DNA from: a virus
DNA length: 64,000 bases
Direction: 5' to 3' (one strand)
IMG/VR virus record: IMGVR_UViG_3300049729_000211
Coordinates: 1-64,000 of that record
Both the position numbers and the translations under genes were made by a program. Of the stretch, positions 1-64,000 are shown piece after piece (the first letter of the stretch is position 1; every line of letters starts with the position of its first letter). The notes below the pieces were generated by a model that searched no databases, was not told the origin of the DNA, and was given only the letters and a program-made list of their open reading frames with translations.

Positions 1-115
1 TGAGAGCCCAGATAGAACCAGTCTGGTCGATGACCTGTAGCCACTCCTGTTGACCTCCTAGACGAGTGCGAATCCCGGAGACATAGTGAGGCAGCTTGCG
101 TAGTTTTGTCGCCAT
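1..115 (-). CDS. Partial hypothetical protein (N-terminus only)
   Basis: An ATG at 115-113 opens a frame that runs off the left edge of the window, giving about 38 residues beginning MATKLRKLPHYVSG. The ATG overlaps the TGA stop of the upstream gene (TGATG), so the two are probably translationally coupled. The visible part is basic and has no recognisable domain. No function can be proposed. Confidence 0.6.
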   Translation of the reverse strand, partial: MATKLRKLPHYVSGIRTRLGGQQEWLQVIDQTGSIWAL

Positions 116-528
116 CAGGCCACCATCTCTCGTTCTTCCATCATGGAAGTATACTCGGTGTCTTCGAGTTGATAGGCGATCGAGCCATAGAACGGGCGAT
201 CTTCAAACCACTCGTCGACCGAAGGAGCGATCCCGAAGAGGAAGGCATTCATAGCCTGAGCCTCGGAATCATATCCGAAATAGGTGCGGGTGTAACCGAA
301 GGGATTGACAGCGCGGAGGAAGTACACCGTGCCATAGACTTCGCCGCGAGGGTTGTCCATGTCGGCATATTCAGGATCGGTGCGGACGACGCGAACCTCG
401 TCGCGAACTTCAATGGTGTAAGTCTTGAACGAATCACGCTCATCAGAAGCAGCCATTTCTGCCATAAGCTGTTTCACATTGAAGTTTGCTTCGGCGGCGA
501 GATATTGGCGTTCTGCTTCGTAGCTCAT
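115..528 (-). CDS. Hypothetical protein, leaderless start
   Basis: This 137-residue acidic protein begins MSYEAERQYLAAEANFNVKQ. The frame can be extended upstream, but the ATG at 528 is chosen because the phage promoter boxes TACCCG (563-558) and GTAGAG (540-535) end exactly 6 nt before it, as at other genes here. The sequence is rich in Asp, Glu and Tyr with no signal peptide, membrane segment or known motif. The opposite-strand frame over the same bases is a shadow. Function unknown. Confidence 0.75.
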   Translation of the reverse strand: MSYEAERQYLAAEANFNVKQLMAEMAASDERDSFKTYTIEVRDEVRVVRTDPEYADMDNPRGEVYGTVYFLRAVNPFGYTRTYFGYDSEAQAMNAFLFGIAPSVDEWFEDRPFYGSIAYQLEDTEYTSMMEEREMVA

Positions 529-564
529 GAGGTTCTCTACCATCATGCAGCTAGGATCGGGTAA
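529..564 (-). promoter_or_regulatory. Leaderless-type phage promoter
   Basis: On the minus strand TACCCG (563-558) is followed after 17 nt by GTAGAG (540-535) and, 6 nt later, by the ATG of the gene ending at 115. The boxes, their 23-nt start-to-start spacing and the 6-nt gap match the other members of this promoter class. Confidence 0.7.
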
Positions 565-575
565 CTCTCTGCCAG

Positions 576-3500
576 CTAAAAACCGTCCTCAATTGCCTGT
601 AAATCCTCTTTGCTGACGAACTGTCCATAGATCGAAATGTCACCAGGATCAATGGTCACATCCGGTATCTTCTTCCAGCTGTAGCCTCCGCCGGTCTCAT
701 AGTTGTAGGGATTAAGATCGACGTCAAAGACTTCAACTTGCTCTGATGCATAGTCGTCTTCATCCTCATCCTCTCCACGTTCAGGAGGATTAGCCCAAAC
801 AGTCATGCTCACGTGTACTTGTTCAGAATGGGAGAAGCTCGTAGCATTGTAGCCACGTTCAGCAACCAGGTCCACCCACTCATCGACGATCAGATGACAG
901 ATGCCTCCAAAGCCGACCTCAGCGTCTCCGTATGTCTCGTCCGAAGCATCCCACTCGTCGTAGACTTTCTGCGCCGCCGCCGCGAACTGAGGTTTGAGAG
1001 ACTTGAGAACTTTGCCAAGTTCACTGTCAGCCATTGCTGCACGTTTCTGCATCAAGCGTGAGGCAGCCTTCGGATGTAATACTGAGTAATCAATTCTCCA
1101 ATCGTCAGAGAGATGACATCTGTTACAAATAGATCTTGCTAGAGCTTCAACATCCTCTCCACCGTGATAGGAAACGATGATCATCTTTTTCAACAGTTTG
1201 TTGAATTCTATAGTCCCTCTCGGTAGATTGTCATATCCTCTTCCAGCATAGGGAAGTCCATGTTGGTTAGCCAAATCGGCATGAAGGTTAGAAGTTCCAT
1301 CAGAAGATTTCCAAGGACCAAAAATGGGTCCAGTTCGTTCTGACCAAATCCACTTGAGTCCTTCTAAGATTTTCCTACGACTTTGCATCAGGCGCGAAGC
1401 AAACTTGCCCTTATTTTCATAGAATTCTGTTGCCTCAGACAGAATGGGAGGGATGGCCGTGGCTGTCTTATCTAAGGTTTTCTTCACAATAACATATCCT
1501 ATATCTGTGTATTCTCTGACAGCGGACTCATCCAATGGTTCCCACCCGTAGCTGAGAATTTCTGGAAATGCTCCACCAATTCTCCTTTTCAATTCTTCAA
1601 GGAATAGCTCATGCCGTTCATCAGTATTCATCCAGGAGAAACTCTCTTCAAAATCATCCAAATCTCCATCCCATGAAATAATACCACGACGAATACTTTC
1701 GAACACGCAACCTGGTCCCCAAAGCTCCCATTGAATCTGATAGGGTGGAATATCAATCACACCATCATCTTTGCTCAAATCTACTTGAGATTTGGCTTCC
1801 TGCCATAGTTTGTCCAAAGAACTGCCAACTACCACCTTTGCCGTCTTAGCCAGAAAATCCTCAGGCTCTATCTTCCCTGAAAACAGATTCCGATTCGTGT
1901 AGCTGAGGATCCCATACACTCCAGTCTTTGATGCGGTCTCCATGACATACTCTGAGGAGAACGGAACTCCGAAGTATCCCTGTGGCCGTACAGTCTGGGT
2001 TTCCACCGGCGGAGGAAGGGTGGGATCGATCACGATCCCTGCTTTGGTGACGCACCAAGCATGCTCGACTGACATGGGTCCGATGTCGACGTGACCCTCG
2101 ACATAGGTTAGGTTGGGATTGTCCATCATCAGCTTGTAGGCATTCATGTAGCACTGCTTCTGTACTCCACGCTTGCCCTTGAACGAGTTCTTGTCGGTGT
2201 AGTAATGCTTTCCGAACTCCAGGATGAAGCTCTCGAGGGAGTACTTGATGTGCTTCGGAAGCTCTCCACGAATTCCCTTGATCGCTTCCAGCTGCTGCTT
2301 GATCCTTCCAACCGACTCGTCCTCTGACTTGGCATCAGCGGTCTTGCTCATGACCCAGCGGTTGCCCAGATCCTCATCGACCTGAAATCCTTTGCGCTCA
2401 AGGATCTTCTTCATGCTGGGATTGATGACATCCAGGCTGTAGCTGTAATCGTCAAAAGCCTCCTTGCGCTGCTCATATTCCTGAATCCCCATGTCGATCA
2501 GCTTCGTTCCGATTCCCTTGTTCCTGAACTTGGGATCCACAGCGATGTCGAAGCTGAACTTCTGGTTGCTGTCAGTGACGAACAGGCAGCCCACAACCCG
2601 CTCACCATCCAAGGCATAACAGGCCGGATCCTTGTCACGAAGGATGTTCAGTCCTGAGTCCTTGGCGAGAGTATAAGCCTGGGTGTAGAACGAGCAAGTG
2701 TCGCCGGTGTCTTCCTCATCATCTTCAGAGTCTGGCCAGAAGTATCGAACAGCAGAAGCGGTCTTATGGAAGTCCATCAGCGTGATATGAACACCGTCAA
2801 TCGTGTCCATGTGCTTGCGGCCAAAGTTGATCCAGGGTTGCAGGTTGTTCAACTCTTCGAAGTGCTGACCCCAGATATAGTCTGCTCCAAGGTGAAGCGG
2901 AAGATCTCTGAGAGCATGACCTGTCCCCTTGCCTCTGTACTCAGGGAGTACGAACAGGGCGACTCCTTCGATCCCCTTCTTTCCCTGGTACTGCTCTGCT
3001 CCCTTGACATCCGCCGGCAAGGGGTTGTTGGCCAGGAAATACCCTCCGACGATCTTCCCCTCATCCTTCGTGACATAGCTCATGTCGAAGTTGTTGCCCA
3101 AGGCTTCCCGGACGATTGGCTCAACCACATCCGCAAATTGAGGGAAGCAGACTGCTGCGACCTCGAGAGCTTCCGGGACATCCTTGGTGGAGATCTTCTC
3201 AGGCTTCGAAACGGCTGCGGTCTTCGGGACATCAGTGCCCTTCACTTTTTGAACGTATGCCAGAGCTCTGGCCTCGCTGGGCATGTTGTCCTTCTTGAAC
3301 TTCTCGACCTCCTTTGGATCGTGAAGCCACTCGCAGTCAGGTCTATCCCAATTATCCATCAGGTAGCGAGCCTCATCCATCCAAGGCTCATGAATCGCCA
3401 GGATCTGGTCCACCGGGACATCCCCATTCATGATCACATGGCGATAGCCTTGCGCCCACTCATCGAGCATCTCCTGGTCGATCTCTGACTTCTTCTCGTA

Positions 3501-5192
3501 CTCTTTGGTTGACTTGTTCAGCTTCCAGCTGTCGGGATAATTGGCATTGTGAGAGATCTGCTCTGGCTTTGCCCAGAACTCGATGTACGGACGACTCCGG
3601 AGATCGGAGGTTGATGGGACATTGCTGCTGGCCCACACTCCAGCAGAGGGACCGCCGCCGCTCAGGTCATCTCCTCTTCCCTTGGATCTCAGCAAACCCT
3701 GTTGACGGATGGCATCGAGGTTCTCTTCACGAGTGTAGTGCCAGAGTCGAACAGTCCTGGGAGGGATAGGCTTGGATCCAGGAGCCGGTGCCGCCTGATC
3801 CTTGGCTTGGGGGGTAGCAATCTTGCCCATGTCCAGCCAGTCAGCAACCTCCATTTCAACATGGTCATGGCCTTCCAGCATTCGAGCCACCGTCTTGTGA
3901 TGGCCGTCCCACATGTAGTACAAGCCATCTCTCTTGATCACAGACGGGAGTTCACCATTCTCCTTCAGATGCTTCTTCACCTCGGAGGTGAATATCCATC
4001 TCTGTCCTGGGACTACCTTGGATACATCGACGTTCTGAACTTCAACATCTCCATGATCATTGAAAGCATCGCGGATCCATCTAGAACTGGTGTACGGATG
4101 ATAGAAGATCTCCTCAACAGGGATCCGCTGCTTCAAGTTGAGCAAATTTCTGAGCTTGGCAACATCGACACTAGCAGTGTGAAGGAAACAGTCTCCACAC
4201 TCACAAGCGACACAAGTGATGGCCGCCGCTTTGGCCTTGGACCATGGTTGGTCGAGGTCGATCACATATCTCCTACGAGGAGTGTCCATCCACTTGGTGT
4301 AGGCTTGTCGAACCGGATATCTTGTCTTCAGCTTGCTCCATGCAGACTCTGCGGAAGCTGACCGGGTCTTGTCCGACCAGAACCTGTCATATCCTTCCTT
4401 CTTGGCTTCGGCAATCGCTCGATCATATAGCATCTGACCCAAGCCGGTGCCGAACCACGGATCCTGGATATTGACAGAGTCGATGGCGATATTCTTCTCA
4501 GGAGACTTGTCACTTGGATCATTGGGGAAGAACTCGAAGCAGAACATTTGCCCAACAACATTGTCGAACGATCCTCCCTTCTCTGGTCCAGGAATGGAGG
4601 GATCGTGAACGTACATCTCGAATCCACCGTGGTAGCTGTTGGGGATAACCTCCCAGGTCAGCTTGGCGATGTCCTTATCCCTGTCATTGTACTGACTATA
4701 GCCGAAATCCGGAGAAGCGGTCTTGGCAACAACAAAATCCTTGTCTGACTCTTCTGTGACGAAGTCCTCTCCGTACTTGGCATTGAACCGGGCAGCGATT
4801 TTCTTCCACTCTGTGCCATGAGTGTCTGTTTCCTTCTGCTGCTCATATTTCTCAAATCCCAGCTTCGAGAGCTTGCCGGCCTCGATGACCAAGAACTCCT
4901 CGTGATGACAGAGCTCGTGGGCAACGATGCGACGGAGAGTTCGATCGTCGACCAGGGCCTTCTTCTGAATTGAGATGGCTGTGGTGGGATCAGCGAAGGT
5001 CGTTCCGTTCTGAATTCCATAATTCCAGTCGGTGTGTCCAACCCATTCGAGCTTCTCATCATTGACGATCTTGAGTTCAGGCTCGGGCAGACCGGACTTG
5101 AGAACTCCCATCATTTCGACGACGATCTCGCGAACCTTCCCCATCGTGGAAGAGAAGCGACGCTTCCTCATCATGAAACTTGTAGCAGTCAT
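576..5192 (-). CDS. Giant polyvalent protein: zincin protease, three GNATs, ParB-like, ART-like and two peptidase-like domains
   Basis: A 1,538-residue string of enzyme-like domains. In order: a zincin metalloprotease (HELCHH, H92-E93-H96); a GNAT acetyltransferase (GTGLGQ loop, about 160-330); a ParB-like domain with DGHHKT at 429-434; an ADP-ribosyltransferase-like domain starting RLWHYT near 482; a second GNAT (YRGKGTG, about 665-800); a third GNAT (FRNKGIG, about 815-945); a papain/transglutaminase-like fold with candidate triad C1014-H1044-D1056; two segments of unknown fold; and a C-terminal domain with GGICHLI and a GGGYSWKK motif. (K/H)TA motifs begin at K157, H338, K657, K810, K950, K1116 and K1242, close to the domain joints. 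This mix is typical of phage polyvalent proteins (Iyer, Aravind and co-workers). Whether it acts whole or is cut into domains is unknown. The ATG at 5192 lacks a clear ribosome site; M7 or M8 are alternatives. Confidence 0.85.
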   Translation of the reverse strand: MTATSFMMRKRRFSSTMGKVREIVVEMMGVLKSGLPEPELKIVNDEKLEWVGHTDWNYGIQNGTTFADPTTAISIQKKALVDDRTLRRIVAHELCHHEEFLVIEAGKLSKLGFEKYEQQKETDTHGTEWKKIAARFNAKYGEDFVTEESDKDFVVAKTASPDFGYSQYNDRDKDIAKLTWEVIPNSYHGGFEMYVHDPSIPGPEKGGSFDNVVGQMFCFEFFPNDPSDKSPEKNIAIDSVNIQDPWFGTGLGQMLYDRAIAEAKKEGYDRFWSDKTRSASAESAWSKLKTRYPVRQAYTKWMDTPRRRYVIDLDQPWSKAKAAAITCVACECGDCFLHTASVDVAKLRNLLNLKQRIPVEEIFYHPYTSSRWIRDAFNDHGDVEVQNVDVSKVVPGQRWIFTSEVKKHLKENGELPSVIKRDGLYYMWDGHHKTVARMLEGHDHVEMEVADWLDMGKIATPQAKDQAAPAPGSKPIPPRTVRLWHYTREENLDAIRQQGLLRSKGRGDDLSGGGPSAGVWASSNVPSTSDLRSRPYIEFWAKPEQISHNANYPDSWKLNKSTKEYEKKSEIDQEMLDEWAQGYRHVIMNGDVPVDQILAIHEPWMDEARYLMDNWDRPDCEWLHDPKEVEKFKKDNMPSEARALAYVQKVKGTDVPKTAAVSKPEKISTKDVPEALEVAAVCFPQFADVVEPIVREALGNNFDMSYVTKDEGKIVGGYFLANNPLPADVKGAEQYQGKKGIEGVALFVLPEYRGKGTGHALRDLPLHLGADYIWGQHFEELNNLQPWINFGRKHMDTIDGVHITLMDFHKTASAVRYFWPDSEDDEEDTGDTCSFYTQAYTLAKDSGLNILRDKDPACYALDGERVVGCLFVTDSNQKFSFDIAVDPKFRNKGIGTKLIDMGIQEYEQRKEAFDDYSYSLDVINPSMKKILERKGFQVDEDLGNRWVMSKTADAKSEDESVGRIKQQLEAIKGIRGELPKHIKYSLESFILEFGKHYYTDKNSFKGKRGVQKQCYMNAYKLMMDNPNLTYVEGHVDIGPMSVEHAWCVTKAGIVIDPTLPPPVETQTVRPQGYFGVPFSSEYVMETASKTGVYGILSYTNRNLFSGKIEPEDFLAKTAKVVVGSSLDKLWQEAKSQVDLSKDDGVIDIPPYQIQWELWGPGCVFESIRRGIISWDGDLDDFEESFSWMNTDERHELFLEELKRRIGGAFPEILSYGWEPLDESAVREYTDIGYVIVKKTLDKTATAIPPILSEATEFYENKGKFASRLMQSRRKILEGLKWIWSERTGPIFGPWKSSDGTSNLHADLANQHGLPYAGRGYDNLPRGTIEFNKLLKKMIIVSYHGGEDVEALARSICNRCHLSDDWRIDYSVLHPKAASRLMQKRAAMADSELGKVLKSLKPQFAAAAQKVYDEWDASDETYGDAEVGFGGICHLIVDEWVDLVAERGYNATSFSHSEQVHVSMTVWANPPERGEDEDEDDYASEQVEVFDVDLNPYNYETGGGYSWKKIPDVTIDPGDISIYGQFVSKEDLQAIEDGF

Positions 5193-5208
5193 ACAATCAG
5201 AATTGTAT
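5191..5208. repeat. Perfect inverted repeat over the start codon of the giant gene
   Basis: ATACAAT (5191-5197), a 4-nt loop CAGA and ATTGTAT (5202-5208) form a perfect 7-bp palindrome that includes two bases of the initiation codon of the gene ending at 576. It could be an operator or an RNA hairpin that hides the start. It also holds a TATACA-like -10 element on the minus strand. Confidence 0.6.
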
Positions 5209-5348
5209 AGTCAGTCCTTCATTTTAAGGGAAACTTGCCTTGGAGGAATAGCTGTCGAGCCTTTCTCCTCTTCATTGAAAACTCTCTAGATTTCTCATTT
5301 CTGCACTCTATGCAGATGCGAGCCATTGTATGAGGATTGTGAGCAGGA

Positions 5349-5540
5349 ATGTCACCAATTTTCCCAGTAGTCGTTGAGGATGACGTCTGGATCGGAGCAC
5401 GTGTCATTATTCTGCCTGGTGTTACCATTGGAACCGGATCCATACTAGGTGCTGGATCAGTCGTAGCACATAGTGTACCTGCATACTCAGTGGTTGTAGG
5501 GAATCCTGGGACTGTGGTAAAGTGCCGAAAATCTTCTTAA
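5349..5540 (+). pseudogene. C-terminal remnant of a hexapeptide-repeat acetyltransferase
   Basis: The 63-residue frame carries the hallmark of left-handed beta-helix acyltransferases: VEDDVWIGARVIILPGVTIG, then GAGSVV and VVGNPG. Complete enzymes of this family (CatB, NodL, WcaF types) are about 180-220 residues and this matches only their last 60. The same frame has TGA stops just upstream of the ATG, and no matching N-terminal part was seen in other frames between 5209 and 5348. It is probably a decayed acquired gene. A functional mini-protein cannot be excluded. Confidence 0.6.
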
Positions 5541-5552
5541 CACCAGTATTTT

Positions 5553-6146
5553 ATGGATATGTGGCCATTCACAAAACCTCTGCCAGTGGCTCCCTCTCCC
5601 AACCTTTCGGAGTGGAGGGAGTCGTATCTCAAGATTCGCCAGGAGCTCATCAAGAGAGATCCGGTCACCAACTACAACGATCTGATTCCTCCGTCAAACC
5701 CTGAGTATCCCTGGAAGGGAGATGGCTGGCAGATGCTGTGTTACTACTGCAGCCAGCCCATCTTCTACGAGTCAGTGGGGAAGCTCTCAGCAGGATACCG
5801 GCAGCGCGGTCCTCTGAACATGAGTTGGTACCATGCCAATCAGGAGTGGAACTGCAAGCTGGAGAACATCCGCCAAGACATCGACGCTCCACGCTGTCAC
5901 TGTTGTGGTGCTAGAGAATCCGGGAAGCATGCAGGCATCTGTTCCGTTGCCGGCTGGCCAGCCTTCCATGCGACTCCCATGAGCAAGAAAGAGGAAGAGG
6001 TTCAGCGATGGGATGAGCGTGAGAAAGGAAAGGAAATGCACAATGCTCTCTTCGAACTCTTCCAGGAATACGAGGCAAAGAATATCAGAGATGAGACCAT
6101 CCATAGAGTGGTAAAAGCCTCCCCTTGGGGACACGCAATCAAGTAA
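5553..6146 (+). CDS. Hypothetical protein with Cys pairs
   Basis: A 197-residue protein (MDMWPFTKPLPVAPS) with CYYC near residue 72 and CHCC near residue 115, which could bind a metal. The C-terminal third is charged and probably helical. No family is recognised. The start could also be the ATG at 5559. It ends 65 nt before rIIA, separated by a promoter of the phage class, so it is probably a separate transcription unit. Confidence 0.75.
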   Translation: MDMWPFTKPLPVAPSPNLSEWRESYLKIRQELIKRDPVTNYNDLIPPSNPEYPWKGDGWQMLCYYCSQPIFYESVGKLSAGYRQRGPLNMSWYHANQEWNCKLENIRQDIDAPRCHCCGARESGKHAGICSVAGWPAFHATPMSKKEEEVQRWDEREKGKEMHNALFELFQEYEAKNIRDETIHRVVKASPWGHAIK

Positions 6147-6164
6147 ACCCATCCGAGTTCCAAT

Positions 6165-6193
6165 TACCCGATCCTTGATCCCCAGCAGTAGAG
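6165..6193 (+). promoter_or_regulatory. Phage promoter of rIIA-rIIB
   Basis: TACCCG (6165-6170), 17 nt, GTAGAG (6188-6193). The rIIA ATG lies 18 nt further on and is preceded by GGAGG, so this copy gives a short conventional leader rather than a leaderless start. Confidence 0.7.
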
Positions 6194-6211
6194 AGGATCG
6201 GAGGGAATTGA

Positions 6212-8590
6212 ATGATTATCGAACACAAGGGAACCAAGACAGTGTCCGGTGGAGCAGTTGGAGTAGCCTCCGACTTTGCGATCAACAACACTGCTATGGC
6301 TTTCAAGATTCTGTCCAGCAAGCTCTACACTGACAAGATCTTGGCCCCAATTCGCGAACTGGCCTGCAATGCGTACGATGCGCATGTAGCTGCCGGCACT
6401 CCGGCACTGCCTTTCGAAATCAATCTGCCCACATCCTTTGACCCCATGTTCCGCATCAAGGACAGCGGCATCGGCCTGGATGACGAAGGCATCAAGACGC
6501 TGTACTGCCGCTATTTCAGCAGCAACAAGTCAGCTTCCAACGAGTTTGTCGGAGCGATGGGCCTGGGTTCCAAGAGCCCATTTGCCTACACCGAAGGATT
6601 CACGGTCATTTCGATCTTCAACAAGACCAAGCGCACTTACGATGCTCACCTGAGCGAAGAAGGCATTCCGGAAGTTCTGATGCTCTCCGAAGAGACGACC
6701 ACTGATCATAATGGTCTTGAGGTCAGCTTCCCGGTGCCTCCTCACGATTTCTATGAGTTCCAGAACAAGGCTCGCATCGCGACTGAGTTCATCGAGCCTC
6801 GTCCGATCGTCAACATCAAGCACTTCACCTTCACGGACACCGAGTATGTCGTGAAGACTGACCTGTGGGGCATCCGCAAGGAGCCGAAGACTCACCAGAC
6901 CAATGGCGTCCGCGCGATTCAGGGCATGGTGGCCTATGCGGTTGGTACCATCGACGACAGCAAGACGAGCGATGCTCAGAAGCGCATCATGCAGATGCCG
7001 GTCGACCTGTTCTTTCAGATTGGCGACCTGGATGTCGCAGCCTCTCGTGAGACCCTCGACAACACCAAGCGCACCGTGGCCAATGTTCTGTCACTGGTCG
7101 ACGAGGTTTATGCCGGCCTGGTGGATGAGCTCAAGGCAAAGCTGAACACCGCACAGTCTTCGTGGGAAGCTCGCCTCATGCTCCGCCAGATGCACGATTC
7201 ACCGCTCAAGGAAGTGGTCAAGGCGGCGGAGAAGGCTGGCGACATCTGGGGCATCTACGACAACTTCACGCTGGCAAAGAACAAGCCCACCATCAATGAG
7301 ATGGATTACGAGCATCTCACGATCGCTCGCTTCCAGCAGATGAAGCGTCGCGACAAGTATGCCAAGTATGCGACCAAGAACTTCCTCTTCAAGCAGAAGG
7401 GGAGCCAGGTCTACCAGACCGCCGTTCAGAGTATCTCATCTGGTCTACAGACTCGCGACATCCTCGACGTTCCTTTTGAAGTTTCTCCGGACATGCTCTT
7501 CGTCCTGAACGACATCAAGGGTGGTGGCGAGAAGTATGTCCACTATTTGCTCCAGCAGGATCCGGATGTCACCAACAACTATCCTGGCATCGTGGAAGTC
7601 TACATGCTGACCACCGGCTCTTCCAAGGACGATCAGGCCGCGATGATCACTGACGCGGCTGCGCTTGTCAAGGAAATCGGCAGCCCGAAGGTCATCTCGA
7701 TGTCCGCTCTCAAGGCTTTGTATGGCCCGTTTGTGGATATCCCGAAGCCGAAGTATAGCACTGGCTTGCCTCGTGAGCGCAAGAGCGTTCTCTCGCTCAA
7801 GTTCAAGGGAAAGTACAGTTCATTCCGTGGAGGCGACACTTACAGCTTCTACACCAATTGGGTGCGTGCTCAGGAGTCGGAGTTTGGAGCGGTCAACTAC
7901 TACTTCATCCTGACCGACAACCAGAAGCCGACTTGGGGAAACACCGGCGATAACACCAATGGTATGTGGTCGACCTGCGAGACGATGGTTGGGTTCTTGA
8001 AGAAGGTTCGCGACTGTGGTTTCTACGGTCTGACACCTTCCACCCCAGTATTCGGTCTCAAGGCCAACAGCAAATTGATTGGTCAGCCGGACTGGGTCAA
8101 CCTGGGCCAGCACATTGAGGCTCACACGAAGGTCCTGATGAGCGATGTCAAACAGCACGAGATGTCTCTCTTCCTGAGTGGCAATCAGGCTAGCAATCAG
8201 GACATGTGGCTCAAGGTTTCCAGCCGCAAGCTGATTCCGCTGTGCTCACCGGCTCGCAAGTTCGCCGACGACTATGCGGTTGTGGTTCGTGGATACGAGG
8301 ACGAGAAGAACAAGATCCTGATCGACATTCTTCGCTTCCTCATGCAGCACAATCTCTGGAAGACGACGATCAAGCTGCCGAATTTTGAGAAGCTGGAAAA
8401 GGAACTTCACACCATCTATCCTCTTCTCGCTTTCATCCCGGATACCCGTTGGGAGGAAACTCGTGGTAGAGTACTCCAGAGGGCAGTTGACTACGTCGCT
8501 TTGATTGACGAGACCAACGAAGCCAAAGACAACATCTACATCACGTTCGAAACATTCGAAGAGGAGAATGAGCATGTCAGCATCAGCTAG
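6212..8590 (+). CDS. rIIA: rIIA-like protein with GHKL ATPase domain
   Basis: A 792-residue protein whose N-terminus is a Bergerat-fold (GHKL) ATP-binding domain: ELACNAYDAH (N box), DSGIG (G1 box) and GAMGLGSKSP (G2 box). This is the arrangement of T4 rIIA, a membrane-associated protein involved in exclusion by prophages. Its identity is reinforced by the overlapping rIIB-like gene. The ATG at 6212 follows CGGAGGGAATTGA, a good ribosome site. The C-terminal two thirds have no recognised enzyme motif. Confidence 0.9.
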   Translation: MIIEHKGTKTVSGGAVGVASDFAINNTAMAFKILSSKLYTDKILAPIRELACNAYDAHVAAGTPALPFEINLPTSFDPMFRIKDSGIGLDDEGIKTLYCRYFSSNKSASNEFVGAMGLGSKSPFAYTEGFTVISIFNKTKRTYDAHLSEEGIPEVLMLSEETTTDHNGLEVSFPVPPHDFYEFQNKARIATEFIEPRPIVNIKHFTFTDTEYVVKTDLWGIRKEPKTHQTNGVRAIQGMVAYAVGTIDDSKTSDAQKRIMQMPVDLFFQIGDLDVAASRETLDNTKRTVANVLSLVDEVYAGLVDELKAKLNTAQSSWEARLMLRQMHDSPLKEVVKAAEKAGDIWGIYDNFTLAKNKPTINEMDYEHLTIARFQQMKRRDKYAKYATKNFLFKQKGSQVYQTAVQSISSGLQTRDILDVPFEVSPDMLFVLNDIKGGGEKYVHYLLQQDPDVTNNYPGIVEVYMLTTGSSKDDQAAMITDAAALVKEIGSPKVISMSALKALYGPFVDIPKPKYSTGLPRERKSVLSLKFKGKYSSFRGGDTYSFYTNWVRAQESEFGAVNYYFILTDNQKPTWGNTGDNTNGMWSTCETMVGFLKKVRDCGFYGLTPSTPVFGLKANSKLIGQPDWVNLGQHIEAHTKVLMSDVKQHEMSLFLSGNQASNQDMWLKVSSRKLIPLCSPARKFADDYAVVVRGYEDEKNKILIDILRFLMQHNLWKTTIKLPNFEKLEKELHTIYPLLAFIPDTRWEETRGRVLQRAVDYVALIDETNEAKDNIYITFETFEEENEHVSIS

Positions 8591-10061
8591 CAAGAAAGCG
8601 CGCAAGCCCAGCCCTGAGGCTGCCGCTCTTCGCAATCAGAAGCGTCGCGATCAGCGTGCAGCTGCCAAGGTCACCCCGAAGGCGACCGTGGTGAAGAAGA
8701 CCAAGAAGGTCGCCAAGAAGGCCAAGAAGGAAAAGGTTCTGGCGATCGCCGACTTGCACCGTCCCGTCAAGAAGACCTTTGGCCAGCACATTATCGTTGG
8801 TCCCGTGACCGGCAAGACCCTCCCCTTCGTAGTGAAGGAATCCTATCTGTCAATCGGTATGCCGGGTCGCCCTTTCCAGATGACCAGTGCTCACCCGATG
8901 TTCGAGCAGCTTGCGGACGTTCTCCGCAACGGTCAGTTCGACGAGGTCCCGAAGCTGGTTCTCACGGCAGAAGGTCTGGCCAACCGCACGGCTGGCAAGG
9001 TCACCTTCGAAAAGGGAGTGATCTCGTACGAGGGCACGGAAGTCCACAGCACGCTGGCAAGCTACATCTGCAAGCTGGCCGATGAGGGCAAGGATGTGGC
9101 CAAGTTCGTCCTGTTCATGGACAACCTGTACAAGAATCCTTCCAAGGACTCCATTACCGAACTGTTCGACTTCCTGACTCGCGGCCTGACCGGCAATGAG
9201 CCGGTGCCGATCACTGACGACGGCTGCTTCCTCGTCTACAAGGCTGTTCGCGCAGACTTCAAGGATTGCCACACCGGCACCATCAACAACGAGCCGGGAC
9301 AGGTAGTCATGATGCCGCGCAAGCGCGTCGACGACGACCGTCGTAACGAGTGCTCGAACGGTCTTCACGTTTGCCGTCGTTCGTACCTGAACAACTTTGG
9401 CAGCGGTGGCAAGGTGATGGAAGTCAAGGTCAACCCGAAGGACGTGGTCAGCATTCCGCAGGACTACAACAGCGCGAAGATGCGCGTGGCTGAGTACGAG
9501 GTTCTTCGCGAACTCACCAAGGACACCGAGCGCAGCGTCATCGAGACCGAAGGCCACAAGCGTATGAATCAGTCGATGGTCGAGGTATTCAAGGAGCGCC
9601 AGGAACTTCTGGCCGCTGTCTTGGCTCACTCCAACATCAAGCGCAATATTCGTGACGGCAAGATCGCCGAGACCACGATCAGGAAGATGACCTTTGGCCG
9701 CCTGGAGAAGTTGTACGACTCGCTGCCGAAGAAGGAAGAGAAGAAGGCTCCTTCCGGTCCCTTCACGACCGCACCGCAGGGTGCACTTCACGGCAATCCG
9801 CTTCGTGCATCTCGCGAAGCTGCCGGACTGAGCATCAAGCAGATGGCTGAGGCACTGGACATCACCGCCAGTTCCGTCTACAAGACGGAGAAGAAGGACA
9901 CGGTCACTCAGGCCGCGTTCGACTCCTGGATGATCGCGATTCAGGAACTGACGGATACCAAGGCTGCGGTCAGCTTCCCGAAGCCGGTCTACAGCCGCAT
10001 CACGATGGGCAAGGCTCGTGGCGTGTTCGATGCTCTGAACACCGCTCCGGTCGCGCTGTAA
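8574..10061 (+). CDS. rIIB: rIIB-like protein with C-terminal helix-turn-helix
   Basis: A 495-residue partner of rIIA. After a Lys/Ala-rich basic N-terminus (about 1-60) comes the rIIB-type core with ITDDGCFLVYKAVR and CSNGLHVCRRSYL motifs. Residues about 420-480 form an XRE-type helix-turn-helix (SREAAGLSIKQMAEALDI). The ATG at 8574 lies inside the end of rIIA and follows GAGGAG, so the pair is coupled. A longer upstream frame exists but lies entirely within rIIA. A 450-residue antisense frame here is a shadow. Confidence 0.88.
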   Translation: MSASASKKARKPSPEAAALRNQKRRDQRAAAKVTPKATVVKKTKKVAKKAKKEKVLAIADLHRPVKKTFGQHIIVGPVTGKTLPFVVKESYLSIGMPGRPFQMTSAHPMFEQLADVLRNGQFDEVPKLVLTAEGLANRTAGKVTFEKGVISYEGTEVHSTLASYICKLADEGKDVAKFVLFMDNLYKNPSKDSITELFDFLTRGLTGNEPVPITDDGCFLVYKAVRADFKDCHTGTINNEPGQVVMMPRKRVDDDRRNECSNGLHVCRRSYLNNFGSGGKVMEVKVNPKDVVSIPQDYNSAKMRVAEYEVLRELTKDTERSVIETEGHKRMNQSMVEVFKERQELLAAVLAHSNIKRNIRDGKIAETTIRKMTFGRLEKLYDSLPKKEEKKAPSGPFTTAPQGALHGNPLRASREAAGLSIKQMAEALDITASSVYKTEKKDTVTQAAFDSWMIAIQELTDTKAAVSFPKPVYSRITMGKARGVFDALNTAPVAL

Positions 10062-10072
10062 TCCCAACAAAT

Positions 10073-10103
10073 GAGGGTGCTTCGGCACCCTCCATTTCCT
10101 TTT
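10073..10103 (+). terminator. Intrinsic terminator after rIIB
   Basis: GAGGGTGC and GCACCCTC form a perfect 8-bp stem closed by a TTCG tetraloop (10073-10092), followed by CATTTCCTTTT. This is a classic rho-independent terminator placed directly after the rII operon. Confidence 0.85.
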
Positions 10104-10113
10104 CGGAGAAGAT

Positions 10114-10572
10114 ATGCCGAGTTTTGTCAAGTTTGCGTACACTGTGGAAGCTGAGGTCACCTTCACCAGAGAAGAGTACCTGCTCCTCATTGAGCTCGCC
10201 AAGATGCACTACGACTACACCTGCCAAAATGCTGGGCTCAAGGGTGGTGAGTATCATCCCAAACGCTGCTCTGAGAGTCGAGAGAACGGCTTCCTGACCA
10301 TACTGGAGATGTTCCCGACCACTCCCGAATACACCACGACCGTCTGGCCATTCCGCAACTTTGACATCACGATGAAGATCCTCGAGCAGAGGCAGATGAT
10401 GCCCTACAGGCACAAGGAAATTCTTGACCGCATCGTCACGGAAATCTCCAAGATCATGCACCAGATTCAGGACGAGCACATGGCTCTTTGCCGGCGACAA
10501 ATTGATCGAATGACTCAAAGCCCAACCGTTCAGGAACTCATCGATCATGCTGGTGTTTCTGCCTCTGATTGA
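10114..10572 (+). CDS. Hypothetical protein
   Basis: A 152-residue, mostly helical protein (MPSFVKFAYTVEAEVTFTRE) with several His residues and a Met-rich C-terminal helix. No known domain. CGGAGAAGAT precedes the ATG. It begins a series of closely spaced small genes after the rII terminator. Confidence 0.75.
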   Translation: MPSFVKFAYTVEAEVTFTREEYLLLIELAKMHYDYTCQNAGLKGGEYHPKRCSESRENGFLTILEMFPTTPEYTTTVWPFRNFDITMKILEQRQMMPYRHKEILDRIVTEISKIMHQIQDEHMALCRRQIDRMTQSPTVQELIDHAGVSASD

Positions 10573-10583
10573 AAGGATATTAC

Positions 10584-10994
10584 ATGGAAAAGGTCACATC
10601 CAACAACCGTGCAACTCTCGTCCGCGACGTCCTGATGGACTGTCTCTACAAGGATGAGGAGATCACCAACGGGGAAGCTCCCGAAGGCACCATTGTGGTC
10701 GAAGGCATTATGAACAAGATGGGTCTGAATCCGAAGAAGGTGGAACTCCACCGGGCGGACATCAGGCAGTTGCTGGAGGGCCTTCCGAGAGTGTTCTACA
10801 AACAGACTGGAGGAGGATACTCGTTTCTCGGTCTTTGTGAGGATGCCGAAGGAAACCAGTGGGGAGAACACAGGAACATGGATGAACTCTGCGTCTTGGC
10901 CCAAGCAGTGAAGATGGGCAGCTGGTGCCTTCCAAGGGACATGTGGAGTGCTCTACCGGACGGAATGCCCTATGTCGTATTCGATTTGACATGA
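10584..10994 (+). CDS. Hypothetical protein
   Basis: A 136-residue protein starting MEKVTSNNRATLVRDVLMDC. The ATG at 10584 is preferred to an upstream TTG because AAAGGATATTAC gives it a ribosome site. The middle (EIRxL-like helices about 45-75) could be a small winged-helix fold, but no family is recognised. Confidence 0.7.
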   Translation: MEKVTSNNRATLVRDVLMDCLYKDEEITNGEAPEGTIVVEGIMNKMGLNPKKVELHRADIRQLLEGLPRVFYKQTGGGYSFLGLCEDAEGNQWGEHRNMDELCVLAQAVKMGSWCLPRDMWSALPDGMPYVVFDLT

Positions 10995-11006
10995 GAAGGA
11001 GAAGTC

Positions 11007-11126
11007 ATGTACGTTGCCATTTTGATTGTCGTGGCAGTGTATCTGTTGATCGCTCTTAAGCCGAGAGGGGAACTCGCTACCGAGAAGAGATTGTTCAACA
11101 AGCACTTTCATGAACACTATCAATAA
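11007..11126 (+). CDS. Small single-span membrane protein
   Basis: A 39-residue frame (MYVAILIVVAVYLLIALKPR) with one transmembrane segment at residues 2-17 followed by a basic tail rich in His. GAAGGAGAAGTC is a good ribosome site 5' of the ATG, 12 nt after the preceding gene. Its TAA is shared with the -35-like box of the next promoter. Confidence 0.65.
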   Translation: MYVAILIVVAVYLLIALKPRGELATEKRLFNKHFHEHYQ

Positions 11127-11152
11127 CCGAAACTCGTGCGAACTCCGTAGAG
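11124..11152 (+). promoter_or_regulatory. Leaderless-type phage promoter
   Basis: TAACCG (11124-11129) and GTAGAG (11147-11152) are spaced 23 nt start to start. The ATG at 11159 follows 6 nt after GTAGAG. Confidence 0.75.
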
Positions 11153-11158
11153 AGTTCT

Positions 11159-11761
11159 ATGCGAAAGGTCGGTCTATACACGAAGAGTTCACGCGGTCAG
11201 TTCGACTGCGTCCGGTGCGCTGACCAGATTGTAGCCAAGCAGAAGTATTACGAGTGGACCCTGGGTGGTCAGTTCGTCCGCTGCCATGAGTTTCACGGGT
11301 CCCACACCGCGTGTGACCTCCTGACCTACACGGATGGTGGCAAACAGGCAGCAGGGTTCAACGAGTACAAGGATTGCACAGTTCGCGCTCTGGCTTGCGC
11401 ACTCGACCTGCCCTATGATGAGGCACACGAGTATCTGCGCTTGAAAGGTCGGAAGGATCGCAAAGGATTCCATTGTCAGCCGGTATTCAACACCTACAAC
11501 CGGAATGGCAAGATGCTGGTAGGAGACAGCCCAAAGATTCGATTCAAGTGGGACGACGCAATCAACAAGATGCGGAGAATTACCATCAGTGGACCGGCAT
11601 CAGTGGGTCAGTTTATCGCCCAGGCCGATTCCAGTAAGAGGTACATCGTCCTGGTGAACGGTCACGCATTCGCAGTTGTTGGTGGCAAGATCATGGACTC
11701 GTTTGATGTTCAACTCCGCCGCCGTGTCAAGAAGTTCTGGGAAGTAAAAGAGGCAGCATGA
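11159..11761 (+). CDS. Papain-like cysteine peptidase-like protein
   Basis: A 200-residue protein with an N-terminal Cys knuckle (C17/C20) and a core resembling phage papain-like folds: KDCTVRALACAL with candidate nucleophile C73, then HAF with H169 and D180 completing a possible Cys-His-Asp triad. The DCTVRA signature is common in uncharacterised phage proteins. The substrate is unknown, and a non-peptidase amidohydrolase role is possible. The start is leaderless. Its TGA overlaps the ATG of the next gene. Confidence 0.7.
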   Translation: MRKVGLYTKSSRGQFDCVRCADQIVAKQKYYEWTLGGQFVRCHEFHGSHTACDLLTYTDGGKQAAGFNEYKDCTVRALACALDLPYDEAHEYLRLKGRKDRKGFHCQPVFNTYNRNGKMLVGDSPKIRFKWDDAINKMRRITISGPASVGQFIAQADSSKRYIVLVNGHAFAVVGGKIMDSFDVQLRRRVKKFWEVKEAA

Positions 11762-11952
11762 TCGGAATAGTTTTGACTGTAGTGTTTGCCCTGGCTCTGT
11801 GTATTTACACGGAACCTCGTCCTCAGGTATGGTTCTACAGCAGGATGAATGGTTGCTGGATCAAGTTGATTCAGAATGGTCGCTATCGAAACGAAACAGC
11901 CATCAGATTTTTCAAGAAAAGAGGCACTCCGGCTGTAATAGTTTACCGATAG
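11758..11952 (+). CDS. Small membrane protein
   Basis: A 64-residue protein with an N-terminal transmembrane or signal segment (MIGIVLTVVFALALCIY) and a basic, aromatic C-terminus. It starts by ATGA overlap with the peptidase-like gene, so the two are co-translated. Function unknown. Confidence 0.65.
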   Translation: MIGIVLTVVFALALCIYTEPRPQVWFYSRMNGCWIKLIQNGRYRNETAIRFFKKRGTPAVIVYR

Positions 11953-11953
11953 T

Positions 11954-11982
11954 TACCCGTTCTGACACTCACATCAGTAGAG
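11954..11982 (+). promoter_or_regulatory. Phage promoter of ku
   Basis: TACCCG (11954-11959), 17 nt, GTAGAG (11977-11982). The ku ATG lies 24 nt after GTAGAG and has an AAAGGGAG ribosome site, so a short leader is expected. Confidence 0.7.
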
Positions 11983-12006
11983 AGAACTGTAAAGGGAGAA
12001 ACAAAA

Positions 12007-12966
12007 ATGGCTAAGAAAAACGAGACCGCTGTAATCGCGAACGATAGCAAAGAAGCCCAGATCGCCGCACTCACCGCGCAGCTTGCCGGTGGCGCTGCTG
12101 CTACTTCCGCTCCGGTCGCGTCCGGCGACTTCGCCAAGAAGGCTGCCAACCGTGCGACCAACAATCTGATGGTCAGCATGGGATTGCTCAGCTTCCCAAT
12201 CAAGGTCTACAAGGCGACCGAGGTTGACACGGTCAGCTTCAACAACCTTCACACCACCTGCCACCACGCTCTCAAGCAGCAGGATTACTACTGCCCCGAG
12301 TGCTCCACTCCCGAAAAGGTTGCCGTGGTCGCAAAGGACCAGATCGTCAAGGGATACGAGTACGAGAAAGGCAAGTTCGCCATCTTCACTCCGGAAGAGA
12401 TCGCTGGTTGCAAGGTTGCCGCCGACGATAGCCTGGAGATCATCAAGTTCGTCGACGAAAGCACGATCGACCCAATCTTCTACGAGTCGTCCTACTTCGT
12501 CGGACCGGACAAGGGTGCGGAAATGCAGTTCGCCCTGCTTCGCGCTGGCATGACCAAGACCGGCAAGGTTGCAATCGGCAAGGTTGCTCTCAAGGGTCGC
12601 GAGCAGACCGTGGTCATTCGCCCCTATGGCGATCGTGGCCTCATCCTGAACTACCTCTACTTCGACTACGAAGTTCGCTCCTTCGCCGGATGGGACAAGG
12701 TCCCGAACGCGGACGCACTCAGCGAGAAGTTCATGGCCGTCGCCACTCAGCTGGTCGACATGATGACCGAAGACTTCGCTCCCGAGACCATGAGCGATTC
12801 GTACCTGGTCAACGCTCGCAAACTGATCAGCGCCAAGGCTGCCGGCCTGACCGCTCCCGTCATTGTCAAGGCTGCTGCCAAGGATGCCTCTGCGGATCTG
12901 GAAGCTGCTCTTGAGGCTTCACTGAACGCTGCCAAGATCAAGAAGGCTTCCAAGAAGGCGGCATAA
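12007..12966 (+). CDS. ku: Ku homologue (DNA end-binding protein)
   Basis: A 319-residue member of the bacterial/phage Ku family. The core runs from MVSMGLLSFPIKVYKAT to about residue 270, with the expected VKGYEYEKGKF, PIFYESSYFVGPDKG and RPYGDRGLILNYLYF segments. Ku dimers thread onto DNA ends and recruit ligase for non-homologous end joining. CHH and YYCPEC near the N-terminus may bind zinc. About 50 extra N-terminal residues and a Lys/Ala-rich tail flank the core. An ATP-dependent ligase lies 5.6 kb downstream under the same promoter class. Two terminators follow. Confidence 0.9.
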   Translation: MAKKNETAVIANDSKEAQIAALTAQLAGGAAATSAPVASGDFAKKAANRATNNLMVSMGLLSFPIKVYKATEVDTVSFNNLHTTCHHALKQQDYYCPECSTPEKVAVVAKDQIVKGYEYEKGKFAIFTPEEIAGCKVAADDSLEIIKFVDESTIDPIFYESSYFVGPDKGAEMQFALLRAGMTKTGKVAIGKVALKGREQTVVIRPYGDRGLILNYLYFDYEVRSFAGWDKVPNADALSEKFMAVATQLVDMMTEDFAPETMSDSYLVNARKLISAKAAGLTAPVIVKAAAKDASADLEAALEASLNAAKIKKASKKAA

Positions 12967-12975
12967 CTCTCTGGG

Positions 12976-12997
12976 GGAGGGTTAGAGCCTCCTTTTT
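12976..12997 (+). terminator. Intrinsic terminator 1 after ku
   Basis: GGAGG (12976-12980) and CCTCC (12988-12992) enclose a 7-nt loop and are followed by TTTTT. Confidence 0.6.
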
Positions 12998-13001
12998 GGA
13001 C

Positions 13002-13031
13002 CCAGGGGAGGCGACTCCCCTGGTGTATTTT
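13002..13031 (+). terminator. Intrinsic terminator 2 after ku
   Basis: CCAGGGGAG and CTCCCCTGG form a perfect 9-bp stem with a GCGA tetraloop (13002-13023), followed by TGTATTTT. Confidence 0.85.
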
Positions 13032-13049
13032 CAGTTTATGGAGTGAAAT

Positions 13050-13343
13050 ATGGCTCTTGCAGTAGCAGAACTCAAGAAATGGATCGACACCCTTCCGGAG
13101 AATGCCGAAGTGGCAATCGAACAGGGATGTCTGATTCAGGACCAAGGCTCTAAGGCTTGTATCATCGGCGGTCACACGTTCAAGGGGAAACCGGAAGGTC
13201 TGTTCTCGTCCCTGCTCGACTTCATCGTCAACGGTGTCCATCCGACTGACTGGCACGTTCCTTGTGCCCGGTGCCATTTTGAAGGTCGTGTCCACGATAC
13301 GATCGAAAGCTGCTGGCGGTACAAGAGGCCACCGGCCAAGTAG
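13050..13343 (+). CDS. Hypothetical protein
   Basis: A 97-residue protein (MALAVAELKKWIDTLPENAE) whose N-terminal helix plus 'LPENAEVAI' resembles small phage proteins of unknown role. C-terminal PCARC could bind metal. TGGAGTGAAAT precedes the ATG. Confidence 0.7.
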   Translation: MALAVAELKKWIDTLPENAEVAIEQGCLIQDQGSKACIIGGHTFKGKPEGLFSSLLDFIVNGVHPTDWHVPCARCHFEGRVHDTIESCWRYKRPPAK

Positions 13344-13348
13344 GCACA

Positions 13349-13855
13349 ATGAAGAATGGTGTGATTTATCTTCTGAAATGCGTTGTCAGTGGGAAAGTTT
13401 ATGTAGGCCAAACCACGCAACCTCTTCAGAAGTACCTGAGTTCATGTGTAAAAGAGGCGATGAAAGGCAGTAAGAACAAGCCTCATCTCTACGCTGCCAT
13501 CAGGAAATATGGAGAAGGAGATTTCTTCTGGTTTGTACTGACTGAGGCTTCTTCTCTTCGGCTGAACGATTTGGAAATTGCTTGGATAAGATCACTTCAA
13601 GCCACTGACCGTCTGATCGGTTATAACATAGCTCTCGGAGGCGGATCTGTTCATGGAGAGTTTTTAACCAAGGAACATCGTAGAAAGATTGCAGCCAGCT
13701 GTACGGGATTGACACGATCACCAGAAACTCGAGAAAAGATGCGTCTCGCAAAGTTGAAGGAATGGCAAGATCAAGCCTTTAGAGACAAAGTTCTCAAAGG
13801 TATTCGTCAACCCCACAAGATTAACCGCATCAGTTTGGATTCAGGTACATCCTGA
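13349..13855 (+). CDS. GIY-YIG homing endonuclease
   Basis: A 168-residue free-standing endonuclease. GVIYLLKCVVSGKVYVGQTT supplies the GIY and YVG halves, followed by a Tyr/Lys-rich helix (LYAAIRKYG), a catalytic Glu in LNDLEIAWI and GYNIALGG. The tail after residue 115 (EHRRKIAAS, ETREKMRLAK) is a NUMOD-type DNA-binding region. It sits 5 nt after a small gene and before a strong terminator. Such genes spread by cutting unoccupied sites in related phages. Confidence 0.85.
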   Translation: MKNGVIYLLKCVVSGKVYVGQTTQPLQKYLSSCVKEAMKGSKNKPHLYAAIRKYGEGDFFWFVLTEASSLRLNDLEIAWIRSLQATDRLIGYNIALGGGSVHGEFLTKEHRRKIAASCTGLTRSPETREKMRLAKLKEWQDQAFRDKVLKGIRQPHKINRISLDSGTS

Positions 13856-13859
13856 ATCC

Positions 13860-13920
13860 CAGGAGCCGGACACACGTCACCTTCCCTCCAAGTTGTTGAC
13901 GTCCGGCTCCTGATTATTTT
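13860..13920 (+). terminator. Long-stem terminator
   Basis: CAGGAGCCGGAC (13860-13871) pairs with GTCCGGCTCCTG (13901-13912), a perfect 12-bp stem around a 29-nt loop that can add an inner GTCA/TGAC helix. ATTATTTT follows. Confidence 0.75.
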
Positions 13921-13934
13921 CAAAGGAGCAGGAA

Positions 13935-14294
13935 ATGTATCTGAAAATGCTTGAAGAGGAAATGCGCACGAGTGATCACTTCACCAAGGAAAACTTTGGA
14001 CTGCAGATCGGCGATGGTTACCCGGACTTGGTGCGTGAGATAGTCAAGAGCGACAACCTCACAGGACGTCTCTTGATCGGACTGATCACGTCTTCTCTTT
14101 CTGGAAGAGAATTGGCTCTTTCCATGAAGAAGGGTATGGCTGAAAACCATCTGGACATCGGCAGTGTTATCCTCCAGAACATCAACATCTTCGATATGCC
14201 GCTTTCCATGCTATACTGGGGAATCCAGATCGGACGGAAACTCGAACAGGAGTCGGCAAGGTCGCTTGCAGAACTTGAGAAGCAGGGCAAATGA
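13935..14294 (+). CDS. Hypothetical protein
   Basis: A 119-residue helical protein (MYLKMLEEEMRTSDHFTKEN) with no recognised domain. AAAGGAGCAGGAA gives a strong ribosome site. Its stop overlaps the next ATG (ATGA), beginning a run of at least four coupled genes. Confidence 0.7.
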   Translation: MYLKMLEEEMRTSDHFTKENFGLQIGDGYPDLVREIVKSDNLTGRLLIGLITSSLSGRELALSMKKGMAENHLDIGSVILQNINIFDMPLSMLYWGIQIGRKLEQESARSLAELEKQGK

Positions 14295-14614
14295 ACTTCG
14301 ACGATCCGCAGTTGAAGGAATACCTGGAGCATTTCGACCAAGAAGTGCTCCCTGAGATGAGGAGTTCGAAGATCTGCTTCGTCCTGCTCAGCGATCACGT
14401 GGATGCCAAGATCTGCTTGGAGGTCGGCGCGGCGGTGCTTCTAGGCAAGCCGATGCTCGTCGCTACCCTTGGCGGTGCTGTCGTGCCAGATAACCTGCGC
14501 AGGTTCGCATCCGAGATCATCGAATTGAAGGATGGAACTCCAGGAAAATTCAGTATCGAAAGCCAGGTTGCCATGAAGGATGCCCTGGAGCGTATGATTA
14601 CGAAAGGTGTGTGA
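14291..14614 (+). CDS. Nucleoside 2-deoxyribosyltransferase-like protein
   Basis: A 107-residue Rossmann-like protein. SSKICFVLLSDHVDAKICLEVGAAVLLGKP matches the core of the nucleoside deoxyribosyltransferase/TIR-like superfamily, where a hydrophobic strand ends in Asp and a conserved Glu sits in LE(V/L)GAA. Members cleave N-glycosidic bonds of nucleosides or nucleotides. It is shorter than typical 140-160-residue enzymes and lacks an obvious N-terminal nucleotide-binding motif, so activity is uncertain. Confidence 0.55.
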   Translation: MNFDDPQLKEYLEHFDQEVLPEMRSSKICFVLLSDHVDAKICLEVGAAVLLGKPMLVATLGGAVVPDNLRRFASEIIELKDGTPGKFSIESQVAMKDALERMITKGV

Positions 14615-14615
14615 T

Positions 14616-14990
14616 ATGGGTGGACTGTACAACATGCTGTTCGGAGTGAATCCGGCCTCCCACGTCATCCTCGCCACGCTGGGTCTCAATGTTCGCGATG
14701 TGGGCCGGTTCCGTGACTGCTATGTCGCCAACGGAGAGATCGCAGTCTATACTCGCAATGGAGGCGGCAACCGCGAGGAGTACCAGGAGATCATCGACAA
14801 GCTGGCTGAGCATCCCTGCTACCTTCGGGACGCTGACGATGACTTCGACTGCACTTATTGCACGATCTACTTCCGGTATCCCGAGGAGTGGGCTGAGGAT
14901 CTCAAGAAGATCGAGTCCAGCATTCCATTTGATCCGGATTCCCGGTGGAAGGCCATGCTGGATGCGATGAAAGCCAAGGAGCCGGTATGA
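14616..14990 (+). CDS. Conserved phage protein of unknown function
   Basis: A 124-residue protein beginning MGGLYNMLFGVNPASHVILA, with DVGRFRDCY, TRNGGGNREEY and DDDFDCTYCTIYF blocks. From memory this pattern is shared by small proteins of many unrelated phages. The role is unknown. The ATG at 14616 is preferred to the upstream GTG. It ends in an ATGA overlap with the next gene. Confidence 0.75.
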   Translation: MGGLYNMLFGVNPASHVILATLGLNVRDVGRFRDCYVANGEIAVYTRNGGGNREEYQEIIDKLAEHPCYLRDADDDFDCTYCTIYFRYPEEWAEDLKKIESSIPFDPDSRWKAMLDAMKAKEPV

Positions 14991-15200
14991 GCTCTAAGAT
15001 TGGCATTATCATCACCAGCTACCATCCCGGAGAGTACAAGATCCACGGGAGAGTACAAGATCCACGCATCTCAGGGCCAGGGAGACATCGTTGTGAAGAC
15101 CAAGAAAACCTTGAAGAAGGCTATCAAGTGGATCAAGAAACACGATGGAGAGGCCAGCTTTGGCATTGAACTCCCAAATGGGACCTGGCACAAGTGGTGA
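14987..15200 (+). pseudogene. Small gene frameshifted by a 19-bp tandem duplication
   Basis: The ATG at 14987 (ATGA overlap with the gene before) starts MSSKIGIIITSYHPGEYKIH. A perfect 19-bp duplication (15029-15047 and 15048-15066) then shifts the frame. If one copy is removed the frame continues through ASQGQGDIVVKTKKTLKKAI to a stop at 15200, giving a 64-residue basic protein. As sequenced, the start frame reads into unrelated sequence. It could be a true mutation, a reversible switch or an assembly artefact. Confidence 0.7.
15029..15066 (+). repeat. 19-bp perfect tandem duplication
   Basis: GGAGAGTACAAGATCCACG occurs twice without a spacer. Its length is not a multiple of 3, so it breaks the enclosing gene. 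Confidence 0.95.
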
Positions 15201-15204
15201 AACC

Positions 15205-15501
15205 ATGAAGATGACTTGCTTGATGCACCGTGTGGTCTGTGGGTTCGGGTCGATGTGGGCCACCGACAAGATCTGTGTGGATTGTGGTCGGAGATTTGTC
15301 ATGGGCCCATGGAATGCCATCATTCTTCCTGACACTCGCAAGAATGTTGTACTTGCCAACTATGCGGAGGGCATGCGCAAGAGACAGTTCCGTGGCGAGA
15401 AAGCAACGACGTTAGAGGATATGTACAAGTTGTTTGATGTGCAGATGCCTACTGATCCCTGTGAAGCCTTGATGCCAGACTTGAAGCATCCAGGAGAATA
15501 A
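15205..15501 (+). CDS. Hypothetical protein with Cys motifs
   Basis: A 98-residue protein (MKMTCLMHRVVCGFGSMWAT) with a CxxH...C and a CVDC pair in the first 35 residues, suggesting a small zinc-binding fold, then a helical region. The first ATG after the preceding stop is chosen; the ribosome site is weak. Its TAA overlaps the -35-like box of the next promoter. Confidence 0.65.
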   Translation: MKMTCLMHRVVCGFGSMWATDKICVDCGRRFVMGPWNAIILPDTRKNVVLANYAEGMRKRQFRGEKATTLEDMYKLFDVQMPTDPCEALMPDLKHPGE

Positions 15502-15527
15502 CTGGATCTGTCGTAACTGCCGTAGAG
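15499..15527 (+). promoter_or_regulatory. Leaderless-type phage promoter
   Basis: TAACTG (15499-15504), 17 nt, GTAGAG (15522-15527), then 6 nt to the ATG at 15534. Confidence 0.7.
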
Positions 15528-15533
15528 GAGTGT

Positions 15534-16025
15534 ATGAAGAAGATTTTTGTTGTAGTTGCAGACACGGTCACTGGTGCAAACGGCATCACCGTTGTGCAGC
15601 CGCTTGGCCGCCGTGTGGCCCAGGTTGCTCATGTGGTCAGCAAGGTTCGTGTAGAAATGCTCAAACATGCGCTCACAGGCATCATCAAGGGACTGGGATC
15701 CAGAGTTTCCTCCAAGGTAGGAATTCTTCCCGCCATCATCAAGATGCCGAAGATCATGTTTCAGCACATCACGGCAATCACCCTTGCAATGTTCGAACCC
15801 TATGCCACCATCATCCTATCCTGCCGTGATTCGAAGGAACTGATCCATGTCCAACAACTTCTGGACAGATCTCTCTTTCACCCTGACCATGAGTCCTTCG
15901 AGGATTATGATCAGCCGGACTACGGAGATGTGAACCTCCACGTCATGACAGCAATTGCCACTTGGCCGGTGGAGCCTGATCAGGTTCTGGGCATCACCGA
16001 CTACCTGCCTCTGCTGTACAAATAG
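15534..16025 (+). CDS. Peptidyl-tRNA hydrolase PTH2-like protein
   Basis: A 163-residue protein with the order of elements of the archaeal/eukaryotic PTH2 fold: an N-terminal strand (KKIFVVVADTV), GRRVAQVAHVVSKV corresponding to the family's 'AQ.AHA' helix, a central strand with a following helix (ATIILSCRDSKELIHVQQLL) and a C-terminal ITDYLPLLYK. PTH2 enzymes free tRNA from stalled peptidyl-tRNA. Catalytic residues cannot be confirmed by eye, so the assignment rests on pattern. Leaderless start; RlpA-like gene 6 nt downstream. Confidence 0.5.
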   Translation: MKKIFVVVADTVTGANGITVVQPLGRRVAQVAHVVSKVRVEMLKHALTGIIKGLGSRVSSKVGILPAIIKMPKIMFQHITAITLAMFEPYATIILSCRDSKELIHVQQLLDRSLFHPDHESFEDYDQPDYGDVNLHVMTAIATWPVEPDQVLGITDYLPLLYK

Positions 16026-16031
16026 GAGACT

Positions 16032-16370
16032 ATGAAGAAAGCTCTGGTTTTGTTGGGTTGTTTGATCGCTTCACATACAGTTATGGCAGAAACTGGAATT
16101 GCCAGTTTCTACGGTCGTGCTCATCAAGGCAAACTCATGGCCAACGGAAAGGTATTCAATGAGCACAAGATGACCGCAGCCAGCCGGACACTTCCGCTGG
16201 GTTCTCATGTGAAGGTTACTTCGTTGAAGAGCATGAAGTCTGTGATTGTCACCATCACTGATCGTGGTCCTAGACTGAAATCGAGGGTGATTGATCTGAG
16301 TTACACAGCGGCTCAAGTTCTGGGAATGATCGCACAGGGCACTTGTCGTGTAATCATCGAACCCCTGTAG
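16032..16370 (+). CDS. RlpA-like secreted double-psi beta-barrel protein
   Basis: A 112-residue exported protein. MKKALVLLGCLIASHTVMA is a signal peptide (a lipobox at LLGC is possible but weak). The rest is a double-psi beta-barrel: GIASFYG, LMANGKVFNEHKMTAA, LPLGSHVKV and the ITDRGP motif. RlpA proteins bind denuded peptidoglycan and some are lytic transglycosylases acting at the septum or cell wall. In a phage it may remodel the wall or help lysis. It lacks the SPOR domain of cellular RlpA. Confidence 0.82.
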   Translation: MKKALVLLGCLIASHTVMAETGIASFYGRAHQGKLMANGKVFNEHKMTAASRTLPLGSHVKVTSLKSMKSVIVTITDRGPRLKSRVIDLSYTAAQVLGMIAQGTCRVIIEPL

Positions 16371-16378
16371 GAGACGAG

Positions 16379-16591
16379 ATGTACGACGTTTATGAAGAAA
16401 ACCGTTTCCTCCGCAAACGGGTGTTCCAACTCCAGCTTCAACTGGATGAGGAGGAGCGCAAGCGCAATGAAACCCTCGATCTGTTGATCAAGGGCGAGTC
16501 GATGCGTAGTCGGATGATGCTGAATGCAATCCTCGACGGTTGCATTCCCAACTGTGGCGATAGATTGTCACTTCCCGTTTCTTCAGAGTAA
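16379..16591 (+). CDS. Small coiled-coil protein
   Basis: A 70-residue protein (MYDVYEENRFLRKRVFQLQL) that is almost entirely heptad-like helix. TAGGAGACGAG precedes the ATG. A longer upstream frame overlaps the RlpA-like gene and is less likely. Its TAA is shared with the next promoter. Confidence 0.65.
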   Translation: MYDVYEENRFLRKRVFQLQLQLDEEERKRNETLDLLIKGESMRSRMMLNAILDGCIPNCGDRLSLPVSSE

Positions 16592-16617
16592 CTGATATCT
16601 CATCCCAGAACGTAGAG
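16589..16617 (+). promoter_or_regulatory. Leaderless-type phage promoter
   Basis: TAACTG (16589-16594), 17 nt, GTAGAG (16612-16617), then 6 nt to the ATG at 16624. Confidence 0.7.
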
Positions 16618-16623
16618 TGAGCC

Positions 16624-16866
16624 ATGGACTGGATACCAATCAACACGCAGCAGCCTGAGATCAAGGTGATCCATGAGGAGTATGGCTTTCGTAACGTGGA
16701 GGTCATGCTTGACGACGACCAGATAGCCAAGGCTGAATTCCAGATTTGGAAGGGAGAGCGTGGTTGGATGGTTGAACTCCCTGATGAAGTAGGATTCTAC
16801 GCTGAAGAAAACGGGATGAACAAGTTCAGTCACCCCAAGATCAAGATGTGGAGATATCTAACATGA
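16624..16866 (+). CDS. Small acidic hypothetical protein
   Basis: An 80-residue acidic protein (MDWIPINTQQPEIKVIHEEY) with no recognised domain. Leaderless start. The stop overlaps the next ATG (ATGA). Confidence 0.7.
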   Translation: MDWIPINTQQPEIKVIHEEYGFRNVEVMLDDDQIAKAEFQIWKGERGWMVELPDEVGFYAEENGMNKFSHPKIKMWRYLT

Positions 16867-17387
16867 GTGACGATTTCGAACAGTCCGTACAGGCAAAAGC
16901 CAAGGAGTTGCTCGATCACTTCGCCGCGCTCAATGAGCGTACGAATGCCACTCGCAAGATCGCCTCTCCTCCTGAGGTCGGAATCATCTTCGTCTACGAA
17001 GGTCGCCTCCTCCTTGACACCACTCCTCTGACCGAGGCTGAAGACTTCAACGACAACAAGAACCTCCACTTCAAGGCTCACGCTCGTGGACACGATGCCT
17101 TCTGGAGCCAGCTGCAGCGTTTCGAATTGGTCCCCAAGGATGTCGAGTACGATGCTGTCCCGCGTGGCCGGGTGGTGTTTGATGTCAAGACCGGGAAGTT
17201 CAGCATCTTCCTCGACAAGTGCATCATGAAGGATCAGCGCATGGTGGACAAGATCGAGAACGAGATGAACCTCCCCTCCAGCAAGACGAATCCTCCAGTG
17301 CTTGACTCTCACTACAAGTGCCCGGGATGCAAGCCCAAGAAGTCCCCGGCTCAACTCAAGCAGGAAGAGGAAGACTGGGATTTCTAG
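16863..17387 (+). CDS. Hypothetical protein with C-terminal Cys pair
   Basis: A 174-residue protein (MSDDFEQSVQAKAKELLDHF). The N-terminal 45 residues are helical, the middle has alternating strands (VGIIFVYEGRLLLDT, GRVVFDVKTGKFSIFLDK) and the C-terminus has CPGC followed by a charged tail. No family is recognised. The ATG at 16863 is taken from the ATGA overlap. Confidence 0.7.
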   Translation: MSDDFEQSVQAKAKELLDHFAALNERTNATRKIASPPEVGIIFVYEGRLLLDTTPLTEAEDFNDNKNLHFKAHARGHDAFWSQLQRFELVPKDVEYDAVPRGRVVFDVKTGKFSIFLDKCIMKDQRMVDKIENEMNLPSSKTNPPVLDSHYKCPGCKPKKSPAQLKQEEEDWDF

Positions 17388-17722
17388 TGAAAGACAATCC
17401 TTTGGATGAGTCTGATTACAACAAATTCATGGAAGAACTGAGAAGTCGTCCACCAAACCCTAACAGTGACGCTGGCATACGCATACTGTGCCAAGATAGA
17501 AACAGAAGGTTCTCACCCATTCTTGATGGGAAAATAAACCCAGATTTTGAGGGCAGGATGAGCGACACAGACCGTATTGATCTACTGACAAGAGTGATTC
17601 ATCTTCTCCTGGACAACATCGATTACCAGGCCGGCAATTGTCGGGTCAATGATATGATCGGAGCCGTTCTTCCACCTGAGATCCTCCGTATCGCCAAGGA
17701 AGCAGTGAATGTTCCCAGATGA
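17387..17722 (+). CDS. Hypothetical protein
   Basis: A 111-residue protein read from a GTG that overlaps the preceding TAG (TAGTG). It is rich in Asp and Arg, with a helix near 65-85 (RIDLLTRVIHLLLDNIDYQ). No known domain. Confidence 0.6.
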   Translation: MKDNPLDESDYNKFMEELRSRPPNPNSDAGIRILCQDRNRRFSPILDGKINPDFEGRMSDTDRIDLLTRVIHLLLDNIDYQAGNCRVNDMIGAVLPPEILRIAKEAVNVPR

Positions 17723-17909
17723 CCTTCCTCGATTCCGTGACTTCCACCAGACTCTCAGTGAGCGTGGCGAAGAGCGTGAGCCTCGCACTCCCACAGGCCG
17801 CAAGAAGTCCAATCCCAATCTCCAAAACATTCCTATTCCGCGAACTGCTATCGGGAATGAGATCCGCCGTATCATGAAGACGTGGACTGGAGTGACCTAT
17901 GAAAAATGA
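17709..17909 (+). CDS. 66-residue protein containing a DNA polymerase I signature
   Basis: Residues about 28-55 read TGRKKSNPNLQNIPIPRTAI followed by GNEIRRI. This closely matches the stretch just before motif A of family A DNA polymerases (TGRLSS..PNLQNIPIRTE.G..IRR). Nothing else of a polymerase is present, and the phage's own PolA at 51-55 kb has a divergent version of the segment. The gene overlaps both neighbours by about 11-14 nt, as expected for a retained gene. It may be a polymerase relic or a mimic peptide that binds a replication partner. Confidence 0.6.
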   Translation: MFPDDLPRFRDFHQTLSERGEEREPRTPTGRKKSNPNLQNIPIPRTAIGNEIRRIMKTWTGVTYEK

Positions 17910-18516
17910 AGAACGCGATCCACTAGGTGTCGGAAAATATGATGAATTCACAGGTGGAGTCGTCAGCGATCTAGACGTCGTCCTTGATCCCTCCCTCGTG
18001 GAGCCGATCGAAACCAAGACTCTGTCGGAGAGACTTGAGATCGAACTGAACAAGCAGGAAGTCAAGGGAGAAGAGGTCATCCGTCAGCCCAAGAAGTGGC
18101 CGGTTGCAACTGATGAACAGCGAGACACTGCACATGAGCATGACCCTGCTCAGTTCGGCCATGTGGAAGAGGGGGAAGACGAGAGCAGCATCGATTTGGA
18201 CAACTTGTTCAAATCTATTGCTCCGATTGCATCGTTTCCTCGAGAGGAACTGCTCCTCGACGCTCTCAAGGGAGTTCTGGACCTCCACAACAACATTGTC
18301 AGGGCGACTGTTATGTTCCTCGAGGATGACAAGCCTCATGGAGCCTGGAAGCATCTGAATCAGTCCAAAGGCGCGATGGAGTGCCAAGTGGTGGACGTCA
18401 TCCGCGTGTTGTTCAACCACGACAAGGCCACCAGTCTGATTCTGGCTCTCGACATTGAAGAGCCTTCTGCGGAACAGGTCGTGGCTGAAGTACTGGAAGC
18501 ACACGATGTAAATTAG
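17899..18516 (+). CDS. Hypothetical acidic protein
   Basis: A 205-residue protein (MKNEERDPLGVGKYDEFTGG). The first 110 residues are acidic and probably disordered. The C-terminal 95 residues (LLLDALKGVLDLHNNIVRAT onward) are predicted helical. No family is recognised. Its TAG overlaps the promoter of the ligase gene. Confidence 0.7.
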   Translation: MKNEERDPLGVGKYDEFTGGVVSDLDVVLDPSLVEPIETKTLSERLEIELNKQEVKGEEVIRQPKKWPVATDEQRDTAHEHDPAQFGHVEEGEDESSIDLDNLFKSIAPIASFPREELLLDALKGVLDLHNNIVRATVMFLEDDKPHGAWKHLNQSKGAMECQVVDVIRVLFNHDKATSLILALDIEEPSAEQVVAEVLEAHDVN

Positions 18517-18542
18517 CCGATTTGGCTCATTCTTCGGTAGAA
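18514..18542 (+). promoter_or_regulatory. Leaderless-type phage promoter of the ligase
   Basis: TAGCCG (18514-18519), 17 nt, GTAGAA (18537-18542), then 6 nt to the ATG at 18549. Confidence 0.75.
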
Positions 18543-18548
18543 TGAAGT

Positions 18549-19364
18549 ATGAGCCAGATCCGCCTAATGCCAGAGTTGCTTCAAGAAGAGCCGATCTCCT
18601 CTATTCAGAAGTACATCAAGGACAGCCGGTATGGCTTCCAAGAGAAGTACAACGGCAAACGTCGTGTAATCATCCGCGACGGTGGCTATGTCTATTGCTT
18701 GAATAAAGAGAGCGAAGTTCGCGACCTCCCCAGAAGTTTGGCCGCCAAGCTCCTCAGTCATCCTCTTGACAGATTTGTCCTCGACTGCGAACTCATGCAG
18801 GACGAAAGCCTCAAGGTGTTTGATGCGCTCATCCTGGGCAAACACCTGCTGGGCGGCGAAGAGTACACCACTCGCCTGGACATGATCCGCACGGCATTCG
18901 GCAAGTTTGCTTACATCGAAGTTGCTTCGCTTGTAGTCACCGAAAGCGAGAAGAGGCAATTCGCGCAGCGTCTCGAAGGCGAGAATGCTGAGGGCATCGT
19001 AGTTCGCCGCCTGGATGCGACTTACAAGCAGGGTGATTCTCGTCAACATTTTAAGATAAAATTTTGGAAGACAGTTGATACTGTTGTTATCTCATTCGAA
19101 CGTACTGATGCAGCAGGTCATCCTACCAGTGTAAATATCGGATGCTACGACAAGAAAGGTCAGCTTCAACGCATTTCAGGTGCCTCTCTGATAGGCAAAG
19201 ATCCGAGCATTCGTCCTGGATCGGTTTTGGAAGTGAAATTTCTATACTCTACACCCACTGGTCACATAGTTCAACCGGCTATCTTGGGAGTCCGCGATGA
19301 TAAGAGTCCGGCTTCCTGTACGATGGATAAAGTTCTCAAATACCGCAACAAAAACTGGAAGTAA
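18549..19364 (+). CDS. ATP-dependent DNA ligase
   Basis: A 271-residue minimal ATP ligase. EKYNGKR places the adenylated lysine at K33 (motif I). FVLDCEL (motif III), EGIVVRR (motif IV) and HFKIKFWK (motif V) follow in order, and the C-terminal half is an OB fold ending YRNKNWK. There is no N-terminal DNA-binding domain, as in other small phage ligases. With Ku on the same strand it could carry out end joining, or seal replication nicks. It is leaderless, with the ATG directly at the predicted transcription start. Confidence 0.9.
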   Translation: MSQIRLMPELLQEEPISSIQKYIKDSRYGFQEKYNGKRRVIIRDGGYVYCLNKESEVRDLPRSLAAKLLSHPLDRFVLDCELMQDESLKVFDALILGKHLLGGEEYTTRLDMIRTAFGKFAYIEVASLVVTESEKRQFAQRLEGENAEGIVVRRLDATYKQGDSRQHFKIKFWKTVDTVVISFERTDAAGHPTSVNIGCYDKKGQLQRISGASLIGKDPSIRPGSVLEVKFLYSTPTGHIVQPAILGVRDDKSPASCTMDKVLKYRNKNWK

Positions 19365-19407
19365 CTGGCAGTATTAGCCATTCAACTCACAGAATTGTGG
19401 AGTTTGA

Positions 19408-20031
19408 ATGCTTATCTATGTCGTCACCAATTCCATAAATGACAAAGTTTACGTTGGACAACATCGTGGCAATAGAGCAGAACATAGATTAAAGCGACAT
19501 CTATACGAAGCAGCCCATGGTAGTCAAACTCACTTTCATCGAGCCATAAGGAAGTATGGAGCTTCCAATTTCCGGATACAAGTTCTCTGTAACGATGTTG
19601 GATCTTTGAAGGAATTAGACAATCTGGAACGTATCTGGATAATTCTACTTGATTCTAGAAATACAGGGTACAACCTGGCTCGAGGTGGATCATTTGAAAA
19701 TCATGTGGGAGCCAAGGGTTACAAGCACACGGAAATCACTCGTAACCAGATAAGTGTGGCCACTAAAGGAAGACAACCCTCTATTCCCAAAGGTAGTACC
19801 CGGTCTGAAGATTTCAAGAAGAAAATGAGGAAACCGAAATCGAAAGAACACAAGGAGGCTATGAAAGGCCCCAAATCTGCGTCTCACAGAGAGGCTATCA
19901 GAGCATCCAAACAGGTCATTTCAGAAGAAACTAGATACCGGCTTCGAAAATCGGCTATCGCTAGAGGAATTCGTCAAAGATTAGCCAAAACCGAGCATCT
20001 AGCGGTAGAGAACAGTGAGGATACTCCATGA
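19408..20031 (+). CDS. GIY-YIG homing endonuclease
   Basis: A 207-residue endonuclease: MLIYVVTNSINDKVYVGQHRG gives the GIY-YIG core, RAIRKYG the conserved helix, LDNLERIWI the catalytic Glu and GYNLARGG the closing motif. The C-terminal half (TEITRNQISVATKGR, SKEHKEAMKGP) carries NUMOD-like repeats. It lies 43 nt after the ligase. A weak promoter-like TAGCCA and GTGGAG pair precedes it, and GGAG is its ribosome site. Its stop overlaps the next ATG. Confidence 0.85.
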   Translation: MLIYVVTNSINDKVYVGQHRGNRAEHRLKRHLYEAAHGSQTHFHRAIRKYGASNFRIQVLCNDVGSLKELDNLERIWIILLDSRNTGYNLARGGSFENHVGAKGYKHTEITRNQISVATKGRQPSIPKGSTRSEDFKKKMRKPKSKEHKEAMKGPKSASHREAIRASKQVISEETRYRLRKSAIARGIRQRLAKTEHLAVENSEDTP

Positions 20032-20297
20032 GAACTTTTGATGTAATGGAAGACGGAGAAGAACGATCCAAAGCCACCTATTCCGATGGAACTCCTTGGG
20101 TTGGAGATTACTGCAGTTCCGAAGATGCTCTCAAATTGGAGGAGTGTCTACTACAAGTTCTCAACTTCATGGAAAATCCAGCGATAGGCACTTGGCCTTA
20201 TATGGAAGGCACTGGATTTTACGACGACCTTGCCAAGCAGAAGAAGGCGATCCGTAATGTACTGACCGATGTAAGAAAGATTGTGTTCAAGGGATGA
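20028..20297 (+). CDS. Hypothetical protein
   Basis: An 89-residue acidic protein (MRTFDVMEDGEERSKATYSD) coupled by ATGA to the endonuclease before it. No domain is recognised. Confidence 0.65.
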   Translation: MRTFDVMEDGEERSKATYSDGTPWVGDYCSSEDALKLEECLLQVLNFMENPAIGTWPYMEGTGFYDDLAKQKKAIRNVLTDVRKIVFKG

Positions 20298-20300
20298 ATC

Positions 20301-20522
20301 ATGGCCGAATGGAACCAGTGTTTCTATTGTGGACGCACACTGAAGAACCGCAGAGAAATCACCGCAGATCACGTGGAACCGAGTTCGATCGGAGGAGAGA
20401 AAATGGTGACCTCGTGTCGTGAATGTAACAACGCGAAGGGGTTTGAAACGCTGGATTGGTTTCGCGAGTTTTTAGGGGTAGAAAGATTCTTCGGAGAAAA
20501 GCGTGGATGGAAATCGTGGTAA
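20301..20522 (+). CDS. HNH endonuclease, minimal
   Basis: A 73-residue HNH nuclease: C7/C10 and C39/C42 bind zinc, D23-H24 supplies the first His of the motif (ADHVEPSSIGG), and CNNAKG carries the Asn and the closing segment. It is about the smallest complete HNH unit and lacks an added DNA-binding domain. It may be a homing enzyme or a packaging-type nuclease, though it is far from terL. Confidence 0.82.
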   Translation: MAEWNQCFYCGRTLKNRREITADHVEPSSIGGEKMVTSCRECNNAKGFETLDWFREFLGVERFFGEKRGWKSW

Positions 20523-20575
20523 TCAGTTTGACGTTACTCGCCCCTATCCACGATCTGCTCTTCGTAACTTAGCAG

Positions 20576-20653
20576 ATGAGCTCGAGCGGGAAGTGGGATC
20601 AAATGAAGCGTGACGAACATGAGATGCGCGAGTGGATCGTGGGTTTCAACTAA
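20576..20653 (+). CDS. Possible 25-residue peptide
   Basis: ATG at 20576 opens MSSSGKWDQMKRDEHEMREW and stops at TAA 20651-20653. It lies in the 168-nt gap between the HNH and HD genes. It is highly charged and has no clear ribosome site, so coding is only possible. The TAA overlaps a TAACCC promoter-like box for the HD gene (second element ATGGAG, same spacing). Confidence 0.3.
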   Translation: MSSSGKWDQMKRDEHEMREWIVGFN

Positions 20654-20690
20654 CCCAGGAGTATTATAGGCCAATGGAGAGTGCCTTAAT

Positions 20691-21341
20691 ATGCTCATTG
20701 AGAAGTTCTTTGAACTAGCACCGAACCCCAACCAGGTCGAGGTCACAGCTGTCCTCTCAAAACTGCTGACTCAGTACAGTGCACCCCATCGTCACTACCA
20801 CAATCTCATCCATCTTGAATGCGGACTGCACACCTATTTCATGATGTACAGCAAGATCGATGTCACCGATTTCTTCGCATGGGCATATCACGATGTGGTG
20901 TACCATCCTCTCGATTCCGACAATGAGAACAAGAGTGCCGGATACTTCCTCAAGGATTCTGTCGCGCTGGGATTCAACATCGCTAAGAAGGAACAGTGGG
21001 AAGTGGCTGATGTGATCTCCAATAAGATCCTTGAGACGGCTCATGCATCGAAGAGTCACTCTTTTGTGAATGACATGGACCTGTCAACCTTGGGCATGGA
21101 CAAGAGTCAGTACGAGCATTATGCTGATCTCATCCGGCAAGAATACGTTCCTCCTCTTGCCGAAGAAGCCTTCATTCTTGGAAGAATCCAAGTATTGGAG
21201 CGACTGCTGTCTGATGAACACAGTCCAATTTTCTGGGACAGAGAGTTCAAGGACAAATTCGAGGATCAGGCACGGATAAACATGAGTGTGGAAGTAGCCC
21301 AGTTGCAACTCAAGAAAGCTGCAATATCGGAGAAAGTGTGA
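20691..21341 (+). CDS. HD-domain metal-dependent phosphohydrolase-like protein
   Basis: A 216-residue member of the predicted HD phosphohydrolase family: YSAPHRHYHNLIHL supplies the first metal-binding His residues, WAYHDVVYHP the HD pair, DSDNENKSA a family signature and FVNDMDLSTLG the last metal-binding Asp. Related enzymes hydrolyse nucleotides or signalling molecules; no substrate is established for this family. The VWA gene follows 7 nt later. Confidence 0.78.
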   Translation: MLIEKFFELAPNPNQVEVTAVLSKLLTQYSAPHRHYHNLIHLECGLHTYFMMYSKIDVTDFFAWAYHDVVYHPLDSDNENKSAGYFLKDSVALGFNIAKKEQWEVADVISNKILETAHASKSHSFVNDMDLSTLGMDKSQYEHYADLIRQEYVPPLAEEAFILGRIQVLERLLSDEHSPIFWDREFKDKFEDQARINMSVEVAQLQLKKAAISEKV

Positions 21342-21348
21342 GGGAAAG

Positions 21349-22470
21349 ATGGGGAAAGCAAAAGTAACACCGAAGTACCAGCAGTATCTTGGAATCGTCC
21401 GAGATCACTCCGGCTCGATGAGTCATCTTGCTCACGCGGCGGCCAAGGATTACAACACCATCATCGAGGCTCTGAAAGGCGCGGCAGAGTCCAACGGCGT
21501 GAACTCGAATGTATGCGTCGTTCGCTGTGGAGTGGGTCATAGCGGCACCTTCAACTTCGAGAACCTGAACACTCCTCTCAAGGAAATCCAGCCGGTGGTC
21601 AACTACCAGACCGATGGCGGATGGACTCCTCTGTTCGATAGCGTGAACTCTGCCATCGACCAGGTCTCAATGAATGCTGACTCCGACTCCATGCCTGACG
21701 CCTCCTTCCTCGTCATGGCAATCACTGACGGAGTGGACAACAAGTCCGCGATGACGGCCTCTGGTCTGGCGAATCGCATTCAGTCCTTGCAGACCACCGA
21801 CAAGTGGACCTTCGTGTTCCGTGTTCCTATGGGATCCAAGAGGAGACTGGTCAATCTGGGTATCCCTGAGGGCAACATCCTCGAGTGGGTTCAGACTGTT
21901 CAGGGCCTCGAAGAGTCATCGGTCAAGACTGTGGCTGCTGTGTGGACCTACATGGATGAGCAGAGCAGGGGCATCACATCCACTCGCAGCTTCTATGCAA
22001 ACCTGGACGACGTGAAGCCGGCAGAGGTTCGCAAGGAGATGACCAACATCACTGCGAAGGTCAAGTTCTTCAAGGTCGGCAAGCCCAAGCTCGTTATCGG
22101 AGTTTCCACCGGCTCCTATCCGACTTACTCCGTTCGCGACTTCATGGAGCGCAGGACTCGGAGACCCTATCAGCCTGGTTCGGCCTTCTACCAGTTGACC
22201 AAGAGCGAGATTGTTCAGGAGTACAAGCAGATCGCCATTCGGAACAAGAAGTCCTTGGCTGTCTACGTTGGCTCTGAGGCTCGTGAGTTGCTGGGCATCC
22301 CCACGGTAGGCAGCATCCGGTTGAAGCCTGGAAAGACGAAGGAGTTCACCATCTTCATCCAGTCAACCTCCTACAATCGGGTGCTCGTTACTGGGACGGA
22401 AGCCATGTACTACAAGGGTGCGACCTATCAACCCCGGTTGCGCTTCAAGAAAGCTGTCGCCGCCGCATGA
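21349..22470 (+). CDS. von Willebrand factor A domain protein
   Basis: A 373-residue protein. The VWA fold spans about 10-200, with an intact MIDAS: D19-H-S21-G-S23, a Thr in DGGWTPLFDS and Asp in MAITDGVDN. The C-terminal region (about 235-373) contains a beta-rich YVGSEARELLGIP segment of unknown fold. VWA proteins bind partners through a metal ion. It lies between an HD protein and a Lys/Ala-tailed protein. Confidence 0.85.
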   Translation: MGKAKVTPKYQQYLGIVRDHSGSMSHLAHAAAKDYNTIIEALKGAAESNGVNSNVCVVRCGVGHSGTFNFENLNTPLKEIQPVVNYQTDGGWTPLFDSVNSAIDQVSMNADSDSMPDASFLVMAITDGVDNKSAMTASGLANRIQSLQTTDKWTFVFRVPMGSKRRLVNLGIPEGNILEWVQTVQGLEESSVKTVAAVWTYMDEQSRGITSTRSFYANLDDVKPAEVRKEMTNITAKVKFFKVGKPKLVIGVSTGSYPTYSVRDFMERRTRRPYQPGSAFYQLTKSEIVQEYKQIAIRNKKSLAVYVGSEARELLGIPTVGSIRLKPGKTKEFTIFIQSTSYNRVLVTGTEAMYYKGATYQPRLRFKKAVAAA

Positions 22471-22805
22471 TCACAAAAGTCAGCATGATCAGGGAGTACA
22501 AGAAGGTCGTCCGGGAGTGCAAGGCTGAACTCAAGAATTGCTCTCCTGACGACTTGGGCATACCGGCCATCCAGGGGAACATGGCGGCGGCTGAACATTG
22601 GATCAAGTTCCTCTCTGACCCGGATGTACCTGAACAGGGCGATCCGGAATTCGATGCAAAGATGGCGAAGCTGAAAGTCAGGGATGCTGCTCGAGCCAGA
22701 GAGTCCAAACTCGTCAAGAGGGCGGCGGCCAAGGCGGCTGCAAAAGCTGCCAAGGCGGCTGCAAAAGCTGCCAAGGCCAAGAAGAAGTCAGTCACAGTGG
22801 GATAA
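22467..22805 (+). CDS. Hypothetical protein with histone-like Lys/Ala tail
   Basis: A 112-residue protein coupled to the VWA gene by ATGA. The first 80 residues are helical and charged. The tail is a run of Lys/Ala repeats (KRAAAKAAAKAAKAAAKAAK) encoded in part by a 21-bp direct repeat (22731-22751, 22752-22772). Such tails bind nucleic acid or membranes. The gene overlaps the minus-strand gene ending at 22788. Confidence 0.7.
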   Translation: MITKVSMIREYKKVVRECKAELKNCSPDDLGIPAIQGNMAAAEHWIKFLSDPDVPEQGDPEFDAKMAKLKVRDAARARESKLVKRAAAKAAAKAAKAAAKAAKAKKKSVTVG

Positions 22806-23024
22806 CGAATCCTTCACGGATTTCAGTTCTCCCATCAGGACTTGTTCACGCTGTGTGAGTAGAGTGCGATTGAGTTCTGCTGCTCGGATCTTCTCTTCTT
22901 CCAGAACACGAATGGGCTGGCCTTCCACGGTCAGCCCTGAAAGATGAGCAAGTGCCTTACAGATAAGATTGAGGTCTTTGCTGGTGAATTCCAGGGAGTA
23001 CTGTGCTAGTGCTGAGATCTTCAT
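22788..23024 (-). CDS. Hypothetical small helical protein
   Basis: A 78-residue protein (MKISALAQYSLEFTSKDLNL) with an amphipathic helical C-terminus. It converges on, and overlaps by 18 nt, the plus-strand gene. GGTAGAGGATACAAAA before the ATG supplies a ribosome site, and a promoter-like TAACGG / CTAGAA pair lies upstream. Confidence 0.65.
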   Translation of the reverse strand: MKISALAQYSLEFTSKDLNLICKALAHLSGLTVEGQPIRVLEEEKIRAAELNRTLLTQREQVLMGELKSVKDSLSHCD

Positions 23025-23040
23025 TTTTGTATCCTCTACC

Positions 23041-23069
23041 TTCTAGGGTGTGAGAACAGCGATCCGTTA
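23041..23069 (-). promoter_or_regulatory. Variant phage promoter
   Basis: On the minus strand TAACGG begins at 23069 and CTAGAA at 23046, the same 23-nt spacing as the main class but with altered boxes. It serves the gene starting at 23024. Confidence 0.4.
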
Positions 23070-23180
23070 CGCCATCAGCAAAAATAATTCTTCTCAGACC
23101 CTTTATTTTTCCCAGTAACCGAGTAACAATCAGAGTGGCACCAAGAGGTACACGAGTGGATTGAGGTTGGTCATACAGAA

Positions 23181-23306
23181 ATGTGGACTGACTACGCTTG
23201 TGCTTGTGGTGCTCGTCATGAGTGCGATCATCTAGGATGCAACGATCCTGAAAATTGTCCGATCAGGATTATTACTCAAAACGAGAAGAAAGTAGTATAC
23301 TGTTGA
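23181..23306 (+). CDS. Possible Cys-rich mini-protein
   Basis: The ATG at 23181 gives MWTDYACACGARHECDHLGC plus 21 more residues, with five Cys and two His in its first 26 residues, consistent with a single small zinc site. It fills part of a 340-nt gap. The same frame is open for about 60 nt upstream without an ATG, so an unusual start is possible. No clear ribosome site. Confidence 0.45.
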   Translation: MWTDYACACGARHECDHLGCNDPENCPIRIITQNEKKVVYC

Positions 23307-23363
23307 AGTGGAAATCGGTAACATTCGACTGAGACTGAGATTGAGATTGAAAGGAAAAGCAAC

Positions 23364-24149
23364 ATGCCAAAGCTCCACGAACTGCTGGCTGTCCAGGGAA
23401 ACTTGAGCGGACAGTCTACCAAGCTGAGAACTGATCTGTCGGTGCTCTTCAAGAGCAAGAAGCACCACTTCACGGAGACCACGAAGATCTTCATCTCCAG
23501 TGAAGAGGGAACTGCGAAGGAACCAGTTCTCGAAGATCAGCAGAACATTCAGACCACGGTTCTCAAGGAGATCACGTGGATTTGCCCACATCTGGCCAAG
23601 TCTCTCGATGTGGCGTTCCAAGTCGACATGGCCAACACCAAGGCGGCTGCTGACGTCATTCCCGAGGAAGGCGAAGAGCCTCTTCTGCGTAACATTCCAG
23701 CGACCACTCTCCTGCAGTTGGAGAAGAGGGTTGTGGAGTGGAAGGCCATGATCGCAGACATCCCCACCCTGGACCCTGCGAAGGGTTTCGAGGTTGATCC
23801 GAACCACCGGGAAGCCAAGCAGGGCAAGGGCATCTACAAGGCTCGCGAAGTCAAGAAGCCTCGTACGCGCAAGGTCAAGGAAATCATCACGCTGTCGCCG
23901 GCAACGGACAAGTTCGCGGCCAACGTCCAGGTGTATGATGCTGACAAGACCATCGGCCAGACTCAGGAAACTGAGTGGAGTTCCATGATCACCCCGGCTC
24001 TCAAGGCGGATTTGCTGGATCGAGTGGAGACGCTGTTTCGTGCCGTGACCAAGGCTCGCGCCAAGGCCAACGAGTACTCCCTTGAGTCCAAGGAAAAGAT
24101 TGGTTCCACGCTGTTGGAGTACGTTTTCCAGCCGCTGCTTGGAGCCTAA
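23364..24149 (+). CDS. Conserved phage/bacterial protein of unknown function
   Basis: A 261-residue protein (MPKLHELLAVQGNLSGQSTK). Conserved-looking blocks include IQTTVLKEITWI, NTKAAADV, IPATTLLQLEKRV, IPTLDPAKGF, GIYKAREV and EWSSMITPALKADLLDRVE. From memory these recur in a widespread family found in phages and bacteria (possibly DUF7873), which has no assigned activity. AAAGGAAAAGCAAC precedes the ATG and a TATACT -10-like box lies at 23295-23300. Confidence 0.8.
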   Translation: MPKLHELLAVQGNLSGQSTKLRTDLSVLFKSKKHHFTETTKIFISSEEGTAKEPVLEDQQNIQTTVLKEITWICPHLAKSLDVAFQVDMANTKAAADVIPEEGEEPLLRNIPATTLLQLEKRVVEWKAMIADIPTLDPAKGFEVDPNHREAKQGKGIYKAREVKKPRTRKVKEIITLSPATDKFAANVQVYDADKTIGQTQETEWSSMITPALKADLLDRVETLFRAVTKARAKANEYSLESKEKIGSTLLEYVFQPLLGA

Positions 24150-24152
24150 CGA

Positions 24153-24337
24153 GTTGGGTGGACCCGAGAGGGTCAATCCAGGCTAAGACTAACACTCAGG
24201 TGTTTTGGCCTCCCCTCAAAGGGAGTAACCCCAAGACACCTGATCAGACTAAGGCTCAATCCGGCTTCGGAAACCGGACTTAGGCTTTCACCCAAAGGCT
24301 CATCGCGGAGGTAACGATAGTCAATCTAGCAGAACCG
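24153..24337 (+). ncRNA. Candidate 3' part of a permuted group I intron
   Basis: This stretch has no convincing ORF and is full of paired segments: a GACCC/GGGTC hairpin with a GAGA tetraloop (24161-24174) followed by AATCCAGGCTAAG, which resembles the group I Q element; a long hairpin (24198-24208 with 24231-24241); and GACTA (24247-24251 or 24187-24191) with TAGTC (24318-24322), matching the P7 pairing. It ends in G at 24337, as a group I intron should, directly before the tRNA 3' half. GTTGGGTG (24153-24160) is the exact complement of CACCCAAC at 24463-24470 in the other flank. Inferred; no covariance search was done. Confidence 0.5.
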
Positions 24338-32649: not shown

Positions 32650-35322
32650 CTACTGTCCGTGTCTCCACAAGCCATAGGCTTCCATGGGATCGTCGACGAT
32701 TTCAACTTCGTCGGGATCGTCATCCAGAGTCAGGTCATATCTGCGACATTCCGGATTCATGCATTTGCGGACCCGCTTGTGATCAGGAGTGCCCGAGGGT
32801 TCCCACTCGAGCTTGTGTTCGCAGTCAGGGCAGTAATCGCAGTTGGGGCACTCACCTTCTGCCGTGTCTCCCTTGCAGTTTTCACACACATCACAGTTGG
32901 TGCAACGACCCTGCTCATCGAACTTCTTCTCACCGCAGTTTGCACACTCGCCTTCACTGTTGATGGCGGCCTGCTTTAGAAGTGGATGTTTCACGTTTGC
33001 CTCTTTCTTTGCTGATGCCATCGAAAGTTGTGTCCATCTCATCTGGTTGTAGTCATCATCTTGGCTGCTGCGCGGCACTTCTTTCTTCTTCACATGTACG
33101 ATCGAATCCGGATACATGTCTTGATACATACCAGCAACTTCTTCAGCCGTTCCAGGATTGGTAACAACCTTGTCTTCGGCTGGGAAGTCAGCATTCTGGA
33201 AGTGGACATGCCACTCACCCGGCTTGCCGTCAATGATGATGTGATCAACTGGTCCAGACTCTGCCTTCTTGGTGCTGGCGTTCATCTTGATTTTCACCAT
33301 GTCGAGTTCGCCGGTGATTGCACGACGTTCCGACATATCCAGCATCGGATCAGCTAACTCTCTTTCGAGGAATTTCTTCCGTCTCTTGAGTTCTTCTGGA
33401 TCCATTTTCGAAACCTTCTTCTTCATTCTCCTGAACTGCTCAGGATTCACGTTGTCATTCCAATTCCACTGCAAACTGGGATGATTGACTCCTGTCTCAT
33501 CTTTCTTTTCGACAGGGTCCGCATGGACGACCGGATCGGCGATCTTGTGAGACTTGCCATTCTTCCGAACTTGGATGTCACTGGCAAACTTGACTGGAGC
33601 GGCATCGTGACTTGGCATGAACCCGCCACACTTTTCTCCACAGATGTCACAATCTCCTCTCTCGTCATGATCGTAGAATCCATGACCACAAATGCAAGAG
33701 GGATTGTCCTCGTTCCGCCAGGGAGCATCCTCGTTCATGGTTCTATGAGGGTGACCCTCTGGTAGCTTCTTGCGAGGCACATGATACTGTTCACCACTGG
33801 CATCTGTGAAGCCGGCAACATTCTCGTCGCTGATCATGGGATCGTATTCAGCTTCAGGATGCTTGGGATGGGATCCTGCCTGCTTGGCGTTCATGCGATA
33901 GATCTCTTGAAGAGTGTCTTCATCCTGATCAGTGATGGGATACCGCTCTTCCACCGGAGTCTCCTCATCTTCCCATCTGTTCAGAAGTTTGTGCTTCGTA
34001 GCAAAGGGGTTCGACTCCCTCTTCTCAGAACGCTGACGCTGTGGCATCGGAGCCTGACACCAGTCACAATACTTGTTTTCTGGGTTGTTGGGATGCTCAC
34101 ATTCCTCGCAGTAATTGGGGTCACCTGGACCCGGCTCCCAATTGGGATCGATGACGGCCTTCTTCGGAACGAACGCAGCGAAACGAGGTCCACCCTGTGG
34201 CTCTTGTACTCTTCGTTCCTCTTTCTTCTGCTCGTCTACATAGGCTGCATAGTCGGAGGGACGTTCCCACAGAGTCTTGTTGCAGTGCTGAAACTGTTCA
34301 GGAGTGGGAAGAGGAGCACCAGCGAACAGCCGATGTTGCAGCAACTTCTTAGACCCGAACATCTTCATGTCTTTGAGTTCCTGCTGGTCTGCATCACTGA
34401 AGGGATTGTCGTAGTTTGTTGCCTGCTGTTGAGGCTTAGGAAGCATCCTCTCCAGGTACTCAATGGCATCATCGATTGATCCCCAGTCGACATCAAGCTG
34501 ATTTGCAAGATCCTTCTTGGCCTCGATCTCCTTCTTGATCTGCTGAAGGCGAGAGATGGTGATGGGGAGATACCGGGGATCGTCTGTACCAGCCTTCTTG
34601 AGACTGCCGTTCTTGGGTCCTTCGAATTCCCTCATCCCTGGATACATCTTCTGGAACTGCAACCAGGCTCTCTCCTCCGCTCCCTGGTACTGTCTTTGAG
34701 CATGGCTGACGCCCATGTACTCTGATCCCAGATTGTTCATTTCCCGAGACAAGAGGTTCATGTATGTGCGACGTTCTTCAGGACTCAACACGACCAGCTT
34801 CTTGCGATTGAAGATGCCGCCGGACTTGGTGCGAACCATCTCGTCTCGTGGAACAGACGTGGTCGTGAATGGCTTGGACTCTTTCCCGTGAGCGCGATTC
34901 CAAAGCTCTGATTGAATCTTCTGGAACTCACGAAGTTCGTCCTGTCTGTACAGAAGCACTCCCCAGCGACGCTCTGCTCTCTTGTTGATCTCCTCGAGCC
35001 GTGCAAGCAGTTCTTCAGTCGTGCTGCTGGAAACCTGCTCGTGTTCAACATCCCGGTCCTTTGGTTCAAAATCGCGACTTGTCCAATTGACTCCTGCAGT
35101 CTTCTTCGGGCACTTGCAGTGTTCCTTCAGATAGTCGCATTCGGGGCAATAGGCTTTCTGCTCAGCCTCGTACTCCTTCTTGCATTTATCATTGCAGAAG
35201 TGGGGTCCACGCAGGGATTCGGAGTGGCTGTAGGTGGTGATGTGACGACCACACTGTTCACACTCAGCAGATCCTAGGATGGCTGCGGTCCGGCTGTTGT
35301 AACTTCTGAGAAGAGGATTCAT
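32650..35322 (-). CDS. Polyvalent-type protein with many zinc ribbons
   Basis: An 890-residue protein with at least five Cys clusters: ECEQCGRH..CNDKC and CPECDYLKEHCKC at the N-terminus, CEECEHPNNPENKYCDWC in the middle, CICGHGFYDHDERGDCDICG further on, and a dense C-terminal array (CANCGEK, CTNCDVCENC, CPNCDYCPDC). Between them are helical charged regions and a small alpha/beta segment (GKPGEWHVHF). RTAA (R11) and KKTA (K74) motifs link it to the other giant proteins. The ATG at 35322 has GGGAG upstream. No enzyme domain is recognised; nucleic-acid binding is likely. Confidence 0.7.
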   Translation of the reverse strand: MNPLLRSYNSRTAAILGSAECEQCGRHITTYSHSESLRGPHFCNDKCKKEYEAEQKAYCPECDYLKEHCKCPKKTAGVNWTSRDFEPKDRDVEHEQVSSSTTEELLARLEEINKRAERRWGVLLYRQDELREFQKIQSELWNRAHGKESKPFTTTSVPRDEMVRTKSGGIFNRKKLVVLSPEERRTYMNLLSREMNNLGSEYMGVSHAQRQYQGAEERAWLQFQKMYPGMREFEGPKNGSLKKAGTDDPRYLPITISRLQQIKKEIEAKKDLANQLDVDWGSIDDAIEYLERMLPKPQQQATNYDNPFSDADQQELKDMKMFGSKKLLQHRLFAGAPLPTPEQFQHCNKTLWERPSDYAAYVDEQKKEERRVQEPQGGPRFAAFVPKKAVIDPNWEPGPGDPNYCEECEHPNNPENKYCDWCQAPMPQRQRSEKRESNPFATKHKLLNRWEDEETPVEERYPITDQDEDTLQEIYRMNAKQAGSHPKHPEAEYDPMISDENVAGFTDASGEQYHVPRKKLPEGHPHRTMNEDAPWRNEDNPSCICGHGFYDHDERGDCDICGEKCGGFMPSHDAAPVKFASDIQVRKNGKSHKIADPVVHADPVEKKDETGVNHPSLQWNWNDNVNPEQFRRMKKKVSKMDPEELKRRKKFLERELADPMLDMSERRAITGELDMVKIKMNASTKKAESGPVDHIIIDGKPGEWHVHFQNADFPAEDKVVTNPGTAEEVAGMYQDMYPDSIVHVKKKEVPRSSQDDDYNQMRWTQLSMASAKKEANVKHPLLKQAAINSEGECANCGEKKFDEQGRCTNCDVCENCKGDTAEGECPNCDYCPDCEHKLEWEPSGTPDHKRVRKCMNPECRRYDLTLDDDPDEVEIVDDPMEAYGLWRHGQ

Positions 35323-35392
35323 CGAAACTCCCGAACACACGATGTTCTACAATGTATTTAGAAGTTGGAGCGGTGTGCGGTATTATGTAGAT

Positions 35393-36229
35393 ATGAGCGT
35401 AGATACCCTGAATTCCTTCATAGAAGAGCGGGAAGAGATTCGTGTGAGGAAGGAATCGGGCCAGCCATGGCCCTGGACTTCCAACGTGATTTTCTTGACC
35501 TACAAGTTCTGTAACGTCTGTCGCGAGGATGATCGAACCACGCGGTGGATTGCCAAGAACTGGAGAGAACCACATGCTGACGACCCCGATCTTTGGTTTG
35601 CCCTGGTCATAGCTCGCCGCGTTCTCAACTGGCCCTGGAGCATGCAAGCTCTTGGATACCCGGTGCCCTGGGATTCAGCTTACTTCACCTCAGTCACCAC
35701 ATCCCTGATGACCTCTGGCCAGAAATGCTACGACACAGCCTATCAGCTTCTCGTTCAAGGACAGAAGGGTGACAAGGCTGAGAACATGATCAAGCACATC
35801 CTCAATCCTCTCTGGGAACATCGTGAACACATCCGACCCAGGCAGTACGATGAGTTGCGAACCTTCTTCAATCGACTCTCAGCCTTCAAGTACATGGGTC
35901 TGTTTTACACCGGCCAGGTCGTGGCTGATCTGAAGTATGCTCAACTGACGAATGCTCTAGACTGGGATTCGTTTGCTGTGCCAGGTCCTGGAAGCGAACG
36001 CGGCCTCAATCGAGTTCTCGGCAAGCCCAAGGAGTGTGCTTGGACTGTCAAGGGTTGGACCGAAGCACTAGAAAATCTGAGACCTCAGATCAGAATGAAG
36101 ATCCATGCTCAAGATCTCCAGAACTGCCTCTGTGAGTTCGACAAGTATGAGCGCATCAGACTGGGAGAAGGTCGGGTGCGTCCATATCACCCTGCTCCTC
36201 CTATGGTGACTGACGGGAGTTCGTCATGA
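35393..36229 (+). CDS. 5-hmdU kinase helical-domain / thymine pyrophosphorylase-like protein
   Basis: A 278-residue protein matching the all-helical domain of phage 5-hydroxymethyl-dU DNA kinases and alpha-glutamyl/putrescinyl-thymine pyrophosphorylases: FIEEREEIRVRKESGQPWPW, DDRTTRWIAKNWREPHADDP, VPGPGSERGLNR and IHAQDLQNCLCEFDKYER. No P-loop kinase domain is attached. These proteins act in hypermodification of thymine in phage DNA. The ATG at 35393 is preferred because TATTAT lies 6 nt upstream; an ATG at 35342 would add 17 residues. It shares an upstream region with the divergent gene starting at 35322. Confidence 0.72.
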   Translation: MSVDTLNSFIEEREEIRVRKESGQPWPWTSNVIFLTYKFCNVCREDDRTTRWIAKNWREPHADDPDLWFALVIARRVLNWPWSMQALGYPVPWDSAYFTSVTTSLMTSGQKCYDTAYQLLVQGQKGDKAENMIKHILNPLWEHREHIRPRQYDELRTFFNRLSAFKYMGLFYTGQVVADLKYAQLTNALDWDSFAVPGPGSERGLNRVLGKPKECAWTVKGWTEALENLRPQIRMKIHAQDLQNCLCEFDKYERIRLGEGRVRPYHPAPPMVTDGSSS

Positions 36230-36495
36230 GTGAATCCCAGAAGACTATCTATCCCACTCTAATCGCTGCCTACGGTCGGAGATCAACGGTTACTGTCAAA
36301 GAGGCCATCTTTTTCCTCATTGATCGCAACTCTAGTGAACCCTTGCGTCCCACTGAGCTCTTGAGAGATCTCACTACCAGGTTTGTTCCACCGTACACAT
36401 ACAGCGAAGTTCAGGATGAGATTTCGAAACTGCTGGAGGAAAATGTCATTCTGCTAACCCCGAACCTCCGTGTTGTCAGACAGAAATCCTCTTAG
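36226..36495 (+). CDS. Small winged-helix-like protein
   Basis: An 89-residue protein coupled by ATGA to the gene before it. VKEAIFFLIDRNSSEPLRPT, then YSEVQDEISKLLEENVILLT, has the helix-helix-wing pattern of a winged-helix DNA-binding fold. It converges with the next minus-strand gene, sharing 4 nt. Confidence 0.6.
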   Translation: MSESQKTIYPTLIAAYGRRSTVTVKEAIFFLIDRNSSEPLRPTELLRDLTTRFVPPYTYSEVQDEISKLLEENVILLTPNLRVVRQKSS

Positions 36496-36926
36496 AACCA
36501 AGCATCGTCACCAAAGTTATCAGCATTTCCGTTCATCCATGGCGGAGGGTCATCGATAAACAGAGGGAAGGGATTCTCCTGAAACTCCATCTGAACTCCC
36601 AGTGAAACTCCTACAATTGGCCTGACACTGATCAGAGTCACCATTGCCATCTTGTAAAGAACAAAAGGGAAGGGGATCTTGCCATCCATACGAATGTCGA
36701 ATCCCTGTGTTGGATTGATGTAGAAGGCGCGCATCTGATCCCACTCCATGGTGATGCCCGCAAGAGGCTGAGTCAGGAGTAGAAACGAGTTCTCAGGTGC
36801 ATTATCCTGACAGTTGCCAGGGTCTGGAACTCCAATGAGCAAGGTTGTATTATTGGCCGTAGTCGTCATGCTTTGAACGACCATGATCGGTCGATATCCT
36901 TCGAATTCTTTGACGGCTAAGAGCAT
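36492..36926 (-). CDS. Hypothetical protein
   Basis: A 144-residue protein starting MLLAVKEFEGYRPIMVVQSM, strand-rich with a Pro/Asp-rich C-terminus (PLFIDDPPPWMNGNADNF). The ATG at 36926 begins right after the upstream stop at 36928. It could be a small structural protein, but there is no recognisable domain. Confidence 0.65.
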   Translation of the reverse strand: MLLAVKEFEGYRPIMVVQSMTTTANNTTLLIGVPDPGNCQDNAPENSFLLLTQPLAGITMEWDQMRAFYINPTQGFDIRMDGKIPFPFVLYKMAMVTLISVRPIVGVSLGVQMEFQENPFPLFIDDPPPWMNGNADNFGDDAWF

Positions 36927-36927
36927 G

Positions 36928-38409
36928 TTATCCTTTGTAGATGTTGACCTCATCCTGAGGATTGAAGCGACGAACCTGACCTGGCTCGCCCAGAAGTGCA
37001 ACCTTGCCACCTTCCAAAGTCGCTTTCTTCACAGCCATGAAAGTACCTGACATGGCAAGAATATCGCCAGGCTGAATCATGTCAGCTGTCACCCAATGAA
37101 GTTCCTTTGATCGAGTTGAAGCATACAAACCCCAGTCAACAGTATGATTCAGCTTCTCTCCTCTGGGCACGTCGTTCTCTTCCAGTCCAGGACGGAGGAC
37201 TCTGTTGTCAGGACCAGTGGTGGTGAATTTCCATTCCTTGGTATCTGGGAAGGAGTACTGAATGTCCTCCACCATATCCTCAAGAGCTTCATCGATGTTC
37301 TCGCTAGCACCAGAGACCGATATTCGAATCCACTTCTTGCTTGGGTCACTGAAGACATACCCGCGATCAAGGCGGTCAAAGGAATATCCATGAGAGGGCA
37401 GTCCATTTGCACTGCAGAACTTCTCATGAAGACACATTATCTTGAGACCACGATCGTTCTTCGTATACATCCTGTACATGGGGAAGACGTATGGTCCGTT
37501 GTCAGGAGTCCAGAGCCACTTCATCTCAGGTGCGAGAGCCGTGGGTGTCTTGTATCCTTCGGGGATGTAGTAACTGGCCTTCTTGCTCATCGAACCGAGC
37601 TTGGGTGGCTCATTGATTCCCTTGACGATGCCGTGATCCCAGTTCTTCCCACAGTCGTTGCACTTGGCTGTCTCAAAGTCAGTCGGCATCAGGCTGTAAT
37701 CAGAGGATCCACAGTTGGGACACTTTGGTTTCTTTGTAGACTGTTTACGGGCACTGGGCTTGTTGAAATCTCCATAAGTATACTTGTGGCATGGACGCAT
37801 GTTCTTAACCTGAAGACGAACACCTTGCTCCGGAGTGATTTCTCCACCAGCACCCTGAACTTCAGGTTCCCAGAAAGTACCACCCCATCCACGCAGAACT
37901 GTTCCGCCATCGACTGGGAAGGCCAGCAAGGGATAGTTTTCACTGAGATAGCTAGCAAGATTTCCTTCTATTTCTCCAACACGTTGAATCCAGCCTTCTC
38001 CAAGATCTGCAGTTGATATGGTGCGTAGTTTTGTGATCCATTGATTGATTTGTTCTATTGTACCATTCATTCCAGTGGAGATCATGGGATACTGATCTCC
38101 TCTAGGACCATGGTCTAGTGCTTTGCCAAAGTAGACTGCATACTCTTCTCCAGAAGCCGTCTTGTTGCCATCACGAACGGAGATCAGAGTGATGCCCTTT
38201 TCCCTGGCCTTGAACGGATCGACGATGTGGTCTTTCCAGCGCACCGTCCACAGGGCCTTCTCATCTGCCTTGGTGGGAGACTTGACGATGTCGACCATGG
38301 GGCCAAACACATCCACCAACTGAAAGTTACGCTCTTGCTCAGTGGGGAGCAGACCGATGATTTCAGCATGATGCCAAGGATTGGCCGCCAGCAATAGCTT
38401 AGAGATCAT
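36928..38409 (-). CDS. Multidomain protein with repeat domain and zinc ribbon
   Basis: A 493-residue protein. After a leader MISKLLLAANPW and an 80-residue region comes KTAS (K83), then a copy of the repeat domain of the 29656-32640 protein (GMNGTIEQINQWITKL, FPVDGGTV, EQGVRLQVKNM). CPNCGSSDY..CNDCGKNW is a zinc ribbon near 225-255. KKAS (K277) precedes a region ending in an SH3- or barrel-like segment (MIQPGDILAMSGTFMAVKKA). The ATG has AAAAGGACTGAC upstream. Confidence 0.72.
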   Translation of the reverse strand: MISKLLLAANPWHHAEIIGLLPTEQERNFQLVDVFGPMVDIVKSPTKADEKALWTVRWKDHIVDPFKAREKGITLISVRDGNKTASGEEYAVYFGKALDHGPRGDQYPMISTGMNGTIEQINQWITKLRTISTADLGEGWIQRVGEIEGNLASYLSENYPLLAFPVDGGTVLRGWGGTFWEPEVQGAGGEITPEQGVRLQVKNMRPCHKYTYGDFNKPSARKQSTKKPKCPNCGSSDYSLMPTDFETAKCNDCGKNWDHGIVKGINEPPKLGSMSKKASYYIPEGYKTPTALAPEMKWLWTPDNGPYVFPMYRMYTKNDRGLKIMCLHEKFCSANGLPSHGYSFDRLDRGYVFSDPSKKWIRISVSGASENIDEALEDMVEDIQYSFPDTKEWKFTTTGPDNRVLRPGLEENDVPRGEKLNHTVDWGLYASTRSKELHWVTADMIQPGDILAMSGTFMAVKKATLEGGKVALLGEPGQVRRFNPQDEVNIYKG

Positions 38410-38410
38410 G

Positions 38411-38632
38411 TCAGTCCTTTTGTTCCTTCTGCTCTGCCCGCAAACCTGCGATCACTGGAAGCAGGACCTCTTGGATTTGATACATGAAGAAAGAAACCAG
38501 TTTCTGAGCACCAGGTTCAGCTATCTGTTCTTCAGTGACTGCATCCCAGATGTCCTCAATGACCAGATTATACCCTTGATCCTTGGTCACATCATTGTGC
38601 TGAAGAAAATCAACAAGTTCAGTGGTTTTCAT
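38411..38632 (-). CDS. Small helical protein
   Basis: A 73-residue protein (MKTTELVDFLQHNDVTKDQG) ending in a Lys/Glu-rich tail. The ATG at 38632 is chosen over an upstream GTG because GGTGGAGG lies 5 nt before it. Coupled to the next gene on the same strand. Confidence 0.65.
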   Translation of the reverse strand: MKTTELVDFLQHNDVTKDQGYNLVIEDIWDAVTEEQIAEPGAQKLVSFFMYQIQEVLLPVIAGLRAEQKEQKD

Positions 38633-38653
38633 GCTAACCTCCACCTGTTGGAG

Positions 38654-38682
38654 TAACCGCTATTCGGATTTCTTCCGTAGAA
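38654..38682 (+). promoter_or_regulatory. Leaderless-type phage promoter of the TOPRIM gene
   Basis: TAACCG (38654-38659), 17 nt, GTAGAA (38677-38682), then 6 nt to the ATG at 38689. It lies just upstream of the divergent gene that starts at 38632. Confidence 0.75.
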
Positions 38683-38688
38683 TAAAGC

Positions 38689-39699
38689 ATGCCTCTGATT
38701 TGCTATACTCCGAAGACGTTCAATGCTGACAAGCTGGATCTGATCGCCAAAGCCAATGTCATCTTGAACCAGTATGCATCAGACGGTTACGATCTCACCT
38801 TGCGCCAGCTGTACTATCAGTTTGTGTCCAAGAACTACATCCCCAACTCAGTCAAGGAGTATGTCAAGCTCGGAGATCTCATCTCCGATGCCCGACTCGC
38901 TGGACTCGTGGACTGGTTCATGATTGTAGATCGCGGTCGTGGAATGGTCAAGAACAATCACTGGCAGAAACCCAGTCAGTTGGTCGAAGCGGCGGCGGAC
39001 CAATTCGCTACCGACAAGTGGGACAATCAAGCACACTATGTAGAAGTCTGGGTGGAGAAGGATAGCCTCCGTGGCATCATCGCCAGAGCTTGCCAGCCTC
39101 TCGATGTTCCACATTTCAGTTGCCGTGGATACAACTCTCAGTCGGAAATGTGGGTCGCTGCCCAGCGTCTACTGGTTGCCCGGGAGAAGGGCAAAGAGGT
39201 TCACATCATCCACCTTGGCGACCATGACCCAAGTGGAATCGACATGTCTCGGGATATGGAAGACCGGCTCACAATCTTCACTCGTGACCCAGTCCACATT
39301 GATCGTATCGCGCTGAACATGAACCAGATTCAGCAGTACGATCCTCCTCCGAACCCGGCCAAGATCACCGACTCTCGCTATGAATCATATCGCAAGCACT
39401 TCGGTGAGAGTTCCTGGGAACTGGACGCATTGGCTCCGGAGATCATCGTTGATCTCATCGAAACTGCTGTCAAGAAGTATCGCAATCAGGAACTCTGGGA
39501 CAAAGCTGTCAAGGATGAGAAGCGTGGCAAAGACACACTTCGCTACATCCACCAGTATTTTCCAGAGGTTGTGAAGTTCATTCGTTCCGAGCGCGAGAAG
39601 GACGACTCTCCGGTCATCTGCCAAGGATGTGGAGCTACTCAGGCCAACCCTCGCTGCCTGTGCCATGACGAACCTCGACCCAAGTGGATTCTGGAGTAA
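38689..39699 (+). CDS. Stand-alone TOPRIM protein related to topoisomerase VI A / Spo11
   Basis: A 336-residue protein. An N-terminal winged-helix-like region (TLRQLYYQFVSKNYIP..SVK) precedes a TOPRIM fold: VEVWVEKDSLRG holds the catalytic Glu and HIIHLGDHDPSGIDMSRD the DxD-type metal site. This order matches topoisomerase VI subunit A and Spo11. No subunit B-like GHKL partner lies nearby, except rIIA at 6 kb. A C-terminal CQGC..CLC pair may bind zinc. Leaderless start. A nuclease or topoisomerase role in replication or recombination is plausible. Confidence 0.75.
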   Translation: MPLICYTPKTFNADKLDLIAKANVILNQYASDGYDLTLRQLYYQFVSKNYIPNSVKEYVKLGDLISDARLAGLVDWFMIVDRGRGMVKNNHWQKPSQLVEAAADQFATDKWDNQAHYVEVWVEKDSLRGIIARACQPLDVPHFSCRGYNSQSEMWVAAQRLLVAREKGKEVHIIHLGDHDPSGIDMSRDMEDRLTIFTRDPVHIDRIALNMNQIQQYDPPPNPAKITDSRYESYRKHFGESSWELDALAPEIIVDLIETAVKKYRNQELWDKAVKDEKRGKDTLRYIHQYFPEVVKFIRSEREKDDSPVICQGCGATQANPRCLCHDEPRPKWILE

Positions 39700-39700
39700 A

Positions 39701-40039
39701 ATGTCTACCCTCGATGCTTTGAAAGGTTTCTACGAGCAAGAAAAGGATCAGCCTCTCAAACTGATGTATCTGTCTGTTGGCAGCTTGAAGGGTTGGCTTG
39801 GAGCATTCATTGTACTTGCTCATGGACCTAACGATGCCGTACTGAAACTGACTCTAGACCACCCGGACATTCAGCCTGATCATATCCTGGGATCGCCACT
39901 TTCAGACGATATGATTGTCTCTGAGTCCGATCGGAATAGACTTCTCACCAAGTCAGAAGTGGAAGCTATTTTCGGAAAGCTCGAACATCTGAGAACAAAC
40001 CTTTGTTGTGGCCATACTCGTGTAGTGGAGGATCAATGA
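39701..40039 (+). CDS. Hypothetical protein
   Basis: A 112-residue protein (MSTLDALKGFYEQEKDQPLK) with a mixed alpha/beta pattern and CCGH near the C-terminus. CTGGAGTAAA precedes the ATG, directly after the TOPRIM gene. No family is recognised. Confidence 0.65.
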   Translation: MSTLDALKGFYEQEKDQPLKLMYLSVGSLKGWLGAFIVLAHGPNDAVLKLTLDHPDIQPDHILGSPLSDDMIVSESDRNRLLTKSEVEAIFGKLEHLRTNLCCGHTRVVEDQ

Positions 40040-40248
40040 GCCTAGCACCGCAGAATCTCGTAGACAAGAAGTGGACCACAGAGATTTCTCTCACTCAACC
40101 AGAGATGAGGGAACTACATGAGTCCGTGGACTTCTTGAAGACCATGCTCAAGGATGCACTAGAACAGGGTCCACTTGTCATTCATCCCACCGGCGCTGCA
40201 ATCAAGTACATTGAACTTCTGACAAAATTCATGGATAAGAACTTCTAG
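40036..40248 (+). CDS. Small hypothetical protein
   Basis: A 70-residue helical protein (MSLAPQNLVDKKWTTEISLT) joined by ATGA to the gene before it. No domain is recognised. Confidence 0.6.
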   Translation: MSLAPQNLVDKKWTTEISLTQPEMRELHESVDFLKTMLKDALEQGPLVIHPTGAAIKYIELLTKFMDKNF

Positions 40249-40253
40249 ATTCC

Positions 40254-40282
40254 TAACCGTTTGAAACTCGCATCAGGTAGAG
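40254..40282 (+). promoter_or_regulatory. Leaderless-type phage promoter
   Basis: TAACCG (40254-40259), 17 nt, GTAGAG (40277-40282), then 7 nt to the ATG at 40290, one more than usual. Confidence 0.7.
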
Positions 40283-40289
40283 AGAAGGT

Positions 40290-40550
40290 ATGAGTCAAGC
40301 ATATTCTCACGCCACTGTCGCCGCTGCCTTTGAGATCGCCGCCAAGACCACGACGATCGCCCTGACCAAACGGGCCTTCGAATTCGCCATCCTTCGCGAC
40401 AACCAGATGTACTCTTACGATGGCTGGTCTTTCATCCAGCACATGAACGAACTCTGGATCGAAGGAGAAGTTGACGGTCAGAAACGCTATCGCATGGCAG
40501 AGCACCTGGGATTCGGATGGGTGTCTGGTGCCAGTTTAGAGGTAGTGTAA
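40290..40550 (+). CDS. Small hypothetical protein
   Basis: An 86-residue protein (MSQAYSHATVAAAFEIAAKT) with an Ala-rich N-terminal helix. First of five overlapping genes (TAATG, ATGA, GTGA and one longer overlap) ending at 41.3 kb. Function unknown. Confidence 0.65.
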   Translation: MSQAYSHATVAAAFEIAAKTTTIALTKRAFEFAILRDNQMYSYDGWSFIQHMNELWIEGEVDGQKRYRMAEHLGFGWVSGASLEVV

Positions 40551-40741
40551 TGCTGACAGTCACGACCACCTACACCATCGTGCCAGTGAACTACGTCATC
40601 AAGACTGAGTTTGTAAATCCTCCCATACCTGACCGCAGCAAAGACTGGTGCGCGTTCCCAGAAGGTCAGGAAGAAGCCGGTCCCTATGGATGGGGACGCA
40701 CCGAAGAGGAAGCGATCGAGTCCTTCATGGAGAATCTATGA
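40550..40741 (+). CDS. Small hypothetical protein
   Basis: A 63-residue protein (MLTVTTTYTIVPVNYVIKTE) starting inside the previous stop (TAATG). Beta-rich, then acidic. The ending WGRTEEEAIESFMENL resembles the helix of small HicB-like or dsRBD-like folds, but this is weak. Confidence 0.6.
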   Translation: MLTVTTTYTIVPVNYVIKTEFVNPPIPDRSKDWCAFPEGQEEAGPYGWGRTEEEAIESFMENL

Positions 40742-40890
40742 ACGTCGCCGAATACCTCTCCGCTCGCGGCTGGAAACTCTACCGCACAAGGTTTGAAGGA
40801 AAACCGGCTCAGTGGTCCTCTCCCTACGAGAACAAGGTATACGATCAGAAAGAAGCATACAAGACCGAGAAAGCAAAGTGGGCCAAGTGA
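40738..40890 (+). CDS. Small hypothetical protein
   Basis: A 50-residue basic protein (MNVAEYLSARGWKLYRTRFE) joined by ATGA to its neighbour. The pattern of a helix followed by aromatic residues suggests a small nucleic-acid-binding or inhibitor protein. Unknown. Confidence 0.55.
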   Translation: MNVAEYLSARGWKLYRTRFEGKPAQWSSPYENKVYDQKEAYKTEKAKWAK

Positions 40891-41159
40891 GCCAGTACCT
40901 TACATTGCGCGATGTAGACGAGATGCCCATCTCGGATTTCGAAGTCTACAACGAATGGATGGAGGCAGTTCGGCACTTCGGTTACACGATTGCTCTCGCC
41001 AATGCCCGGCCTCGTATCGCGCTTCTGCTCAGCATGACTCCTGAGCGAGTTCAAGGTTTCATGGAGAAGTTCGACCTGGAACACAATCCTCCTCGCTTTC
41101 CAATAGGTTCTGAAGAAACAGAAGAAATGGAGCTTACAAATGAACAGCCACAATTTTGA
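40887..41159 (+). CDS. Small hypothetical protein
   Basis: A 90-residue protein read from GTG in a GTGA overlap (VSQYLTLRDVDEMPISDFEV). Mostly helical. Unknown function. Confidence 0.6.
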   Translation: MSQYLTLRDVDEMPISDFEVYNEWMEAVRHFGYTIALANARPRIALLLSMTPERVQGFMEKFDLEHNPPRFPIGSEETEEMELTNEQPQF

Positions 41160-41352
41160 ACTGATCACGAAGTGCATCGAAACTCAGCGTCGTTGGATGC
41201 ACGCGGCAAGCAGGATCACGGAAGCTAACCCATCGACCGTCCAGCAATATGGGTTCGCCTCCGTTTGTACAAGAACATTTTGGAGGATTCTTCACTCTCA
41301 TTTATGTTTCCTCATCTGCGCAACTACTAAGTTGACATGCTCATGGCTGTAG
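41140..41352 (+). pseudogene. Gene truncated by the 41.3-43.5 kb cassette
   Basis: A good start (ATG after GGAGCTTACAA) opens MNSHNFELITKCIETQRRWM, continuing about 45 plausible residues. The reading frame then runs into the opposite-strand cassette and becomes hydrophobic and unlike a protein. The frame therefore looks interrupted near 41.27-41.30 kb. A plus-strand frame with no start codon resumes near 43.50 kb and could be its other part, but this is unproven. Confidence 0.5.
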
Positions 41353-41471
41353 TCCAGCGTTCCATCGTCCTGCCAGAGCGTGTCTGCGATTGCTTTGGCT
41401 GTCTCATGGGCTTTCGGGGAATGGTCCCGCAGTACGTCGAGCGCGTGTTCAATCATGCGGTGACGCTTCAT
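41298..41471 (-). CDS. Small cassette protein
   Basis: A 57-residue protein (MKRHRMIEHALDVLRDHSPK) whose helix-rich sequence with AHETAKAIADTLWQDDG suggests a small DNA-binding or regulatory protein. It overlaps the stop of the gene before by ATGA. Last gene of the minus-strand cassette. Confidence 0.55.
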   Translation of the reverse strand: MKRHRMIEHALDVLRDHSPKAHETAKAIADTLWQDDGTLDYSHEHVNLVVAQMRKHK

Positions 41472-41551
41472 TTGCCGTCATCCTTGAGCATCATCCAAAC
41501 GACAAAGCCGAGAAACAGAAAGACAATCAGGGTATCCAATACTTCACTCAT
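41468..41551 (-). CDS. 27-residue membrane peptide
   Basis: MSEVLDTLIVFLFLGFVVWM plus seven residues: a single transmembrane helix with a charged tail. It overlaps both neighbours (8 nt and ATGA), which supports expression as part of the cassette. Confidence 0.5.
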   Translation of the reverse strand: MSEVLDTLIVFLFLGFVVWMMLKDDGK

Positions 41552-41924
41552 GCTCAGCCTCCGGTGTCTGCGCGGGCAACGCTATAGCAGCGTCGCGTAA
41601 TTCCTTTGCTCCTCGCCATGCATCACAGCAAGCGCAATTATCTTCTGGACGGCATCCTTCCCATCCTCCCAGTTCTCCTGCTGCGTGCGCTGCTGATAAA
41701 GCCATCCTCAGCCGTTGGTTCTCAGCTTGAAGCCTTCCGTTTGCCAGTGCCGTTGCCTCGTACTCAGACTTGATGGACGCGAGTTGCGCCTCGGCCCGCG
41801 AGAGGTCATAGACCAGCATTTGTACTGTAGATGCGCCGCTACCCATTACGCCGCCTTCGCCGACAAGCGCCTGATTGTAAGTACCAACCAGGCGTTCCGC
41901 GATCTCCACGCCGTTAATTTTCAT
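41544..41924 (-). CDS. Coiled-coil cassette protein
   Basis: A 126-residue protein with a long heptad region (DLSRAEAQLASIKSEYEATA) followed by DNCACCDAW, a Cys cluster. Such architecture is common among accessory proteins of temperate phages. It overlaps its upstream neighbour by ATGA. Confidence 0.65.
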   Translation of the reverse strand: MKINGVEIAERLVGTYNQALVGEGGVMGSGASTVQMLVYDLSRAEAQLASIKSEYEATALANGRLQAENQRLRMALSAAHAAGELGGWEGCRPEDNCACCDAWRGAKELRDAAIALPAQTPEAEHE

Positions 41925-42232
41925 TTCGCCACCGACTTGTCCTTCACAACCTCATGCGCCTTGACGCAGACGATGGTAAGCGTGTCATCGTTCACCGTGC
42001 CGTAGCAACGGTACTCGTTGTTGGGATCGTCCACCGTAAAAATGTAATGTCCGTCGGAAGTCACTTTCTCAGTGGCCGTGGCGTACCTCGTGATAACCAT
42101 GGTGCCTGAATTCATATACCAAACATCCTCTGGGTATATTGCCTTCGTCTCTGGCTTGGCTACTGGCAAGGCTGGCTTGACCGTCTGCGCCGAAAGCGCT
42201 GCTGCGAATAGGAACACTGCGAGTGTCTTCAC
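41921..42232 (-). CDS. Small exported cassette protein
   Basis: A 103-residue protein read from GTG in a GTGA overlap, with AAGGAGACGA upstream. VKTLAVFLFAAALSA is a signal peptide. The rest (VWYMNSGTMVITRYATATEK, YRCYGTVNDDTLTIVCVK) is beta-rich with two Cys. Function unknown. Confidence 0.6.
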   Translation of the reverse strand: MKTLAVFLFAAALSAQTVKPALPVAKPETKAIYPEDVWYMNSGTMVITRYATATEKVTSDGHYIFTVDDPNNEYRCYGTVNDDTLTIVCVKAHEVVKDKSVAK

Positions 42233-43101
42233 TTCGTCTCCTTTGCGATCTCTTCCATAACAGTTGCTGCTAGCGTATTTGGGTCCCACGCTGCACCGTT
42301 AACCAGCTTCGCCTGCTGGAACCGCTTGGTGATGCGCTCCTGGAGGGTGGGCGGCAGTGATCCGTCCTCTACGCGTGCACGAATCTTGCTGGATGCGAAT
42401 AACGCATCGCTAACGTTCCATCCGTGCTCATCTAAGAGGTATGCCGCCGCCGCCTTCGACCACCGCGCATTGCTGTCCTGCTGAATTAGGCGGATTACTG
42501 CATCCACCGCTTGCCGATTTCGTCCTGCTTCTTCTGTCCGAAGATGGTTAGCCTGTAAGAATGCAGACATTGCCCTATCAGCCAGATCGCCGTCTACCGG
42601 AGCGGGCTGCGTTCCCCTGTGCTGGTCTTCCCAGTCGGCTTGAGCGACGGATGCAATGGAAGTAGGAGCCGCGACATCGCATTTGTCGCGTAGGTCGCGC
42701 AGTCGGGTACACGTGTCGTTCCATGTCGGACTATTACCTGCCTCGTCTATGTAGCGCCCCTGAACCCATTTGTTGAGCATATCTACTGCGTCTGCGAGAG
42801 CGTCCCAGTCAGCTTTGGTAAGCATCGCGGATGGTTGCATAGCGGGTCGCTTGGCGAGAACTTCGTCTACGCGAGAGAATACGACATCTCTGCACGGTAT
42901 GCACAGATCGTGCCAAATCTCATCCTTTTCCTGAGGTGTCAGCGGCGCAGCCGGTTCCGTGGGAGCGTACTGCACGTGTGGGGCAATAGCTGTAAGAATC
43001 TCGTCAGGGTCTAGAATTTTGACTAAGCTCTGCTTTGCCAGCGCCGCTTCGTTCCATGCCCGTTTTGCATTCTGCCTCATTGTTTCCGTCAATTCCATCA
43101 T
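42229..43101 (-). CDS. Hypothetical cassette protein
   Basis: A 290-residue protein (MMELTETMRQNAKRAWNEAA), largely helical, with CIPC near 70 and Trp-rich segments (WDALADAVDMLNKWVQGRYI). No recognised domain. GGAAGGGC lies upstream. It starts by ATGA overlap with the 27-codon ORF before it. Confidence 0.65.
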   Translation of the reverse strand: MMELTETMRQNAKRAWNEAALAKQSLVKILDPDEILTAIAPHVQYAPTEPAAPLTPQEKDEIWHDLCIPCRDVVFSRVDEVLAKRPAMQPSAMLTKADWDALADAVDMLNKWVQGRYIDEAGNSPTWNDTCTRLRDLRDKCDVAAPTSIASVAQADWEDQHRGTQPAPVDGDLADRAMSAFLQANHLRTEEAGRNRQAVDAVIRLIQQDSNARWSKAAAAYLLDEHGWNVSDALFASSKIRARVEDGSLPPTLQERITKRFQQAKLVNGAAWDPNTLAATVMEEIAKETK

Positions 43102-43181
43102 GCCCTTCCTTTCGACTCCCGGTAAATCTCTTTCTGTTTATCCAGCCACTTTTTCGATACTACTGGAGGCGCAACCTTCAT
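43098..43181 (-). CDS. Possible 27-residue peptide
   Basis: MKVAPPVVSKKWLDKQKEIY plus seven residues, basic. TAGGAATACAT precedes the ATG and the stop overlaps the next start by ATGA. Both features favour real translation despite its size. Confidence 0.45.
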   Translation of the reverse strand: MKVAPPVVSKKWLDKQKEIYRESKGRA

Positions 43182-43189
43182 ATGTATTC

Positions 43190-43498
43190 CTACCATTTTA
43201 TTTTCTCTTCCTGTTTACTCCGCAGATGTTTTCCCATGCGCGTTAGGATACCGTTGATCCTACCGACTCTGTTCTTCAGTATCTTCTTCGCTTTATATGC
43301 GGCGTACTGAGCACCACAAAGAGGGCAATCATTCATTTCGGCTTCTTCATCATCGCACTCCCCAAAGCCGTATTCCTTTCCTGCCGCCTTCCAGTTTCCG
43401 ATATGGTCATTTCCTACATTATTCTCTTCTAGCAAAGAGCATTTCAAGGCTTTTGTACGTTCGTACTCATTGAGATGATCGATCGCACGCAAGAGCAT
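43190..43498 (-). CDS. Small zinc-type cassette protein
   Basis: A 102-residue protein (MLLRAIDHLNEYERTKALKC) with DCPLCGAQYAAYKAKKILKN near the end. A single CxxC followed by a basic helix is typical of small accessory proteins of other phages. First gene of the cassette. Confidence 0.6.
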   Translation of the reverse strand: MLLRAIDHLNEYERTKALKCSLLEENNVGNDHIGNWKAAGKEYGFGECDDEEAEMNDCPLCGAQYAAYKAKKILKNRVGRINGILTRMGKHLRSKQEEKIKW

Positions 43499-43856
43499 AG
43501 AACGCCAAAGATATTGAAGGTCTTAGGAAATGCTATGTATTTTATGGTGCTCACATCACTCCTGAAGATTACGCAGTTCTCAGAGGATCGTATACTGGAC
43601 CTGTATACCCCTATTGGGAATATATCAGGAGATTGGCAATCAAAACATCTCTCTTGTTACGATCTCTCAATTTCTTTTCCGCATCACAGCATTTCCCAAT
43701 CCACAGTTTTCGCTCGGAGTCGTACTTGATGATCTTCTTGTTCGCCGATGAAAAGACGCAGCGCAGGTTGATCACCCAGGAAGACTGTATAACGCAGTGG
43801 AAAACCAACCTGCGCTATCAGGACACTAAAGTACCAACAGTGTGTGGGTTGAAGTT
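43499..43856. other. Stretch with conflicting reading frames
   Basis: Two frames compete. The plus strand is open from 43499 to 43860 in one frame (GLRKCYVFYGAHITPEDYAV...) without a good start, as if it were the end of an interrupted gene. The minus strand has VFSSANKKIIKYDSERKLWI (43611-43808), which has more natural composition but only TTG or GTG starts. GCGCAGGTTG (43761-43770) and CAACCTGCGC (43806-43815) form an inverted repeat. No gene is called. Confidence 0.4.
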
Positions 43857-44540
43857 TTAGGACTTTTTTAACCAAGATCCAGTCTCAGGATTTCTTGACC
43901 TGAGAGCCGCCGCTGCTACCATCTTCTTTGAAATTCTTTCTCTGTATTCAGGATCCTTCCATCTTTCTCTGGTACTCTTACCCACGGCCACCTTGAACTC
44001 TTGTGTATCCCAATGCATATTTTCTCTTGCATTGGGATCCTTAAAGTACTCTCTCACTCTTTCTCCCACCACCTTTCTCTTCGAAGGATCGTCTTTGTAG
44101 TATTCATCCCACATTTCTCTCATGTGCTTCTTATGCTCCGGACTTCCTATCACTAATCGGAGTTTCGCTGGCATTCCTCGTTTTACAGCTTTTCTAGACT
44201 GGAGTTTTCTACTCTCCTCCGAAAACTTGAATCCTAGCATGGAGAACGCTGTTCTACACAGATTGTAGCCGAACTCAGTCAGGTAGCATTTCGTTTTATC
44301 TATCCAGTGCTGCTCTCTTTCTACCAATTTATCCTTTTCACAGTGCTCGATGATAGAGAACACAAACTTGTCTTCTCCATACTTATCCCAGGCTCTCTGA
44401 AATTTGCTGTTAGGGTGAATGCCTCTTCTCAGATCCTCTATATGACATTTCCTCCGCCGGTCAAGTTCAGTGGATGACCCAACGTATCTCTTATTGTTCA
44501 CGATGTTTAGAAACTGATATACTCCTGATGATTCTCGCAT
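43857..44540 (-). CDS. GIY-YIG homing endonuclease
   Basis: A 227-residue endonuclease: SGVYQFLNIVNNKRYVGSST is the GIY-YIG core, with FQRAWDKYGEDKFVF, a catalytic Glu in LVEREQHWI and FGYNLCRTAFS. The rest holds NUMOD3-like repeats (FSEESRKLQSRKAV, SPEHKKHMREMW). The ATG at 44540 is preferred because the longer frame overlaps the promoter and start of the divergent gene. A TACCAA / GTAATG pair on its own strand ends 5 nt before the ATG. Confidence 0.85.
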   Translation of the reverse strand: MRESSGVYQFLNIVNNKRYVGSSTELDRRRKCHIEDLRRGIHPNSKFQRAWDKYGEDKFVFSIIEHCEKDKLVEREQHWIDKTKCYLTEFGYNLCRTAFSMLGFKFSEESRKLQSRKAVKRGMPAKLRLVIGSPEHKKHMREMWDEYYKDDPSKRKVVGERVREYFKDPNARENMHWDTQEFKVAVGKSTRERWKDPEYRERISKKMVAAAALRSRNPETGSWLKKS

Positions 44541-44548
44541 GAGCTCAT

Positions 44549-44577
44549 TACCCCAAATGTTATTTGACTTGGTAGAT
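44549..44577 (+). promoter_or_regulatory. Leaderless-type phage promoter
   Basis: TACCCC (44549-44554), 17 nt, GTAGAT (44572-44577), then 6 nt to the ATG at 44584. It overlaps the upstream region of the divergent GIY-YIG gene. Confidence 0.65.
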
Positions 44578-44583
44578 CTAAGT

Positions 44584-45606
44584 ATGGATACGAAAGTTGA
44601 ATCAATAATAAGACGTATACAGAAGCTGTTCAACATGGCGAACAATGCCGCCGGAAATGAAGAGCAGGCATCATCCGCACTTGCCAAAGCGCATGAACTC
44701 CTGATGGCTCACAATCTGAGTCTGGCTGTAGTTCAGGACACCGTCGTGAAGGGTGGAGTCCAGAACGGCACCGCCGTCACTGAGGAAGTCCGCAAGCCTG
44801 TCACCATCAAGCGCAGCGCGATGTACAAGTGGCAACGCCGGATGTGGGGCACCCTGGCTCATGTCAACCACTGTTTTCACTGGGTTCACGATGTCAAGGA
44901 TGGGAATCACAAGAGCCGTTGGGATGACGGATACAAGACCGCTCGCTGGGTGAAGCGCCACGTCATCTTGGGTCGCGAGAGCAACGTGATCGTCGTCAAC
45001 CTGATGGGCGAGTATCTCTGTGACACCATTGAACGCCTATGCCCCTATGCTCCGGTCGACCGTCTGAGCCGCGCTGCGGTCAGTTGGCGGGAAGGGGTTG
45101 CCGACCGACTCACTGAACGTCTGGTCGATCAGCAGGAGCAAGAAGAGGCAGACAATCGTCCTCCCTGCCCTGAATCTCCAGGCCTCAAGAAGAAGTGGAT
45201 GGCTCAGTATGCCACCATGGCCCTGGCTCTCAAGGATGTCCGCAAGACGGAGTACGAAGCCAACTATGATGCCGTCCGTGGCGAAGGTGCCTACAAGAAA
45301 TCTCAGGAAGCACGCAAGGTATCCGCAGTCGAAGCTGAGAGAATTCAGCAGGAGCGGATCGAGTTTCTACAGAACGAAAGTCCTTCGGATAAGAGGAAGC
45401 GCGAAGCTGAAGAAGAGCGCAGACGCATTCGTTCGAACGTGGAAGCGGAGCGCAGCTATCGCCGGCAAGAGCGTGAACGGCTGGACGATGCGGCTCGTAC
45501 CGACTGGCGCGCATATGACAAGGGCAAGAAGGTTGGTGATGGCATCAGCCTTACAACTCAGGTGGGTGGTTCAAGCTCCAAGCCCACTCCGGCACTGGAG
45601 GGATGA
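44584..45606 (+). CDS. DUF2786-type protein
   Basis: A 340-residue protein starting MDTKVESIIRRIQKLFNMAN, then EEQASSALAKAHELLMAHNL, which is the DUF2786 helical signature. A middle region with VNHCFHWVHD and RWVKRHVILGRESNVIVVNL follows, and the C-terminus is a long charged coiled coil (EAERIQQERIEFLQNE...). The ATG at 44584 is preferred to an upstream start because the promoter spacing and the family start both point to it. Function of DUF2786 is not established. Confidence 0.78.
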   Translation: MDTKVESIIRRIQKLFNMANNAAGNEEQASSALAKAHELLMAHNLSLAVVQDTVVKGGVQNGTAVTEEVRKPVTIKRSAMYKWQRRMWGTLAHVNHCFHWVHDVKDGNHKSRWDDGYKTARWVKRHVILGRESNVIVVNLMGEYLCDTIERLCPYAPVDRLSRAAVSWREGVADRLTERLVDQQEQEEADNRPPCPESPGLKKKWMAQYATMALALKDVRKTEYEANYDAVRGEGAYKKSQEARKVSAVEAERIQQERIEFLQNESPSDKRKREAEEERRRIRSNVEAERSYRRQERERLDDAARTDWRAYDKGKKVGDGISLTTQVGGSSSKPTPALEG

Positions 45607-45986
45607 TGGCTGACGATTTTGTAAACGAGCACTGCGACTTCTGTTACTCAACAAACGTGGTCCACCATTTTCCTTGTCTGGACTTTGACAGTGAATCAAA
45701 GAACTCGGGTGTGGTATTCCTTCATCCAACGGATCACCTGCCGGTCAATGTCGTCCTTGCAAGCAGTGACTACTGGGCTGCCTGCCCGGCTTGCAAGGAA
45801 CTGGTCGAGAAGGAGGATGTCCTCGGGCTGGTGAAACGAGCGATTGAGGAAGACGAAGAGGGAGAAAGGCTTTCCATCACCAGCAAGTTGAAGGTTGCCA
45901 TTCACCTGCGCCAGACCTATGAGATGTTCTTCAAGCTGCGCATCCGCGATGGGAAGAACAGGGTCGTCCCTGTCCCTGAGTCTTAA
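45603..45986 (+). CDS. Hypothetical zinc-type protein
   Basis: A 127-residue protein with EHCDFCYSTN and CPACKEL, two CxxC pairs that could form one zinc site, then a helical C-terminus. It overlaps the previous stop (ATGATGG; either ATG may be used). Confidence 0.7.
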   Translation: MMADDFVNEHCDFCYSTNVVHHFPCLDFDSESKNSGVVFLHPTDHLPVNVVLASSDYWAACPACKELVEKEDVLGLVKRAIEEDEEGERLSITSKLKVAIHLRQTYEMFFKLRIRDGKNRVVPVPES

Positions 45987-46027
45987 AGGAAAATCTCACT
46001 ACACAATCCTATCTTAGAGGATAGGTC

Positions 46028-46528
46028 ATGAAATTTGCGTCGAAACTTCTTCTTGCTACTTTCCCCACGAGGATTGACATTCCCGAAGAGCAGCGTGTGG
46101 CACTTGTAGCTCTGATGAATGCGACTTTGAAGAGCACCATTTGCGCCTCTTTGGCAGTCAAGTTTGCTCACTGGAATGTGAAGGGAGGAGGTTTTCATCC
46201 CACCCATAAACTCTTTGACGACATCTATGAGCATTTGCTTGATGCCGGCGACACAATCGCAGAGCGCATCACTGCCTTGGGTGGAGTGGCAGAGGGCCTT
46301 TACCAGATGTTGGGAGAGCAGCCTGTGTATCAGGCCATCCAGCCTGGACAAGACGTGACCTCTCACATCCAAGCCGTGGCTGACACTCTTGGAAATGTGA
46401 TCAATCAGTATCGGAAAGCCTCTGAGCTATCCGGAAACATGGATCTGAACACCCAGGATGTGTACATTTCCCTGGGTCGTGACATCGAAAAAGATTTGTA
46501 TTTCATCGAAGCGACAGAGAATGGTTAG
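46028..46528 (+). CDS. Dps/ferritin-like protein
   Basis: A 166-residue protein of the Dps family. The ferroxidase residues H48, H60, D64, D75 and E79 sit in AHWNVKGGGFHPTHKLFDDI and DAGDTIAERI, with the spacing of E. coli Dps (H51, H63, D67, D78, E82). Dps oligomers bind iron and protect DNA. The N-terminal MKFASKLLLATF is a leader that resembles the start of the 36928-38409 protein (MISKLLLAA). Its ATG follows a TTAGAGG sequence, a possible variant promoter. Confidence 0.85.
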   Translation: MKFASKLLLATFPTRIDIPEEQRVALVALMNATLKSTICASLAVKFAHWNVKGGGFHPTHKLFDDIYEHLLDAGDTIAERITALGGVAEGLYQMLGEQPVYQAIQPGQDVTSHIQAVADTLGNVINQYRKASELSGNMDLNTQDVYISLGRDIEKDLYFIEATENG

Positions 46529-46554
46529 CCGATCCTGGCTCTCTGATGGTAGAG
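46526..46554 (+). promoter_or_regulatory. Leaderless-type phage promoter
   Basis: TAGCCG (46526-46531), 17 nt, GTAGAG (46549-46554), then 6 nt to the ATG at 46561. The first box overlaps the Dps stop codon. Confidence 0.75.
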
Positions 46555-46560
46555 AGTATC

Positions 46561-46839
46561 ATGGCTCAGTGCATTATTTGCGGTGCTAAACGGTCAATCG
46601 GTCGCGGTATCTGTATGAATCAGTGCTTCTGGATCCTCCCCGGATGGGTGGGATTCAATGTCAGCACAAGCGAATACAAGATCGTCGATCACCGGGCCAC
46701 AGGTCTGTCCAGCCTCTACAGCTTCAATCGCAAGACCGGAAAGGTCACTCCTCCCACGTTTCCGAAACTGGTGGAGTGCGCTCAGGCTTTGGGCTGGCCA
46801 GGCAGTACCTCTTCGCCAAGCCAGCCAACTTTCTGCTAG
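46561..46839 (+). CDS. Small hypothetical protein
   Basis: A 92-residue protein (MAQCIICGAKRSIGRGICMN) with a CIIC...C...C pattern at the N-terminus that could bind zinc. The leaderless promoter selects the ATG at 46561 over an upstream start. Confidence 0.65.
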   Translation: MAQCIICGAKRSIGRGICMNQCFWILPGWVGFNVSTSEYKIVDHRATGLSSLYSFNRKTGKVTPPTFPKLVECAQALGWPGSTSSPSQPTFC

Positions 46840-46955
46840 TAGTCGTTGTCGTCATCCCACCACATCACATCCGACGAATTCTTGCTGGAGTACCTGACCA
46901 GCCAGATAAATCCAACTAGCAGTGCTCCTGCAACGATCAAGCCTACAACCTTCAT
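46836..46955 (-). CDS. Small single-span membrane protein
   Basis: A 39-residue protein: MKVVGLIVAGALLVGFIWLV is a transmembrane helix, followed by a short tail ending in Asp/Trp/Tyr residues. AAGGGAATGTA precedes the ATG, which overlaps the GIY-YIG stop (TAATG). Confidence 0.6.
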   Translation of the reverse strand: MKVVGLIVAGALLVGFIWLVRYSSKNSSDVMWWDDDNDY

Positions 46956-47629
46956 TACATTCCCTTCTGTGAATTGTACCGTCTCAAGTTGATCTTATTT
47001 TGAGTTTTCTTCAGACAACCGCAACTCCGAGTGTGACCACTACGCAGATTGCTCCCATAAGCAGGAAATAATTTTCCACAACGACAGCGACATAGCCATC
47101 TTGCGTCACCTTCGGAATTATTCTCCAATCGTTCTAGTACATTAATACCACCAAAATCCACTCCTGACAAGTCTTTGAATGGTGCTCCTGGCCAAATTCC
47201 TATATTTTCTTGAGTTTGTTTCCTGACGCGAATACTTTCTAGAGTCGCCTCAGTAGAAGGCTTGTATCCCTTCTCTCGGAAATTTCTACTCATGAACTGT
47301 TTCCACTCAGGAGTATGTGGTCCTGTAAATCCTTCCCCACCTTTGCAGATGTTGTATCCAATCTCATGATCACGAGTTGAGAAGATCTCAATCAGCGTCT
47401 GTTCCCAGACACAAAGAGCCTCGTTGCTAGTGCAATCATTGATAAGCGGAAAGATTTGAAAGTGTTCCTGACCATGCTTGCGAATAGCAGCATACAGGTG
47501 AGAGCGCAGCGAAAGATAGTTCTTTGCGTCGTAGAATTTCTGCTTCAAATATCGAGAAAGACAAGACCCGGTAGTCTTTCCAATATAGCATTTTCCATCA
47601 ACATCATTGACTATCAGGTAAACAAACAT
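46955..47629 (-). CDS. GIY-YIG homing endonuclease with zinc domain
   Basis: A 224-residue endonuclease: MFVYLIVNDVDGKCYIGKTT core, LYAAIRKHGQEHF, a catalytic Glu in CVWEQTLIE, GYNICKGGEG. The C-terminus (CRCRCGKLFPAYGSNLRSGH..CGC) is the same zinc block as in the HNH protein at 28.9 kb. The ATG at 47629 follows GGAGGTCAGAA; the longer frame overlaps the portal gene. It sits just downstream of the portal gene. Confidence 0.85.
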   Translation of the reverse strand: MFVYLIVNDVDGKCYIGKTTGSCLSRYLKQKFYDAKNYLSLRSHLYAAIRKHGQEHFQIFPLINDCTSNEALCVWEQTLIEIFSTRDHEIGYNICKGGEGFTGPHTPEWKQFMSRNFREKGYKPSTEATLESIRVRKQTQENIGIWPGAPFKDLSGVDFGGINVLERLENNSEGDARWLCRCRCGKLFPAYGSNLRSGHTRSCGCLKKTQNKINLRRYNSQKGM

Positions 47630-47673
47630 TTCTGACCTCCTAGTCTGATTCAGGAAGTCAGAAACGTAAGTTG

Positions 47674-50241
47674 CTACATTCCCTCTCCGGATCCTTCGAG
47701 GTTGGCATCGTCTTCCTCTTCGACTTCGTCGAGGCCCATACCCTTTGCCAGTCTCTTCCACAGATCGGTCTTCTTGATGATGACGTCTGTGATGCTTCCG
47801 TACAATGAACCGAGTAATTCATTAAACTTGGAATCGTTGACAGTGAAGAGGTCGTCTTCTAGTTGGCGCTTGACTGTCTCGGCATCGATGTTCAGGAAGT
47901 CCAGAATAATCGATACTGGGAGAGAGCCTTTTGAGTAGATATTATACAACATGTCGTAGAGGTCACCACTATCCCTCAAAGCCATACGAGAGAAGGTTAC
48001 GTGCGGATACACCCACCTGGGTCGTCCAAATTTATCAACTTCATAGAATCCCTTCTTCATAGCGATGGGCTTGAAGATCTGATCCTCAATCAGTCCACTG
48101 ATGAGATCACGGAACTGGACATATCTGGTGTTAAGGATTTCGAGCTGGATGCGGTTTCCAGAATACATTCCTTCACCAATGAGGATCTCAGGAGAAAGTC
48201 CAAGTCCGATTGCGAGATCGGAATTGGTGTGAGCCCATTCTCCGTCCAGAGATAGGAGCCGTCCTTCACTTCCAATTTCATTCCACTGACAGTCATAGTT
48301 CACCACAATCGTATAGTCTGGATCGGCAATCGCTTCGTCCACGTGAGCACGAAGGGCTGCCAACTCGGAGGTTGGGCATTCAGGAGCGATGATCAGCCGC
48401 TTTGGCGTCATGTTACGCGAAGCGATCATGGTCTGCGCCTGACGCAGTTTGTCACGATAGAGAATGGTGCGCAGTACCGGCTGCAGGCTTGAACGACCGT
48501 GCAGTTCATACCCGCTCTTCTTGCGAGCGAAGTGAATGACGTACGATCCTTCGAAGGGATCCTGATTCAGGTTGATGGCGCCAGTAGCCTGCAGTCCATC
48601 CTTCACACTCTGAGGAACATTGATGTCCTCGGTGTACTGCTGCTTCTGCTGCTCTGGTGGCTTGTAGTAGATGGAGGGACCGTCGCCTTCCATCTCACCA
48701 TCGTTTTTGACTTCAATCTGCTCAGGAGGAAGAGTTCGGATGCGATCAATGCCCAAGTAGTCCGGATTGACCACGTGACTGAAGAGCTCAAGTTCTTCGC
48801 CGCGCTGCTTGCTGACTTCCTTGAGTTCCTCGAGCAGTTCCTTCTTTTTCTTGAGGAGCTTCAGGTAATGCTTGAGTTCCATCAACTCTCGCTGGCGAGC
48901 CACCGACTGACCGATAGCCATGGCAGGAGACCCACCAACTTCATCGGCTGAAACTCCACCGCCGCCTCCACCACCGCCGGAAGGAATGGGGCCACCGTCA
49001 TCGCCCATGACTCCTGCGCCACCGCCGCCACCCATGGGAGCACCTTCACCACCGGCTTCGGGGTTGCCATCCTCATCCTGACCACTGGCGCCAGGAGCAT
49101 CATCGGACATCTCTTCGTTGGCTTCACCGGACTGAGCACCAGCCGCCTCAGCATCAACAGGAGGTTCAGCAGGCGGAGCAGCCATCTTGTGGATGAGCTC
49201 AAGTGTATCCGAAGATCCGTTCGCGATGATCTTTCCCTGCTTGTCGAACTTCAGGTGATGCTTGGCCATGAAATCAGCCAGAGACTGGGCACTTGCGAGC
49301 AGTCTCTTTTGAAACTTGTAAATCTGTGCATCTACCAGCGTCAGGTTCTCTTTGGGATTGAAAGAGATGCCGGCTTTCTTGATCTTGAGGATGTCCTTCT
49401 TCATGCTTTCAGAGGACTGATGGAGGGCCGGAGTCAGCCAATCCATGCCATGGCTTTCACCGCCAAGTTCGGCATTCTGAGATTCCTTCATGGGATCGTT
49501 GCTGGGACCGCCGCGTTTGTTCTTACTGAGAGCCTTCTGGGCTTCCTCGCAAACTTCAACTTTCTCTTCTGGTTCCTCAACAAAGAGGAATGCCTCGCCG
49601 ATGGTCCAGTATTCACGGACTGCATCGATCAGGGTTTGGAACATCTTGGTATCGTTCACCATGCCCTGGTAGAAGTCGAAGACGAAATCAGCAAATTCTT
49701 CCGATGTGCACTTGGGCTTCTCCAAGGTCATCTTGGACATCGGGAGTTCTGTGTGCAGGTTGATGGCGGAGTTGACCACAGGGTCGCGGTCATAGGCGAT
49801 GCGATAGTAGCGAAGCTCTTCAGGTCGGGAAGCAGGAAGCTCGAGGGCGTCTACCGGGAACTCGAAACCCATGTACCCGATGTTGCCTGAGTCTCCAATG
49901 TTCGCATATCCCAGATTGCCATCACTGAACAGGCCTGCTACTTTGCTGGCAGCACCGCCGCCTCGAGCAGCTTCACGGATATTTCGAATCCGATCCCGAT
50001 AAGCAATGTCTTCTCCCAGTCGTCCTTGACCATCGACCGCACTGTAACGTCCAGCACTGCCATACTCGCGAGTGCGGGTGGTCGTGGTTCCATTTGCATC
50101 AACAGTTGTAACGACCTGCGATGCTATCTTCCGAGGAGTCACCACCTGAGAAGGATTGACTTCCACGTTGGATCTGTTCCTAGCTTTGTCCTGTGGAAGC
50201 GGAACCTTTGCCACTTTCGTGACTTTTTCATCATTGGGCAT
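47674..50241 (-). CDS. Portal protein
   Basis: An 855-residue protein identified as portal from the middle and C-terminal core: YRDKLRQAQTMIASRNMTPK, WAHTNSDLAIGLGLSPEILI, NRIQLEILNTRYVQFRDLIS and FGRPRWVYPHVTFSRMALRD, typical of large-phage portals. Portals form the dodecameric ring for DNA entry and exit and bind TerL. A Gly/Ala/Asp-rich low-complexity insertion lies at about 350-430. The ATG at 50241 has TGAGGTTCTGTT upstream. TerL is 8 kb away on the same strand. Confidence 0.8.
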   Translation of the reverse strand: MPNDEKVTKVAKVPLPQDKARNRSNVEVNPSQVVTPRKIASQVVTTVDANGTTTTRTREYGSAGRYSAVDGQGRLGEDIAYRDRIRNIREAARGGGAASKVAGLFSDGNLGYANIGDSGNIGYMGFEFPVDALELPASRPEELRYYRIAYDRDPVVNSAINLHTELPMSKMTLEKPKCTSEEFADFVFDFYQGMVNDTKMFQTLIDAVREYWTIGEAFLFVEEPEEKVEVCEEAQKALSKNKRGGPSNDPMKESQNAELGGESHGMDWLTPALHQSSESMKKDILKIKKAGISFNPKENLTLVDAQIYKFQKRLLASAQSLADFMAKHHLKFDKQGKIIANGSSDTLELIHKMAAPPAEPPVDAEAAGAQSGEANEEMSDDAPGASGQDEDGNPEAGGEGAPMGGGGGAGVMGDDGGPIPSGGGGGGGGVSADEVGGSPAMAIGQSVARQRELMELKHYLKLLKKKKELLEELKEVSKQRGEELELFSHVVNPDYLGIDRIRTLPPEQIEVKNDGEMEGDGPSIYYKPPEQQKQQYTEDINVPQSVKDGLQATGAINLNQDPFEGSYVIHFARKKSGYELHGRSSLQPVLRTILYRDKLRQAQTMIASRNMTPKRLIIAPECPTSELAALRAHVDEAIADPDYTIVVNYDCQWNEIGSEGRLLSLDGEWAHTNSDLAIGLGLSPEILIGEGMYSGNRIQLEILNTRYVQFRDLISGLIEDQIFKPIAMKKGFYEVDKFGRPRWVYPHVTFSRMALRDSGDLYDMLYNIYSKGSLPVSIILDFLNIDAETVKRQLEDDLFTVNDSKFNELLGSLYGSITDVIIKKTDLWKRLAKGMGLDEVEEEDDANLEGSGEGM

Positions 50242-50282
50242 AACAGAACCTCATATATTGCACCGAATAGCCAGAATTTGAG

Positions 50283-50921
50283 CTATTTGGAGTCAATCTC
50301 TGCTTTAGCTGCCTGGAACAGAGATTTGATATCGACCGCATCCTCTGGTGGAGTGTTGGGTAGATCTGCAAGAGGTTCGTTTGTGATTTGATGTTTGATG
50401 GTGGTCGCCTTCTTGCGACGCTGGACTCTCTTATGTTTCTCGTGAGCCTCTTCCATGTGTCGGGCTTCTTCGATCTTCATCTTCCTGAGTCCGTCCAACT
50501 CGTCAAAGACAACTCTCATCTCTTCGGCGATTGGCTTCAACTCATCCATCTGAACTTGAGAGTGTTCCTCAAGGAATCGTTTGAACCAGGACATGGTGAT
50601 GCGAGAGGCTTCGCATGCGTTGGTCAGGATTTGTTTCTGGAGATCAGAGCGAGAAGATTTCAGATGGAGGGCGAGTCGGAGGATTTCCTGTGACTCATTG
50701 GCAACTGCATCGGCCCTGGCTGCTAGAGCCTTGCCCAGACTGTTTTCTTCTCGAGTCAGGATGATGTGATCCATCAGGCTGACCATCGCGACATGACAGG
50801 TTTGAACAGCCTGCACTGCATAGGCCATCTGCTTGTAGAGAGTGGAAGCATCGTACTCGAGAAGAGGACTGTTGCGGATCATCTTCACGTTGTTAGTTGG
50901 TGCCTTGGATTTCTTAGCCAT
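50283..50921 (-). CDS. Hypothetical helical protein
   Basis: A 212-residue, almost wholly helical protein (MAKKSKAPTNNVKMIRNSPL) with a charged coiled-coil stretch (DELDGLRKMKIEEARHMEEA) and a basic RRKK segment. It lies directly upstream of the portal gene and may be a structural or assembly partner. The ATG overlaps the previous stop (TGATG). Confidence 0.65.
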   Translation of the reverse strand: MAKKSKAPTNNVKMIRNSPLLEYDASTLYKQMAYAVQAVQTCHVAMVSLMDHIILTREENSLGKALAARADAVANESQEILRLALHLKSSRSDLQKQILTNACEASRITMSWFKRFLEEHSQVQMDELKPIAEEMRVVFDELDGLRKMKIEEARHMEEAHEKHKRVQRRKKATTIKHQITNEPLADLPNTPPEDAVDIKSLFQAAKAEIDSK

Positions 50922-51145
50922 CACTTCTCCAGAATGTTCTCAACTGGACATCCCATCCAGTAGTGACACCGGCCACAGTAGGGGACTCCATCAACATCAT
51001 AGATGCCGTTGTCCTTCTCATCATGCAAGTAACCATTCTTGCCAGAGACATGAGGAGCTTTGGGACAATCTCTACCATGCACAAGCAGACCTGGATCGTG
51101 AAGAACTTTTGTCTCTTGAGCAATTCCAAATTTCAGAAAACTCAT
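50921..51145 (-). CDS. Small zinc-type protein
   Basis: A 74-residue protein (MSFLKFGIAQETKVLHDPGL) with YCGRCHYWMGCP near the end, a compact Cys cluster. It lies just downstream of the PolA gene on the same strand and is coupled to the next gene. Confidence 0.65.
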   Translation of the reverse strand: MSFLKFGIAQETKVLHDPGLLVHGRDCPKAPHVSGKNGYLHDEKDNGIYDVDGVPYCGRCHYWMGCPVENILEK

Positions 51146-51152
51146 GTCGTCC

Positions 51153-54100
51153 TCACTCCCTTATGAATGAGTCCGGAACCCGAATCGCATTGACGTCTGT
51201 GAAGGTGACGACCTGTCCTTGGTACATCGCCTTGACCTTGTTGGTTCCGATTCCCAGAGACTCGCGCAAAGCCTTGGCGTCAGCCGCCGTCAGGTTCCGA
51301 AGTTCGGGAATATCAGCCTTCGCCGGCAACTTGAGGTTTGGTTTGGGTTCAGGCTTCGCCTCAGGAGGCTTTACAACAACCTTCCGTACAGGGATATCCA
51401 GTAGAAGCTCGTTCTCGTCGATCTGAGTGCCTTCTGCCTCAGCGATTTGTTTGTGTAGTTTACCGATCTCGCTGCGGAGATTGTCCTCGTCATCGAGTTT
51501 GGTGTCGAGTTTCTTGTTCAATTCCTCAACGATGCTGACAACTTGCTTGCGTTCCACGATTTCCCTGGCCTGTTCTGCGATCTGCTCTCTATCTTCAAGA
51601 GTAATCGGCTTGGGAATGTCCGTGGTGAACTGAATCTCCAACTGCTCATCCTCTCCTAGAATCGGAAGCTCGGGACGCTTGACATTGATGTCAAGAGGAA
51701 TTGCACCGATATATCCGAACACCGGCATCAGGCCGCGATCAGCAGGAGTGAGACCACACCGGGCTTCGAACTGCTCGAGGGTCTCCAACTTGTCATCCTG
51801 ATCCTCAGGGATTTCATCAGTCTTCCAGAATTCATGAAGCTGGAGTCCGATGATGAGATACTTGCGCATCTCCTTGCCATCCTTGGCCGCGAAGATGTGC
51901 TTGGAGGCTTCCTCGAAAGCACGAGTGTGCAAGTTCTCCTTGAGCCAACCCTTGACCTTCTCGCGACGTTTCTCATCACCAGACTTGAGAGCAGTGAGCA
52001 GTGCCCTGACCGTGTCAATGTCGAACTCTTCCGGAACATAGTTCTCCATGCCAGGGATCTCCGACCAGCCGGCAGGCTTGTGGCCGTCATCGCCGGTCAA
52101 GTGGTGTTCAACATCCCAGCTGCGACCGTACTCAGTGTCACACTCCAAAGGGACGCGCCAGTTCATCGAGGCATGATACTTCCTCAACTTCATGAGGCGA
52201 GTCAGCCTCGGCAGAATGAATGGAGCGTACTCGTTCTTGAATGAGAAGTCGATCTCATCGTGGACCGAACCATGCATCAACAACACTGCTTGTACCATAG
52301 GATCCTTTTCTGCTGCCCACTTGCGGATTCGATTGAGCGTGATGCGCATGAAGTCGCCAGCGAGACCCTGCATCGGGACATTGACAGCAACTCTCTGAAT
52401 CTTCCCCATGAATTGGTTGTAGTCACCAACATTTCGAACGCCAGTTTCTGGCGTCTTCCACATTATGTCGGCGCGGTCGCGAAGTTCCCGGAAAGTCTCC
52501 TTGTCCTTGGACTTCTCAGCCAGGGTGGCCGCCTTATCCAACCGACGATATTCCCAATAATTGTCCATCTCGTGCTTGGTCGGATTGTGAATGCCCAGGG
52601 CTGACATCGCTGAATCAAACTTGATGATTCGTCCAGTCGCTGTCTGACACGTCATCTTCTCCTTGGCAATGGCTTGCTTGCGGTCGCAGTACTCGCGGAA
52701 GACCGGCACTCCAGCCCAGTAGGCATCCACCATCTCCTGTGCATGCTCAAAGGTGATGTTGGGATCCTTCTTCTTCATGTTCTCGAAGATCGTGTAAGCC
52801 GTTCCGCCGTACAGCAGGGCGAAGTTGAGGATCTTGGCGAGAGCACGATAGCTCTTCTTGGTCGCCTTGTCGATGTTCGGGTCGTTGAACTCAGGGAAGA
52901 CCTTGCTGGCGGTCAGACTATGGAAGTCTCCTGATCCCTCCAAGAATTCCTTGATGAATTCCGGCTCGCCTGAGATGTTCGCTGCCACACGCATTTCGAC
53001 GTTGCTGTAATCGATAGTGGCGAACGTCCAACCCGTAGGAGCCTTGAACATGGCGCGGAGGTTGATGACCTCATTGGCATCCATGCGCCCATTCTCGATG
53101 AGAATGCCATAGTTCTTTGCGCAGGTCTTACAACCGGGCACCAGGCAGATCGCATATCCCAGGTACTGCCCGATGTGATTCTTGATGATGTTCGGAGCCT
53201 TGACCTTGTACTCTTCCTTCTTACTGTCAAAGATCTCCTTGACAATAGCTCGCCCATCCTTGTCGACCATGGGCTTGGTATCCCAATCGAGGACCGGCTC
53301 CTCCCCAATCTTGGTCTTGATTGTCCTCTCTTCCGTCTTCCAGCACGACGGGTGAAGGTCTTCCGGAGCGTGCTCCTCGACGCTCTCGGGGTCTACGTTG
53401 TCTGGCTCGAGGACATTACCCTTGACCCACCAGTTGCCTTCCACGCGCTTGATACCCTGAATGTTGAGACCGAAGCCGCCGTCGACTTCGTACTTGCCAC
53501 CTGTCGCTGACAGACGGCCACCGGCCACGACGCAGGATCTCAGATAGATTCGAGCGGTGTGATCCTTGGGGTCGAAGTGAAGGTTCTCAGGGTGGAGGGC
53601 GACATATGCCTTGTACTTGCCATAGGTCTTGAGGAAGATGTTATCAGGGTAGATCTTCGCTAGATCCGAGATGGTCTCAGCATCACACGAAGGATCCTGG
53701 GTCTTCTTGGAGCGCCGCAACACACGGAGCTTCATGGTCTGGAACAACAGCTTGGCCATCTGTTTGTTGCTGTCCGGGTTGAACTGCTCTCCATCCTCTT
53801 CCTTGTACCCGGCTTCGATAGCAATTCCACGCAGCCGTGCCCGGTCAACTTCCAGCTTGGCTTGGTGCCACTTCACTGTACGCTTATGGCGGTCCGTGTC
53901 CACGATGTACCGCTGCCGCTCAATCCACGTGAGCGAGTCTACCAGTTCGTGGTCAATGCGATGTACCAGCTTCAGCTTCCGGGCCTCATCCTTCAGCTGC
54001 CACCAAAGTAGCCAGGTGCAGATTGCGTCACTGGCAGCGTACCAGTATGCGATGTCAGTCGGAATCCAAGTGAACGGGACATACTGAATGCGAGTCGTGG

Positions 54101-55061
54101 TCTTTCCGGTCTCTGGATTGAAGAAATCTGCACTGACCTTGCCGATCTGGTCCAGTTCAATCTGGTCGATGCCCAGCTTGATGAGCGAGAGATTCTTCAA
54201 GCCGCCTGTGTCGCCGGTGTACTGTCCCTTCTTCTGGTCACCAAGGTCTGCTTTGGGGTCGTTCAGATAGTTGAAGACCTGAACGTCCTCGAAGAATGGA
54301 TAGGGGCGCATGTCTATGCCCAGGGTCTGACGGATGACCTCACGATCGAATTTCGCGTGGTAGAACACCAGGTGACAGTTATTGAACAGATGCTGGAGGA
54401 TCCTGTGGCAATCTTCACGGGAGACGTTGTGGCCATCTGCGTGATTGATGGGAACGTAGATTCCCTCAATGCCATCGGCTGAAAGGCAGATGCCGGCGAT
54501 CTCCATCTTCACTTCATAGATGGGAACCCAAACCTCGTTGCCACTGGTGTCTCTGGCCTGCACCAGATCGATCATGACACGAGTGTCCAGCGTGATGGTC
54601 TCAGTGTCGCAGGCGACTACCGGGAGAACCTGACCAGAGGGCGTGGGATGATGGAGAGAAGTGTCATGCAGAATCTTCTCCACCCATCCCTCAAGTTCCT
54701 GGGCTGAGTCGACCCGGCGAAGCACCTTGGAGGCCATCCACGGTCTCTTCAACTTCTCAATGTCGAGGGTCTTCAGCAGAGCGCGGAACACAGTCCGTAG
54801 ATCCTTGGGCTTCTTCTTGGCCGCTGGCTTCTTGGATGCTGCCGGAACAGTTACCTTGACATCGTCGTCACTGATATTCTCTTTCTTGACCCGCGTCTTG
54901 CGTGGCTTCTTGAGCTCAGTTACAGCACTGACCAGCTTGTCCACAGCTTCGACGATCTCTTCTTTGAGAGCAACCTTCTGCTCCCGTTCTTCCCAGTCTT
55001 CTTCCTCTTCGTCATCCGTCCATTCAGGATGAGCTACCTCATCAATGTCATCTTCACTCAT
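51153..55061 (-). CDS. polA: Family A DNA polymerase with long extensions
   Basis: A 1,302-residue replicative polymerase. The 3'-5' exonuclease motifs are CDTETI (D152/E154), YHAKFDRE and YAASDAICT. Polymerase motifs are A (DYSNVEMR, D684), B (YRALAKILNFALLYGG) and C (HGSVHDE, H934-D935-E936). Compared with about 930 residues for E. coli Pol I it has an acidic and basic N-terminal extension (1-100), a roughly 110-residue insertion with CLVPGCKTC between the exonuclease and motif A, and a 350-residue C-terminal extension of unknown role. It overlaps the CHC2 gene by 8 nt, so replication genes are coupled. Confidence 0.92.
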   Translation of the reverse strand: MSEDDIDEVAHPEWTDDEEEEDWEEREQKVALKEEIVEAVDKLVSAVTELKKPRKTRVKKENISDDDVKVTVPAASKKPAAKKKPKDLRTVFRALLKTLDIEKLKRPWMASKVLRRVDSAQELEGWVEKILHDTSLHHPTPSGQVLPVVACDTETITLDTRVMIDLVQARDTSGNEVWVPIYEVKMEIAGICLSADGIEGIYVPINHADGHNVSREDCHRILQHLFNNCHLVFYHAKFDREVIRQTLGIDMRPYPFFEDVQVFNYLNDPKADLGDQKKGQYTGDTGGLKNLSLIKLGIDQIELDQIGKVSADFFNPETGKTTTRIQYVPFTWIPTDIAYWYAASDAICTWLLWWQLKDEARKLKLVHRIDHELVDSLTWIERQRYIVDTDRHKRTVKWHQAKLEVDRARLRGIAIEAGYKEEDGEQFNPDSNKQMAKLLFQTMKLRVLRRSKKTQDPSCDAETISDLAKIYPDNIFLKTYGKYKAYVALHPENLHFDPKDHTARIYLRSCVVAGGRLSATGGKYEVDGGFGLNIQGIKRVEGNWWVKGNVLEPDNVDPESVEEHAPEDLHPSCWKTEERTIKTKIGEEPVLDWDTKPMVDKDGRAIVKEIFDSKKEEYKVKAPNIIKNHIGQYLGYAICLVPGCKTCAKNYGILIENGRMDANEVINLRAMFKAPTGWTFATIDYSNVEMRVAANISGEPEFIKEFLEGSGDFHSLTASKVFPEFNDPNIDKATKKSYRALAKILNFALLYGGTAYTIFENMKKKDPNITFEHAQEMVDAYWAGVPVFREYCDRKQAIAKEKMTCQTATGRIIKFDSAMSALGIHNPTKHEMDNYWEYRRLDKAATLAEKSKDKETFRELRDRADIMWKTPETGVRNVGDYNQFMGKIQRVAVNVPMQGLAGDFMRITLNRIRKWAAEKDPMVQAVLLMHGSVHDEIDFSFKNEYAPFILPRLTRLMKLRKYHASMNWRVPLECDTEYGRSWDVEHHLTGDDGHKPAGWSEIPGMENYVPEEFDIDTVRALLTALKSGDEKRREKVKGWLKENLHTRAFEEASKHIFAAKDGKEMRKYLIIGLQLHEFWKTDEIPEDQDDKLETLEQFEARCGLTPADRGLMPVFGYIGAIPLDINVKRPELPILGEDEQLEIQFTTDIPKPITLEDREQIAEQAREIVERKQVVSIVEELNKKLDTKLDDEDNLRSEIGKLHKQIAEAEGTQIDENELLLDIPVRKVVVKPPEAKPEPKPNLKLPAKADIPELRNLTAADAKALRESLGIGTNKVKAMYQGQVVTFTDVNAIRVPDSFIRE

Positions 55062-55713
55062 AGACGAACTCCTTGGCCTTATGCCGTCTTACTCGAGCAA
55101 CGATATCTGAGCCTAACACTTCCGCCAAGGCTTTCACTCGTTTTGTCTCGTCATGCTCTTGCTGGGCTTCGAAGTAAATACGCAGGTACTCTTCAGCTAA
55201 CTCGTAACTCTTGTTCGCCATAACATCCTTGCGTGCGAAGACTATGTACAAGCTCGATAAATCCTCGAACTTGAGAGGTACGATGATGTCCTCGTCTTCA
55301 GGAGGTAAGTTAGACTGTAGAGGAGGCAGGTTATAGGATCTCTCCAGCCATTCCATCGCTTTGGGCCGGGAGATGCCACGTATCTTTGCCACAAAAGTGA
55401 CAAGGGTGTAGGCAGCTGAACAGCCAAAGCAGTAACCCATGTTGCCGCGTGCTGGAGGATAGATGTAGAACGATGGTGTAGAGTCCGTTCCGTGGAAGGG
55501 GCAACTAATGGCATGCCCATGCTTTCCAGTTAGGTCTTCTACAACATCCGAGAATAGAATCTCTGTCTGTACCCGCTCGTTTCGACGTTCCCACAGTTCG
55601 GGGTCACTTACACGAACCGACCTGTCGTACAATTTCTTCAGGTTTTCTTTGCTGAATTCGAACTCTTCGAAAACTTCGGAATCAGACAGGTTGGGAGTGC
55701 TGTCTTCTGGCAT
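55054..55713 (-). CDS. CHC2 zinc-finger protein, primase-like
   Basis: A 219-residue protein with a DnaG-type zinc finger: C71, H74, C95 and C98 in CPFHGTDSTPSFY and GYCFGC. In primases this finger recognises template sequence, but here the TOPRIM and RNA polymerase core are missing. The C-terminus is helical. It directly precedes polA and probably helps initiate synthesis or recruits another primase. A full primase may lie outside the window. Confidence 0.75.
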   Translation of the reverse strand: MPEDSTPNLSDSEVFEEFEFSKENLKKLYDRSVRVSDPELWERRNERVQTEILFSDVVEDLTGKHGHAISCPFHGTDSTPSFYIYPPARGNMGYCFGCSAAYTLVTFVAKIRGISRPKAMEWLERSYNLPPLQSNLPPEDEDIIVPLKFEDLSSLYIVFARKDVMANKSYELAEEYLRIYFEAQQEHDETKRVKALAEVLGSDIVARVRRHKAKEFVYE

Positions 55714-55738
55714 CTCAATCCTCTAGTTGACTAATACT

Positions 55739-55767
55739 TACCCGATTCTCAGATAAGATTGGTAGAG
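55739..55767 (+). promoter_or_regulatory. Leaderless-type phage promoter
   Basis: TACCCG (55739-55744), 17 nt, GTAGAG (55762-55767), then 6 nt to the ATG at 55774. It is divergent from the CHC2-polA operon. Confidence 0.75.
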
Positions 55768-55773
55768 AAGTGT

Positions 55774-55956
55774 ATGGAATACTTCGTCTACAAGACTGGC
55801 GTGCAGGTATCGAAGGTCTACTACGCTCTTCGTTCCAATGGAGATCAGTACTGGACTCCTTCATTCAAGAAGAAGGCCACCTTCTGCCTGACTGCGGCAC
55901 GCAAGTTAGCTCGTGCTGAGAAGGCTGAATTCAGCATCGTTCCAATTCTGGGCTAG
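55774..55956 (+). CDS. Small basic hypothetical protein
   Basis: A 60-residue protein (MEYFVYKTGVQVSKVYYALR) with strand-rich start and basic helix (FKKKATFCLTAARKLARAEK). The promoter geometry selects the ATG at 55774. It converges with, and overlaps, the NDK gene. Confidence 0.65.
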   Translation: MEYFVYKTGVQVSKVYYALRSNGDQYWTPSFKKKATFCLTAARKLARAEKAEFSIVPILG

Positions 55957-56377
55957 ATCAGTTCAGATCCAGCGAACCAGAAACTGATCTCGACTTGTGC
56001 GGATGAACTGCTGTCTGACCCATGGATGGCGTTCTCACGCACGACAGCACCGCCGAATTGAATTGACGACGTAGAGTACCCTCTGCAGCCTTTGCCGGAT
56101 CTGTAGCTCCCATCAGTTTCCGCAAATCGGCAATCGCATCTTCTTTCTCAAGCACCATGAGGAATAGCGGTCCCGATGCCATGAACTCTGACAGTGGCTC
56201 GAAGAAGGGTTTGCCAGCGTGCTCTCGATAGAAGTAGTCAGCCTGAGATCGAGATATTGTAGTTTTCTTGATGGTGATGATGGAGAATCCAGCCTTTTCG
56301 ATTGCGGCTAGGATTGCACCAGTGAAACCTCTTCGCACAGCATCAGGTTTGATAATGCTGAAAGTTCTCTCTATCAT
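55953..56377 (-). pseudogene. ndk: Nucleoside diphosphate kinase, frameshifted
   Basis: The first 107 residues are a clear [34 protein letters not shown] and [20 protein letters not shown] perfect 5-bp tandem duplication (GAATT at 56055-56059 and 56060-56064, plus strand) then shifts the frame, so the product ends in unrelated residues at 55958. If one copy is removed, the frame reads [20 protein letters not shown] and [13 protein letters not shown] to a stop at 55953, restoring the catalytic His. As sequenced the enzyme lacks its active site. Confidence 0.85.
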
Positions 56378-56387
56378 TTGTGCTCTC

Positions 56388-56567
56388 CTAGGCTGGAGTC
56401 ATCTCATTTGCCAACTCAGTCATAGTCTCGACTGAATCAGCCGTACCTGACCACACCAGTCTCATCCATTTGTCGTTCTCACAAGATTCTTGATACTCAG
56501 CATCTGTGAGAACGACATAGAATGGATTGTACGAGCACGGTATATGAACGATGTGGAACCGTTTCAT
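56388..56567 (-). CDS. Small hypothetical protein
   Basis: A 59-residue protein ([20 protein letters not shown]) coupled by ATGA to the gene before it. A strand-rich N-terminus and acidic C-terminus; no domain. Confidence 0.6.

Positions 56568-64000: not shown

Follow-up and report, generated by a model that had tools for sequence, protein, structure and literature searches.

Small phage genes that carry a segment of a family A DNA polymerase are, as far as our searches go, known so far as annotation only. The closest described ones form PHROG 12116, annotated as 'putative Pol I DNA polymerase, palm domain', which in the Caulobacter phage phiCbK corresponds to gp221. The available excerpts of the phiCbK genome paper describe the polymerase of this phage as T7-like and do not contain the name gp221 (PMC3556154), and among the titles and abstract openings covered by our literature search there was no study of a free-standing PolA-loop protein. 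Within the same searches, the loop-only variant described here, its recurrence and the selection test on the Caulobacter version are new.

The gene that we compare with these lies in a stretch of 64,000 nucleotides (the window), positions 1 to 64,000 of the IMG/VR virus record IMGVR_UViG_3300049729_000211. The whole record comprises 143,574 bases, is classed as linear and is probably incomplete. The encoded protein, P0001, resembles the PHROG 12116 proteins in being a free-standing micro-gene product with the segment that precedes polymerase motif A, encoded between coupled neighbours in a large phage with a complete polymerase. It differs from them in that they begin at the loop, add IDFAEIEAR and HDEF stretches and are conserved across their phage group. 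Searched against the PHROG database, P0001 matched no PHROG, including 12116, at E 0.1 or better.

Results

A small gene coupled to both neighbours

The P0001 gene occupies positions 17709-17909 (+) and encodes 66 amino acids. Its start lies inside the end of an ORF of 134 aa (17318-17722, +; 14-nt overlap), and its stop lies inside the start of a 205-aa ORF without a family match (17899-18516, +; 11-nt overlap). A Shine-Dalgarno-like AAGGA can be read at 17696-17700 (+), 8 nt 5' of the ATG, and an ATP-dependent DNA ligase follows at 18549-19364 (+). The codon score of the P0001 ORF is 0.233 per codon, as compared with -0.05 and -0.37 for two competing ORFs and with 0.03 to 0.53 for nine neighbour genes; the competing frames at 17709-17909 either score worse or contain stops. 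The frame is open, coupled to both neighbours and phage-like in its codon usage. The initial annotation had described a 66-residue gene in a coupled operon, with a set of polymerase-like peptides, and this description holds: 17709-17909 is a genuine small gene, in frame and tightly coupled on both sides.

A segment of family A polymerases without the catalytic motifs

DNA_pol_A (PF00476) is the sole Pfam family that matches P0001, with residues 26-58 aligned to profile positions 115-147 (E 4.2e-5) at 23.1 bits, which is below the curated cut-off of 34.3. A search of the whole 143,574-base record with the same profile returned the phage's own PolA and the P0001 ORF only, the latter at E 3.1e-5. 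With an HMM built from 93 polymerases, P0001 scored 33.3 bits while the maximum of 500 full shuffles was 8.4 bits; since these polymerases had been retrieved with the P0001 peptide itself, Pfam serves as the independent test of homology. The nearest solved chains are those of Taq polymerase (E 0.004), with a residue-by-residue alignment to the region before motif A.

The matching segment, residues 26-57 (17784-17879, +), comprises the TGR loop, NPNLQNIP and the start of the helix before motif A. When only residues 2-27 were shuffled, the real score was equalled or exceeded in 68 of 500 cases, so that the first ~25 residues carry no polymerase signal; with only the C-terminal tail shuffled, it was reached in 150 of 500. 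On average, either of these partial shuffles lowered the score only slightly. By these scores, the recognisable polymerase part is confined to residues 26-57, i.e. 32 of the 66 residues. The initial annotation had called the peptides almost the consensus, which is correct for NPNLQNIP, R, T, G and EIR but not for the nearly invariant LSS, replaced in P0001 by KKS with a one-residue gap.

As had also been noted, there is no catalytic motif: A, B and C are absent from P0001, the Pfam match stopping at profile position 147, before motif A. Exonuclease, thumb and fingers are likewise absent from it. P0001 thus shares with family A polymerases such as Taq the pre-motif A segment, while lacking their other domains, and judging from its sequence it cannot be catalytic. 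We take its block to correspond to Klenow T666 to about F693, in which case it keeps R668, N675, Q677 and R682, residues that touch the primer terminus. AlphaFold, run on P0001 together with 13 segments of polymerases, returned a poor model (mean pLDDT 57, pTM 0.26).

The polymerase of the same phage

The phage encodes its own complete PolA of 1302 aa, identified by family match at 51153-55061 (-). By alignment, the equivalent of the P0001 segment lies at about residues 512-537 (53451-53528, -) and reads GGRLSATGG...GLNIQGIKR, divergent yet recognisable. It is followed by an insertion at about residues 540-657 (53091-53444, -), the length of which varies among the aligned relatives; the PolA sequences of L034, L037 and L038 were not picked up by the script that made this alignment. 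A divergent segment followed by a 110-residue insertion had been annotated from the start, and the alignment agrees, giving ~115 residues; 146 residues separate the end of the loop from the motif A Asp. The insertion in this phage group contains a conserved GYAICLVPxCxTC-type stretch, perhaps metal-binding.

This PolA is 55-56% identical to the PolA of two IMG/VR records and 49% identical to that of Tunturiibacter phage Tunturi_5, so that the window phage, a large soil phage, is probably a relative of the Tunturi_5 group. Tunturi_5 itself, 309 kb in size, is a phage of Acidobacteriota and comes from tundra soil in Finland (PMC11924767). In enzyme family, P0001 agrees with the PolA proteins of this phage and of phages of the Tunturi_5 type, but the divergent loop and the insertion are found in PolA and not in P0001. 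By sequence comparison, P0001 does not represent a copy of the PolA encoded by its own phage.

Distribution in related phages and in bacteria

A first scan of viral contigs returned at least 14 loci, consisting of one strain contig and 13 polymerases whose frames span 467 to 967 aa. The strain contig (L004) is 99.5% identical to the window, with 99.2-99.8% over its pieces, and its copy of the P0001 gene is the same at 201 of 201 nt. Its alignment skips ~1.6 kb of the window (10137-11708), and it is without 42 nt (14 codons; window 17586-17627, in the ORF 17318-17722) and 30 nt (20081-20110), both in frame, in two small genes. The N-terminal part of P0001 used as a query matched nothing except this contig, which is also the sole place where a second copy of the neighbouring ORFs at 17318 and 17899 was found.

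Among 15 PolA-relative loci, 11 were searched, together with Tunturi_5, with both P0001 and PF00476; L020 was searched with PF00476 only, and L033, L039 and L040 were left out. In the 12 records of relatives (11 from IMG/VR and Tunturi_5), P0001 gave a single match at E 0.068, on reading due to chance, and PF00476 detected PolA only and no stand-alone segment, the relatives' records being mostly fragments. The record G001 contains a stretch syntenic with the window, anchored by the ligase, with homologues of orf6212, orf8505, Ku, orf15534 and the ligase. P0001 is absent from this stretch, and genes for 293 and 118 aa occupy the position of its neighbourhood. The Ku-like protein (12007-12966) and the small ATP-dependent ligase have homologues in G001 in the same order and are possibly an end-joining pair of the phage. 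In L019 (4378-7374) and L020 (3976-6972), a terminase-like ORF of 998 aa contains an inserted stretch that reads, by eye, like an intein.

In contigs of bacterial genomes, the best 80 of at least 211 relatives are each part of a frame of 400 aa or longer, and none stands alone. A match at E 0.01 was present in 206 of 396 Acidobacteriota genomes; among the matches listed, all except two are located in frames of 540 aa or longer, and those two are due to chance. Within its own lineage, the P0001 gene is thus an acquisition that stands isolated. The initial annotation had proposed that conservation as a free-standing gene would indicate function, and in the window's own phage family stand-alone homologues were not found beyond the strain contig.

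Several candidates were considered and rejected. An origin from the polA of an Acidobacteriota host, proposed on an alignment of residues 2-53 with PolA, was dropped, as the N-terminal part of the match scored no better than shuffles and phmmer did not separate candidate donors. A DNA search at E <=0.001 found matches in 13 of 200 Acidobacteriaceae-side and 9 of 198 Bacteroidota-side genomes (groups named by inference from the organism of the centre genome), with the best single match on the Bacteroidota side. The Av-05 match runs antisense to the annotated gene, those in G131 and G292 contain stops, and a weak match in G008/L041 was dropped after reading; the Erwinia, Dickeya and Zuri matches are full polymerases.

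The window also contains GIY-YIG-type genes at 13349-13855 (+), 19408-20031 (+), 25670-26629 (-), 43857-44687 (-) and 46955-47761 (-), and more are found in L064-L066. By similarity to the gene at 13349, the 143-kb record has at least nine of them, and G001, G007 and G011 also have several.

Free-standing loop segments in other phages

As the polymerase consensus saturates ordinary searches, we scanned viral contigs with a DNA pattern, PNLQNIP-type DNA (first Pro CCC or CCG only) with an ATGA 48-78 nt downstream. It matched at least 119 and 87 stretches, at least 206 loci together, of which five have a stop within 60 codons after the loop: the strain contig, L357, L403, L277 and L243. L357 and L403 were set aside as interrupted polymerases, in two frames of 468 and 435 aa and broken inside motif A, which may reflect an intron, a frameshift or a split gene.

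The remaining two, L277 and L243, are unrelated viral contigs. L277 (IMG/VR 3300034279_001861; 175-kb record G784) encodes 81 aa if translation begins at a GTG that overlaps the upstream stop codon, or 44 aa if it begins at an ATG inside the frame, four codons ahead of PTGR. L243 (IMG/VR 3300012942_001134) encodes 45 aa, also starting four codons before PTGR. Both proteins exceed the PF00476 cut-off (E 5e-12 and 2e-12, respectively) and contain the loop up to ...IRxAF, followed by a stop. The L243 protein further matches PHROG 12116 over positions 3-32 (E 6.5e-9). A separate complete polymerase is encoded in the same phage in the window and in G784, in the latter in a frame of 1167 aa; the 17-kb fragment G785 shows none, its size leaving such an absence without weight.

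Both proteins are like P0001 in having the loop and helix, a stop before motif A, a Pro before TGR and overlapping neighbours, but they are much nearer to the polymerase consensus, with LSS kept, and L243 is almost without an N-terminal extension. The similar tail lengths of L243 and L277 are partly imposed by the ATGA spacing in the search pattern. For the class that we propose, the distinguishing features are a free-standing ORF, the series TGR...PNLQNIP...R.T...IR and a stop before motif A, and these are found in P0001, L277 and L243. The Pro before TGR is present in all three of these loop-only micro-proteins, whereas none of 156 long-frame polymerases with TGR from viral contigs has it, nor any of 91 in a mixed set; L419 is a long-frame polymerase that also has PTGR.

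The Caulobacter phage version

A tblastn search with the 45-aa L243 protein led to 26 Caulobacter phage records, and with the Caulobacter protein as the query all 26 matched, at 69-100% identity over at least 94% of its length. The gene tables of nine Caulobacter phages each list a CDS of 237-252 nt (81-83 aa) that overlaps an upstream GcrA-like gene; in BL57, the upstream gene is annotated as hypothetical and aligned as a GcrA-like homologue. The product of the CDS belongs to PHROG 12116. The protein (MGERLSKSEPPIQNIPIRTEAGRQIKDGF...IDFAEIEAR...VHDEF) contains the loop and what we read as motif A-like and motif C-like stretches, with no fingers. Such stretches after the loop are present in P0002 and P0003 and absent in P0001. 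The 81-83-aa protein encoded at L421 4992-5237 and in its homologues looks like a miniature palm. Each of the two Caulobacter phages searched over its full length encodes a polymerase of its own, in a frame of 764 aa.

For four deep pairs of phages, the Nei-Gojobori dN/dS of the micro-gene is 0.288, 0.319, 0.299 and 0.277; the two flanking genes give higher values in the same pairs, 0.475-0.661 (GcrA-like) and 0.587-1.069 (the gene that follows). In the shallow pair BL10-Rogue, the micro-gene value (0.208) is above those of both neighbours (0.184 and 0.113), and the pairs phiCbK-Swift and phiCbK-Ccr5 each show one non-synonymous and no synonymous change. The Caulobacter version is under purifying selection, with dN/dS about 0.3 at depth. 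The initial annotation had raised the prospect that the nearest homologues might all be full polymerases. This is not the case, because the L277, L243 and Caulobacter copies stand alone in other phages, one set of them under purifying selection.

Discussion

Starting from an established ORF, homology, recurrence and selection on the Caulobacter version, we regard it as an evenly balanced call that P0001 is a recurrent phage micro-protein that mimics a polymerase and is probably functional. It would provide, as a free-standing copy and without the catalytic motifs, the loop at the primer terminus and the helix after it from a canonical (bacterial-type) family A polymerase. Phage micro-proteins built on this segment would form a recurrent class, P0001 among them, that so far occurs beside a complete phage polymerase wherever this can be checked. 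It may occupy the usual contacts of the loop, either on primer-template DNA or on the palm or a partner of the host Pol I or the phage enzyme, and as a mimic would tune or block a polymerase during infection. The block is presumably the polymerase part that grips the primer end, and a mimic or competitor is therefore the simplest functional reading. As AlphaFold gave no confident fold, P0001 may, if it acts, fold on its partner.

The initial annotation had listed a relic, a regulator mimicking the polymerase and a piece acting in trans. Recurrence and selection in other phages favour a functional protein, while conservation in its own family was not borne out, and since P0001 is not conserved there, we can only infer a function for the window copy. 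Against such a function stand its isolation in the lineage, the KKS substitution and a comparison with its sole relative that offers 0 differences in 201 nt. The low AlphaFold confidence, the additional motif-like stretches of the Caulobacter version and the dN/dS values of its shallow pairs likewise weigh against the overall reading. Doubtful, though possible, is the broader proposal that unrelated large-phage lineages repeatedly made or passed around a primer-grip-loop micro-protein as a polymerase decoy or regulator, directed against the host Pol I or serving as the partner of a loop-divergent phage polymerase.

For the window copy, a serious rival to which we give a sizeable minority chance is that recombination, illegitimate or driven by an endonuclease, placed ~100 bp of a canonical polA in an accessory part of the operon, where the fragment is functionless and open by chance, the other copies being separate accidents or a different gene. 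This fits a lineage-specific gene, absent from the 12 relative records and from the G001 syntenic stretch, where other genes are found, as well as the restriction of polymerase-like residues to half of the protein, the loss of LSS and the many GIY-YIG endonuclease genes nearby. Acquisition by recombination in a record with many such genes is plausible; nuclease genes are reported to mark the borders of exchanged stretches in phages (PMC10448857), and polymerase swapping is known (PMC11348598). However, the frame is open, coupled and phage-like in codon usage, and the segment is free-standing in at least three other settings, in one of which it is conserved with the low dN/dS given above.

It is improbable that P0001 is a trans-acting subunit supplying a canonical loop and helix to a phage PolA in which the loop is divergent or separated by an insertion. 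All three own polymerases examined beside such a gene do depart from the standard loop and have additional residues ahead of motif A (146 in the window, 34 in G784 with PNLQNIS, and 80 in the phiCbK type with PNIAQVP). Yet at least 34 residues precede motif A in 27 of 207 other long-frame viral polymerases, a count from a loose distance pattern that includes some misreads (e.g. L219, L326, L008 and L246), so such insertions are not rare. Moreover, the own PolA retains a recognisable loop, and action in trans is weakly placed because PolA occurs without the peptide in the 11 relatives from IMG/VR and in Tunturi_5, the aligned ones sharing the insertion. With three cases, and with relatives in which the insertion is present but the peptide is not, the link to loop divergence is a lead and not evidence of partnership.

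We hold it very unlikely that the phage has a second, split polymerase of which P0001 is one exon or fragment; the record is linear and probably incomplete, and such cases exist (L357 and L403), but an HMM of 13 phage polymerases run over six frames of the record and the strain contig found PolA and P0001 only, with the next match at E 3. Chance resemblance or a non-coding stretch hardly deserves credence, as P0001 is short and below the Pfam cut-off but matches at E 3-4e-5, none of 500 full shuffles comes near, and the competing frames are worse or contain stops.

Small ORFs annotated as 'DNA polymerase', as in PHROG 12116, should not be taken for polymerases of the ordinary kind. Whether such micro-proteins act on polymerases is directly testable with the Caulobacter phage gene, in an established laboratory system. 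If they do, a conserved loop would be usable outside its fold, as a protein part acting in isolation, and the micro-proteins would represent a compact natural way of tuning family A enzymes.
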